Positions 1 through 48,302 of a stretch of DNA of 48,302 nucleotides are shown piece by piece; the first letter of the stretch is position 1, and each line of letters opens with the position of its first letter. Under the pieces are notes generated by a model, which made no database searches, was not told where the DNA came from, and saw nothing but the letters and a program-made list of their open reading frames with translations. Source of the DNA: an uncultured Bacteroides sp. (GTDB lineage: Bacteria > Bacteroidota > Bacteroidia > Bacteroidales > Bacteroidaceae); assembly GCA_900546355.1 (NCBI GenBank), contig URCM01000010.1, positions 1-48,302 on the forward strand, given 5' to 3'. The position numbers were made by a program, and so were the translations under genes.

Positions 1-80
1 GGATACATCAAGCCAAGAAAAACTTTTTGGAGAAATTCAAAACAGCTTCTAAATCTCTGTGCTTTCGTGCCTCTGTGTTC
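1..80 (+). repeat. Right part of a dispersed inverted-repeat element, cut by the window edge
   Basis: Bases 1-54 are identical to 39813-39866, the right portion of the full repeat at 39670-39862, in the same orientation. Bases 33-50 are the inner terminal arm (AAATTCAAAACAGCTTCT). Bases 53-80 (CTCTGTG, CTTTCG, TGCCTCTGTGTTC) are the outer arm also found at 41584-41733. The rest of the element must lie left of the window. It sits just beyond the argC stop codon, so the outer arm probably also serves in the 3' hairpin of the arginine operon (inference). Confidence 0.75.
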
Positions 81-97
81 AATAAAATATTCTTCAT

Positions 98-1066
98 TTA
101 AAAAGCTGACGGTTTTAATCGCAGCCCTATAGTTTCTTCCAGGTTGAACATCAGGTTCATGTTGTGTACCGCCTGTCCGCTGGCACCTTTCAGCAAGTTG
201 TCGATGCAGGAAATGATGAGCAGTTTGTCTTCGTGCTTTTCCAGATGAATCAGGCACTTGTTGGTGTTGACTACCTGCTTCAGGTCGATGCTCTTGTCTA
301 CGATATGCACGAACGAGTCTTCAGCGTAATACTCTTCGTACATCTTCACGATTTCAGGCAATTCCACTTTGGTCTTTACGATGGTCGTGGCAAAGATGCC
401 TCGGGCGAAGTCGCCCCGGTAAGGGATGAACGTGATGTCTGCATCGAAGCTGTTCTGCAATTGTTTCAGCGACTGGCGTATTTCCGGCAGGTGCTGGTGC
501 GTGAACGGCTTGTAAATGCTCAGGTTGTTGTTACGCCAACTGAAATGCGTAGTCGCTCCCGGTTTTACGCCGGCTCCTGTGCTTCCCGTAATGGCATTTA
601 CCGTGATATCGCCTTTCAGTATCAGGTGTTTGGCCAGTGGAAGCAAGGCAAGCTGGATACACGTCGCAAAACATCCCGGATTGGCGATGTGCTTGCTATG
701 ACAGATGGTGCGTCGGTTCAGTTCGGGAAGACCGTATACGAAGTCATGGTCTTCAGCGGCAATGCGATAGTCCATCGAGAGGTCGATAATCTTTAAGTCT
801 TCGGGCAGGTTGTGGCTTTCCATGAATTTGCGCGTGTCGCCATGAGCCGTGCAGAAAAAGAGTACATCGATTTCGTCCAGCGGAAGTTCATCGGTAAATA
901 CGAGGTCGGTTTCGCCGTACAATCCTTCGTGGACATCGGTTATTTTATTTCCGGCGTTGCTTGAACTGTTGACGAACCGGATTTCTACATCGGGGTGGTT
1001 AATCAGCAGGCGAATCAGTTCGCCTGCCGTGTAACCTGCCCCTCCTATTATTCCTACTTTAATCAT
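98..1066 (-). CDS. argC: N-acyl-gamma-glutamyl-phosphate reductase (ArgC)
   Basis: This is the third enzyme of arginine synthesis. It reduces N-acyl-glutamyl phosphate to the semialdehyde with NADPH in the cytoplasm. The 322-residue protein starts MIKVGIIGGAGYTAGELIRL, a Rossmann dinucleotide-binding loop, and has the catalytic cysteine motif NPGCFATC near residue 134. The family is normally 310-350 residues. Two in-frame ATGs are possible: 1075, whose A overlaps the stop of the upstream PspC gene (TAATG, suggesting translational coupling), and 1066, chosen because the conserved family N-terminus begins there. It is the last gene of argR-GNAT-argG-pspC-argC. In the related Bacteroides fragilis the ornithine branch uses succinylated intermediates (established for its ArgF'), so the acyl group here may be succinyl. 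No argD follows within the 97 bases before the window edge; a repeat is there instead. Confidence 0.95.
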   Translation of the reverse strand: MIKVGIIGGAGYTAGELIRLLINHPDVEIRFVNSSSNAGNKITDVHEGLYGETDLVFTDELPLDEIDVLFFCTAHGDTRKFMESHNLPEDLKIIDLSMDYRIAAEDHDFVYGLPELNRRTICHSKHIANPGCFATCIQLALLPLAKHLILKGDITVNAITGSTGAGVKPGATTHFSWRNNNLSIYKPFTHQHLPEIRQSLKQLQNSFDADITFIPYRGDFARGIFATTIVKTKVELPEIVKMYEEYYAEDSFVHIVDKSIDLKQVVNTNKCLIHLEKHEDKLLIISCIDNLLKGASGQAVHNMNLMFNLEETIGLRLKPSAF

Positions 1067-1074
1067 GGGCTGCA

Positions 1075-1266
1075 TTATTTCTCTTCGGGGATGATTATCC
1101 ATAATAATAAATACACGATTATCCCTGCAAAGGCAGTAAAGACCGTGAGCAGCGCGTATATTACACGGATCAGTGTCGGGTCGAGGTTAAAATAGTTCGC
1201 GATTCCGGCGCATACGCCCGCCAACATCTTGTTGCTTTGCGGGCGGGTCAGTTTTTTCCCTTCCAT
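1075..1266 (-). CDS. Small PspC-domain membrane protein
   Basis: A 63-residue protein that is almost entirely one PspC domain. It has the conserved stretch RPQSNKMLAGVCAGIANYF near the N-terminus and one hydrophobic helix (VIYALLTVFTAFAGIIVYLL, residues about 37-56) ending in PEEK. In proteobacteria PspC is an envelope-stress membrane component; stand-alone 60-70 residue PspC proteins in Bacteroidetes have no assigned role that I know. It lies 11 bases after argG, and its stop overlaps a possible argC start in a TAATG junction, so it is co-transcribed with arginine genes. No functional link to arginine is visible from the sequence. Confidence 0.88.
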   Translation of the reverse strand: MEGKKLTRPQSNKMLAGVCAGIANYFNLDPTLIRVIYALLTVFTAFAGIIVYLLLWIIIPEEK

Positions 1267-1277
1267 AGTTGTATTTT

Positions 1278-2483
1278 TTACATCATTTCGTCTTTATGGT
1301 TTGCGTAATAGGCTCTCAGCGGAGTAGAGAGTACTTTGATAAAGCCTTTGGCGTCTTCTGCCGTCCAGCCTTTCTGCATTTCGCCGTATTCGCCCAGCTT
1401 GTTCTTTACCAAGTCGTCTTCTGACTCTACTCCTACGGTAGAGAAGCAATACGGGCGGAGTTCGAGGATAGCCGTACCGTTTACGTTGCGTTGCGATTCA
1501 GTCAGCATGGCTTCGATGTCGCGCATTACCGGCTCCAGGTATTGGCTTTCGTGGAGGAACATCCCGTACCAGTTTGCCACCTGGTCTTTCCAGTATTGTT
1601 GCCATTTGCTCAACGTATATTTTTCCAGAAAACGGTGTGCGCCGATAATCAGCATCGGAGCTGCGGCTTCGAATCCTACGCGCCCTTTGATGCCGATGAT
1701 GGTATCGCCTACGTGCATATCCCGTCCGATGCCATAGGGTGCGCCGATTTCTTCTACACGCTGAATGGCCTTGATTTTATCGTCGAACACTTCCCCGTTG
1801 ACAGCGTACAGCTCGCCTTTCTTGAATTCCAGCTTCAGCAGTTCGCTTCCTTCCTTGGTAACTTGTTTCAGGTAGGCGCTTTCGGGCAGGCCTTGTGCCG
1901 AATCCAAGATTTCGCCTCCGCAGATAGAGGTTCCCCAGATACCTACGTTATACGAATATTTCAGTTTGGTGAAATCAGCCTCAAATCCGTGTTCTTTCAA
2001 GTAATTGATTTCATAATCGCGGCTCAGTGCCATGTCGCGGGTGAGGGTGATGATTTCCACTCCCGGAGCCATGACCAGAAATGTCATGTCGAAACGCACC
2101 TGGTCGTTTCCTGCGCCGGTAGAGCCGTGGGCGATGGCGTGTGCCCCGATTTCGTTGGCATAGCGGGCGATGGCAAGTGCCTGGAAGATGCGTTCCGAGC
2201 TTACCGAGATAGGATAAGTGCCGTTACGCAACACGTTTCCGAATATCATGTATTTCAGACTCTTGGCATAGTATTCCTGAGTTACATCAAGCGTGACATA
2301 TTTCACCGCCCCTAATTTGTAAGCGTTTTCTTCGTTCTTCTTCAGTTGTTCGGCACTGAACCCGCCCGTGTTGGCACAAGCGGCATATACTTCATATCCT
2401 TTTTCCTTTGCCAGATACATCACCGTGAACGAGGTATCCAGTCCGCCGCTGAAAGCAACGACTACTTTTTTCTTTTCTTCCAT
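1278..2483 (-). CDS. argG: Argininosuccinate synthase
   Basis: It joins citrulline and aspartate with ATP to form argininosuccinate, the penultimate arginine step. The 401-residue length is normal for the family. The ATP-pyrophosphatase P-loop is VVVAFSGGLDTS at residues 7-18, and the substrate-binding stretches AHGSTGAGNDQVRFD (about 118-132) and GRVGFEAAAPML (about 268-279) are intact. It lies 40 bases downstream of the GNAT gene and 11 upstream of pspC in the argR-led operon, so repression by ArgR is expected. Several long open frames on the opposite strand are shadows of this codon-biased gene. Confidence 0.97.
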   Translation of the reverse strand: MEEKKKVVVAFSGGLDTSFTVMYLAKEKGYEVYAACANTGGFSAEQLKKNEENAYKLGAVKYVTLDVTQEYYAKSLKYMIFGNVLRNGTYPISVSSERIFQALAIARYANEIGAHAIAHGSTGAGNDQVRFDMTFLVMAPGVEIITLTRDMALSRDYEINYLKEHGFEADFTKLKYSYNVGIWGTSICGGEILDSAQGLPESAYLKQVTKEGSELLKLEFKKGELYAVNGEVFDDKIKAIQRVEEIGAPYGIGRDMHVGDTIIGIKGRVGFEAAAPMLIIGAHRFLEKYTLSKWQQYWKDQVANWYGMFLHESQYLEPVMRDIEAMLTESQRNVNGTAILELRPYCFSTVGVESEDDLVKNKLGEYGEMQKGWTAEDAKGFIKVLSTPLRAYYANHKDEMM

Positions 2484-2523
2484 AAGGCTATATATTGGTT
2501 TTGATTCTTGATTCTTCGTTTAA

Positions 2524-3090
2524 TCAGAAATTCGTATGTTCGTCCTCCGTATGCAACGCCGGGTCGTAGAGCATGGCGGTACAGATGCAGAACTTGCGGT
2601 TCTTTGCCATCAGGATTTCGTGGTTGATGCAGCCCTCGCATCCTTTCCAGAACGCGGCGTCATCGGTCAGTTCGTTGAATGTCACCGGCACATAACCCAG
2701 TTCGGTATTCATTTTCATTACCGCCGCTCCCGAAGTGAGGCTGAATATCTTGGCTTTGGGCCAGCGCAGGCGGGCAAGTGTGAACGATGCGTGCTTGATA
2801 CGTTTGGCAAGTCCGCATCCGCGGTATTTGGGGTGTACTATCAAGCCCGAAGTGGCTACATACTCTTTGTTTCCCCACGACTCGATGTAAGTAAATCCTG
2901 CAAAATCATCTCCGCACAAGGCAATGATCGCCTTTCCTTCTTTCATTTTTGTCGCGACATATTCGTGCGTACGCTCGGCGATGCCTGTGCCTCGTACCTT
3001 GGCTGCTTCACGTATGGTATCCAATATGGTGTCTACGTATGCTTCGTGCGAAGCGTCTGCTACCATTACGTCTATTTGTTTTACGTCCAT
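2524..3090 (-). CDS. GNAT-family N-acyltransferase of the arginine operon
   Basis: A 188-residue single-domain GNAT protein. The acyl-CoA binding motif A is visible as SGLIVHPKYRGCGLAKRIK around residues 81-99 (pattern R-x-x-G-x-A), followed by a GNAT helix and the SGAAVMKMNTELGYVPV segment typical of motif B. It lies between argR and argG, with gaps of 19 and 40 bases, so it belongs to the arginine operon. By position it is a candidate for the first step, acylation of glutamate. No classical argA or argJ is visible in this operon, and Bacteroides arginine synthesis is known to use N-succinyl-ornithine, which would need an N-succinyltransferase. The substrate is inferred; it could instead acylate another amine. 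Confidence 0.8.
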   Translation of the reverse strand: MDVKQIDVMVADASHEAYVDTILDTIREAAKVRGTGIAERTHEYVATKMKEGKAIIALCGDDFAGFTYIESWGNKEYVATSGLIVHPKYRGCGLAKRIKHASFTLARLRWPKAKIFSLTSGAAVMKMNTELGYVPVTFNELTDDAAFWKGCEGCINHEILMAKNRKFCICTAMLYDPALHTEDEHTNF

Positions 3091-3109
3091 TGCTGTATGT
3101 TTATTCTTT

Positions 3110-3589
3110 TTATAAGTTGATATTCGCTATGATTTGGGCAAGTGCTTGTTTTACGCTGGTGCGTGTGGAACCTTCGCGTACCACCAGCATGATGGTATCA
3201 TCTCCGGCAATGGTACCGATGATTTCATGGAAATGATTGTTGTCGATGTCGTAAGCAAGGCTGCTGGCATATCCGGGCCGTGTCTTGATGACGGCGATAT
3301 TTCCCGAAAATTCAATGGAGATTACTCCCGTATGCCGGAGCATTTCCGAGGCACTTTGCGGTTCTGTCATGCGTTTGTACATGGTATTGTTGGGCAATAC
3401 ATATACATAATTGCCGTTCATGCTTGCCGCCTTTGCCACTTTCAGCTGCTTCAGGTCGCGCGAGAGGGTAGCTTGTGTAAGTTGGAAACCTTCTTTTTCC
3501 AACTCCGCCAAAAGTTCTCCCTGACTTCCGATTTCCTTGCTCGAAATAATCATTTTGATGGAATCGAGTCTGTTGTTCTTGCTCTTCAT
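3110..3589 (-). CDS. argR: Arginine repressor ArgR
   Basis: A 159-residue ArgR/AhrC family regulator. It has an N-terminal winged helix (RLDSIKMIISSKEIGSQGEL, then LTQATLSRDLKQLKVAKA, the recognition helix region) and a C-terminal arginine-binding hexamerisation domain with the GTIAGDDTIMLVVRE motif. Family length is about 150-160. ATGs at 3595 and 3589 are possible; 3589 matches the usual MKSKNNR start. It is the first gene of the operon, so autoregulation is expected, and a near-palindromic AT-rich site overlaps the promoter immediately upstream. The GNAT gene starts 19 bases downstream. Confidence 0.94.
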   Translation of the reverse strand: MKSKNNRLDSIKMIISSKEIGSQGELLAELEKEGFQLTQATLSRDLKQLKVAKAASMNGNYVYVLPNNTMYKRMTEPQSASEMLRHTGVISIEFSGNIAVIKTRPGYASSLAYDIDNNHFHEIIGTIAGDDTIMLVVREGSTRTSVKQALAQIIANINL

Positions 3590-3615
3590 CTGCATATTTA
3601 TTCTTTATCCGGGTG

Positions 3616-3647
3616 CAAAGATACGTATATTATTGAAATATTATACG
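3616..3647 (-). promoter_or_regulatory. Promoter and probable ArgR operator of the arginine operon
   Basis: On the minus strand TATCTTTG (3616-3623) fits the Bacteroides -7 consensus TAnnTTTG, about 27 bases before the argR start. Directly upstream, 3624-3647 is a 24-base near-palindrome with half-sites CGTATATTATTG and CGTATAATATTT (10 of 12 symmetric positions). ArgR boxes are AT-rich imperfect palindromes, so an operator overlapping the spacer and -33 region is a reasonable inference. No clear -33 TTTG is seen. Confidence 0.6.
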
Positions 3648-3726
3648 GATAAGACGAATATTTTTCAAGTCCTGTTTAAATTTTGCAAAAAACATTTGCT
3701 TAGAGCCTGTTTACATAAACTCCCCC

Positions 3727-5031
3727 TTACAGATGGATTATCCTGCCTCCCTCTACCCAATAAAGCAAAGATATGCCTGCCATGGCAAGACCAATGATGA
3801 TAAGCAAGCAATAAGTGAACATCTGCAACGTTTTCCAGAAGCTTCTCCACCAGGTGCAGAGATAAAGCTGGCGGTAATCCCAGCAGAATAAAAAGAAAAT
3901 AAACCAAAAGGGGACTTCGTAGAGGTCGTCTATATGGGCTGTACCGTTAAAAGGCACTACAAGGGTACTGATAAGCAAAATCTGTGTGGCGATATAAGCC
4001 TGGATGAGGATGTGCTCCATGAGATTGAACGCATCGGGCTGTTTTTTTTCATTGAAAGCCCAGCGGGTAGCGATGGCCAGCAACGGCAGGGTGAGAAGGA
4101 TATGGAATGCCTTGTTGCCATGTCCCCATTTCCACATCAGATTCCAGACATTGGCCAGGAAAGGGACGCTTTTAATAGCCTTTTCCGCTTTTTCGATGAA
4201 AGCGAAATGGAAGATGCCAAGTTCGTCATCCGTTTGTGGCGCGCCCGCAATGGAATCCTGACGCTGCACTTCGGCAAGTTTCTTTTCCGATTCCAGGATG
4301 GCCAATTCGATACTCTTTTGTTCGACTGGATTGTCAACTTCCGATTTTTGCCGTTCCAGTTCAAAGATGGTTTGCTGCAGTTTTTCCGCTTTCATACGGA
4401 GTGTTTCGATTTGCTCTGATGTTTTTTCTTCTTTCCTCTCCCAGATTTCGGGAACTATCAGTTTAGCGGTCAACATATAAAAGGCGGTCATTAAGAAAAC
4501 CATAGCAAGAGGAAGCGTGTACTTGACCCGTTTGCCGTGGATAAAGTCGCGCATGACATATCCCGGACGGTAAAGAAGTTCGAGCAAGGTATGGGCAAAT
4601 TTCCCGTCGACACGGAAAATCGTGCGAAGCACATTTCCGGCAATGCCTTTCAGCACATAGCGCGAAGTGTAACGACTTTGTCCGCATCGGGGGCAGAAAT
4701 TACCCGTAAAAGCATAACCGCAATTCTTGCATACACAAGATTTGCCGCACAAAGGCGGAGGCACCGTACCCCGTATCTGCCAAATATGGAACGCCCGGAG
4801 ACGTACTGTAAGCGGATGCAGCCAGCGGGCAAGGGCATGATGCCAGGCAGGAGGAAGAATATGCCGGCTATGCGCTATGCAGAACAGGCTGAATAGAAAA
4901 AGAAAAGGAAAGAAAAAAGAGTCGGCTTCTGATAAAGGTACCAGTTCTGTATAACTGAGAAGCATCAGGAAGGCCAGCCAAATGACTTGCCCGGTATTTA
5001 TATATTTTTTCGTGGAATGTCTGTCGTTCAT
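3727..5031 (-). CDS. DUF3667 zinc-ribbon membrane protein
   Basis: 434 residues from the ATG at 5031; the open frame extends to 5196 but that part has no family features. After two or three N-terminal hydrophobic stretches comes a zinc ribbon of the form C-x-C-x2-C..C-x2-C (CVCKNCGYAFTG, FCPRCGQ) near residues 105-125, then the DUF3667 core (LLYRPGYVMRDFIHGKR and a hydrophobic helix). A long charged coiled coil spans roughly residues 205-255. The C-terminal third has four to five membrane helices. The function of the family is unknown. A TATATTTG box lies only about 13 bases before this ATG, so the transcript leader would be very short. It is transcribed away from manA. Confidence 0.85.
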   Translation of the reverse strand: MNDRHSTKKYINTGQVIWLAFLMLLSYTELVPLSEADSFFFPFLFLFSLFCIAHSRHILPPAWHHALARWLHPLTVRLRAFHIWQIRGTVPPPLCGKSCVCKNCGYAFTGNFCPRCGQSRYTSRYVLKGIAGNVLRTIFRVDGKFAHTLLELLYRPGYVMRDFIHGKRVKYTLPLAMVFLMTAFYMLTAKLIVPEIWERKEEKTSEQIETLRMKAEKLQQTIFELERQKSEVDNPVEQKSIELAILESEKKLAEVQRQDSIAGAPQTDDELGIFHFAFIEKAEKAIKSVPFLANVWNLMWKWGHGNKAFHILLTLPLLAIATRWAFNEKKQPDAFNLMEHILIQAYIATQILLISTLVVPFNGTAHIDDLYEVPFWFIFFLFCWDYRQLYLCTWWRSFWKTLQMFTYCLLIIIGLAMAGISLLYWVEGGRIIHL

Positions 5032-5043
5032 CGTTTTTGCTTG

Positions 5044-5051
5044 CAAATATA
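5044..5051 (-). promoter_or_regulatory. Putative -7 box for the DUF3667 gene
   Basis: TATATTTG on the minus strand matches TAnnTTTG. With a start site about six bases downstream, the leader to the ATG at 5031 would be six or seven bases, close to leaderless. Confidence 0.4.
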
Positions 5052-5205
5052 ACAACTTATTGTGGAATATCGGCTGGCTTGTATCGGAATATCTGCGTTT
5101 ATCCGCTATGCTTCCAAATGCGAAGTCCGAACATATCCGCCAGGACACAGCATAAAAGCAGCATAAAAACGGGACGGATGTATTTCCGTTTTCCATAAGT
5201 TTTAT

Positions 5206-5213
5206 TACCTTTG
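5206..5213 (+). promoter_or_regulatory. Putative -7 box for manA
   Basis: TACCTTTG fits TAnnTTTG and lies 35 bases before the manA ATG. The -33 region (TTTC near 5183) is weak. Confidence 0.5.
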
Positions 5214-5248
5214 TCGTAACAATAAATTAACCTAACCTTATATATATT

Positions 5249-6220
5249 ATGTATCCGTTAAAATTTAAACCTATTTTGAAATCGACCATTTGGGGAGGCG
5301 AAAAAATCATTCCGTTCAAGCATCTTGATTGCCAGCAGGCACAGGTAGGCGAAAGCTGGGAAATATCAGACGTACCGGGTGACGAATCGGTGGTAGCCTA
5401 TGGAGCTGATGCCGGAAAAAACCTTACGCAACTGGTTAGCGAATACAAAGCCAGCCTGGTGGGAGAAAACAATTACAAACGCTTTAACGGCAAGTTCCCA
5501 TTGCTCATCAAGTTCATCGATGCCCAACAGGATTTGTCTATCCAGGTGCATCCGAATGATGAGTTGGCGATGAAGCGTCATAATTCGATGGGAAAGACCG
5601 AGATGTGGTATGTCATCGGAAACGACGGGGGCAAAGCCCACCTGCGTTCAGGGCTGAGCAAACAAATCACACCCGAAGAATATGCGCAGATGATTGCCGA
5701 CAATACTATCTGCGACGCGCTTGCCGACTATGCCGTACAACCGGGCGATGTATTCTTTTTACCTGCCGGACGTATCCATAGCATCGGAGCCGGATGTTTC
5801 ATCGCGGAAATCCAGCAGACTTCGAATATCACATACCGCATTTACGATTTCAACCGGAAAGACAAAAACGGCAATACGCGTGAATTGCATACCGAATTAT
5901 CGAAAGACGCCATCGACTATGCGGTGAGCGAAGATTACCGCACACACTACACACCGAAGCAAAACGAACCGGTAGAACTGGTTAGCTGTCCTTATTTTAC
6001 AACCACCGTGTACGACCTGACCGAACCGATGGATATGGATTACAGCGAACTTGACTCGTTTGTTATCTACATTTGCATGGAAGGTACCTGCCACATAACC
6101 GACAACGAAGGCAATCAGGTTTCGCTCCAGGCTGGCGAATCGGTTTTGTTCCCCGCCACCACACAAAAGCTTTCGGTAACACCCGAAGGTCATGTGAAGT
6201 TCCTGGAAACATACGTGTAA
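5249..6220 (+). CDS. manA: Mannose-6-phosphate isomerase, class I
   Basis: It interconverts mannose 6-phosphate and fructose 6-phosphate, feeding GDP-mannose or mannose catabolism in the cytoplasm. The 323-residue protein is the short firmicute/Bacteroidetes form of the type I cupin isomerase. Metal-site motifs are clear: SIQVHPND around residues 99-106 (His and neighbouring Glu ligands) and FFLPAGRIHSIGAG around 168-181. The C-terminal cupin ends with VSLQAGESVLFPATT. It is a single gene with its own promoter and an intrinsic terminator at 6239-6287. Confidence 0.95.
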   Translation: MYPLKFKPILKSTIWGGEKIIPFKHLDCQQAQVGESWEISDVPGDESVVAYGADAGKNLTQLVSEYKASLVGENNYKRFNGKFPLLIKFIDAQQDLSIQVHPNDELAMKRHNSMGKTEMWYVIGNDGGKAHLRSGLSKQITPEEYAQMIADNTICDALADYAVQPGDVFFLPAGRIHSIGAGCFIAEIQQTSNITYRIYDFNRKDKNGNTRELHTELSKDAIDYAVSEDYRTHYTPKQNEPVELVSCPYFTTTVYDLTEPMDMDYSELDSFVIYICMEGTCHITDNEGNQVSLQAGESVLFPATTQKLSVTPEGHVKFLETYV

Positions 6221-6238
6221 ATTATATGATTAAATGAG

Positions 6239-6287
6239 CACAGAGGCACAGAGAATATTCATATATGTTTTGTGCCTCTGTGTTTTT
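6239..6287 (+). terminator. Intrinsic terminator after manA built from repeat arms
   Basis: CACAGAGGCACA (6239-6250) pairs perfectly with TGTGCCTCTGTG (6271-6282) around a 20-base loop and is followed by TTTTTATT. The arms are the same sequence as the outer arms of the repeats at 1-80 and 41584-41733, so this looks like a minimal copy of that family acting as a terminator. Confidence 0.7.
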
Positions 6288-6294
6288 ATTCTAA

Positions 6295-7608
6295 ATGCAA
6301 AGGAAAATGAAAAGTTTATGGAAACAAGTGTGGATTTGTTTATTCTTGCTGACCGCAGTGCCACTTTGGGCGGAGAACTATCCTTACCGGAGTAATGTGC
6401 TTTGGGTAACGGTGCCCGACCATGCCGACTGGTTGTATGAAACCGGCGAGAAGGCGGAAGTGGAAGTGCAATGCTATAAGTATGGCATTCCGCAAGACGG
6501 ACTCGAAGTGGCATACGAGATTGGAGGAGACATGATGCCTGCGGAAAAGAGCGGGACGGTTACTTTGAAAAACGGACGTGCCGTGGTTCCAATGGGTACC
6601 ATGAACCAGCCCGGTTTCCTGGATTGCCGCCTTTCGGCTACGGTGGATGGTACGACCTATAAGCATCATGTCAAAATAGGTTTCTCTCCGGAGAAATTGC
6701 AGCCTTATACGAAACTGCCCGCCGACTTCAATGCGTTTTGGGAAAAGACCATGGCCGAAGCCGCCCAGTGTCCGATGAAATATACGATAGAGCCTGCGCC
6801 TGAATACAGTTCGGAAAAATCGGATTGTTATCTGGTGAAATTGCAATATTTCCGTCCGGGTTCGTATATCTATGGATACCTGACCCGTCCGAAAGTTCCG
6901 GGGAAATATCCGGTTGTGCTTTCTCCCCCGGGTGCGGGAATAAAAACCATCAAGGAACCGAAACGCCATATTTATTATGCAGACGAAGGTTTCATCCGGT
7001 TGGAAATGGAAATACACGGACTGAATCCTACCCTGTCTGAAGAAGAGTTTAAGGAAATATCTTCGGCTTTTGGCAATTACCTGTCGTATGGCATTGATAA
7101 CCGTGACAATTATTATATGAAGAAGGTGTACATGGCTTGTGTGCGTGCCATCGATTACCTGACTTCTTTACCCGACTGGGACGGGAAGAACGTCATTGTG
7201 CAGGGAGGAAGCCAAGGAGGAGCTTTGGCACTGATAACAGCCGGGCTGGACAAGCGGGTAACGGCTTGCGTGGCAAACCATCCGGCACTGAGTGACATGG
7301 CTGGTTATAAAGCGGGACGCGCCGGCGGTTATCCGCACTTTTTCAAGAAATACAAAGGGATGGATACGCCCGAAAAGGTCAAGACGATGGCTTATTACGA
7401 TGTGGTGAATTTCGCCAGACAAATCAAAGTGCCGGTGTATATGACGTGGGGATATAACGACAATACGTGTCCGCCTACAACCAGCTACATCGTATATAAT
7501 ATACTGGCTTGCCCCAAGGAGGCATTGATAACCCCCATAAATGAACACTGGACTTCAGAAGCTACCGAATACGGTCATCTGAAATGGATTCAGAAGCATC
7601 TGAAATGA
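6295..7608 (+). CDS. Secreted acetyl(xylan)-esterase / AXE1-type alpha/beta hydrolase
   Basis: 437 residues. A signal peptide (KSLWKQVWICLFLLTAVPLW, cleavage after AWA-like residues about 26) precedes an N-terminal beta-sandwich domain (about 30-130) and a C-terminal hydrolase of the AXE1/cephalosporin-C deacetylase family. The nucleophile elbow is GGSQGGA near residue 306, and the catalytic His is probably in EYGHLKW at the C-terminus. ATGs at 6295 and 6307 are both usable; AAGGAAA before 6307 slightly favours the second. The family removes acetyl groups from plant polysaccharides or oligosaccharides. It is next to the pectin genes and convergent with the MFS gene, so acetylated pectin or xylan fragments are plausible substrates (inference). 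Confidence 0.85.
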   Translation: MQRKMKSLWKQVWICLFLLTAVPLWAENYPYRSNVLWVTVPDHADWLYETGEKAEVEVQCYKYGIPQDGLEVAYEIGGDMMPAEKSGTVTLKNGRAVVPMGTMNQPGFLDCRLSATVDGTTYKHHVKIGFSPEKLQPYTKLPADFNAFWEKTMAEAAQCPMKYTIEPAPEYSSEKSDCYLVKLQYFRPGSYIYGYLTRPKVPGKYPVVLSPPGAGIKTIKEPKRHIYYADEGFIRLEMEIHGLNPTLSEEEFKEISSAFGNYLSYGIDNRDNYYMKKVYMACVRAIDYLTSLPDWDGKNVIVQGGSQGGALALITAGLDKRVTACVANHPALSDMAGYKAGRAGGYPHFFKKYKGMDTPEKVKTMAYYDVVNFARQIKVPVYMTWGYNDNTCPPTTSYIVYNILACPKEALITPINEHWTSEATEYGHLKWIQKHLK

Positions 7609-7644
7609 TGTTTATACAGAGTAACACCGGATATTTATCAAAGG

Positions 7645-7695
7645 AAAGAGGCTGAATATTCAATGGGGTTTGTAAGATTTCAGCCTCTTTTATTT
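7645..7695. terminator. Bidirectional terminator between esterase and MFS genes
   Basis: AAAGAGGCTGAA (7645-7656) is perfectly complementary to TTCAGCCTCTTT (7679-7690). T-rich tracts lie on both sides (TTTTATTTAT downstream on plus; TTTCC on minus). It sits between convergent stop codons. Confidence 0.7.
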
Positions 7696-7713
7696 ATACG
7701 ATAACTTTTCGAT

Positions 7714-9180
7714 TTATACTTCCACCAGTTTGTATTTCGGAACCATAATCTTCATCATGCACCAGCTGAACAAATAAGCCAGCGAAGCCACGATAAACAC
7801 AATCATGTAACCGGCGTTCTTGCCCTCAAATCCCAAGAACAGCATATTGCTTTCCTCTGAGTAAGTGAACAATATACCTGAACAATAGTTGAACAAGAAA
7901 CTTCCGATACCACCGACCATGCCTCCGATACCTGTAACGGTAGCAACCGCCGATTTGGGGAACATATCGCTCACTACGGAATATACGTTGGCACTCCAGC
8001 TCTGGTGAGCGGCACCGATAATACCAATCATGATGATGGGGAACCAACAAGAGACAGAGCCGGCAGATTGCGCGAACAAACCAATCAAGGGGAAGAAAGA
8101 GAATATCAACATGGCTTTCATACGTCCCTTATACGGGTCCATCCCTCTCTTTTCCACAAAAATAGTGGGCAGGTAGCTTCCGTAAAGCGACAGCATGGAA
8201 ATAAGGTACAATGTGAATATCAACATGATACCCATCGTAGAGTCTGAGCTGTAGCCATATACGTCTTTAACGTAGGCAGGAGCCCAGAACAGAAAGAACC
8301 ACCACACACCATCCGGCAAGAAACGGCCGAAGATAACCGCCCAAGTCTGACGGAAAGTGAAACATTTCCACAAACCAATTTTCGGGCCATCATTGTTGTC
8401 ATTAGTTGCCGTATGTTCGGCTATGGAGTCTTGTTCGATGTATTCCAACTCCGCTTTGTTCACATGCTTGCTGTCTCTCGGCTTGTCGTACACCTTGTAG
8501 AATGCAATCATCCAAAGCAATCCAAACCCACTCATTACGATGAAAGCCATTTCCCATCCCAACGCACGCGCGATACCCGGAATGATAAAGGGAGCAACCA
8601 AAGCCCCGATTTGTGCACCCGCATTGAATAAACCGGTAGCAAAGCCACGGTCTTTCTTCGGGAAGTATTCCGCGGTGATTTTTACGGCAGAAGGGAAGTT
8701 ACCCGATTCGCCGATGGCTACAACGACGCGCATACACAAGAATAACCATACACTGACGGTAGATACGGCCAAAGCAACATTGCCCGTAGTACGGATAGCA
8801 GCCAGATGCTCGCGTGTGGCTTCAAAGCTGAACAGCCAGGTACCGTCTACAATACCGTTCGTCAATATACTGGTAAAAGCATGCAGAGTTGCACCTACCA
8901 CCCATGTACCAAAGGCACAAAGGTAGCCACGACGGGTTCCCACCTTATCAATGAATTTACCGATAAACAACATACTGATGGCGTATGCCAACGAGAATAC
9001 ACCCGTGATAAGCCCGTAATTGTCATCGTTCCATCCCAGTTCCGGAGCGATGAAGTCTTTATACGTAAGAGATAGAACCTGACGGTCCATGTAAGTTGCG
9101 GCGGTAGCCAAAAAGAGCATACCACAAATCACCCAGCGGTAATTGCTCATCTTTGCTCCCGTTTCATTTGAATTGCTCAT
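7714..9180 (-). CDS. MFS transporter of the hexuronate (ExuT/UxuT) type
   Basis: A 488-residue, roughly 12-helix inner-membrane permease of the anion:cation symporter family. The first helix carries the typical YMDRQVLS segment (around residues 30-37), followed by GKFIDKVGTRRGY, the MFS loop 2-3 signature. Helix 4 has the R-V-V-V-A-I-G-E-S-G-N-F-P segment characteristic of hexuronate and glucarate transporters. It is longer than ExuT (about 430-470) because of extra loops between helices 3-4 and in the C-terminal half. A second ATG at 9150 (MSNYRWV) is possible. It is the third gene of the minus-strand operon IIC-kduI-MFS, so uptake of galacturonate or a deoxy-keto-uronate is the likely role (inference from neighbours). 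Confidence 0.9.
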   Translation of the reverse strand: MSNSNETGAKMSNYRWVICGMLFLATAATYMDRQVLSLTYKDFIAPELGWNDDNYGLITGVFSLAYAISMLFIGKFIDKVGTRRGYLCAFGTWVVGATLHAFTSILTNGIVDGTWLFSFEATREHLAAIRTTGNVALAVSTVSVWLFLCMRVVVAIGESGNFPSAVKITAEYFPKKDRGFATGLFNAGAQIGALVAPFIIPGIARALGWEMAFIVMSGFGLLWMIAFYKVYDKPRDSKHVNKAELEYIEQDSIAEHTATNDNNDGPKIGLWKCFTFRQTWAVIFGRFLPDGVWWFFLFWAPAYVKDVYGYSSDSTMGIMLIFTLYLISMLSLYGSYLPTIFVEKRGMDPYKGRMKAMLIFSFFPLIGLFAQSAGSVSCWFPIIMIGIIGAAHQSWSANVYSVVSDMFPKSAVATVTGIGGMVGGIGSFLFNYCSGILFTYSEESNMLFLGFEGKNAGYMIVFIVASLAYLFSWCMMKIMVPKYKLVEV

Positions 9181-9222
9181 GGTATCAATAATTATTATTT
9201 AGGAATTTATTAATAAAACAGT

Positions 9223-10179
9223 TTATCTCATATCCAGATACTTGATTTCATCCTTGTCGCTGTATTTCAAGTTTTCGCCCGCCATACCCCATATAAAAGT
9301 ATAGTTGCTGGTACCGGCAGCCGCGTGGATGCTCCATTCGGGTGAAGTGATGGCTTGCTCATTGTGCAGCCAAATCAGACGCTCCTCTTGAGGTTCACCC
9401 ATGAGGTGGCAGATGGCATTACCTTCGGGTACATTGAAGTAGAAGTATGCTTCCATACGACGCGTATGCGTGTGAGCAGGCATCGTGTTCCATACCGAGC
9501 CGGGAGCCAGTTCGGTCAATCCCATTTGCAACTGGTTAGTACCACCGTTTTCAACCCGTTCCAATACATCTTTTACAATCAACTGGTTCACTACACGGTC
9601 ATTGCTGTCTTCCATTTTTCCATAGTGGTCGGAAATGGCCAAGGCATATTTCTTGGGATTCGCTTTCTGGGCTTTCACATCAGTCGTAATCAACTGAGTG
9701 ACGAATTGCTTGTAGGCAGGAGCCGAGTTGATGTAGAATTTAGCCGGTTTTGCAGGGTTGCTGCTCTTGAAAGTCACTTCCTTGTTGCCACAACCTACAT
9801 AGAGTGCTTCTTTATATTTCATGGGATATTCTTTGCCATCTACGGTCACAACACCATCACCGCCTATATTAATCACTCCCAATTCCCGACGTTCCAGAAA
9901 ATAAGTGATTTCCGGACCCAGTTCGCGGAATGTCTCCAGCTTCAGCACTTTATTAACAGGCATTACACCGCCATAAATCAGCCGGTCATAAAGCGTATAA
10001 GTCAGGTTGATTTCATCAGCTTCCATTACTTTTTCCATTGCAAAAGATGAACGCAAGCGTTTTGTATCATAATGTTTCACGTCTTGCGGATGGCAAGCGG
10101 TCTGCACTTTGTAGTTCATTTGAGCAGATGCGGTTGTAGCCGCCAAGCCCAACATCATTGCGATTGCTAATTTTTTCAT
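9223..10179 (-). CDS. kduI: 5-dehydro-4-deoxy-D-glucuronate isomerase with an apparent signal peptide
   Basis: KduI isomerises 4-deoxy-5-keto-uronate, released from unsaturated pectin fragments, to 2,5-diketo-3-deoxygluconate. Family features are clear: [17 protein letters not shown] near the start of the mature part, [11 protein letters not shown], and the metal-site segment [19 protein letters not shown]. Unusually, the frame starts [20 protein letters not shown], a textbook signal peptide with an ASA-Q cleavage site, directly before the normal KduI N-terminus (MNYKVQT at 10119). Total length is 318, against about 278 for the cytoplasmic enzyme, so there are also short internal additions. 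The start at 10179 is chosen because the 20 added residues make such a good export signal; a cytoplasmic start at 10119 cannot be excluded. It is the middle gene of the operon, 43 bases before MFS. Confidence 0.9.
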
Positions 10180-10228
10180 GTTTTGTGTTTTTATTATTGA
10201 TTCATTAATCCTTTTTTTACTTGTCGGC

Positions 10229-11608
10229 TCATCCTTGTCCAGCCGCTTGTTTGGCTTCTTTCTCACTACGGATAATGATGCGGCGGTTGATGAGCATCAT
10301 GGCAATGGCTATCAGTGCAAGCAATCCGGCACCTACGTACGAAAGCTTCACTCCTCTATAGATCAGCCACCCGAAAAGAGAAGAAGCAAAATCGAGCGCC
10401 CCTCCCGAAAAGCCTTCGGGAATATGCGCCGTAGGATCGTGTGTATCGGCATATACTTTGTTGGCCGCCAACGTGAAGTCGGGAGCCATGTCGGTCACAA
10501 AATAAAGACCTATGATGAGTGTCACCAAACCGACAATCAAGGTCTTCAATACATTACCTTTCGTATAAGGCAATACCATCGGGAAAAGATAGAACATTCC
10601 GGCCAAAGATGCCAACGGAAGGAATTGGTTACCCGGAAGAAATACGGCAAGTGCCAGGATGACAGGAATCAAGATGACCGATGACACCAGTGTAGCAGGA
10701 TGGCCGATGACCAAGGCAGGACTCATGCCGATATGTACTTTCTTGCCGTTGAATTTGGTTTTCACCAGCTCAGAAGTCTTTTCAGATATGGGTTTCAGTC
10801 CCTCGATGAAAAGCGAGGTAATGCGGGGAATAAGTTCCATCACCGCTCCCATTGTAATCCCCAGGAAGAGCACTTTCTTAATGTCGAGTTGCGCGGCTGC
10901 GCCTATAAGGACACCTACAACTACACCTAATACCAAAGGTTCACCCAACACACCGAATTTCTTCTTCATGCCATCAGCATCAATATCCATTCGGGAAAAA
11001 CCGGGAATCTTGTCCAATGCCTTATTGATAAGGATAGCAAAAGGCATGAAGCTTTGGCAAAAAGGCTGGGGAATGGAAATGCCGTCCAAATCATAATACT
11101 TTTGGAACTTGTCTGCCGTCAGGTCGGCACACACAAGGGTTATGATATAGCACACAATGGCAGCAAAATAGCCCCATGCCAGGCTTTCTCCCATTACGAA
11201 ATAGGCCACGGCACCGATAAAAGCGAAGTGCCAATAGTTCCAAAGGTCGATATTGACCGTTCGGGTCGTTTTCGTAAGAAGCATCAACAAATTTATACCT
11301 AAACAAATCGGGATAATCAAAGCACCTACGGCGGTATTGTACGCTACAGCTGCAGCGGCCGGCCACCCCATGTCGAATACATTCAGTTGTAAGTGGTAAA
11401 GGTCAGATATGGCTTTCAAGGGATTATCGAAATTGGTAGTCAGCAAGGCGGTGACTACTCCTAAGCCTACGAAACCGACCCCCACACAAAGACCAGACTT
11501 CAAAGCCTTGCCAAACTTCATACCGATACATAAACCAATGATTGTAAAGATGATAGGCATCATAACCGATGCACCTAAACTAATAATGTAACTGAATACT
11601 TGCTCCAT
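10229..11608 (-). CDS. PTS galactitol-type IIC permease homologue (orphan)
   Basis: A 459-residue polytopic protein that matches the GatC/IIC-galactitol family along its length ([20 protein letters not shown] at the start; [35 protein letters not shown]). About 10-12 hydrophobic helices are visible. In classical systems IIC moves a sugar while IIB phosphorylates it. No IIA, IIB, HPr or Enzyme I gene lies nearby, and Bacteroides in general lack a functional sugar PTS. It is the first gene of an operon with kduI and an MFS uronate transporter, so it is probably a phosphorylation-independent permease for a pectin-derived sugar acid (inference). Its promoter at 11662-11692 is strong. Confidence 0.88.
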
Positions 11609-11661
11609 ACGTTATTTTATCTAACGGTAACTACTAAGGTTAATGATGAATGAAATTGCAT

Positions 11662-11692
11662 CAAAAGTACGGTCTTTTCTTCTAATTTGCAA
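11662..11692 (-). promoter_or_regulatory. Promoter of the IIC-kduI-MFS operon
   Basis: On the minus strand TTG (11690-11692), a 20-base spacer, then TACTTTTG (11662-11669) matches the Bacteroides sigma-ABfr pattern. It lies about 54 bases before the ATG at 11608. Confidence 0.65.
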
Positions 11693-11744
11693 TTGATTTT
11701 CAAAGAAAATGTCATCTTTAGGCAAATAAAGACGATTTTTACCG

Positions 11745-11760
11745 TTATCGCACACGATAA
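11745..11760. promoter_or_regulatory. Perfect palindrome between divergent pectin genes, candidate operator
   Basis: TTATCG-CACA-CGATAA is a perfect 6+6 inverted repeat with a 4-base centre. It lies between the divergent promoters at 11662-11692 (minus) and 11830-11837 (plus), where one regulator could control both transcription units. No regulator gene for it is in the neighbourhood. Confidence 0.45.
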
Positions 11761-11829
11761 TTACAAGTCTATGAATAAATAATCTACCTTTAAGCACAGA
11801 AAATCCACATCGGTTCGCTCACCTTTTCG

Positions 11830-11837
11830 TATTTTTG
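11830..11837 (+). promoter_or_regulatory. Putative -7 box for the GH105-CE8 gene
   Basis: TATTTTTG fits TAnnTTTG, 24 bases before the ATG at 11862. The -33 region is poor, as expected for an activated promoter. Confidence 0.5.
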
Positions 11838-11861
11838 TCAAAAATAAATTTTAAAAGAATC

Positions 11862-13967
11862 ATGAGAAACAAAATCTTTTTATTGGCAGTAGGCTTGGGA
11901 ATGGTATGGGGCGTATTCGCAAAAGCGCAGACACCGACTGATTTTCCCGAACGGCAAAAGCCGTGGTCGGTACGTATGGCAGAGTCGGAAATGATTCGGA
12001 ACCCGGAATCGTGGAGACTCGACTTTCAACCGAAGCTGAAGTGGGATTATTGTCACGGGTTGGAGTTAGGCGCGATGCTGGATGTGTACGACCGCTATGG
12101 CGACGCTAAATTCTTCGATTACGCATTGGCGTATGCCGACACAATGGTCAATGCCGACGGCACGATAAAGAAATACAAGGTAGAAGAATATAGCTTAGAC
12201 CGTATCAATTCGGGCAAGTTCTTATTCCGCATCTACGAGCAGACGAAAGACGAGAAATACAAAAAAGCGTTAGACCTGATTCGCACACAGTTCGACGGAC
12301 AACCCCGCAATGAGGACGGAGGATTTTGGCATAAAAAAGTATATCCGCACCAAATGTGGCTCGACGGCATTTACATGGGCGTGCCTTATTTGGCGGAATA
12401 CGCTTACCGCAACAACGAACCACAGGCTTATCAAGAAGTCATCAGGCAAATCAAGCTGGCGGCAAAACATACCTACGATCCTGCTACCGGCCTGTTCCGC
12501 CATGCCTGTGATGTGAGCAAGACAGAGCGGTGGGCGGATAAAACAACCGGACAATCCATGCATACATGGGGACGTGCGCTGGGCTGGTATGCCATGGCGA
12601 TAGTCGATGTGCTCGATTTTATCCCCCAACATGAACCGGGACGCGATTCGCTCTTGCTTATATTCAATCACGTAGCCAAGATGCTGGAAAAATACCAAAG
12701 CCCAGAAGGATTGTGGTATCAGGTGATGGACCGGAGCGGAGACGAAGGCAACTACCTGGAGTCGTCTTGTTCCGCCATGTTCGTATATTCGTTATTCAAA
12801 GCCGTACGCAAAGGATATATCGACCCCGCTTATTTCAACGTAGCGCGCAAAGGATATGAAGGCATCTTGAACCACTTCATCAAAGTGGACGAAAACGGTC
12901 TGGTCTCGATAACCCAGGCTTGCGCGGTTGCCGGATTAGGAGGAAAAGTTTACCGCTCGGGCGATTACGAGTATTACATCCACGAAACAATTCGGGACAA
13001 CGACCCGAAAGCTGTCGGTCCTTTCATCCTTGCCTGCCTGGAATGGGAAAGATTGCCCAAAGAGAAACGCCGTTTTGCCGAACCGAGAGAGCTGACCGTG
13101 GCCCAAGACGGTTCGGGCGATTATGTCACACTTACCGAAGCATTGGAAGCGGTACGCGCCTTTATGGATTATGATGTAAAAATTTATGTGAAGAAAGGCG
13201 TTTATCACGAAAAACTGGTTGTCCCCTCATGGCTGAGGCATATCGAAATCATAGGTGAGAATGCGGCGCAAACGGTCATTACGAATGCCGACCATGCCAA
13301 CATGAACCAGATGGGCACGTTTCGCACTTATACCGTAAAAGTAGAAGGAAACCATATTACGTTCCGCAACCTGACCATCGAAAACAAGGCTCCCCGTTTG
13401 GGGCAGGCGGTAGCATTGCATACCGAAGGCGATTGCCTGCGCTTCATCCGTTGCTGCCTGTTGGGCAATCAAGATACGGTTTATACAGGTGCGGAAGGCA
13501 CACGATTGTATTTTGAAGATTGTTACATCGAAGGGACTACTGATTTCATCTTCGGTCCATCCACCGCCTGGTTTGAAGAATGCACCCTTCACAGTAAAGC
13601 CAACTCGTATGTAACGGCCGCCTCTACGCCCGCCGATATAGCCTACGGCTATGTATTCAATCGGTGCAGACTGACCGCCGATTCCCACATTGACAAGGTG
13701 TATTTAGGCCGGCCTTGGCGTCCGTATGCCTACACGCTTTTCATGAATTGCGAGATGGGCAAGCACATCGTTCCGGCAGGTTGGCACAACTGGAAGAACA
13801 AGGCGAATGAAAAAACCGCCCGTTATGCCGAATACGGCAACACCGGCACGGGAGCAGAGCCGTCTGCCCGTGTGGCATGGGCCAAGCAACTTACCAAGAA
13901 AGAAGCCGAAGCAATCACCATTGAAAAAGTGTTTGCCATGTCAAGCGTCTGGAATCCGCTTCAATAG
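11862..13967 (+). CDS. Secreted fusion of unsaturated rhamnogalacturonyl/galacturonyl hydrolase (GH105) and pectin methylesterase (CE8)
   Basis: 701 residues from the ATG at 11862; the frame also runs from an upstream TTG that lies inside the promoter. Signal peptide residues 1-22 (KIFLLAVGLGMVWGVFAKA). Residues about 40-395 are GH105/YteR-like: the MWLDGIYMG motif carries the catalytic Asp168, with RALGWYAMAIVDVL later. Residues about 408-700 are a complete CE8 esterase with KGVYHEK, GNQDTVY and TTDFIFG (the two catalytic aspartates) and YLGRPWRPYAYT (substrate Arg). CE8 removes methyl esters from homogalacturonan; GH105 releases the terminal 4,5-unsaturated uronate from lyase products. Having both in one periplasmic chain suggests processing of methylated unsaturated oligogalacturonides. 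The released uronate is the source of the KduI substrate encoded divergently. Confidence 0.93.
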   Translation: MRNKIFLLAVGLGMVWGVFAKAQTPTDFPERQKPWSVRMAESEMIRNPESWRLDFQPKLKWDYCHGLELGAMLDVYDRYGDAKFFDYALAYADTMVNADGTIKKYKVEEYSLDRINSGKFLFRIYEQTKDEKYKKALDLIRTQFDGQPRNEDGGFWHKKVYPHQMWLDGIYMGVPYLAEYAYRNNEPQAYQEVIRQIKLAAKHTYDPATGLFRHACDVSKTERWADKTTGQSMHTWGRALGWYAMAIVDVLDFIPQHEPGRDSLLLIFNHVAKMLEKYQSPEGLWYQVMDRSGDEGNYLESSCSAMFVYSLFKAVRKGYIDPAYFNVARKGYEGILNHFIKVDENGLVSITQACAVAGLGGKVYRSGDYEYYIHETIRDNDPKAVGPFILACLEWERLPKEKRRFAEPRELTVAQDGSGDYVTLTEALEAVRAFMDYDVKIYVKKGVYHEKLVVPSWLRHIEIIGENAAQTVITNADHANMNQMGTFRTYTVKVEGNHITFRNLTIENKAPRLGQAVALHTEGDCLRFIRCCLLGNQDTVYTGAEGTRLYFEDCYIEGTTDFIFGPSTAWFEECTLHSKANSYVTAASTPADIAYGYVFNRCRLTADSHIDKVYLGRPWRPYAYTLFMNCEMGKHIVPAGWHNWKNKANEKTARYAEYGNTGTGAEPSARVAWAKQLTKKEAEAITIEKVFAMSSVWNPLQ

Positions 13968-14013
13968 TTTTTCAAAGCTTGTCTGATTCCCGTCCAAATC
14001 CTTTTGAAAATTC

Positions 14014-14136
14014 GACACAGAGCCTGTGTCATCTACCCAGATTTATCCCATAAACAGGCAATATAACTGCAACACCGACACGATTAGTAATCGTACAGCG
14101 TAACGATTACTAATCGTGTTTGCAATGCAGTTATAT
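14014..14136. repeat. Cluster of perfect palindromes between convergent genes
   Basis: 14014-14030 is GACACAG-AGC-CTGTGTC. 14061-14136 is a nested structure. Outer arms ATATAACTGCA (14061-14071) and TGCAGTTATAT (14126-14136) enclose a perfect 17-bp stem ACACGATTAGTAATCGT (14078-14094) with its complement at 14103-14119 around an 8-base loop. Each inner arm is itself a 15-base palindrome (ACGATTA-S-TAATCGT), so the site holds two copies whose centres are 23 bp apart. It could be a transcription stop, a cruciform or a two-site binding region. No T-tract follows. Confidence 0.7.
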
Positions 14137-14180
14137 CCATTGTCTCCCAACAAGAGCGACTTTACAAAGTTTCAAACAAA

Positions 14181-14228
14181 TGAAGCATGAAGAATCGCCT
14201 TGTTCTTATGGCAATTCTTCATGCTTCA
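14181..14228. terminator. Hairpin downstream of the M23 peptidase gene
   Basis: TGAAGCATGAAGAAT-CGCC (14181-14199) pairs with the mirrored arm at 14210-14228 at 18 of 19 positions. Read on the minus strand it follows the peptidase stop and is followed by ATTTGTTTG. The same arm sequence starts the 22-bp hairpin at 32941-33008, so it belongs to a dispersed hairpin family used at gene ends. Confidence 0.6.
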
Positions 14229-14247
14229 CTCAAAAAAAGAATATGTA

Positions 14248-15174
14248 TTACGAGCAACGCAATACCTGACCGATACGCAAGGTCGTGGTACGCTTGATGC
14301 CGTTCATCCGGCACAAACGGTCAATGGATACGTGATACAAGCGTGAGATACGTCCCAACGTATCGCCCTTGCGAATTTTATGGTAACGGATAGCTCCGCT
14401 TTCTGAAGCAGATGAAGCCAGCTCGGAAGCGTTTGCTTTCTTTCCACTCTTCAGGTTTGCCAACGCACGCGTACGCTGATAGGGGTAACGGTTCGCATTG
14501 CGGATAAACAAGTAACTGTCTGCCACAATATCCTGCTTCGGGAAATCAAACATAAACTCGGGATTGATAACCTCACCCAGGAAACGGGTTTCGAAATGAA
14601 GATGCGAACCGGTAGAACGGCCTGTATTTCCACCCAAGCCTATCACATCGCCCGCTCTTACGTATTCATTCTCTTTCACCAATTGCTTAGAAAGATGGCC
14701 GTAAATGGTTTCCAAGCCATTATCATGACGAATCACGACATATTTTCCATAACCACGACGTTCGTACTTCACCATACGTACCTTTCCATCGAATGCCGCC
14801 CGAATGGTATCACCGATATATACCTTAATATCCAACCCATTATGCATACGCCGCCAGCGGGGACCGCACTTTGATGTAATCTTCGTATGCGTAGTGGGCA
14901 TACAGAAACCGGTAAGGTCAATTCGGAAAGTATCAGGAATCTGGACTGTATTGCCGTATGCGTGCACACGGGTGTTTTGCCAGTTCGGATACAAATCATA
15001 AGCAGGATAAACGGCTTGTTCAGCCTTCATTTGGCGAATCAACGCCAGCGAATCTACAGCTTTCAGCTTTCTGTCGATAGGAGCCTGACGTGCCAGCAAA
15101 TCCTGCCCTGATACGTTCACACTGACCAACGCCAACGCCGCTACCGCTACTGTCTTAATACATTTCAATATCAT
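14248..15174 (-). CDS. Secreted M23 metallopeptidase with C-terminal LysM domain
   Basis: 308 residues: a signal peptide (residues 1-23, cleaved near SG-Q), an M23/LytM domain (about 100-215) and a LysM repeat at the C-terminus (YHKIRKGDTLGRISRLYHVS, about 262-305). The zinc-site motifs HNGLDIKVY (H-x3-D) and HLHFE are intact, so it should be an active peptidoglycan endopeptidase in the periplasm rather than a degenerate activator. A linker rich in Lys, Ser and Ala separates the domains. The DUF3256 gene is upstream in the same direction but has its own spacing of 280 bases with a promoter-like box, so it is probably separately transcribed. Confidence 0.92.
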   Translation of the reverse strand: MILKCIKTVAVAALALVSVNVSGQDLLARQAPIDRKLKAVDSLALIRQMKAEQAVYPAYDLYPNWQNTRVHAYGNTVQIPDTFRIDLTGFCMPTTHTKITSKCGPRWRRMHNGLDIKVYIGDTIRAAFDGKVRMVKYERRGYGKYVVIRHDNGLETIYGHLSKQLVKENEYVRAGDVIGLGGNTGRSTGSHLHFETRFLGEVINPEFMFDFPKQDIVADSYLFIRNANRYPYQRTRALANLKSGKKANASELASSASESGAIRYHKIRKGDTLGRISRLYHVSIDRLCRMNGIKRTTTLRIGQVLRCS

Positions 15175-15325
15175 TATTGCCTCTCTTGTTTCTGGATGTA
15201 TTCATCGGCCGGACTTCTCTTGCCCGACCGGGGCTTGAATACTATTTAAATGGTTAATAAATTCATTCGTTCCGATATTCCGACAAACCGGCAGGGAATG
15301 TCTTTCCGCTTTTCAAAAAGCGTTT

Positions 15326-15333
15326 CAAATATA
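15326..15333 (-). promoter_or_regulatory. Putative -7 box for the M23 peptidase gene
   Basis: TATATTTG on the minus strand. It predicts an untranslated leader of about 145 bases before the ATG at 15174, long for this genome. I saw no convincing riboswitch or leader ORF in that stretch. Confidence 0.45.
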
Positions 15334-15454
15334 GTTCTTTTTCTGCAATACAGAGATAGCAATTAACTATTTTTTATGTATTTTTATACCGTAGATTTAA
15401 GGAATACGCTCTTTTATGTTTTTAAACATAACATATCGATACATTGATTCAAAA

Positions 15455-16120
15455 TCAAGGCATGGTTATTGCTTCCGTTTCTTTTTTTTCTTTGAATTTT
15501 CCATCACTCCACACATACTGAATCGGCTTGTTTATCAAGTAAGGTTTCAGTTTATCGGCCATTTCCTTATCCATATAACAGGGAGTCGTATAAGCTACCG
15601 ACAGGCTTTGCTCTTTCTCCGACAAGCGTATTTCTTTCAAGTACATATCGGCATGCAGGCGTAAATTGCGCAACGAGTCGGCGGCTGTCTCTGTAAAAGG
15701 ATGGCGGTAAAACCGGTCTTCCGTAGGCAAATCTATAAACCGGTCAGCCGGAAGTTCACGCCAATCCGCATCATAGAAACGGACCTCACTATCGGCTACC
15801 GGCCCCCAATACGTGCGCACTACGCAAACCACCTTCACCGAGTCGCCAAGAGGCAAGAGCTTCATTTCCTCCCTGCTCGACTTGCTGACGCGCACCTCCA
15901 AATAATCGGGTGTCAGCTTCTTCATTTCCGATGTTTCGCCGAAACGGTTTCTCACCTCTGCTTTCATGTCACTGGCAAGGAAATCGCCGAAATCTTCACG
16001 GTTCACCTTCGTCAGCAAAGGCGAAAGCGAATCGGGCAAAGCGATATATAATGACTTCAAGTCCTGCGCCTGCAAACTCAGGCCGCAAAGCATACCAATA
16101 AATCCGATGAACCACTTCAT
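15455..16120 (-). CDS. DUF3256 family exported protein
   Basis: 221 residues from the ATG at 16120. The frame continues to an ATG at 16141, but the -7 box at 16149-16156 would leave that start without a leader. Residues 1-19 (KWFIGFIGMLCGLSLQA) are a signal peptide ending at AQ. The rest resembles the Bacteroidetes family DUF3256 (DLKSLYIALPDSLSPLL near the mature start; DYLEVRVSKSS). The family has no known activity. In this and, as I recall, other Bacteroidaceae it is next to an M23 peptidase gene, which hints at an envelope role (inference). Confidence 0.8.
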   Translation of the reverse strand: MKWFIGFIGMLCGLSLQAQDLKSLYIALPDSLSPLLTKVNREDFGDFLASDMKAEVRNRFGETSEMKKLTPDYLEVRVSKSSREEMKLLPLGDSVKVVCVVRTYWGPVADSEVRFYDADWRELPADRFIDLPTEDRFYRHPFTETAADSLRNLRLHADMYLKEIRLSEKEQSLSVAYTTPCYMDKEMADKLKPYLINKPIQYVWSDGKFKEKKETEAITMP

Positions 16121-16148
16121 TTCAATTGTCTGTTTTTTCATTTCCCGC

Positions 16149-16156
16149 CAAAGATA
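16149..16156 (-). promoter_or_regulatory. Putative -7 box for the DUF3256 gene
   Basis: TATCTTTG on the minus strand, 29 bases before the ATG at 16120 but only 8 before the alternative ATG at 16141. This decided the choice of start. Confidence 0.5.
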
Positions 16157-16295
16157 AAGATTTCTTCCGATGTAGGCAAATGTTTTTCTTTCCTATCTGC
16201 CTCCACACAGTACTTTTTTGCATATTACGCGCGTACCATATATAAAGAACGGACACCCTACAAAAATAATTTAAAAGAAAAAGTTCGCAAAAACA

Positions 16296-16325
16296 TTTGT
16301 TTTTTAAATAAAAGTATTACATTTG
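16296..16325 (+). promoter_or_regulatory. Promoter of the aromatic amino acid operon
   Basis: TTTG (16296-16299), an 18-base spacer, and TACATTTG (16318-16325) form a full Bacteroides promoter. Transcription should begin about 16331-16333, giving a leader of about 210 bases before pheA that contains the leader peptide and attenuator. Confidence 0.75.
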
Positions 16326-16357
16326 CACCCAGAAAGCTAACAAAATAACAAACAAAC

Positions 16358-16450
16358 ATGATGAAAACAGTTGCTACATACTTCTTCTTTTTCTTTTATT
16401 ACTTTTACTTTAGCAATGAAGTGAAGCGGGAGTTTGTATGTGTACGTTAA
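16358..16450 (+). CDS. Phe/Tyr-rich leader peptide of the pheA operon
   Basis: A 30-codon open frame from tandem ATGs at 16358 and 16361 to TAA at 16448, about 26 bases after the predicted transcription start. Codons 8-18 are eleven consecutive aromatic codons, in order Y, five F, two Y, F, Y, F (7 Phe, 4 Tyr), followed by SNEVKREFVCVR. The run lies just before a segment (16424-16440, GAAGCGGGAGTTTGTAT in part) that can pair with the terminator's left arm. This is the arrangement of classical amino-acid attenuators such as pheL. Its role is to sense charged tRNA-Phe and tRNA-Tyr through ribosome stalling (inference from architecture). The peptide itself probably has no other function. Confidence 0.85.
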   Translation: MMKTVATYFFFFFYYFYFSNEVKREFVCVR

Positions 16451-16523
16451 ACCAAGACAAACAAGAAAAACAAAACCTATATGATACGAAATCCCGCTTC
16501 CAGACGAAAGCGGGATTTTTTTA
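16421..16523 (+). promoter_or_regulatory. Transcription attenuator with mutually exclusive structures
   Basis: The terminator is AAATCCCGCTT (16489-16499) paired with AAGCGGGATTT (16508-16518), an 11-bp perfect stem with an 8-base loop, followed by more T residues to 16522. The antiterminator is formed by leader-ORF bases GAAGCGGGAGTTTGTAT (16423-16439), which pair with ATACGAAATCCCGCTTC (16484-16500) at 16 of 17 positions, counting one G-U. The two share the left terminator arm and cannot coexist. A ribosome stalled in the aromatic run (16379-16411) leaves 16423-16439 free and permits read-through. A ribosome that reaches the stop at 16448 covers it and allows termination. Confidence 0.85.
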
Positions 16524-16541
16524 TTTAAAAGCACATAGAAA

Positions 16542-17384
16542 ATGAAAAGAATAGCCATACAAGGAGTCTTGGGGTCGTATCACGACATCGCGGCCCATAA
16601 ATACTTTAAGGATGAAAACATCGAACTGATTTGCTGCAACACCTTCGAAGAAGTGTTTGCCCAAATGAAGCAAGACGAAAACGTCCTCGGGGTGGTAGCC
16701 ATTGAAAACACCATTGCGGGAAGCCTGCTTCATAACTATGAACTGCTGCGCGACAGCGGTGCCACCATCATCGGCGAACACAAGTTGCGCATCAGCCATA
16801 GCATCATGTGCCTGCCCGGTGAAGACTGGGGCACACTGACCGAAGTCAATTCACATCCCGTAGCGCTGGCGCAATGCCGAGACTTCCTGCAACACCATCC
16901 GCAGCTGAAAGTAGTAGAAACCGAAGATACCGCGGCCAGCGCGCGCGACATCAAGGAGAAAGGACTGAAGGGTCATGCCGCCATCTGCTCGAAATATGCA
17001 GCCGAACTCTATGGCATGAAAATCCTGCAAGAAGGCATCGAGACGAACAAACACAACTTCACCCGTTTCCTCGTGGTGTGCGACCCTTGGATAGCCGACG
17101 ACTTGCGGGTGCGCCCGAAACTGAACAAGTCGAGTATCGTCTTCTCCCTTCCCCACAACGAAGGAAGCCTCTCACAAGTGCTCTCCATCTTTTCGTTCTA
17201 TAAAATCAACCTGACCAAGATACAGTCGTTGCCCATCATCGGACGTGAATGGGAATACATGTTCTACGTCGACGTGATGTTCAATGACTACCTCAGATAC
17301 AAACAATCCATTGATGCCGTAACCCCGCTTACCAAAGCACTTAAAATATTAGGAGAATATGCAGAAGGAGAATCAACCTTATAA
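16542..17384 (+). CDS. pheA: Prephenate dehydratase
   Basis: It converts prephenate to phenylpyruvate, the committed step to phenylalanine. The 280-residue protein is the monofunctional form, with the catalytic domain (1-180) including the FTRFLVV motif (Thr-Arg-Phe) and a C-terminal ACT domain (about 195-270). In the ACT domain the usual Phe-binding motifs are changed: the GALV-type loop reads GSLS and the ESRP motif reads QSLP. Feedback by Phe may therefore differ from the Escherichia coli enzyme (inference; I believe the QSLP form is common in Bacteroidetes). It is the first structural gene after the attenuator, and the next gene starts 26 bases before its stop. Confidence 0.96.
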   Translation: MKRIAIQGVLGSYHDIAAHKYFKDENIELICCNTFEEVFAQMKQDENVLGVVAIENTIAGSLLHNYELLRDSGATIIGEHKLRISHSIMCLPGEDWGTLTEVNSHPVALAQCRDFLQHHPQLKVVETEDTAASARDIKEKGLKGHAAICSKYAAELYGMKILQEGIETNKHNFTRFLVVCDPWIADDLRVRPKLNKSSIVFSLPHNEGSLSQVLSIFSFYKINLTKIQSLPIIGREWEYMFYVDVMFNDYLRYKQSIDAVTPLTKALKILGEYAEGESTL

Positions 17385-18552
17385 CATCCAGCCCGCCGAC
17401 CGGCTGGCGAATGTGAGCGAATATTACTTCAGCCGCAAGCTGAAAGAAGTGGCACGCATGAATGCCGAAGGGAAAGACGTCATCAGCCTGGGCATCGGAA
17501 GCCCCGACATGCCGCCTTCGGAAGAAACCATCAACGTATTGTGCGAGAATGCCAAGAAACCCGACGCACACGGCTATCAACCCACCGTAGGCATCCCTGA
17601 ACTGCGCCGTGCCATGGCAGACTGGTACAAACGCTGGTATAATGTAGACCTGAATCCGGATACCGAAATCCAGCCGCTTATCGGCTCAAAGGAAGGCATC
17701 CTGCACGTCACGCTGGCTCTGGTGAATCCGGGCGATCAGGTATTGGTGCCCAATCCGGGCTATCCCACGTATACTTCCCTGAACAAAATATTGGGAAGCG
17801 AAATCGTCAATTACAACTTACGGGAAGACAATCACTGGCAACCTGACTTCGACGAACTGGAACGGATGGACCTGAGCCGCGTGAAGATTATGTGGACCAA
17901 TTATCCGAACATGCCCACCGGAGCCAATGCCACCTTGGAACTGTATCAAAAGCTGGTAGACTTCGCACGCCGGCACAACATCGTGATAGTAAACGACAAC
18001 CCGTACAGCTTCATCCTGAACCGCAAGCCCATCAGTATTCTGAACATTCCCGGAGCGAAAGAATGCTGCATCGAATTCAATTCGATGAGCAAAAGCCACA
18101 ACATGCCGGGCTGGCGTGTGGGCATGATTGCTACGAATGCCACCTTTATCCAATGGATATTGAAGATAAAGAGCAACATCGACTCGGGCACGTTCCGCCC
18201 CCTGCAACTTGCAGCCGCACAAGCCTACCGGAACAGTGCGGAATGGCACGAAGAGGCAAACTTCAACGTATATAGCCGCCGCCGGAAGCTGGCAGAGGAA
18301 ATCATGCACGCCTTGGGCTGCACGTTCGACCCCGAACAGGTAGGCATGTTCCTGTGGGGGAAAATCCCCGACACGTATGCCGATGTGGAAGACCTGACCG
18401 AAAAGGTATTACACGAAGCCCGCGTATTCATCACGCCCGGATTCATCTTCGGAAGCAACGGGAAACGGTATATCCGTATCTCGCTCTGTGCCAAAGACGA
18501 TAAACTGGCGGAAGCCCTGAAACGTATCAAAGCGATAATAGTGAATAATTAA
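17359..18552 (+). CDS. PLP-dependent class I/II aminotransferase (aromatic branch)
   Basis: 397 residues, fold type I aminotransferase. The cofactor lysine is in SMSKSHNMPGWRVGM (around residue 243). SLGIGSPDMPPSEETI, NPGYPTYTS and WTNYPNMPTGA are the standard substrate and phosphate-site segments. It overlaps pheA by 26 bases, implying translational coupling, and lies between prephenate dehydratase and DAHP synthase. Transamination of phenylpyruvate and 4-hydroxyphenylpyruvate (or of prephenate) to Phe and Tyr is therefore the probable role. By sequence it also resembles LL-diaminopimelate or aspartate aminotransferases, so the substrate is inferred. Its last codons (VNN, stop) lie inside a 20-base repeat that recurs at 19757. 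Confidence 0.9.
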   Translation: MQKENQPYNIQPADRLANVSEYYFSRKLKEVARMNAEGKDVISLGIGSPDMPPSEETINVLCENAKKPDAHGYQPTVGIPELRRAMADWYKRWYNVDLNPDTEIQPLIGSKEGILHVTLALVNPGDQVLVPNPGYPTYTSLNKILGSEIVNYNLREDNHWQPDFDELERMDLSRVKIMWTNYPNMPTGANATLELYQKLVDFARRHNIVIVNDNPYSFILNRKPISILNIPGAKECCIEFNSMSKSHNMPGWRVGMIATNATFIQWILKIKSNIDSGTFRPLQLAAAQAYRNSAEWHEEANFNVYSRRRKLAEEIMHALGCTFDPEQVGMFLWGKIPDTYADVEDLTEKVLHEARVFITPGFIFGSNGKRYIRISLCAKDDKLAEALKRIKAIIVNN

Positions 18553-18665
18553 TAATGAATAGTTAATAGTGAATAGTTAATAGTGAAAGATGAATAACGG
18601 CAAATGAGTATGTCCACCATTATTAACGATTCATTATTAACTATTAACTGACAAAACCGAACTTA
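18541..18665 (+). repeat. Intra-operon repeat and hairpin between aminotransferase and DAHP synthase genes
   Basis: GTGAATAATTAATAATGAAT (18541-18560) is repeated exactly at 19757-19776. A 14-base unit GAATAGTTAATAGT occurs in tandem at 18557-18570 and 18571-18584. ACTATTAACT at 18640-18649 is complementary to AGTTAATAGT in each unit, giving two alternative hairpins. The stretch has no ORF. Confidence 0.6.
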
Positions 18666-18678
18666 AAAACTTAAATAT

Positions 18679-19746
18679 ATGGAACTCGAATTACAACCCA
18701 TCGAACTGGAAGGCGTATCGAAGGAACGCCCCATCGTCATTGCAGGCCCCTGCAGTGCGGAGACCGAAGAACAGGTGATGTCAACCGCCACCCAACTGGC
18801 CAACAAAGGAATCAAGATATTCCGTGCAGGCATCTGGAAACCACGCACCAAACCCGGAGGCTTTGAAGGCATCGGCGTAGAAGGACTGGCATGGCTGAAG
18901 AACGTAAAGAAGGAAACCGGCATGTATGTAGCGACCGAAGTGGCTACCGCCAAACATGTGTACGAATGCCTGAAGGCAGGCATCGATATCCTTTGGATAG
19001 GCGCGCGCACCTCGGCAAACCCCTTTGCCGTACAGGAAATAGCCGACGCACTGAAAGGCGTGGATATCCCGGTATTGGTAAAGAACCCGGTCAATCCTGA
19101 CCTGGAATTATGGATAGGCGCACTGGAACGCATCAACGCCGCCGGACTGAAACGTTTGGCTGCCATCCACCGCGGATTCTCTTCGTACGACAAGAAAATC
19201 TACCGCAACTTGCCTCAATGGCACATCCCCATCGAATTGCGCCGCCGCATCCCGTCTCTGCCCATCCTTTGCGACCCCAGCCACATCGGAGGCAAACGCG
19301 AACTTATCGCCCCGCTCTGCCAACAAGCCATGGACTTAGGTTTCGACGGGCTTATCGTAGAATCACATTGCAATCCGGACAGTGCCTGGAGCGATGCCTC
19401 CCAACAAGTAACGCCCGATGTGCTGGATTACATCCTCAACCTGCTGGTCATCCGCAAGGAGCACCAGACCACCGAAAGCCTGCACGAATTGCGCCAGCAG
19501 ATAGACGAGTGTGACAATACCCTGATGGAAATCCTCGCCAAGCGTATGCGTATCTGCCGCGAAATCGGTACGTTCAAGAAAGAACATAACATGACCGTGC
19601 TCCAAACCGGACGCTACAACGAAATACTCGACAAGCGCGGTGCCCAGGGAAGCCTCTGCGGCATGGATCCAGAATTCGTAAAGACCGTATTCGAAGCCAT
19701 CCACGAAGAAAGTGTGCGCCAACAGTTGGAAATCATTAACAAATAA
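18679..19746 (+). CDS. Bifunctional DAHP synthase (type I-beta) / chorismate mutase (AroQ), C-terminal fusion
   Basis: 355 residues. Residues 1-262 are a I-beta DAHP synthase, the entry step from phosphoenolpyruvate and erythrose 4-phosphate, with IAGPCSAET, FRAGIWKPRTKPGGFEG, PVLVKNP, and CDPSHIGGKRE carrying metal and substrate residues. Residues about 265-355 are an all-helical AroQ chorismate mutase (LHELRQQIDECDNTLMEILA, KRMRICREIGTFKKEHNMT). The mutase at the C-terminus is the arrangement described for the Prevotella nigrescens enzyme, where prephenate controls the synthase activity. One protein therefore supplies both the first step and the chorismate-to-prephenate branch, and the flanking pheA and tyrA genes use its product. 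Confidence 0.95.
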   Translation: MELELQPIELEGVSKERPIVIAGPCSAETEEQVMSTATQLANKGIKIFRAGIWKPRTKPGGFEGIGVEGLAWLKNVKKETGMYVATEVATAKHVYECLKAGIDILWIGARTSANPFAVQEIADALKGVDIPVLVKNPVNPDLELWIGALERINAAGLKRLAAIHRGFSSYDKKIYRNLPQWHIPIELRRRIPSLPILCDPSHIGGKRELIAPLCQQAMDLGFDGLIVESHCNPDSAWSDASQQVTPDVLDYILNLLVIRKEHQTTESLHELRQQIDECDNTLMEILAKRMRICREIGTFKKEHNMTVLQTGRYNEILDKRGAQGSLCGMDPEFVKTVFEAIHEESVRQQLEIINK

Positions 19747-19754
19747 TGTATTTC

Positions 19755-19818
19755 AGTGAATAATTAATAATGAATCATGAAAAACGAGCACATCATTAGA
19801 CACTATTAATTATTCACT
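19755..19818 (+). repeat. Hairpin between DAHP synthase and tyrA genes
   Basis: AGTGAATAATTAAT (19755-19768) is perfectly complementary to ATTAATTATTCACT (19805-19818) with a 36-base loop. It shares a 20-base sequence with the region after the aminotransferase gene. There is no T-tract, so it may modulate RNA stability or partial termination (inference). Confidence 0.6.
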
Positions 19819-19839
19819 ATTAATTATTAATTGAAAAAG

Positions 19840-20613
19840 ATGAAAATTCTGATATTGGGAGCCGGCAAAATGGGTTCCTTCTTTACCGATGTATTGAGTT
19901 TTGAGCATGAAGTGGCAGTATTCGAAACCGACCCGAAGCGGTTGCGCTTCATGTATAATTGCTACCGGTTTACGAAAGAAGAGGAAATCGAGGCATTTCG
20001 TCCCGAACTGGTCATCAATGCCGTAACGGTGAAATACACTATCCAAGCCTTCAACCAGGTCATGCCGCTCCTGCCCAAGGATTGCATCGTGAGCGATATC
20101 GCTTCGGTGAAAACCGACCTGAAAGCATTTTATGAGCAGTGTGGATTCCGCTATGTATCCACTCACCCGATGTTCGGACCTACATTCGCCAACCTGGACC
20201 AGCTCAGCTCGGAGAATGCCATCATCATCAAAGAAGGCGACCACTTGGGCAAGATATTCTTCAAAGACCTGTACCAACGTTTGGGCTTGAATATCTTCGA
20301 ATATACATTTGAAGAGCACGATGAAACCATGGCTTACTCACTTTCCATCCCGTTTGTTTCTACTTTTGCCTTTGCGGCGGTGATGAAGCACCAGGATGCG
20401 CCGGGCACTACCTTCAAACGCCACATGGCTATCGCCAAAGGTGTATTGAGCGAAGACGATTACCTCTTGCAGGAAATCCTTTTCAACCCCCGCACACCTG
20501 CCCATGTGGAAGGTATCCGCACCGAGCTGAACGAGCTACTGGACATCATCCAGAAAAAAGACGCCACCCGGATGCGTGCCTATCTGGAGAAAATTCGAGG
20601 ACATATAAAATAG
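19840..20613 (+). CDS. tyrA: Prephenate dehydrogenase
   Basis: It oxidatively decarboxylates prephenate to 4-hydroxyphenylpyruvate for tyrosine. 257 residues from the ATG at 19840; a TTG nine bases upstream is in frame but less likely. The N-terminal Rossmann loop is MKILILGAGKMGSFF, and STHPMFGPTFANL around residue 107 is the family substrate motif. It is short and lacks a C-terminal ACT domain or mutase domain, so feedback control must come from transcription or the DAHP synthase. It is the last gene of the operon and is followed by a terminator. Confidence 0.94.
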   Translation: MKILILGAGKMGSFFTDVLSFEHEVAVFETDPKRLRFMYNCYRFTKEEEIEAFRPELVINAVTVKYTIQAFNQVMPLLPKDCIVSDIASVKTDLKAFYEQCGFRYVSTHPMFGPTFANLDQLSSENAIIIKEGDHLGKIFFKDLYQRLGLNIFEYTFEEHDETMAYSLSIPFVSTFAFAAVMKHQDAPGTTFKRHMAIAKGVLSEDDYLLQEILFNPRTPAHVEGIRTELNELLDIIQKKDATRMRAYLEKIRGHIK

Positions 20614-20629
20614 CAATATGTCCCCATAA

Positions 20630-20681
20630 AAAGAATGTGCCAATGTATCTGCGATTTTTATTCCACATTAGCACATTCTTT
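20630..20681 (+). terminator. Terminator of the aromatic operon
   Basis: AAAGAATGTGCCAATGT (20630-20646) pairs with ACATTAGCACATTCTTT (20665-20681) with one mismatch in 17, followed by ATTCAT. It lies 17 bases after the tyrA stop. Confidence 0.65.
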
Positions 20682-20691
20682 ATTCATCATA

Positions 20692-20733
20692 TCAGAAGAT
20701 ATAACCCACACCGATGGTGAACGTCATGTTTTT
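20692..20733 (-). pseudogene. Possible C-terminal relic of an outer-membrane beta-barrel gene
   Basis: On the minus strand the last 13 codons before a TGA read KNMTFTIGVGYIF. A final amphipathic strand ending in aromatic Phe is the insertion signal of outer-membrane barrels. The frame is closed 11 codons further upstream by a stop and runs into the GHL10 gene, so nothing else of the gene remains. Short length makes coincidence possible. Confidence 0.3.
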
Positions 20734-20758
20734 AGGAGTGTGCCTGCATTTTCCAGGA

Positions 20759-22261
20759 CTATAGTTTCACTTTTTTACTCACCGCCTTCGATTCGTTCTG
20801 TAAGCGGTCGAGGGCAGTCACTACATAGCGGTACTTTGTCTTCCCGTCCTCATACGGAAGCTTATAGAAGCAATCGCGCGTAATGGCTACAATATGCGAA
20901 GGGTCTTTCAAGTTGACATCCTCCTTATTTCCAAACTGATAGACCACGTATTGCACCGCCTCATCCATCACATCCTTGGCTTTCGGAGCGGTCCAGAACA
21001 AGATGTATCCGTCTTCAGTCCATACAGATTTCACCTTGCGCACCTTCTTCGGTGCCTTATCATCCATAAACGGATAACGGGGCTGAAGGGCAGGATACTT
21101 GTGGTAAACTTTCTCTAACATGTCACAATAACTTCCCGGATTATCCACCACCGCGGCTGCATACCACTGACAACTACCCTCTATCGTGGGAAGCGAGCGT
21201 TGCAACTGATATTTTGCCGGCATCTGATGCTGGGCGGAACGCTTCGGGTCGGCTTTCGAGACCGTACGCATCACGTCCTGACCGATATACAACGGGCGTG
21301 CCGACGAATGCTTCGCCCACCAGCGCACCAGTGTGTCATAGTCTGCCGCCGGATGTCCGATTTCCCAATACACCTGCGGGATGTTATAATCCACCCAACC
21401 GTTGTTCACCCACAACAGCACATCGGCATACAGGTCATCGTAGTTCTGAAGCCCGTTCGTATTGCTTCCGTTCGGGTCTGATTTCTTGTTGCGGTAAATA
21501 CCGAAAGGCGACACGCCAAACTTCACCCACGGCTTGCACTGGCGCACCGTCTCGTGAATCTCCTTTATCAATACGTTCACATTATCGCGCCTCCAGTCTG
21601 CCTTGTTCGTAAAGCCCCTTCCGTATGCCGCAAAGCTGACGTTATCCGGAAAGTCCATGCCGTTCACCGGATAGGGATAAAAATAATCATCCATGTGGAT
21701 GGCGTCTATGTCGTAACGCGAGACAATGTCGCGCACAATGCGGCAAATGTACTTGCGCGACTCGGGCTGTCCGGGGTCGAAATACAACTGGCCGGCATAA
21801 CGAACGAAGAGATTCGGGTATTTATTGTAAGGATGAAGCGGAGAAAGCACCGTCGTGCCCTTGGTCTGTGCCCGGTACGGATTAATCCACGCATGAAGCT
21901 CCATGCCCCGCTTGTGGCACTCGTCTATCATGAATTGCAAAGGGTCCCACACCGGAGCGGGTGCCTGGCCCTGTACACCGGTCAGGAAGCGGCTCCACGG
22001 TTCGTACGACGAACGGTAAAGCGCATCGCACTCCGCCCGCACCTGAAAGATGATGGCGTTGATGCCCGCCTTTTCCAGCTTGTCAAGCTGGCTGATGAGC
22101 ATCGCCTGCATCTGCCGGGGAGGCATTCCCTGAAATTGTCCGTTCACACATTGTATCCACGCCCCGCGGAATTCCCGCTTCGGGTATACGGTCTGCGCCC
22201 CTAACGCCTGCCATACGGACAGGAAAAGCAAGCAAGCCGCCAAAATCATTTTCGCTTTCAT
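20759..22261 (-). CDS. GHL10/DUF187 family secreted glycosyl hydrolase-like protein
   Basis: 500 residues from the ATG at 22261; the frame reaches 22336 through sequence upstream of the promoter box. Signal peptide residues 1-22 (ILAACLLFLSVWQALGAQ). The TIM-barrel domain (about 27-330) is of the YngK/DUF187 type: REFRGAWIQCVNGQF, INAIIFQVRAECDALY, MELHAWINPYRAQ and DAIHMDDYFYPYPV, with acidic residues in the positions expected for catalysis. A C-terminal fibronectin-like domain follows (about 400-500). Some relatives cleave peptidoglycan stem-free glycans or exopolysaccharide, but the substrate here is unknown. It is monocistronic, convergent with the aromatic operon. Confidence 0.88.
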   Translation of the reverse strand: MKAKMILAACLLFLSVWQALGAQTVYPKREFRGAWIQCVNGQFQGMPPRQMQAMLISQLDKLEKAGINAIIFQVRAECDALYRSSYEPWSRFLTGVQGQAPAPVWDPLQFMIDECHKRGMELHAWINPYRAQTKGTTVLSPLHPYNKYPNLFVRYAGQLYFDPGQPESRKYICRIVRDIVSRYDIDAIHMDDYFYPYPVNGMDFPDNVSFAAYGRGFTNKADWRRDNVNVLIKEIHETVRQCKPWVKFGVSPFGIYRNKKSDPNGSNTNGLQNYDDLYADVLLWVNNGWVDYNIPQVYWEIGHPAADYDTLVRWWAKHSSARPLYIGQDVMRTVSKADPKRSAQHQMPAKYQLQRSLPTIEGSCQWYAAAVVDNPGSYCDMLEKVYHKYPALQPRYPFMDDKAPKKVRKVKSVWTEDGYILFWTAPKAKDVMDEAVQYVVYQFGNKEDVNLKDPSHIVAITRDCFYKLPYEDGKTKYRYVVTALDRLQNESKAVSKKVKL

Positions 22262-22300
22262 GATTCCTTTTTCTATTATACATATTTTATAGTCGGGGGA

Positions 22301-22308
22301 CAAAGATA
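22301..22308 (-). promoter_or_regulatory. Putative -7 box for the GHL10 gene
   Basis: TATCTTTG on the minus strand, 40 bases before the ATG at 22261. It lies inside the longer open frame, which argues against the upstream start. Confidence 0.5.
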
Positions 22309-22433
22309 GCATAATTCCCCGAAAGTCCCCTATCATTCCTTGAAGTTTTCACCGGAAAGGCAAACCGCCTCCTTCCCATGCTTCGCCGCACCGGTTAGCC
22401 CGCCTCTGCAGGAGGCATGAAGATGCCAACGGA

Positions 22434-22515
22434 GTTTCATAATGTTTTTAACCTGATGAAACTATAGTTTTAATTGGGGAAAACTGTAGTTTCAGCGGGT
22501 TAAAACTCATGAAAC
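22434..22515. repeat. Nested palindromic repeat upstream of uvrA
   Basis: The 380-base gap between GHL10 and uvrA has no ORF. It contains nested arms: GTTTCAT (22434-22440) with ATGAAAC (22509-22515), TTTTAACC (22446-22453) with GGTTAAAA (22498-22505), and TGAAACTATAGTTTT (22457-22471) with AAAACTGTAGTTTCA (22480-22494). The core AAACTATAGTTT is itself a palindrome and recurs in part at the GHL10 stop (20757-20768). It is a dispersed intergenic element of unknown role. Confidence 0.65.
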
Positions 22516-22583
22516 AACCATATGCATCTGCCGGTACGCCTGAATCGCTTGCCAAAAAGGAGCAGGCTTCGCCCCGCCCGCTA

Positions 22584-22614
22584 TTGGTTTTTCCGGTTAT
22601 TTTCACTACATTTG
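22584..22614 (+). promoter_or_regulatory. Promoter of uvrA
   Basis: TTG (22584-22586), a 20-base spacer and TACATTTG (22607-22614), 27 bases before the ATG. Confidence 0.65.
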
Positions 22615-22640
22615 CCGGGAAAACCATTGAATGAAACCAC

Positions 22641-25412
22641 ATGTCTGAAACCAACTATATATCTATCAAAGGAGCACGGGTGAACAACCTGAAAAACATC
22701 GATGTGAACATCCCACGGAACAAGCTGGTGGTCATCACCGGACTGTCCGGTTCGGGCAAGTCGTCGCTGGCGTTCGATACGCTTTATGCCGAAGGACAAC
22801 GGCGCTATGTGGAAAGCCTTTCTTCGTACGCCCGCCAGTTCCTGGGACGCATGAGCAAGCCCGAATGCGACTTCATCAAGGGTATCCCGCCCGCCATTGC
22901 CATCGAGCAGAAAGTAATCAGCCGCAACCCGCGCTCTACCGTAGGCACCTCGACCGAAATATACGAATACCTGCGCCTGCTCTTCGCCCGCGTGGGGAAA
23001 ACCTATTCGCCCGTAAGCGGGCAACTGGTCAAGAAGGACAGCCCCGAAGACATCGTGGCGTGCATGCTTTCGTATCCAAAAGGCACGCGATATACGGTGC
23101 TCACCCCCATCCTGCCCCGTGAAGGGCACGACGTAGCCCAGCAAATAGAAACCGACATGAAGGAAGGTTTCACCCGACTGGAAGTCAACGGGAAAACAAT
23201 ACGCATCGAAGAATACCAGTACAACCCGAAAGACACGGTGTACCTGCTGGTAGATCGCATGAGCGCAGACGACTCGAAAGACGCGATAAGCCGGCTCACC
23301 GACTCGGCGGAAACCGCCATGTATGAAGGCGACGGTGCCTGCCTCCTCCGTTTTTACCAACCCGACGGCTCGACCAGCCTGTACCGGTTCAGCACGAAGT
23401 TTGAAGCGGACGGCATCAAATTCGAAGAGCCGAGCGACCAGATGTTCTCGTTCAACTCGCCGCTGGGAGCCTGCCCCACGTGCGAAGGCTTCGGCAAAAT
23501 CATCGGTATCGACGAGCGGCTGGTCGTGCCGAACCGTTCGCTGAGCGTATATGACGGTGCCGTGATGTGCTGGAGAGGCGAAAAGATGGGCGAATGGCTG
23601 CAAGCCTTCCTGCGCGAAGCCCCTGCCCACGACTTTCCCATCTTCACGCCTTATTACGAGCTGACCCAGGCGCAAAAGGATTACCTGTGGCACGGCCCGC
23701 GCGACAAGGTATGCATCGACTCATTCTTCAAGATGCTGGAAGAAAACCAATACAAGATACAATACCGGGTGATGCTGGCACGCTACCGCGGCAAGACTAC
23801 CTGCCCCGAATGCCACGGAAGCCGCCTGAAGAAAGAAGCCCTTTACGTAAAGGTGGGAGAACGCAACATCGCCGAACTAGTGGATATGCCCGTAACCCGG
23901 CTGAAGGAATTCTTCCGCACCCTGAAGCTGAACGACCACGACGCGCAAATAGCCAAACGGTTGCTGAACGAAATAAACAACCGGCTGGACTTCCTGATAG
24001 ACGTAGGACTGGGATACCTCACCCTGAACCGCCTGAGCAACTCGCTATCGGGCGGGGAAAGCCAACGCATCAACCTCGCCACTTCCCTGGGAAGCAGCCT
24101 GGTAGGCTCTTTGTACATATTGGACGAACCCAGCATCGGGCTGCATAGCCGCGACACCGACCGACTCATCAAAGTGTTGCGCCAATTGCAACAGTTAGGC
24201 AACACGGTGGTAGTGGTGGAACACGATGAAGAGATTATCCGTGCCGCCGACTACATCATCGACATCGGTCCCAAAGCCGGACGGTTGGGAGGGGAAATCG
24301 TGTACGAAGGCGACATGGAAGACCTGCGTCCCGGCAGCAAGAGCTACACCGTGAAATACCTGCTGGGAGAGGAAACCATCCCCCTGCCCGCCCGTCATCG
24401 CGCATGGAACAACTACATCGAAATAAAGGGGGCGCGCGAAAACAACCTGAAAGGCATCGACGTGCGTTTCCCCCTCAACGTGATGACGGTCGTGACCGGA
24501 GTAAGCGGCTCGGGCAAACTGGTGCGCGACATTTTCTATAAAGCCCTGAAGCGTGAGTATTGCGAAAGCAGCGAGCGGCCGGGTGAATATGTATCGCTGG
24601 ACGGAGACATCCGGACCATGAACGACATCGAGTTTGTAGACCAGAACCCGATAGGCAAATCGTCGCGCAGCAACCCTGTGACCTACGTGAAAGCATACGA
24701 TGAAATACGGAAGCTATTCGCCGAGCAACCTCTTGCCAAACAGATGGGATATACGGCTGGATACTTCTCTTTCAACACCGAAGGCGGACGTTGCGAGGAA
24801 TGTAAGGGCGAAGGCACCGTGACCGTAGAAATGCAATTCATGGCCGACCTGGTGCTGGAATGTGAGTCGTGCCACGGGAAACGCTTCAAGAAAGACACCC
24901 TGGAAGTGACGTATGAAGGCAAGAACATCTACGATGTGCTGGAAATGACGGTCAACCAAGCCATCGAGTTCTTCGACGCCCACGGACAGAAAAAGATTGT
25001 AAAGAAGCTCCAGCCCTTGCAGGAAGTAGGATTGGGCTACATCAAACTGGGGCAATCTTCGTCTACCCTGTCGGGAGGAGAAAACCAGCGTGTGAAACTT
25101 GCCTATTTCTTAAGCATGGAGAAAGCACAACCCACGATATTCGTCTTCGATGAGCCTACCACCGGGTTGCACTTTCACGACATCAAGAAACTGCTGGAAG
25201 CCTTCGATGCACTGATAGAGCGAGGACATACGGTAGTCATCATCGAGCACAACATGGATGTCATCAAGTGTGCCGATTATATCATCGACCTGGGTCCGGA
25301 AGGTGGCGAACAGGGAGGAAACATCGTGGTATGTGGCACTCCCGAAGAAGTGGCGCAATGCGCGGCTTCGTATACCGGACAGTTCCTGAAAGAGAAAATA
25401 CATAAAGAGTAA
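22641..25412 (+). CDS. uvrA: Excinuclease ABC subunit A, second Walker A altered
   Basis: The damage-recognition ATPase of nucleotide excision repair, 923 residues. First nucleotide-binding domain: [16 protein letters not shown] (about 34-49), LSGGESQRI and [12 protein letters not shown]. Zinc modules [14 protein letters not shown] and [16 protein letters not shown] are intact, as are the second-domain [12 protein letters not shown] and [12 protein letters not shown]. The second Walker A, however, reads [14 protein letters not shown] (Lys626 codon at 24516-24518). The family has GSGKS(S/T)LV here, so two residues, including the Mg-coordinating Ser/Thr, are missing, as if six bases were deleted in frame. 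Everything else is full length. This could be a natural variant, a partially impaired paralogue (Bacteroides often carry two uvrA genes) or a sequence error. Confidence 0.94.
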
Positions 25413-25458
25413 AGAATCAAAAAAAGGGTTAGTTAAACATTTTAATGCTATCAGAAAC

Positions 25459-28053
25459 ATGAAAAAGAAACTGAAAAAATGGATGGGAGCCATGCTTTTT
25501 ACCATGGCATTGCCCGCTATGGGACAACAACATCCCTATCAGAATCCGGAGTTAACCGCCGAACAACGTGCTGCCGACTTACTTACCCGGCTGACCTTGG
25601 AAGAAAAAGTCGCTCTGATGCAGAACGCTTCGCCCGCCATCCCGCGACTGGGCATCAAAGCATACGACTGGTGGAACGAAGCCTTACATGGAGTAGGACG
25701 TTCGGGAACCGCCACCGTCTTTCCCCAAACCATCGGTATGGCGGCATCTTTCAATGACGATTTGCTCTATGACGTATTCACCGCCGTATCCGATGAAGCA
25801 CGTGCCAAATATGTACAAGCACGCAAGCAAGGCGACTTGAAACGTTACCAAGGATTGACGTTTTGGACGCCGAACGTCAACATCTTCCGCGACCCACGCT
25901 GGGGACGCGGACAAGAGACATACGGCGAAGACCCTTACCTGACATCACGCATGGGGACGGCCGTAGTAAGAGGATTGCAAGGCCCCGAAAACACGAAGTA
26001 CGACAAGCTGCACGCTTGTGCCAAACATTTTGCCGTCCACTCCGGCCCGGAATGGAACCGGCACGAATTCAACGCCGAAAACATCGCCCCACGCGACTTA
26101 TGGGAAACCTATATGCCTGCATTCAAAACGCTGGTGCAGAAAGCCCACGTAAAAGAAGTGATGTGCGCCTACAACCGCTGGGAAGGAGAACCCTGCTGTG
26201 GCAATAACCGCTTATTGACCCAAATCCTACGCAATGACTGGGGATTTGAAGGAATCGTCGTGTCGGACTGCGGTGCCATCAGTGACTTCTGGCACAAAGG
26301 CGACCACGAAACCCATCCCGACCAAAAACATGCCAGCGCAGGTGCCGTATTGAGCGGCACCGACCTGGAATGCGGAAATAATTATCGCTCGTTGCCCGAA
26401 GCCGTAAAAGCCGGACTTATCGACGAGGAACAAATCAACACTTCGGTAAAACGTCTGCTGAAAGCCCGTTTCGAACTGGGAGAAATGGACGAAAATGTAT
26501 GTTGGGATACCATCCCTCATTCGGTAGTGGACTGCCAGGCACACAAAGACCTCGCTTTGGAAATCGCACGGGAAAGCATCGTATTGTTACAAAACCGCAA
26601 CGACATCCTTCCTTTAAAGAAAGGTATGAAGATAGCACTCATCGGTCCGAATGCCGCCGACTCGGTTACACACTGGGGAAACTACAATGGTTATCCCTCG
26701 CACACCGAAACGCTTTACGAAGCATTAAAGAAACGGCTCCCCGCCTCCCAACTCATCTATGATTTCGGTTGCGACCGTACGGCTTCCGTCACCTTGGAGA
26801 GTGTTTTCGGGCAATGTGCAACCGACGGGAAACCCGGCTTCAAATCGACTTACTGGAATAACATCAAGCTGGAAGGCACACCGGCGGCTGTAACGCAAAG
26901 CCCCACCCCATTCCATTTCACTACCTTGGGAGCTACCGTATTCGCCCCCGGCGTAAACATCCACGACTTTTCCGCACGGTATGAATCGGTATTCACGGCT
27001 GAAAAGACCGAAGACATCAAGTTCCAATTCTCGGCACATGGCATCATCCACCTGTATATCGACGGTAAAAAGGTAGCCACAGGCAAATACCTGCAAAACC
27101 ATGCCACGCTCTACACGCTGAAAGCCAAGCAAGGGCAATCGTATGACGTGAAGTTCGAGTTTATTTTCGCAAACAGAGACCGGGCCGCACAACTGGATTT
27201 CGACATGGGACGTGACATCCCCGTCAACCTGCAAGCCACGGTAGAGAAAGTAAAAGACGCCGATATCATCCTCTTTGCGGGAGGTATCTCGCCCACCCTC
27301 GAAGGAGAAGAAATGCCGGTGGATGCCGAAGGATTTAAAGGAGGCGACCGTACCAGCATCGAGCTTCCCGCCATCCAGCGGCAATTAGTCGCCGAATTGA
27401 AGAAAACGGGCAAACCCATTGTCTTCATCAACTATTCCGGTTCGGCTATGGGCCTGACCCCCGAAAGCGAAATCTGCGACGGAATGCTTCAGGTATGGTA
27501 TCCGGGACAAGCCGGAGGTACAGCCATTGCCGATGTCTTGCTGGGTGACTATAACCCTGCCGGCAGACTGCCCGTCACGTTCTATACCCATACCGGACAG
27601 CTTCCCGACTTTGAGGACTATTCGATGAAAGGACGCACCTACCGTTATCTGACCGAGAAACCACTCTTCCCCTTCGGATACGGACTAAGCTATACGACAT
27701 TCGGATATGGCGAAGCCCAACTGAGCAAAAACACATTCAGCCAAGGCGAAACCTTGACATTGACCATCCCCGTGACCAACACGGGAGACCGCGACGGAGA
27801 AGAAGTAGTGCAAGTATATCTCCGCCGTCCGGGCGATGCCGATGCGCCTTCGCACACACTACGCGCTTTCCAACGCGTCCATATAAATAAAGGAGAGACC
27901 CAAAAGGTAATCCTTTCTCTGTCGGACGAGAACTTCTTGTGGTTCAATCCCGACACGAATGACATGAACCTGGTAAAAGGCGAATACGAATTACTGTATG
28001 GAGGAACTTCCGACACCAATGCCCTGCATACAATCAGGCTTACCATCTTATAA
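25459..28053 (+). CDS. Secreted GH3 beta-glycosidase with PA14 insert (xylosidase/glucosidase type)
   Basis: 864 residues. Signal peptide 1-22 (AMLFTMALPAMGQ). The N-terminal GH3 barrel (about 35-290) contains FWTPNVNIFRDPRWGRGQET, KHFAVHSGPEWNRH and the nucleophile motif VVSDCGAI with Asp270. The C-terminal sandwich is interrupted by a PA14 domain (about 455-590), then resumes (GGISPTLEGEEMPVD; YPGQAGGTAIADVLLG), and a fibronectin III-like domain closes the protein (about 765-864). This architecture is typical of Bacteroidetes periplasmic beta-xylosidases and beta-glucosidases acting on exported or imported oligosaccharides. It begins 46 bases after uvrA with no obvious promoter of its own and is followed 76 bases later by a hybrid regulator that probably controls it. 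Confidence 0.92.
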   Translation: MKKKLKKWMGAMLFTMALPAMGQQHPYQNPELTAEQRAADLLTRLTLEEKVALMQNASPAIPRLGIKAYDWWNEALHGVGRSGTATVFPQTIGMAASFNDDLLYDVFTAVSDEARAKYVQARKQGDLKRYQGLTFWTPNVNIFRDPRWGRGQETYGEDPYLTSRMGTAVVRGLQGPENTKYDKLHACAKHFAVHSGPEWNRHEFNAENIAPRDLWETYMPAFKTLVQKAHVKEVMCAYNRWEGEPCCGNNRLLTQILRNDWGFEGIVVSDCGAISDFWHKGDHETHPDQKHASAGAVLSGTDLECGNNYRSLPEAVKAGLIDEEQINTSVKRLLKARFELGEMDENVCWDTIPHSVVDCQAHKDLALEIARESIVLLQNRNDILPLKKGMKIALIGPNAADSVTHWGNYNGYPSHTETLYEALKKRLPASQLIYDFGCDRTASVTLESVFGQCATDGKPGFKSTYWNNIKLEGTPAAVTQSPTPFHFTTLGATVFAPGVNIHDFSARYESVFTAEKTEDIKFQFSAHGIIHLYIDGKKVATGKYLQNHATLYTLKAKQGQSYDVKFEFIFANRDRAAQLDFDMGRDIPVNLQATVEKVKDADIILFAGGISPTLEGEEMPVDAEGFKGGDRTSIELPAIQRQLVAELKKTGKPIVFINYSGSAMGLTPESEICDGMLQVWYPGQAGGTAIADVLLGDYNPAGRLPVTFYTHTGQLPDFEDYSMKGRTYRYLTEKPLFPFGYGLSYTTFGYGEAQLSKNTFSQGETLTLTIPVTNTGDRDGEEVVQVYLRRPGDADAPSHTLRAFQRVHINKGETQKVILSLSDENFLWFNPDTNDMNLVKGEYELLYGGTSDTNALHTIRLTIL

Positions 28054-28129
28054 CTTCAGCCATTTGCCGGCGGCATAACCCAAACGGGTTGCCACCGGCA
28101 AATGACAGCCCATTAATCATTTGACCCTT

Positions 28130-31100
28130 ATGCTAAAGAAGATTTTATACATCGGTTTACTTTCCTGTTTTTCCATAATTGCAGTCCATGCCCAAATATC
28201 GATTCTCTATTCTACTGAAAACCAGATATCAAGCAGCCTGGTAAACGACATTTATCAGGACAAGCAAGGCTTTATCTGGATATCCACCGAATACGGACTG
28301 AACCGTTTCGATGGAAATGAATTCATCACTTACAGGCACAAAGACAATGATTCCACGTCACTCAAAAACAACTACGTACACTTGACTTTTGAAGACAGTA
28401 AAGGGAATCTATGGGTGGGAACAATGGGAGGACTGGCTACATACGACCGGAATACCGACTCGTTTACCTCTATACCTTTATATAAAGGGAAGCAATTAGT
28501 CTATTCAGACATTACCCAAATCATCGAAAACAAAGAAGGCACCCTTTGGGCTTCCTCTTCGGGCGAAGGCTTATTCCGCATTCTTCCGGAACAAGCGCGC
28601 GGAGAATGTATCACAGCCGTCAACCGATTGGGTTTCCGGCACCTGAGCACCCTACTGGATGACGGAAATGGCAATTTGTGGATAGGAGCGGAAAACGACG
28701 GCCTTATCTGTTACAACACGGCAAACGAATCAATCAAGACATTCAAAGCACCGGTTATCAGCGAAGACAATATATCCAGCTTGGCCAAAGACGAATACGG
28801 ATATATCTATATCGGAACCTTGACCGGCGGACTGAATGTCTATAATCCCTTTACCAAACAAATCCGTCAAATCCCTTATCAAGGCAGATACGACCTGCAA
28901 ATAAAAACCCTGACTTATATTGACCACCAACTTTACATCGGCACGGACGGAGAAGGACTGAAGCTGTATGATGCCAATATGAGCGAAATGATTGACAAGC
29001 AATTGGAAAACAGCCGGTTTGAAATCGAGAACAAAAAAATACATTCCGTCTTGTTCGACCGTAATGGAAACCTATGGTTGGGACTGTTCCAGCAAGGAGT
29101 GGCTTTTATCCCGATGCAACACAACCCTTTTCAATATTACGGACTTAAATCGTTACACGGAAGTCCCTTCGGAACCCAGTGTGTCATGTCTATCTACCAA
29201 GACAATGACAGGAACATCTATGTAGGTACAGACAATGACGGACTATATATATTGGATGAAAAATTCCACCGCCTACACCATCTGCAACCAAGCAAAGACA
29301 CGCACAGCGTAGCCAATACCATATTGAGCATATTCCAAGATTCGGACAATGAAATCTGGTTAGGGACGTATACCAAAGGCGTGGCCAAACTAAACGTCAA
29401 AAGTAACTCGTGTGAATTCATCCCCGAACTGATGAATGAACGGGTCTTCGCCATCACCGAAGACTTCGACCGAAACCTTTATTTCAGCTCGTATGGCAGA
29501 GGACTTTTCGTGTATAACAAAGACACCAAGCAACTTACACAATACAAGTCGCCAGAAGAGAACACCTCTTCACAAAACCAACAGGAACATCCCAGCAATT
29601 GGATCAATGCCCTTTACCATGACAGCAAAGGGCTGATTTGGGTCGGACACTTCAAAGGAGTCACTTGCTTTAATCCCAAAACCGAAAAATTCACTCACCT
29701 GACCGCCTCAAACAATATCCTCCGCGGATGCATCGGTTATGCCATCACCGAAGACCATGCCGGAAATATATGGGCAGGGACTTCCAACGGACTTTATAAA
29801 ATCGACCGCAAAACCAAAGAAATCAAATGCTACACCCAACAAGAAGGGCTTAGCAACAACATCGTATGCGGTATTTGTGAAGACAAACGCGGCAACATCT
29901 GGGCAAGCACATTCAACGGAATCAGCCGGCTCGACCAAAAGACGCAAACATTTACCACTTATCACTCGGAAGACGGACTGCAAGGAAACGAGTTTACACG
30001 CGGCACATTCTTCCAGTCGACCAATGGAACTGTTTATTTTGGAGGCATATACGGCATTACCTGCTTCCGGCCCGAACATATCGTTGATAAACGCACGGTT
30101 CCTCCAGTAGTTATCACCGATTTTAAAGTATCCGGACAATCGGTCAACACAAACACCCTGTCGGGAGGAGACCCTATTGTAGAAACCGCAGTAACAGACG
30201 CAACCCGTTTCCGGTTGAGCCACAACGACAACACGTTCAGCATCTCTTTTTCTACCTTGCAATTCGCACAAGCTGGACAAACGGTATATAAATACCGCAT
30301 CTGTGAACTCGATAAAGACTGGCAGACTACAAAGTCGGGAGTCAACTCGGTCACTTATAACAACCTGGCACCGGGCAAATATACCTTCGAAGTATATGCT
30401 ATCGACCACGGATACCAATCCGATATCAAGACGATAGCCATCCACATAGCCCCGCCTTGGTTCCGATCGGGGTGGGCGTACCTGCTTTACTGTATCCTGA
30501 TTGGCGCCATCATCTTGACCATCATCGGCTATATACAAGAAAGAATCAGACAACGTAAGGAGATGATGGAACGCCGCCATGCCGAAGAATTAAGCGAATC
30601 GAAACTGCAATTCTTCATCAATATCTCGCACGAGATACGCACGCCGCTTACCCTTATCATCTCTCCGCTGGAAAAACTGATAGATACTTGCGAAAAACCT
30701 GAACTGAACAAAACCTACATGATGATTTACCGGAATTCTCAACGAATCTTGAGACTGATAAACCAGCTCATGGACATCCGCAAGATAGATAAAGGACAAA
30801 TGAACTTGAAATTCCGCGAAACAGACCTCGTAGAATTCATCGACGATATTGTCAATACATTCAGCTACACGGCGAAAAACAAGCACATCAACTTTACATT
30901 CCGCCATCTGGACGAACACCTGAAAGCATGGATAGACCTCAACAACTTTGACAAAGTATTGATGAACCTGCTCTCAAACGCGTTTAAATATACCCCTGAC
31001 GGAGGAAACATTGACATCAACCTCCGGGCGGGAAGAGACTACGATGCCTCGACACCACTAAGACAATATATTGAGATAACAGTATCGGATACCGGTATCG

Positions 31101-32359
31101 GATTAGACGATAAGCAATTAGAACATATCTTCGACCGTTTCTATCAGATAAACAACGATATCACCCGCAATCAGGCCGGTACAGGAGTAGGGCTTCACCT
31201 GACCCGCTCGCTAGTAGAACTGCACCACGGAACCATTACCGCCAGCAACCGCACTGATTGCCAAGGAAGCCGATTCACCGTGCGCATCCCTCAAGGATGC
31301 AACCACTTGCGGATAGAAGAACTGGATACCTCAGATTCTATCAGCCAGAATGCCAGAATCGTCATTCCTGCTAAAGGAAAAAGAAGAACAGATAGCGATG
31401 AAGATGAATCGCTTGCGGCAAGCCCGGATATGGGCAAAAAGCAAAAAACAAAATCCAATCCGCATGTGCTCATCGTCGACGACGAGAAAGATATCCGTGA
31501 ATACCTCCGAAACGAATTATCAAAAGAATACAAAGTAGATGTATGCGGCAACGGAGCGGAAGCATATGACTTCTTGCTGCACAATCCGGTCCACCTTCTT
31601 ATCAGCGATGTAATGATGCCCGAAATGGACGGCATCACACTCTGCCGGAAAGTGCGTGCCAATACGAACATCAACCACATCCCTATCATCCTGCTTACCG
31701 CCAAAGGAAGAAATGAAGATTTGGCAGAAGGCATGGAAACAGGAGCAGACAGCTACATAGTCAAGCCTTTCAGCATCGAAGTATTGCGCAGCACAATCAA
31801 CAACCTGATAGAAACCCGCCGTCTGCTGAAAAACAAATTCAGCGGAGCACAAGAACAAAGCGACAAAGTGCAAGAAGTGAAAGTGAATTCATCAGACGAG
31901 ATACTGATGGAACGCATCATGGCTGTCATTAACGAAAATTTGGCAGACCCTGCACTCAGTGTGGAAATGGTAGCAAACAGCATAGGAATCAGCCGTGTAC
32001 ACCTGCACCGGAAACTAAAAGAGCTGACCAACCTATCCACCCGCGACTTCATACGCAACATCCGTATGCAACAAGCCGCCAAACTATTAAAAGAAAAACG
32101 GCTCTCCATTTCAGATGTAGCCTATGCGGTAGGCTACAGTAACCTTTCTCATTTCTCGAACACGTTCAAAGAACTGTTCGGGGAAACTCCGAAAGAATAC
32201 ACGCAAAAACTGCATGGCAATGAAAATAATGATGTGTCCCCAACTGAAGAAACACCTGAAGCTTCAAAAGAGCAGCCTCAAAAACAACCGGCTAAACAGA
32301 AACCGGCTCGAAGCAAAGCGAAAAAGAAAAACGAAGGTACACAAAGTGCCGACACATAA
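28130..32359 (+). CDS. Hybrid two-component system regulator (HTCS)
   Basis: 1409 residues from the ATG at 28130; an upstream TTG is in frame. It has a signal or anchor helix (1-20), then a double Reg_prop beta-propeller in the periplasm (about 25-660, repeats such as GFIWISTEYGLNRFDG and GNIWAGTSNGLYKID), a Y_Y_Y domain (about 690-770) and one membrane helix near 785. HisKA has SHEIRTPLTL with His834, and HATPase has NLLSNAFKYTPDGG and GTGVGLHLTRSL. The receiver has LIVDDEKD and phospho-acceptor Asp1160 in LISDVMMPEMDG, and the AraC helix-turn-helix domain ends at about 1361. Such proteins sense oligosaccharides directly and activate glycan genes. A 45-residue lysine-, proline- and glutamine-rich tail follows the DNA-binding domain, which is unusual. 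The GH3 gene upstream is the nearest likely target. Confidence 0.95.
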   Translation: MLKKILYIGLLSCFSIIAVHAQISILYSTENQISSSLVNDIYQDKQGFIWISTEYGLNRFDGNEFITYRHKDNDSTSLKNNYVHLTFEDSKGNLWVGTMGGLATYDRNTDSFTSIPLYKGKQLVYSDITQIIENKEGTLWASSSGEGLFRILPEQARGECITAVNRLGFRHLSTLLDDGNGNLWIGAENDGLICYNTANESIKTFKAPVISEDNISSLAKDEYGYIYIGTLTGGLNVYNPFTKQIRQIPYQGRYDLQIKTLTYIDHQLYIGTDGEGLKLYDANMSEMIDKQLENSRFEIENKKIHSVLFDRNGNLWLGLFQQGVAFIPMQHNPFQYYGLKSLHGSPFGTQCVMSIYQDNDRNIYVGTDNDGLYILDEKFHRLHHLQPSKDTHSVANTILSIFQDSDNEIWLGTYTKGVAKLNVKSNSCEFIPELMNERVFAITEDFDRNLYFSSYGRGLFVYNKDTKQLTQYKSPEENTSSQNQQEHPSNWINALYHDSKGLIWVGHFKGVTCFNPKTEKFTHLTASNNILRGCIGYAITEDHAGNIWAGTSNGLYKIDRKTKEIKCYTQQEGLSNNIVCGICEDKRGNIWASTFNGISRLDQKTQTFTTYHSEDGLQGNEFTRGTFFQSTNGTVYFGGIYGITCFRPEHIVDKRTVPPVVITDFKVSGQSVNTNTLSGGDPIVETAVTDATRFRLSHNDNTFSISFSTLQFAQAGQTVYKYRICELDKDWQTTKSGVNSVTYNNLAPGKYTFEVYAIDHGYQSDIKTIAIHIAPPWFRSGWAYLLYCILIGAIILTIIGYIQERIRQRKEMMERRHAEELSESKLQFFINISHEIRTPLTLIISPLEKLIDTCEKPELNKTYMMIYRNSQRILRLINQLMDIRKIDKGQMNLKFRETDLVEFIDDIVNTFSYTAKNKHINFTFRHLDEHLKAWIDLNNFDKVLMNLLSNAFKYTPDGGNIDINLRAGRDYDASTPLRQYIEITVSDTGIGLDDKQLEHIFDRFYQINNDITRNQAGTGVGLHLTRSLVELHHGTITASNRTDCQGSRFTVRIPQGCNHLRIEELDTSDSISQNARIVIPAKGKRRTDSDEDESLAASPDMGKKQKTKSNPHVLIVDDEKDIREYLRNELSKEYKVDVCGNGAEAYDFLLHNPVHLLISDVMMPEMDGITLCRKVRANTNINHIPIILLTAKGRNEDLAEGMETGADSYIVKPFSIEVLRSTINNLIETRRLLKNKFSGAQEQSDKVQEVKVNSSDEILMERIMAVINENLADPALSVEMVANSIGISRVHLHRKLKELTNLSTRDFIRNIRMQQAAKLLKEKRLSISDVAYAVGYSNLSHFSNTFKELFGETPKEYTQKLHGNENNDVSPTEETPEASKEQPQKQPAKQKPARSKAKKKNEGTQSADT

Positions 32360-32431
32360 AAAAGAATGAATGAAATGCAAACATTCATATAAAAAACAGG
32401 AAACAAATAGAGAGAATGGAATAAAATTCGT

Positions 32432-32439
32432 TATATTTG
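32432..32439 (+). promoter_or_regulatory. Putative -7 box for the Lrp-type regulator
   Basis: TATATTTG, 18 bases before the ATG at 32457. It predicts a short leader of about 11 bases. Confidence 0.5.
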
Positions 32440-32456
32440 TATCAAAAACAAAGTAA

Positions 32457-32936
32457 ATGGGACATCATCAATTAGACAAATTAGACGAGCAGATTCTGCG
32501 ACTGATAGCAGACAATGCACGCATCCCGTTCTTGGAAGTAGCACGGGCTTGTAATGTATCGGGAGCCGCTATTCACCAGCGCATCCAGAAGCTAATCAAT
32601 CTGGGCATACTGAAAGGGTCAGAGTTTATCATCGACCCTGAAAAAATCGGATATGAAACATGTGCTTACATCGGATTATACCTGAAAGACCCAGAACAGT
32701 TCGATTCGGTGACAGAAGCGTTGAAACTTATTCCGGAAGTAGTGGAATGTCATTTCACAACCGGACAATACGATTTGTTCATCAAGATTTATGCGAAAAA
32801 CAACCACCACTTGCTGAATATCATCCACGATAAACTGCAACCGTTAGGACTTTCACGCTCGGAAACCATCATTTCCTTCCGTGAAGCCATCAAGCGCCAG
32901 ATGCCGATACAAAATATAGGAGAAGAGGAAGAATAA
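32457..32936 (+). CDS. Lrp/AsnC family transcriptional regulator
   Basis: 159 residues. An N-terminal AsnC winged helix-turn-helix (LDKLDEQILRLIADNARIPF, then VSGAAIHQRIQKLINLGILKG, residues about 5-55) is followed by a RAM/ACT-like ligand-binding domain (about 70-150) with TTGQYDLFIKIYAKN. Lrp-family proteins form octamers and respond to amino acids. The target genes are not apparent; neighbours are an HTCS upstream and phospholipid genes convergent downstream. It has its own promoter and ends at the 22-bp hairpin shared with the opposite-strand operon. Confidence 0.92.
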   Translation: MGHHQLDKLDEQILRLIADNARIPFLEVARACNVSGAAIHQRIQKLINLGILKGSEFIIDPEKIGYETCAYIGLYLKDPEQFDSVTEALKLIPEVVECHFTTGQYDLFIKIYAKNNHHLLNIIHDKLQPLGLSRSETIISFREAIKRQMPIQNIGEEEE

Positions 32937-32940
32937 TAAA

Positions 32941-33008
32941 TGAAGCATCAAGAATGAAGAATGAATTGGACATTCAAGGCAAATCGATTCTTCATTCTTG
33001 ATGCTTCA
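32941..33008. terminator. Bidirectional hairpin between Lrp-type and DUF4834 genes
   Basis: A perfect 22-bp stem: the left arm 32941-32962 begins TGAAGCATCAAGAATG, the right arm is 32987-33008, and the loop is 24 bases. It covers the stop codon of the minus-strand DUF4834 gene (33006-33008) and starts 4 bases after the plus-strand stop. The arm sequence is shared with the hairpin at 14181-14228. Confidence 0.65.
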
Positions 33009-33281
33009 TTCACCCTTTATTTCCTCAAAATCGATATACTCACCTTCGTCCTCATCAAAAACCTTTTTCCGGACTTTTCCCTTTTGTTGTGAATATTGCG
33101 TATTTCCTTGAGACGTTTCTTCCGCATAAGCCGTACTCCGGCCTGCATTCCCTTTAGTTGTGTTTCCTGTCATTTTGCGTCCGAATCCAAATATCGTACG
33201 GAGCACTTTAGACAACAAAACCAATCCGATAATGAAAATTATCAGAAGAAAGAAAAATATAAATCCTAATATGTGAAACAT
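33006..33281 (-). CDS. DUF4834 small membrane protein
   Basis: 91 residues. One N-terminal hydrophobic helix (residues about 2-27, LGFIFFFLLIIFIIGLVLLS) is followed by a basic and polar region and an acidic C-terminus (DEDEGEYIDFEEIKG). It fits the Bacteroidetes family DUF4834, whose function is unknown. It is the third gene of the minus-strand group psd-pssA-DUF4834, with a gap of 57 bases to pssA, so a membrane-lipid related role is only a guess from position. Confidence 0.85.
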   Translation of the reverse strand: MFHILGFIFFFLLIIFIIGLVLLSKVLRTIFGFGRKMTGNTTKGNAGRSTAYAEETSQGNTQYSQQKGKVRKKVFDEDEGEYIDFEEIKGE

Positions 33282-33338
33282 AGCTATTGGCTTTGGGTTT
33301 ATTAAAGAACAACAATAACCGTGCCAACGATTGTTGTA

Positions 33339-34046
33339 TTATGATTTTTTACGAGTCACAAGAGACCAAAGTATATACCATACGATTACGGCCGCAAATC
33401 CACACAACCGGAACAATACAAGTAAAGGGATACTGACAATCAGAAAGATATAGCTCACTTTATTGTGTTTCCACGACAAATCCTTGAACTTCAAAGAAAA
33501 CATGGGCACCTCTACTACCAGCAAAAGCGACATGACTACCACCAACACAAACAAATAGAGGGCGTTGAAATGAGAAGAAACCAAAAAGGAATGACCACCT
33601 GTCACCAACGAAGCCCAAAACAATGCATTGGCAGGAGTAGGCACCCCGATAAAAGAGCTGGTCTGGCGTTCGTCTATATTAAATTTCGCCAAACGCAACC
33701 CGGAAAATACCGCTATAAGAAAGGCCGTATAAGGCAATACCGGACGCAAACACTGAATAAAGCCGGGATAATGCACTTCCTGGAACAAAGAAAAAGCGAT
33801 AGCGGCCGGAGCCAAACCAAACGTTATATCATCGGCAAGTGAATCCAACTCTTTACCGATGGAAGAAGAAACATGAAGCAAGCGCGCCATCATTCCGTCA
33901 AAGAAATCGAAGACCGCACCGATTACGATAAAGATGAACGCCCAAGCATATTCACCTTGAAATGCCATACATGAAGCGACACAGCCTGAAAACAAGTTGC
34001 AGCAAGTCAACGTGTTCGGAATGTTCCGGATAATTGCGTTTGCCAT
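33339..34046 (-). CDS. pssA: CDP-diacylglycerol-serine O-phosphatidyltransferase
   Basis: It makes phosphatidylserine from CDP-diacylglycerol and serine in the inner membrane. 235 residues with about eight hydrophobic segments. The CDP-alcohol phosphatidyltransferase signature D-G-x2-A-R-x8-G-x3-D-x3-D is complete as FFDGMMARLLHVSSSIGKEL then DSLADD (around residues 48-75). It lies 25 bases after psd, so the two steps to phosphatidylethanolamine are co-expressed. Confidence 0.95.
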   Translation of the reverse strand: MANAIIRNIPNTLTCCNLFSGCVASCMAFQGEYAWAFIFIVIGAVFDFFDGMMARLLHVSSSIGKELDSLADDITFGLAPAAIAFSLFQEVHYPGFIQCLRPVLPYTAFLIAVFSGLRLAKFNIDERQTSSFIGVPTPANALFWASLVTGGHSFLVSSHFNALYLFVLVVVMSLLLVVEVPMFSLKFKDLSWKHNKVSYIFLIVSIPLLVLFRLCGFAAVIVWYILWSLVTRKKS

Positions 34047-34071
34047 TTTTCCTTTCCTCCTTGATTAACTG

Positions 34072-34761
34072 TTATTTTAATTTGGCTATTACCGTTTGGT
34101 TACCTACTGTCTTTTGCCCCATACGCACACATATTTCTGTACCTAACGGCAGATAGACATCTACACGCGAACCAAACTTGATAAATCCCATGTGTTCATC
34201 AATATAACATTCTTCTCCTACTTCAGCATAAGTCACAATACGCCGTGCCACCGCCCCTGCTATCTGACGTGCCATCACCGTATGCCCTTCGGGAGTCTCA
34301 ATCACGATGGTCGAACGCTCGTTTTCGGTACTTGCCTTCGGAAGCCAGGCTTTCATAAAACGGCCATTCTGATGGGAAACATGCTTCACGGTTCCGTCTA
34401 CAGGATACCAATTGGCATGTACGTTGGTGATACTCATGAAAATAGATACCATCAGCCGGCGGTCGTGAAAATATTCGTGCTCTTCCACCTCTTCTACCAC
34501 TACCACCTTTCCATCGGCAGGCGCAACGACAATTTTCTCCGTATCCTTATTGAAAAGACGTATCGGACAACGGAAGAAATTAACCATCATCAGGTACAAG
34601 ACCATACTGCCCGCGGCCACAATATAAAAAGGCCAACGCCACACTACTCCCCAGTAAAGTCCTGCATTTATAATAAGGAGTATAAGAGCCGCCGTCACCA
34701 AGATATGAGTCCCTTCTTGGTGCAATCTGATTTTCTTTATCTTTTTTCTTATCTTATTCAT
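34072..34761 (-). CDS. psd: Phosphatidylserine decarboxylase (short, pyruvoyl type)
   Basis: It converts phosphatidylserine to phosphatidylethanolamine. 229 residues, the compact Psd form found in Bacteroidetes and archaea, with two N-terminal membrane helices (about 17-56). The self-cleavage and pyruvoyl-forming serine lies in [11 protein letters not shown] near residue 198, and [14 protein letters not shown] is the conserved early motif. It is the first gene of psd-pssA-DUF4834, with its promoter at 34809-34840, divergent from dnaE. Confidence 0.94.
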
Positions 34762-34808
34762 ACTTACAGTTATGCTTGAGACAATGGGGTCTGGATTTTT
34801 TCATCGTG

Positions 34809-34840
34809 CAAAAATATAGTTAATTTATCTACCCTGCAAA
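34809..34840 (-). promoter_or_regulatory. Promoter of the psd-pssA operon
   Basis: On the minus strand TTTG (34837-34840), a 20-base spacer and TATTTTTG (34809-34816), giving a leader of about 40 bases to psd. Confidence 0.65.
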
Positions 34841-34907
34841 TAAACGGTTTAGAAATTACCGCTTTCTTTCTTTTTTAAACAAAATATAGACGGTTTGCGA
34901 ATTTATT

Positions 34908-34938
34908 TTTGATTCTTGCCGTAAACTCGGTATCTTTG
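34908..34938 (+). promoter_or_regulatory. Promoter of dnaE
   Basis: TTTG (34908-34911), a 19-base spacer and TATCTTTG (34931-34938), a near-ideal Bacteroides promoter. The in-frame GTG at 34941 would be at or before the transcript start, so the ATG at 34965 is the start. Confidence 0.75.
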
Positions 34939-34964
34939 GGGTGAATTTTATCAGTAAACGAATT

Positions 34965-37900
34965 ATGCAAGATTTTGTTCATCTACACGTCCACACCCAA
35001 TACTCGATTTTGGACGGGCAAGCGTCTATACCCCGTTTAGTCGACAAAGCGATAGCCGACGGAATGAAAGGCATCGCCATCACCGACCATGGTGATATGT
35101 TCGGCATTAAAGAGTTCTTCAATTACGTAAACAAGAAGAATGGGGGGACGAATGGCGAAATAAAAGACCTGAAGAAAAAGATTGCGGCAATAAAAAACGG
35201 CAAGCAAGAATCGGAAAACCCGGAAGCGGATATAGCCGCTTGCCAGGAACAAATGGAAGCTGCCCAAAAGAAACTGTTCAAACCGATTATCGGATGTGAA
35301 ATGTATGTAGCCCGAAACCGGTTGACCGACCGGAACGGAAAGACAGACCAAAGCGGCTACCACCTGGTCGTATTGGCAAAGAACCTGAAAGGCTATCACA
35401 ACCTCATCAAGCTGGTCTCGAAAGCATGGACACAAGGTTTCTACATGCGTCCGCGTACCGACCGCGTGGAACTGGAAAAATACCACGAAGGACTTATCGT
35501 CTGCTCGGCTTGCCTGGGCGGGGAAGTGCCCCGGCGCATTACCGCAGGACAATTCGCCGAAGCGGAAGAAGCAATCCAGTGGTATAAAAACCTGTTCGGC
35601 GACGATTACTATTTGGAGCTTCAACGCCATAAGGCTACTGTAGCACGAGCCAATCACGAAACCTACAAACTGCAGGAAACGGTCAACAAAAAGCTGATTG
35701 AGTACGCTAAAAAATACGACATCAAATTAGTATGCACCAACGACGTGCATTTCGTTGACGAAGAAAATGCCGAAGCCCACGACCGCTTGATTTGCCTGAG
35801 CACAGGAAAAGACCTGGACGACCCGAAGCGAATGCTTTACACCAAACAAGAATGGATGAAGACACGCCAAGAGATGAACGCCATTTTCAGCGATGTGCCC
35901 GAAGCATTGGCAAACACGTGTGAAATATGCGATAAAGTGGAATTCTACTCGATAGACCACGCCCCCATCATGCCGACCTTCGCCATTCCGGAAGACTTCG
36001 GTACGGAAGAGGAATACCGCAAGAAATATACGGAAAAAGACCTGTTCGATGAATTCACACAAGACGAAAACGGAAATGTCGTCATGAGTGAATCCGACGC
36101 CCAAGCCAAAATAGAGCGCTTAGGAGGATATGAAAAATTATACCGTATCAAACTGGAAGCCGACTATTTGGCCAAATTGGCATACGAAGGCGCACACCGC
36201 CGCTATGGAGAAGAATTAACCGATGAAGTGAAAGAACGCATCAAGTTTGAGCTGCACATCATGAAAACCATGGGATTCCCCGGCTACTTCTTGATTGTGC
36301 AAGACTTCATCGCTGCCGCACGCAACCAACTGGATGTATCTGTCGGTCCCGGACGTGGTTCGGCTGCCGGTTCGGCGGTAGCCTATTGCTTGGGCATCAC
36401 GCAGATAGATCCTATCAAATACGACCTGCTGTTCGAGCGTTTCTTGAACCCCGACCGTATCTCCTTGCCCGATATTGATGTAGACTTCGATGATGACGGA
36501 CGAGGAAGGGTATTGAATTGGGTAACAGAAAAATACGGACAAGAGAAAGTGGCTCACATCATTACCTACGGCACCATGGCTACCAAACTCGCCATCAAGG
36601 ACGTAGCACGCGTGCAAAAGCTCCCCTTGTCCGAGTCAGACCGCTTATGTAAATTAGTGCCCGACAAGATACCCGACAAGAAACTGAACCTGCCCAACGC
36701 CATCGCCTATGTACCCGAATTGCAAGCCGCTGAAGTATCTCCCGACCCGATATTACGAGATACCATCAAATATGCAAAAATGCTGGAAGGCAATGTGCGC
36801 AATACAGGCGTACATGCTTGCGGTACCATCATCTGCCGGGATGACATCACCGACTGGGTACCTGTAAGTACCGCGGACGACAAAGAAACAGGCGAAAAGA
36901 TGTTGGTCACCCAATACGAAGGCTCGGTCATCGAAGAAACCGGACTGATTAAAATGGACTTCTTAGGACTGAAGACCTTGTCTATCATCAAGGAAGCCTT
37001 GGAAAATATCCGCCATAGCAAAGGCATCGAACTGGATATCGACGAGATTCCGATTGACGACCCCGCTACCTACAGATTATATAGCGACGGACGGACCGTC
37101 GGTACGTTCCAGTTCGAATCGGCCGGCATGCAGAAATACTTGCGCGAGCTACAACCTTCCACTTTCGAAGACCTGATAGCCATGAATGCCCTCTACCGGC
37201 CGGGACCGATGGACTATATACCCGACTTTATCGACCGCAAGCATGGGCGCAAACCGATAGAGTATGACATCCCTATTATGGAAAAATACCTGAAAGATAC
37301 GTATGGCATTACGGTATATCAGGAGCAGGTGATGTTGCTTTCGCGTTTGCTTGCCGACTTCACCCGAGGCGAATCGGACGCCCTGCGTAAAGCCATGGGT
37401 AAGAAACTGCGCGACAAGCTAGACCACATGAAACCCAAGTTCATCGAAGGAGGAAAGAAAAACGGACACGACCCGCAAGTGCTTGAAAAGATTTGGGCCG
37501 ACTGGGAAAAGTTCGCTTCGTATGCGTTCAACAAGTCGCACGCCACCTGCTACTCGTGGGTAGCCTACCAAACAGCTTACCTGAAAGCAAACTATCCTTC
37601 GGAATACATGGCGGCCACCATGAGCCGGAACATTTCGAACATCACCGAAATCACCAAACTGATGGACGAATGCAAGATTACAGGAATCAAGGTATTGGGC
37701 CCCGATGTAAACGAAAGCAGCATGAAGTTTTCGGTAAACGAGCATGGCGACATCCGCTTCGGCCTGGGAGCCATCAAGGGAGTAGGCGAATCCGCGGTAC
37801 AAAGCATCCTTGCCGAACGTAAAAAGAACGGACTGTTCAAAAACATCTTCGACTTTGTGCAACGCATCAACCTTTCGGCATGCAACCGTAAAAACATTGA

Positions 37901-38762
37901 AAACCTGGCATTGGCCGGCGGATTCGATAGCTTTGCGGGCATCAAACGCGAAGATTTCTTCGTGAAAAATGCCAAAGAAGAAACTTTCACCGAAGTGTTG
38001 GTACGCTATGGGAACCGTTATCAACTCGACAAAGCCGCCATAACCAACTCGCTCTTCGGAGGAATCGATGCGGTAGAGATAGCAACCCCCGAAATCATAC
38101 ACGCACCGGCATGGAGCGACCTGGAACGCCTGAACAAGGAACGCGAACTGGTAGGAATCTATCTATCTGCACATCCCCTGGATGAATTTGCCGTCATCCT
38201 GGAAGATGTATGCAATACGCACATGAACCAACTGGCCGACCTGACTCCGCTCCAGAACCGCGACCTTACCTTAGGGGGCATAGTCACAAATGTGCGCGAA
38301 GGCTACACACGCACCGGGAAACCGTACGGCATCGCCAAAGTAGAAGACTATTCGGGTACGGAGGAATTCGCTTTCTTCGGAAATGACTGGGTAGACAAGA
38401 AAAATTTCTTCATGGAAGGAATGTTCCTCTTCATGAAAGGAAAATGCCAGCCCAAGCAATGGAAACCCGATGAATGGGAAGTGAAAATAAACAGCATCGA
38501 ACTCCTGCCCGAAGTAAAAGACCGGCTGGTGGAAAAGCTCACCGTTACAGCTCCTCTGTCCGCCATTAATGACGAAATGATTGTAGAACTCGGCTCTATG
38601 GTGAAAGAAAGTCCGGGAAATACGGAACTTTACTTCTTTATACGCGATGAAGACGGGCAAATGTTTGTCAATCTGATGTCGCACACCCTGAAAATATCGG
38701 TACAGAAAAACCTTGTAAATTATTTAAAAAGCCAACCTTTGTTGGACTATAAAATAAATTAG
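34965..38762 (+). CDS. dnaE: DNA polymerase III alpha subunit
   Basis: The replicative polymerase subunit, 1265 residues. An N-terminal PHP domain (FVHLHVHTQYSILDG, about 3-17) continues with an inserted charged helical segment (about 60-105). The palm contains the catalytic aspartates in PDIDVDFDDDGR (around 502-513). SVGPGRGSAAGSAVAYCLG and the beta-clamp-binding and helix-hairpin-helix regions follow, then an OB domain (LTLGGIVTNVREGYTRTGKP, about 1100). All expected parts are present and it is slightly longer than the 1160-residue Escherichia coli protein. It is transcribed alone from a strong promoter; trxA has its own. Confidence 0.96.
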   Translation: MQDFVHLHVHTQYSILDGQASIPRLVDKAIADGMKGIAITDHGDMFGIKEFFNYVNKKNGGTNGEIKDLKKKIAAIKNGKQESENPEADIAACQEQMEAAQKKLFKPIIGCEMYVARNRLTDRNGKTDQSGYHLVVLAKNLKGYHNLIKLVSKAWTQGFYMRPRTDRVELEKYHEGLIVCSACLGGEVPRRITAGQFAEAEEAIQWYKNLFGDDYYLELQRHKATVARANHETYKLQETVNKKLIEYAKKYDIKLVCTNDVHFVDEENAEAHDRLICLSTGKDLDDPKRMLYTKQEWMKTRQEMNAIFSDVPEALANTCEICDKVEFYSIDHAPIMPTFAIPEDFGTEEEYRKKYTEKDLFDEFTQDENGNVVMSESDAQAKIERLGGYEKLYRIKLEADYLAKLAYEGAHRRYGEELTDEVKERIKFELHIMKTMGFPGYFLIVQDFIAAARNQLDVSVGPGRGSAAGSAVAYCLGITQIDPIKYDLLFERFLNPDRISLPDIDVDFDDDGRGRVLNWVTEKYGQEKVAHIITYGTMATKLAIKDVARVQKLPLSESDRLCKLVPDKIPDKKLNLPNAIAYVPELQAAEVSPDPILRDTIKYAKMLEGNVRNTGVHACGTIICRDDITDWVPVSTADDKETGEKMLVTQYEGSVIEETGLIKMDFLGLKTLSIIKEALENIRHSKGIELDIDEIPIDDPATYRLYSDGRTVGTFQFESAGMQKYLRELQPSTFEDLIAMNALYRPGPMDYIPDFIDRKHGRKPIEYDIPIMEKYLKDTYGITVYQEQVMLLSRLLADFTRGESDALRKAMGKKLRDKLDHMKPKFIEGGKKNGHDPQVLEKIWADWEKFASYAFNKSHATCYSWVAYQTAYLKANYPSEYMAATMSRNISNITEITKLMDECKITGIKVLGPDVNESSMKFSVNEHGDIRFGLGAIKGVGESAVQSILAERKKNGLFKNIFDFVQRINLSACNRKNIENLALAGGFDSFAGIKREDFFVKNAKEETFTEVLVRYGNRYQLDKAAITNSLFGGIDAVEIATPEIIHAPAWSDLERLNKERELVGIYLSAHPLDEFAVILEDVCNTHMNQLADLTPLQNRDLTLGGIVTNVREGYTRTGKPYGIAKVEDYSGTEEFAFFGNDWVDKKNFFMEGMFLFMKGKCQPKQWKPDEWEVKINSIELLPEVKDRLVEKLTVTAPLSAINDEMIVELGSMVKESPGNTELYFFIRDEDGQMFVNLMSHTLKISVQKNLVNYLKSQPLLDYKIN

Positions 38763-38772
38763 TATATATTTG
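38742..38772 (+). promoter_or_regulatory. Promoter of trxA
   Basis: TTG (38742-38744), a 20-base spacer and TATATTTG (38765-38772). The -33 element lies within the last codons of dnaE. Confidence 0.65.
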
Positions 38773-38807
38773 CGTACATATTTTAGACAACAAAAAACTT
38801 TTGAATT

Positions 38808-39125
38808 ATGGCACTGACAATTAAAGATGACAATTTTGAGGCAATCGTAGCCGAAGGCAAACCGGTAGTATTGGACTTTTGGGCAACTTGGTGCGGTCCC
38901 TGCCGCCAAATTGCGCCCTATATCGAAGAACTGGCAGAAGAGTACAAAGAAACGGTAAACATCGGCAAATGTGATGTAGACGAAAACTCCGACCTGCCCG
39001 GCCAATTCGGCGTACGCAACATTCCGACCGTACTTTTCATCAAAGACGGTAAAGTAGTCGACAAACAAGTAGGCGCTACTACCAAAGCCGCTTTGAAGGA
39101 AAAGGTAGAAGCACTGCTGAAATAA
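38808..39125 (+). CDS. trxA: Thioredoxin
   Basis: 105 residues, a single cytoplasmic thioredoxin fold without a signal peptide. The active site is [14 protein letters not shown] (residues about 25-38) and the cis-Pro motif is [13 protein letters not shown] (about 67-79). It reduces protein disulfides, presumably recharged by a thioredoxin reductase encoded elsewhere. It is followed 69 bases later by the small acidic protein gene in the same direction, with no terminator visible between. Confidence 0.96.
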
Positions 39126-39194
39126 AGGAAGACGACGGATAGCTGACGCCAGCCAACCGATTTTTTTATCATTAATCTTAAAAACAACTGAACT

Positions 39195-39530
39195 ATGGGA
39201 ATGGATGACGATTTCTTGTTGGAAGATGAAGACGATGAAAAAACCATCGAATTCATCAAGAACTATTTGCCACAAGACTTGAAAGGCAAGTTTTCGGATG
39301 ACGAGTTGTATTACATGCTCGACCTGATAGTAGATTACTATACAACCAGCGGCTGCCTGGATGCCCAGCCCGATGAAGAAGGCTACATCAACATCGACCA
39401 AGATGAAATTGTAAACTACATAGTCGGTGAGGCCAAGAAAGACGGCATGGGGCCATTCAACCCCGATGAAGTCTTCTTCGTAGTACAAGGTGAAATGGAG
39501 TACGGAAATTCGTTGGGCGAAGTCGAATAA
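39195..39530 (+). CDS. Conserved-looking acidic small protein, function unknown
   Basis: 111 residues, strongly acidic (starts MGMDDDFLLEDEDDEKTIEF), no signal peptide or membrane helix, and a single cysteine. Predicted helices and the segment KFSDDELYYMLDLIVDYYTT suggest a compact soluble domain. I do not recognise the family with certainty. It is co-directional with trxA, 69 bases downstream, and followed by a terminator-like hairpin, so it is probably expressed from the trxA promoter. Confidence 0.8.
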   Translation: MGMDDDFLLEDEDDEKTIEFIKNYLPQDLKGKFSDDELYYMLDLIVDYYTTSGCLDAQPDEEGYINIDQDEIVNYIVGEAKKDGMGPFNPDEVFFVVQGEMEYGNSLGEVE

Positions 39531-39567
39531 AAACGCTTCACACCCCTAACGAATCCGCTACGTGCAT

Positions 39568-39647
39568 AGGCATAAAGACACCCTGACGTTTCGAAGAGTG
39601 AACAAACTCAAGCAAACGGAGTATCTTTATGCCTCTGCTTTTTTTAT
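39568..39647 (+). terminator. Terminator after the small acidic protein gene
   Basis: AGGCATAAAGA (39568-39578) pairs with TCTTTATGCCT (39624-39634) around a 45-base loop, followed by CTGCTTTTTTTATA. Confidence 0.55.
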
Positions 39648-39669
39648 AAACTATCCTGAAGCTATCCTA

Positions 39670-39862
39670 AGAAGCTGTTTGAATTTATCGTGCGATGATT
39701 TGGGATGAGTTTTTGAGGCATTTTCGCTTCTGTGATGAGGAAGATAGCGGGCTATCTGACGAAGAACAGGAGCGAAAAGGACCAAAAAATCGCCCAAAGC
39801 ACACACGAAAACGGATACATCAAGCCAAGAAAAACTTTTTGGAGAAATTCAAAACAGCTTCT
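39670..39862 (+). mobile_element. MITE-like element with 17/18-bp terminal inverted repeats
   Basis: A 193-bp unit bounded by AGAAGCTGTTTGAATTT (39670-39686) and its complement AAATTCAAAACAGCTTCT (39845-39862), differing by one T. It carries no transposase, and open frames across it are not gene-like. Its right 50 bases recur identically at 1-50, and an internally deleted inverted copy lies at 41613-41704. No clear target-site duplication is seen at the ends. It fills most of the 500-base gap upstream of the S41 protease gene. Confidence 0.7.
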
Positions 39863-39968
39863 AAATAAAATCCGGGGGAATATAACTGCGCCGCCCATAG
39901 ACAAACCAAGCAGACTACGCCGCTTATCGCAACCAGACTTAAAAACTGATTCATTTCCATCTTGACGC

Positions 39969-39996
39969 TTTGTTTTCATTTTTTTCAGTATCTTTG
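39969..39996 (+). promoter_or_regulatory. Putative promoter of the S41 protease gene
   Basis: TATCTTTG (39989-39996) fits the -7 consensus. A TTTG lies at 39969-39972 with a rather short 16-base spacer. The ATG is 44 bases downstream of the box. Confidence 0.5.
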
Positions 39997-40039
39997 CAAG
40001 CGGACATCTCAAACAAATCAACATCTAAAAAAAAGACAC

Positions 40040-41554
40040 ATGAATAAAAAAATCTTAGGAATATTGCTTCTCTTCATAGGAAGCGGATTAGGAACGGGCT
40101 GTACAGACGAAAACACACCAGAACCAAACCCAGGAGGAGACACCCCGCAACCAACCATCAGCAACGAGATTTATTACGCCAACCAGTTAGGAAAAGACAT
40201 CATGAGCCTATGGTACTATTGGAACGAAGACATAGCCGGCGACTTGTCGCAATGGGACATCGAGACCAACGAAGACCCTATCGGAACCGTCGACCGCATA
40301 CGCTACCACGAAGGTGATAAATATATCGACAAATGGACCATGATGACCAATGATATGGCATCGTTCAACAGCAGTGTAGAGGGAGTATCGACTACCTACG
40401 GCTGGAACCTTACGGTTTATCTGCTCAGCGAAGACAGCAATCAATGCATCGGAGTAGTCAATTACGTGTCAGCCGGAAGCCCCGCCGAAAAAGCGGGACT
40501 GAAACGTGGTGACATCCTCCTTACACTGGGCGATGAATACATCACCACCGACAATTACCTCGACCTGTACTACAGTCCGACATTGACTTCCACGCTCGGC
40601 ACATACGATGCGGAAACCAATACTATTTTTTCGGGAGAGCAAGTGACACTCAATGCCATTACCATGTACGAAAACCCGATTCTGTGTGATACCGTTTATG
40701 AGTTCAACGGGAAAAAGGTAGGCTACCTTGCTTATGCCAGCTTCGATTTAAACTCCATCCCCCAACTGGTGGAAATAGGGAAAAAGTTCAAAAGCGAAGG
40801 CATCAAGGAACTGGTGCTCGACCTGCGCTACAACGGAGGCGGCTATGTGATTACCGAAAACGTACTGGCGTCTATGTTTGCCCCGAAAGCGAATGTCGAT
40901 GCAGGGGATATATTCGAGAAAGAACAATACAACGCTTACCTGACCGAAGCCTACCGGCAAGAAGGAATCAGCCTGGAAACCCCGTTCACCACCGAATACA
41001 ACTACGATGACATCAACCTGCACATCAGCACAAAAGACGCCAATATCGGGCTGGAACGGATATACGGACTCATCTCTCCCAATACGGCTTCCGCTTCCGA
41101 AGCCTTGCTGAGCGGACTGATGCCCTACATGGATATCCGGCTGATAGGACAAAATTCGCATGGCAAATACTGCACGGGGATAATGATGAGCGGGGAAGAC
41201 ACCTACGTAGACTGTCCGGAAGAAATCAAGAACTGGGGCTTATATGTAATGATTAGCATTTACCAGAATGCCACAGGAGAAACTCCCTGCATGCCCGACG
41301 GCCTGCAGCCCGACATTCAAGCCATCGACGACCCTATGTTGCCTTATCAGTTAGGCGACGTGAACGAACCGATGCTTCGTGCCGCCTTGGCCGAAGCCGG
41401 CAGGCATTACGAAACATCCTATGCCGGAAGCCGCAGCCTGTCTCCTGCCTTCCAGAGCCTGGCCGTCCCCCAAAAGCCTGTCTTCGGCAAACGCATCCAG
41501 CTGCCTCCTGTCCCGCTCAAAACTTCGCTTAAAGCAAACCGGTTATCACAGTAG
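40040..41554 (+). CDS. S41 family (C-terminal processing) peptidase lipoprotein
   Basis: 504 residues from the ATG at 40040; the frame reaches 39962 through the promoter. Residues 1-22 form a lipoprotein signal (ILGILLLFIGSGLGTGC) followed by a proline-rich linker. A PDZ-like region (about 135-185, GSPAEKAGLKRGDILLTLG) precedes the S41 protease domain (about 235-460): GYLAYASFDLNS, ELVLDLRYNGGGY, the catalytic Ser in NTASASEALLSG and the Lys in QNSHGKYCTG. It is therefore probably an active periplasmic or outer-membrane-anchored protease with unknown substrates. It is flanked by inverted copies of the same MITE-like repeat (39670-39862 and 41584-41733). Confidence 0.9.
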   Translation: MNKKILGILLLFIGSGLGTGCTDENTPEPNPGGDTPQPTISNEIYYANQLGKDIMSLWYYWNEDIAGDLSQWDIETNEDPIGTVDRIRYHEGDKYIDKWTMMTNDMASFNSSVEGVSTTYGWNLTVYLLSEDSNQCIGVVNYVSAGSPAEKAGLKRGDILLTLGDEYITTDNYLDLYYSPTLTSTLGTYDAETNTIFSGEQVTLNAITMYENPILCDTVYEFNGKKVGYLAYASFDLNSIPQLVEIGKKFKSEGIKELVLDLRYNGGGYVITENVLASMFAPKANVDAGDIFEKEQYNAYLTEAYRQEGISLETPFTTEYNYDDINLHISTKDANIGLERIYGLISPNTASASEALLSGLMPYMDIRLIGQNSHGKYCTGIMMSGEDTYVDCPEEIKNWGLYVMISIYQNATGETPCMPDGLQPDIQAIDDPMLPYQLGDVNEPMLRAALAEAGRHYETSYAGSRSLSPAFQSLAVPQKPVFGKRIQLPPVPLKTSLKANRLSQ

Positions 41555-41583
41555 GACAAAATTGGTTTGCGAAAAACGGAATG

Positions 41584-41733
41584 GAACACAGAGGCACGAA
41601 GGCACAGAGTTTAGAAACTGTTTTGCATTTCTACAAAAAGTTTTTCTTGGCTTGATGTACTCGTTTTCGTGTGCGCTTTGAGCGATAAATTCAAAACAGT
41701 TTCTAAACTCCGTGTCTTTGTGCCTCCGTGTTC
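41584..41733 (-). mobile_element. Inverted, internally deleted copy of the MITE-like repeat with outer arms
   Basis: Inner unit 41613-41704 (92 bp), ends AGAAACTGTTTTGCATTT and AAATTCAAAACAGTTTCT. Read on the minus strand it matches the 39670 element except that about 100 internal bases are missing; the junction falls at a short ATCG direct repeat present twice in the longer copy. Outer arms GAACACAGAGGCACGAAGG (from 41584) and the matching CTTTGTGCCTCCGTGTTC (to 41733) extend the palindrome to 150 bp. It lies between the convergent S41 and GH43 genes and may act as a terminator. Confidence 0.7.
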
Positions 41734-41769
41734 AATATGCGCCAAGGAACAGTTTTGAGAATTTCAGAA

Positions 41770-43089
41770 TCACTCAAAACGAATCCAATCAACTTGCACC
41801 CCACTGCCTTCCGAAAGTGAAACGCGCAAATCGCATATACCTGCAGGAGAATCCGTTACAGGTACAGCCAATGTTTTCCAGACCGGAACCGATGCCGGAA
41901 CAAGCAGTTTGGCAATGACCTTTCCGCCGGCATAGACACACAACGTCCCGCCTGTATCCGACAAGACACGGGCATACAACCTGCGCAACGCTCCTTCGCC
42001 AAAGTCCACCCGGTTATAATCCACCCATGCGCCTTTCCGGCTGAACACAGTCTTCCATCCGTCAAATTTCGTCTCCTGATTCAAAAAACCAATCGAGGTT
42101 TCTTCCCCGCTCCGGGCACTGTAACGGTCTATCTGAATATTCCGGCGCGCATCTGTAATGCCTACCCCGCGCAAAGTGGGAATAACCTGACGTATGGTTC
42201 CGTCGGCATGAAAGAATAATGAATCAATGCGAACCGAACGGTTCTTGTCAAACTCCGGACTATAGTCGTTATGGTGATAAAACAAATACCACTGCCCCTT
42301 ATATTCCACCAACGAATGATGATTGGTCCAGCATCCCGTAGGCGATTGCTCCATAATGATGCCCGTATATGTAAACGGACCCATCGGATTATCACTCATC
42401 GCGTACGCCAGGCATTCAGTCTTGTCTTTCACCCACGGGTAAGTAAGATAATACTTGCCATTACGCTCAAAAGCGAACGGGCCTTCCTTAAACCCATCTT
42501 TCACATCGGCAACCAATACCGGCTCGGAATCAAGTTCTGTCAGATTGGGTTTCAGACGGGCTACATTCAGTCCCCGTCCTGACCAGTATAAATAAGCCTG
42601 GCCGTCTTTATCAAGCAAAACGCACGGGTCGATGCCATGCACCCCCTCTATCGGTTTCGCCAATGGCTTGAAAGGACCGTATGGCTTATCAGACACAGCC
42701 ACCCCGATGTTGAATCCTTTCTCTCCTTTCGGGCTTGCCGGAAAGAAGAAATAATATTTCCCGTCCTTATAAACGCAGTCGGGTGCCCACATCGAATATG
42801 CTCCGGCATCACCCCACGGCACATCTTCTTGTGAAAGGACAACACCGTAATCAGTCCAATCCACCAAGTTATCAGACGAAAACACATGATAATCCGCCAT
42901 GCAGAACCATTCTTTCAAACGTTCTATCGGACTCGGAATATCGTGCGAAGGATAAAGATACAATTTTCCATCGAACACTCTTGCGGTAGGGTCGGCAGTA
43001 AATTGTCCCGTGATAATCGGGTTTTGTGCCCGAAGCCCTGCAAATGCTGCCATTCCGACTGCCCATAAAAATAGTTTCTTGTGTTTCAT
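41770..43089 (-). CDS. GH43 glycosidase with C-terminal CBM6 (xylosidase/arabinofuranosidase type)
   Basis: 439 residues from the ATG at 43089; upstream codons to 43173 overlap the preceding gene. Signal peptide 1-20 (KLFLWAVGMAAFAGLRAQ). The five-bladed GH43 domain (about 22-310) carries the catalytic base in FTADPTARVFDGK, the pKa-modulating Asp in GIDPCVLLDKDGQ and the acid Glu in FKEGPFAFERNGKYYL. A CBM6-like sandwich follows (about 320-439, ending VQVDWIRF). It is the last gene of the four-gene minus-strand operon of GH43 and CE1 enzymes, so side-chain or xylose removal from arabinoxylan is likely (inference). A repeat lies just after its stop. Confidence 0.9.
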   Translation of the reverse strand: MKHKKLFLWAVGMAAFAGLRAQNPIITGQFTADPTARVFDGKLYLYPSHDIPSPIERLKEWFCMADYHVFSSDNLVDWTDYGVVLSQEDVPWGDAGAYSMWAPDCVYKDGKYYFFFPASPKGEKGFNIGVAVSDKPYGPFKPLAKPIEGVHGIDPCVLLDKDGQAYLYWSGRGLNVARLKPNLTELDSEPVLVADVKDGFKEGPFAFERNGKYYLTYPWVKDKTECLAYAMSDNPMGPFTYTGIIMEQSPTGCWTNHHSLVEYKGQWYLFYHHNDYSPEFDKNRSVRIDSLFFHADGTIRQVIPTLRGVGITDARRNIQIDRYSARSGEETSIGFLNQETKFDGWKTVFSRKGAWVDYNRVDFGEGALRRLYARVLSDTGGTLCVYAGGKVIAKLLVPASVPVWKTLAVPVTDSPAGICDLRVSLSEGSGVQVDWIRFE

Positions 43090-43150
43090 ATCCAAATAAT
43101 ATACTAACCTTACTCCTTCAAATGTGGCCTTACTTACACACTTTTGAACA

Positions 43151-45426
<2,276 letters not shown>

Positions 45427-45475
45427 TCAGTTTATCAGTTATACAATCATGTTATTGTCAAGAAGGGCTTCCGCC

Positions 45476-46495
45476 TCATTTAGTTTGGCTGACACCCTTT
45501 TGGGTCTGTTCCACCGGTTTCATGGTACCGTCGGGATTATAGAACAACTCGTCCACACATACACTCCGGCGTCCGATGGCTCCCTGATGTCCGTCTAATG
45601 TAAGCGTAGCGTTGTGATAGAACAAGTACCATTTGCCTTTAAACTCTACAATTCCCGGATGAATGGTAAAGCTGTTTTCCGCCATGCCCGTCAGTTCTCC
45701 TTTATACGTCCAGGGACCTGCCACCGAAGATGCCGTAGCATACGAAATCGTTTCCCTGCCTTCTCCCATCGAAGCGTAAGTAAGGTAATACAAATCGCCG
45801 TACTTATGCAACCACGGGCCTTCTACGTACTTCGGCAAGTCTACCACTTGAATCTCGCCGTCCAGTTCCACCATATTCGGTTTCAACTTCACCAAGAAAC
45901 ACGTTCCGTTTCCCCAACTCATCCATGCCTGGCCTTCTTCGTCAACCAACACGGTAGGGTCAATATCGTTCCACCAACCGCGTGCACCGTTGGATGTCAT
46001 TGTATCACACACTAACGGTTTGCCGATAGCATCTTTAAACGGACCTGTAGGAGAATCGCCTACAGCTACACCTACCGCCTTACCCGTATACGGTTCACCA
46101 GCCTGGACGGTGGTGTAATAATAAAACTTACCGCCTTTCTCGACTACCTGCGAAGCCCATGCCTCGCCTACCGCCCAGCTAAAATCGGCAGGTTTCAATA
46201 CCGAACCATGATCGGTCCACGTCTGCATATCCGCAGTAGAATAACACAACCATTCGGTGATGTTGAATTCCTTACCACCCGAAGCAGAATCCTGTCCGGC
46301 ATAATACTCATCGTGCCCTACATACAAATAAAGCGAATCGCCATACACCATCGGTGCCGGATCAGCGGTAAACTTGTCGGTTATCAACGGATTTCCCGTA
46401 TTCTGAAAGGTGGGAAGCCCTTCCGGTCCTTTTTGTTGTGAAACACAACCGGCAAGCAAAAACATCGCTCCTGCCAGCATGACTAATTTTTTCAT
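45476..46495 (-). CDS. GH43 glycosidase lipoprotein (xylosidase type)
   Basis: 339 residues. It has a lipoprotein signal with lipobox LLAGC (Cys at about 17), so it is probably anchored in a membrane leaflet, unlike the soluble GH43 downstream. The single GH43 domain has the base in FTADPAPMVYGDSLYLYVGH, the Asp in NDIDPTVLVDEEGQAW and the acid Glu in KYVEGPWLHKYGDLYYL. There is no CBM. It is the first gene of the operon, with promoter and direct-repeat operator at 46533-46619. The family cuts xylo- or arabino-oligosaccharides; exact linkage cannot be read from sequence alone. Confidence 0.9.
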   Translation of the reverse strand: MKKLVMLAGAMFLLAGCVSQQKGPEGLPTFQNTGNPLITDKFTADPAPMVYGDSLYLYVGHDEYYAGQDSASGGKEFNITEWLCYSTADMQTWTDHGSVLKPADFSWAVGEAWASQVVEKGGKFYYYTTVQAGEPYTGKAVGVAVGDSPTGPFKDAIGKPLVCDTMTSNGARGWWNDIDPTVLVDEEGQAWMSWGNGTCFLVKLKPNMVELDGEIQVVDLPKYVEGPWLHKYGDLYYLTYASMGEGRETISYATASSVAGPWTYKGELTGMAENSFTIHPGIVEFKGKWYLFYHNATLTLDGHQGAIGRRSVCVDELFYNPDGTMKPVEQTQKGVSQTK

Positions 46496-46532
46496 AAGCT
46501 ATTCCTTCCTTTTTTTTAATTAAACAACTCTA

Positions 46533-46562
46533 CAAAGAAACAAATAAGTTTTAGAATACAAA
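46533..46562 (-). promoter_or_regulatory. Promoter of the GH43/CE1 operon (weak -7)
   Basis: On the minus strand TTTG (46559-46562), an 18-base spacer and TTTCTTTG (46533-46540), one mismatch from TAnnTTTG. An off-consensus -7 fits a promoter that needs an activator. Confidence 0.45.
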
Positions 46563-46583
46563 CTTTTTTTAGCCAAAAGATTT

Positions 46584-46619
46584 CATCTGTTTACATCTCT
46601 TGACACATCTGTTTCCATC
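46584..46619 (-). promoter_or_regulatory. Direct-repeat activator site upstream of the GH43/CE1 operon
   Basis: CATCTGTTTACATC (46584-46597) and CATCTGTTTCCATC (46606-46619) are direct repeats with one difference and a period of 22 bp, two helical turns, placed 21 bases upstream of the -33 element. This is the geometry of AraC-type activators, the DNA-binding class of HTCS regulators. Which regulator binds is not known; the HTCS at 28130 is the only candidate in the window. Confidence 0.6.
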
Positions 46620-46634
46620 ACCTGCCGATTATAC

Positions 46635-46665
46635 TTGCGTATGCAGACGAGAATAACTACCTTTG
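46635..46665 (+). promoter_or_regulatory. Promoter of queA
   Basis: TTG (46635-46637), a 20-base spacer and TACCTTTG (46658-46665), 32 bases before the ATG at 46697. Confidence 0.65.
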
Positions 46666-46696
46666 CACGCATTCTTTTCAATAACAAGACAAAACG

Positions 46697-47920
46697 ATGG
46701 AAGATACCAAACACATTCATATCAGCGATTACAATTATCCGCTTCCCGAAGAGCGCATCGCTAAGTTCCCACTCCCGGTGCGCGACCAGTCGAAACTTTT
46801 GGTTTACAGAAACGGATCCATCAGTGAAACCCGGTTCACCTCCCTACCCGATTACATCGAACCGGGCATGCTGATGATATTCAACAACACCAAAGTGATT
46901 CAGGCACGCTTGCACTTCCGGAAAGAAACCGGAGCCTTGATTGAAATATTTTGCCTGGAACCAATCCAGCCCAATGACTATGCGCTGAATTTCCAACAAA
47001 CCGAACACGCCGCATGGCTCTGCATGATAGGCAACCTGAAGAAATGGAAAGAAGGCGCGCTGACCCGCCGGATGACCGTAAAAGGACAAGAGATAATCCT
47101 GACCGCCACCCGGGGCGAAGCGCAAGGCACCAGCCATTGGGTAGACTTCACATGGAACAACCCTCAAATCACCTTTGCCGACATTCTTGAAATGTTCGGC
47201 GAACTGCCTATCCCACCTTATTTAAACAGGGAAACACAAGAAAGCGACAAGGAAACTTACCAGACAGTTTACTCGAAGATAAAAGGCTCGGTAGCGGCTC
47301 CTACCGCCGGACTGCATTTCACCCAACGGGTGCTCGATGCGCTGAAAGCGAAAGGGGTAGATTTGGAAGAAGTGACGCTCCATGTAGGAGCAGGCACATT
47401 CAAACCGGTAAAGAGCGAAGAAATAGCCGGACACGAAATGCATACCGAATATATCTCGGTCTCGAAAAGCACCATCCGGAAACTTATCGCCCACGAAGGG
47501 AAAGCCGTAGCCGTAGGCACCACTTCGGTCCGCACATTGGAGAGCCTATATTATATAGGTATAACCATCAGCCAAAATCCTGATGCCAACGAAGCGGAAT
47601 TACACGTACAACAATGGCAGCCCTACGACACCCACCCTACCCTTACCACGGTAGAAGCCTTGCAACACATTCTTGACTATATGGAACGGCATCAATTGGA
47701 TGCCCTGCATACCAGCACACAAATCATCATCGCACCAGGATACGAATACAAGATAGTCAAACGCATGGTGACCAATTTCCACCAGCCGCAAAGCACGTTA
47801 CTGCTTTTGGTATCGGCATTCGTAAAAGGCGACTGGCACCGCATTTACGATTACGCACTGGCACACGACTTCCGCTTCCTAAGTTACGGCGACTCGTCTT
47901 TGCTCATCAATGAAGATTAA
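46697..47920 (+). CDS. queA: S-adenosylmethionine:tRNA ribosyltransferase-isomerase
   Basis: It transfers and isomerises the ribose of SAM onto preQ1 in tRNA to make epoxyqueuosine. 407 residues, longer than the roughly 350 of Escherichia coli QueA because of insertions (around 265-300), as in other Bacteroidetes. Motifs: DYNYPLPEERIAKFPLPVRD (11-30), MLMIFNNTKVIQARL, PTAGLHFTQRVLDAL (about 205), GAGTFKPVKSEEI, and NFHQPQSTLLLLVSAF near the end. Single gene; I saw no preQ1 riboswitch upstream. Confidence 0.95.
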   Translation: MEDTKHIHISDYNYPLPEERIAKFPLPVRDQSKLLVYRNGSISETRFTSLPDYIEPGMLMIFNNTKVIQARLHFRKETGALIEIFCLEPIQPNDYALNFQQTEHAAWLCMIGNLKKWKEGALTRRMTVKGQEIILTATRGEAQGTSHWVDFTWNNPQITFADILEMFGELPIPPYLNRETQESDKETYQTVYSKIKGSVAAPTAGLHFTQRVLDALKAKGVDLEEVTLHVGAGTFKPVKSEEIAGHEMHTEYISVSKSTIRKLIAHEGKAVAVGTTSVRTLESLYYIGITISQNPDANEAELHVQQWQPYDTHPTLTTVEALQHILDYMERHQLDALHTSTQIIIAPGYEYKIVKRMVTNFHQPQSTLLLLVSAFVKGDWHRIYDYALAHDFRFLSYGDSSLLINED

Positions 47921-47932
47921 CATATCCCCCAG

Positions 47933-47957
47933 GCAACCTGCCAAATTGGCAGGTTGT
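47933..47957 (+). terminator. Hairpin after queA
   Basis: GCAACCTGCC (47933-47942) pairs with GGCAGGTTGT (47948-47957) around AAATT, counting one G-U pair. It lies 12 bases after the stop. The T-tract is weak. Confidence 0.5.
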
Positions 47958-48035
47958 CTCATTCCTGTAACCTGACGAGGCTATACACGTTGACGCAAAT
48001 CAAGAAATAAACCCATTGACCCATTTTTTCCTTTA

Positions 48036-48071
48036 CCGAAAGCTATCTTTCGGACAAAGGCATTATTTTTG
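48036..48071 (+). promoter_or_regulatory. Promoter with overlapping inverted repeat for the 31-residue peptide gene
   Basis: TATTTTTG (48064-48071) fits the -7 consensus. The -33 region coincides with a perfect inverted repeat CCGAAAG-CTAT-CTTTCGG (48036-48053), a candidate operator. It gives a leader of about 57 bases. Confidence 0.5.
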
Positions 48072-48133
48072 TGTTGTAAAACATGAATCACAACAAAAAA
48101 CAGATGAACTAAACTAAGAGAAAGGGTAACATT

Positions 48134-48229
48134 ATGAAAATGGTAAAAAGTTTGTTGAAGGAAATCAAGAAGAATCTGGAATGGAGTGCTAATGCCATAT
48201 ATGGCCAAAACGACCGTTTCCGTTTCTAA
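48134..48229 (+). CDS. Free-standing small ORF, 31 residues
   Basis: Starts MKMVKSLLKEIKKNLEW and ends IYGQNDRFRF before TAA. The first half would be a basic amphipathic helix (K at 2, 5, 9, 12, 13); the C-terminus is aromatic and basic. GGGTAAC before the ATG is a weak ribosome site. It has its own promoter region (48036-48071) and an intrinsic terminator (48255-48295), which argues for a real small gene or a small RNA with a coding part. I do not recognise it. A second 10-codon frame (48239-48271, MKINRVGGKH) follows and ends inside the terminator stem, so a leader-peptide role for a gene beyond the window is an alternative. Confidence 0.55.
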   Translation: MKMVKSLLKEIKKNLEWSANAIYGQNDRFRF

Positions 48230-48254
48230 TGTAAGCAAATGAAAATCAATCGAG

Positions 48255-48295
48255 TAGGAGGTAAACACTAATCATAGGTGTTTATCTCCTATTTT
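48255..48295 (+). terminator. Terminator or attenuator hairpin at the right edge
   Basis: TAGGAGGTAAACAC (48255-48268) pairs with GTGTTTATCTCCTA (48278-48291), 14 bp with one G-U, 9-base loop, followed by TTTTC. The left arm includes the end of the 10-codon frame 48239-48271. Confidence 0.6.
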
Positions 48296-48302
48296 CATGT
48301 TT

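What the first reader, a model, noticed from the sequence alone, without database searches (positions are those of the whole stretch)
16358..16523. Unannotated Phe/Tyr leader-peptide attenuator controls the pheA-aminotransferase-DAHP synthase-tyrA operon
Seen: a promoter, a 30-codon ORF with eleven consecutive Phe/Tyr codons (16379-16411), an 11-bp intrinsic terminator before pheA, and an alternative 17-base pairing (16423-16439 with 16484-16500) that destroys it. Known: this is the logic of pheL/trpL attenuation in enterobacteria. New or unusual: it is in a Bacteroidetes genome, and it mixes codons for both end products, so scarcity of either Phe or Tyr would open an operon containing both branches and the pathway entry enzyme.
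Basis: partly seen in the sequence, partly recalled or inferred. Interest (0 to 1): 0.85.

Follow-up and report, generated by a model that had tools for sequence, protein, structure and literature searches.

The report
Phe/Tyr leader-peptide attenuator in Bacteroidota
Just ahead of the genes that make phenylalanine and tyrosine, this gut-type bacterium carries a tiny gene packed with codons for those two amino acids and an RNA switch that should turn the pathway on when they run short; many sampled relatives in its phylum have the same arrangement, whose design is long known from E. coli.

Summary
A 29-30 codon ORF (ATG 16358 or 16361, stop 16448-16450) has eleven consecutive Phe/Tyr codons (16379-16411). 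A 12-bp intrinsic terminator (16488-16519) precedes pheA. 16423-16439 pairs with 16484-16500 (16 of 17 positions), excluding the terminator. It is more than chance: 77 of 80 related loci carry one such run, just upstream of pheA. In a phylum/order sample 83 of 118 pheA upstream regions have such an ORF, against 5 of 2360 shuffles. Antiterminator arms fit their own partners better than swapped ones and start about 12 nt after the last aromatic codon. The gene order aminotransferase, DAHP synthase-chorismate mutase, tyrA is kept in 71 of 71 scorable close relatives. Best reading: ribosome-mediated transcription attenuation, trpL/pheL logic, not yet tested by experiment. Leader attenuation in Bacteroidota is not new (Bacteroid-trp; leader clues and a separate mention of a structured pheA element in flavobacteria). 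That Tyr shortage opens the operon is untested; the published Phe-Tyr-Phe leader AroR is said to answer to Phe only. Extra: 29 of 84 distant leaders also contain Trp codons.

The parts
16296..16325 (+). Bacteroides-type promoter: TTTG (16296-16299) and TAnnTTTG (16318-16325)
   Evidence: read; consensus recalled; TAnnTTTG within 80 nt of the leader ATG in 74 of 76 close leaders
16358..16450 (+). leader ORF (M)MKTVATYFFFFFYYFYFSNEVKREFVCVR, stop 16448-16450; homologues start at the ATG aligned with 16361
16379..16411 (+). eleven consecutive Phe/Tyr control codons; the last four, TAC TTT TAC TTT, are almost invariant at base level in close relatives; segment 1
16423..16439 (+). segment 2, 5' arm of antiterminator (inside the ORF)
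16484..16500 (+). segment 3, 3' arm of antiterminator, overlapping the 5' arm of the terminator
16488..16526 (+). intrinsic terminator: 12-bp stem 16488-16519 (segments 3 and 4) and T-rich tail
   Evidence: fold; (T-rich tail in relatives)
16542..17384 (+). pheA, prephenate dehydratase
   Evidence: PF00800
17359..18552 (+). class I/II aminotransferase; its ORF overlaps the 3' end of pheA
   Evidence: PF00155; coordinates
18679..19746 (+). DAHP synthase fused to chorismate mutase (pathway entry)
   Evidence: PF00793 and PF01817
19831..20613 (+). tyrA, prephenate dehydrogenase (ORF listed from TTG 19831; in-frame ATG at 19840 may be the real start)
   Evidence: PF02153; ATG position

Best explanation
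A ribosome-mediated transcription attenuator of the trpL/pheL type. Transcription starts a few bases after 16325 and a ribosome begins the leader ORF. With charged tRNA-Phe and tRNA-Tyr plentiful, the ribosome runs through the eleven aromatic codons into segment 2 (16423-16439), so segment 3 is free to pair with segment 4 and RNA polymerase terminates near 16520-16526. If charged tRNA-Phe (and perhaps tRNA-Tyr) is short, the ribosome stalls in the run. Segment 2 begins about 12 nt beyond the last aromatic codon, near the leading edge of the stalled ribosome, so it stays free, pairs with segment 3, destroys the terminator, and the four genes are transcribed. Without translation, the aromatic codons (segment 1) can pair with segment 2 and restore termination. 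Shown by sequence and comparison: ORF, codon run, terminator, mutually exclusive pairing, matching arms, spacing, gene order. Inferred: translation, stalling, read-through, relative Phe and Tyr sensitivity, role of 1:2, co-transcription.
For: Aromatic run in 77 of 80 close loci (leaders) and a qualifying ORF in 83 of 118 pheA upstream regions of a phylum/order sample (P. vulgatus included), 5 of 2360 shuffles; Phe/Tyr is the top of 190 residue pairs, 83 against 22 for the next. Swap test over 78 distant loci: native 2:3 mean -16.4, swapped -10.4 kcal/mol, 0 of 10,000 permutations as good; the native partner is in the best tenth in 53 of 78. Native 2:3 beats 99% of shuffles in 66 of 66 close and 62 of 78 distant loci; helix start 8-14 nt after the run in 65 of 66 and 64 of 78, against 16-19% of shuffles. 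Close leaders come in two forms, with the stop codon after segment 2 or just before it, yet the GC(G/A)GG core lies 14 nt after the run in 52 of 53 long and 22 of 24 short ones, so the RNA rather than the peptide tail is conserved. Gene order kept in 71 of 71 scorable close loci. Of 12 distant loci picked for a Trp-containing leader, 12 have DAHP synthase downstream; of 8 picked as leaderless, 7 show no DAHP synthase match in the fetched stretch and the eighth (L232), which has one, proves to have a GTG-started leader.
Against: No transcript, ribosome or starvation data. In the close set the 2:3 core is invariant and cannot covary, and the outer pairs of the window's helix are poorly kept: the last three are unpaired in 21, 38 and 29 of 48 sequences. 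The 1:2 hairpin gets weak support: synonymous resampling p<=0.05 in 8 of 77 and 8 of 84 loci; the local hairpin at the end of the run passes a swap test in distant loci (0 of 2000) but marginally in close ones (p 0.03), and in close ones native codons are among the best 10% in only 2 of 77, in distant ones in 14 of 84. L077 keeps the run and hairpins but has no in-frame ATG; L040 has an interrupted run; L068 has no leader. 34 of 118 distant loci are without a qualifying leader's list (L143, with too little upstream sequence, among them), though some have weaker aromatic ORFs. L045 and L049 have weak U-tracts. The swap test does not correct for kinship. In the long form a ribosome parked at the stop codon would cover only the 3' half of segment 2 by my arithmetic.
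Confidence: 0.92

Rival explanations
1. Same attenuator, but it senses Phe only; the Tyr codons are passengers, kept because TAC/TAT fits the pyrimidine-rich run that may pair with segment 2.
For: AroR of C. glutamicum, a Phe-Tyr-Phe leader upstream of a DAHP synthase gene, is said to respond to Phe limitation and not to Tyr (PMC11802643, passage). Phe residues outnumber Tyr in both leader sets, 510 to 367 and 473 to 313.
Against: Tyr is present in 77 of 77 close and 83 of 84 distant leaders and makes up half of many of the eight-codon runs; tyrA is in the gene row.
Confidence: 0.3
2. The hairpin is a constitutive partial terminator or a small-RNA 3' end, and the ORF encodes a functional aromatic microprotein.
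For: Nothing here measures the transcript; the terminator scan alone is not above chance.
Against: The peptide tail is dispensable (24 of 77 close leaders stop 2-3 codons after the run) while the core of segment 2 stays in place; segments 2 and 3 match locus by locus; leader presence goes with operon content in the 20 loci examined.
Confidence: 0.04
3. The switch acts mainly on translation of pheA, or through an arrest peptide, rather than on transcription termination.
For: A few relatives have a weak U-tract (L045, L049).
Against: At least 5 T occur in the 10 nt after the GGG(A/G) of the 3' arm in 77 of 77 close leaders (that stretch includes part of the stem); in the window the stem ends 22 nt before the pheA ATG; in the short form only 2-3 residues follow the run, which leaves little room for a specific arrest sequence at the end.
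Confidence: 0.05

Closest known systems
pheL attenuator of E. coli pheA (Rfam RF01859 Phe_leader)
   Same: short Phe-rich leader ORF, antiterminator and terminator, controls prephenate dehydratase (pheL details recalled; named in a passage of PMC11802643)
   Different: the window scores 22.9 bits against a gathering score of 55; here Phe and Tyr codons are interleaved and the operon covers both branches plus DAHP synthase
AroR leader upstream of aroF in Corynebacterium glutamicum (passages of PMC11802643 and PMC4046766)
   Same: mixed Phe/Tyr leader upstream of a DAHP synthase gene, attenuation
   Different: only Phe-Tyr-Phe, other phylum; Tyr reported to have no effect there
Bacteroid-trp RNA (Rfam RF01692)
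   Same: leader-peptide-like element in Bacteroidota; the P. vulgatus match (80.5 bits) lies elsewhere in that genome and contains a short ORF with YWW followed by a T-tailed hairpin (by eye)
   Different: Trp codons; no Rfam match in the window at gathering score
Structured 5' element upstream of pheA in Flavobacteriaceae (PMC9723704, section 19 read)
   Same: same gene, same phylum, no Rfam hit; leader-peptide attenuation clues at amino-acid operons are given in the same section; probably the same system (inference)
   Different: the text seen gives no sequence, codon content or mechanism for pheA; its supplement could not be read

Membership tests
ribosome-mediated transcription attenuators (trpL/pheL class) | short leader ORF rich in codons for the operon's end products | tested here: met
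   eleven Phe/Tyr codons in one run
ribosome-mediated transcription attenuators (trpL/pheL class) | intrinsic terminator between leader ORF and first gene | tested here: met
ribosome-mediated transcription attenuators (trpL/pheL class) | mutually exclusive antiterminator whose 5' arm lies just past the control codons | tested here: met
   (by sequence and predicted energy only)
ribosome-mediated transcription attenuators (trpL/pheL class) | protector hairpin 1:2 | tested here: inconclusive
   predicted but weak or mixed in resampling and swap tests
ribosome-mediated transcription attenuators (trpL/pheL class) | operon makes the sensed amino acids | tested here: met
   (gene content; co-transcription not shown)
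ribosome-mediated transcription attenuators (trpL/pheL class) | leader is translated and read-through rises when the charged tRNA is short | not testable with these tools
   needs transcript, ribosome and starvation experiments
Rfam RF01859 Phe_leader | score at or above gathering cut-off | tested here: not met
   22.9 against 55 bits
Rfam RF01692 Bacteroid-trp | score at or above gathering cut-off | tested here: not met
   no match in the window at gathering cut-off; no Trp codon in the leader

The most novel reading that the evidence does not exclude
An old, phylum-wide aromatic OR-switch in Bacteroidota: one leader peptide that stalls on Phe, Tyr and, in many lineages, Trp codons controls the operon holding DAHP synthase, so shortage of any aromatic amino acid would open the shikimate entry step; its persistence would also imply transcription-translation coupling in a phylum that makes little use of Shine-Dalgarno sites (recalled).
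Probability: 0.4. Interest if true: 0.68.

Novelty: new variant of a known kind. Interest (0 to 1): 0.52.

Why it matters
It points to how gut Bacteroidota control phenylalanine and tyrosine synthesis and gives a genetic handle on whether translation is coupled to transcription in this phylum. A switch with mixed codons asks a clean question: can one leader read two or three amino acids? It also offers material for a new RNA family that would flag short ORFs likely to be missed in annotation.

Tried and rejected
Rejected: membership of Rfam Phe_leader and Bacteroid-trp. Covariation inside the close set was uninformative in the invariant core, so a swap test over distant loci was used. The 1:2 hairpin was examined and left as inconclusive. 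Counting Phe/Tyr codon runs in the P. vulgatus genome is not informative by itself: 14 matches against 13 for the reversed control pattern; only the context of each site tells. A His-leader search there (five CAY codons) gave nine matches, some overlapping; three of the four loci fetched (L214-L216) were scanned on the + strand for a short ORF and gave none. Names of the distant genomes were not obtained.

Full report
What is there. One search shows an ORF from ATG 16358 (or 16361) to TAA 16448-16450, with eleven consecutive Phe/Tyr codons at 16379-16411. The terminator stem is 16488-16519. The alternative pairing 16423-16439 with 16484-16500 has 16 pairs and one G.A mismatch; the best duplex of the two regions is predicted at -20.6 kcal/mol against -16.2 for the terminator. 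Because 16484-16500 overlaps the terminator's 5' arm, the two cannot coexist. Upstream lies a Bacteroides-type promoter (consensus recalled), TTTG 16296-16299 and TAnnTTTG 16318-16325; an exact TAnnTTTG recurs within 80 nt of the leader ATG in 74 of 76 close leaders.

Is it more than chance? Scanned on both strands for seven or more consecutive Phe/Tyr codons, 77 of the 80 have exactly one run, just upstream of pheA. L040 (run interrupted by Asn), L064 (contig begins 37 nt before pheA) and L068 (no leader) have none. L077 has the run but no in-frame ATG. In the P. vulgatus genome the codon pattern is no commoner than its reversed control (14 and 13 matches); I examined seven of its eight distinct sites, and only the one upstream of pheA is an ATG ORF of under 60 codons (29 codons).

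Wider sample. Searches centred on P. vulgatus covered 198 genomes of the phylum (172 with pheA) and 149 of the order (61 with pheA, P. vulgatus counted). I took 59 further loci from the phylum list, the best-scoring ones, and 59 from the order list (one partial match left out), plus P. vulgatus itself: 119 loci. The phylum part thus leans to close homologues, and some loci are near-duplicates. L143 was dropped for short upstream sequence. Of the other 118, 83 have a 10-45 codon ATG ORF with at least 7 Phe/Tyr in 10 residues within 350 nt of pheA, against 5 of 2360 dinucleotide shuffles; among 190 residue pairs Phe/Tyr ranks first with 83, the next is Phe/Ser with 22. With Trp counted too and P. 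vulgatus left out, leaders are found in 28 of 34 loci at 50% or more pheA identity, 50 of 63 at 40-50% and 6 of 20 below 40%. Requiring ATG makes these lower bounds (L232).

Structure under selection. I then used 161 leaders: 77 close (window and 76 loci; L017, identical to L016, and L077 left out) and 84 distant. Of these, 149 pass my terminator finder and 144 also an energy cut of -6 kcal/mol (66 close, 78 distant). Ten close loci fail the finder; seven of these (L038, L044, L045, L048-L051) show the hairpin with a T-run below my threshold. For the 78 distant loci I paired each segment 3 with every segment 2: native partners average -16.4, swapped ones -10.4 kcal/mol, with 0 of 10,000 permutations as good; the native partner is in the best tenth in 53 of 78. 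Kinship among the loci is not corrected for. Against shuffled segment 2, the native pairing is better than 99% in 66 of 66 close and 62 of 78 distant loci, and the helix begins 8-14 nt after the last aromatic codon in 65 of 66 and 64 of 78, against 16-19% in shuffles. That spacing is what a ribosome stalled in the run would need to leave segment 2 open (inference). In an alignment of 48 close sequences the 2:3 core never varies, so it cannot covary; two-sided changes occur at two pairs, and the last three outer pairs of the window's helix are unpaired in 21, 38 and 29 of 48.

Two leader forms. 53 of 77 close leaders have 9-15 codons between the last aromatic codon and the stop, so that segment 2 is translated at least in part; 24 of 77 stop 2-3 codons after the run, just before it. 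The core GC(G/A)GG lies 14 nt after the run in 52 of 53 long and 22 of 24 short leaders, and at 13 or 15 nt in the rest. So the tail is conserved as RNA, not as peptide.

Segment 1. A 1:2 hairpin is predicted (median -20.2 and -22.5 kcal/mol in alignments of 48 and 25). The last four codons, TAC TTT TAC TTT, are nearly invariant at base level in close relatives. Direct tests are weak or mixed: synonymous resampling reaches p<=0.05 in 8 of 77 and 8 of 84 loci; the local hairpin passes a swap test in distant loci (0 of 2000) and marginally in close ones (p 0.03), while its native codons are among the best 10% in only 2 of 77 close and 14 of 84 distant loci. I treat the protector hairpin as possible but unproven. 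By my own arithmetic a ribosome resting at the stop codon of the long form would cover only the 3' half of segment 2; the hairpin at the end of the run may then matter.

Operon. Pfam names the four genes prephenate dehydratase, class I/II aminotransferase, DAHP synthase with chorismate mutase, and prephenate dehydrogenase. No terminator-like site was found on the + strand from 17300 to 20900. The order is kept in 71 of 71 close loci with at least 4.3 kb downstream; 7 were excluded. In 20 distant loci chosen by me, the 12 picked for a Trp-containing leader all have a DAHP synthase match downstream; 9 of the 12 have the aminotransferase and 1 of 12 a recognisable tyrA match. Of 8 picked as leaderless, 7 show no DAHP synthase match in the stretch fetched; L232 does, and turned out to have a GTG-started leader. 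The leader thus appears to go with the operon that makes the sensed amino acids.

Trp. 29 of 84 distant leaders contain Trp, in 10 of 84 as the last codon of the cluster; 3 of 77 close ones do. DAHP synthase feeds all three aromatic amino acids, so a Trp codon there makes sense, but this is inference.

Known and new. Ribosome-mediated attenuation is textbook (recalled). [quoted passage not shown] Bacteroid-trp appears in a 2010 motif table (row seen in PMC2864571) and is described in PMC6414381 as a similarly structured RNA upstream of the trp operon (passage). PMC9723704 (section 19 read) reports leader-peptide clues at amino-acid operons in F. psychrophilum and, separately, an Rfam-unmatched element upstream of pheA shared by other Flavobacteriaceae. 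PMC7366714 (passages) mentions short ORFs reminiscent of leader peptides in B. thetaiotaomicron; the passages do not name pheA. AroR shows that a mixed Phe/Tyr leader exists elsewhere and that Tyr may be ineffective (PMC11802643, passage). So this is a new variant of a known kind: its long mixed run, two-branch operon and wide spread were not found described in my ten searches, whose reach is limited as stated under Tried and rejected.

Noticed in passing
L096, L102, L103, L111, L119, L190 and other distant loci: Leader peptides upstream of pheA that also contain Trp codons (29 of 84 distant leaders), suggesting a sensor for all three aromatic amino acids.
   Followed up: partly
L077:337-402: Aromatic run and hairpins kept but no in-frame ATG upstream of the run; possible loss of the leader start, another start codon, or an assembly fault.
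   Followed up: no
L045, L049: Terminator hairpin conserved but U-tract weak; termination may be poor there.
   Followed up: no
window 18553-18678 and 19747-19830: AT-rich repeated and inverted motifs (TTAATAGTGAATAG and the like) in two intergenic gaps of the operon.
   Followed up: no
window 22641-25412: UvrA-like ORF (by eye) whose second nucleotide-binding loop reads GSGKL instead of the usual GSGKS/T (translation; motif recalled); variant, paralogue or sequencing fault.
   Followed up: no
L232: Distant locus with a GTG-started aromatic leader (VITNIKYNFYYYFYFYYIKAGRVVFAKI), so counts that require ATG are lower bounds.
   Followed up: no
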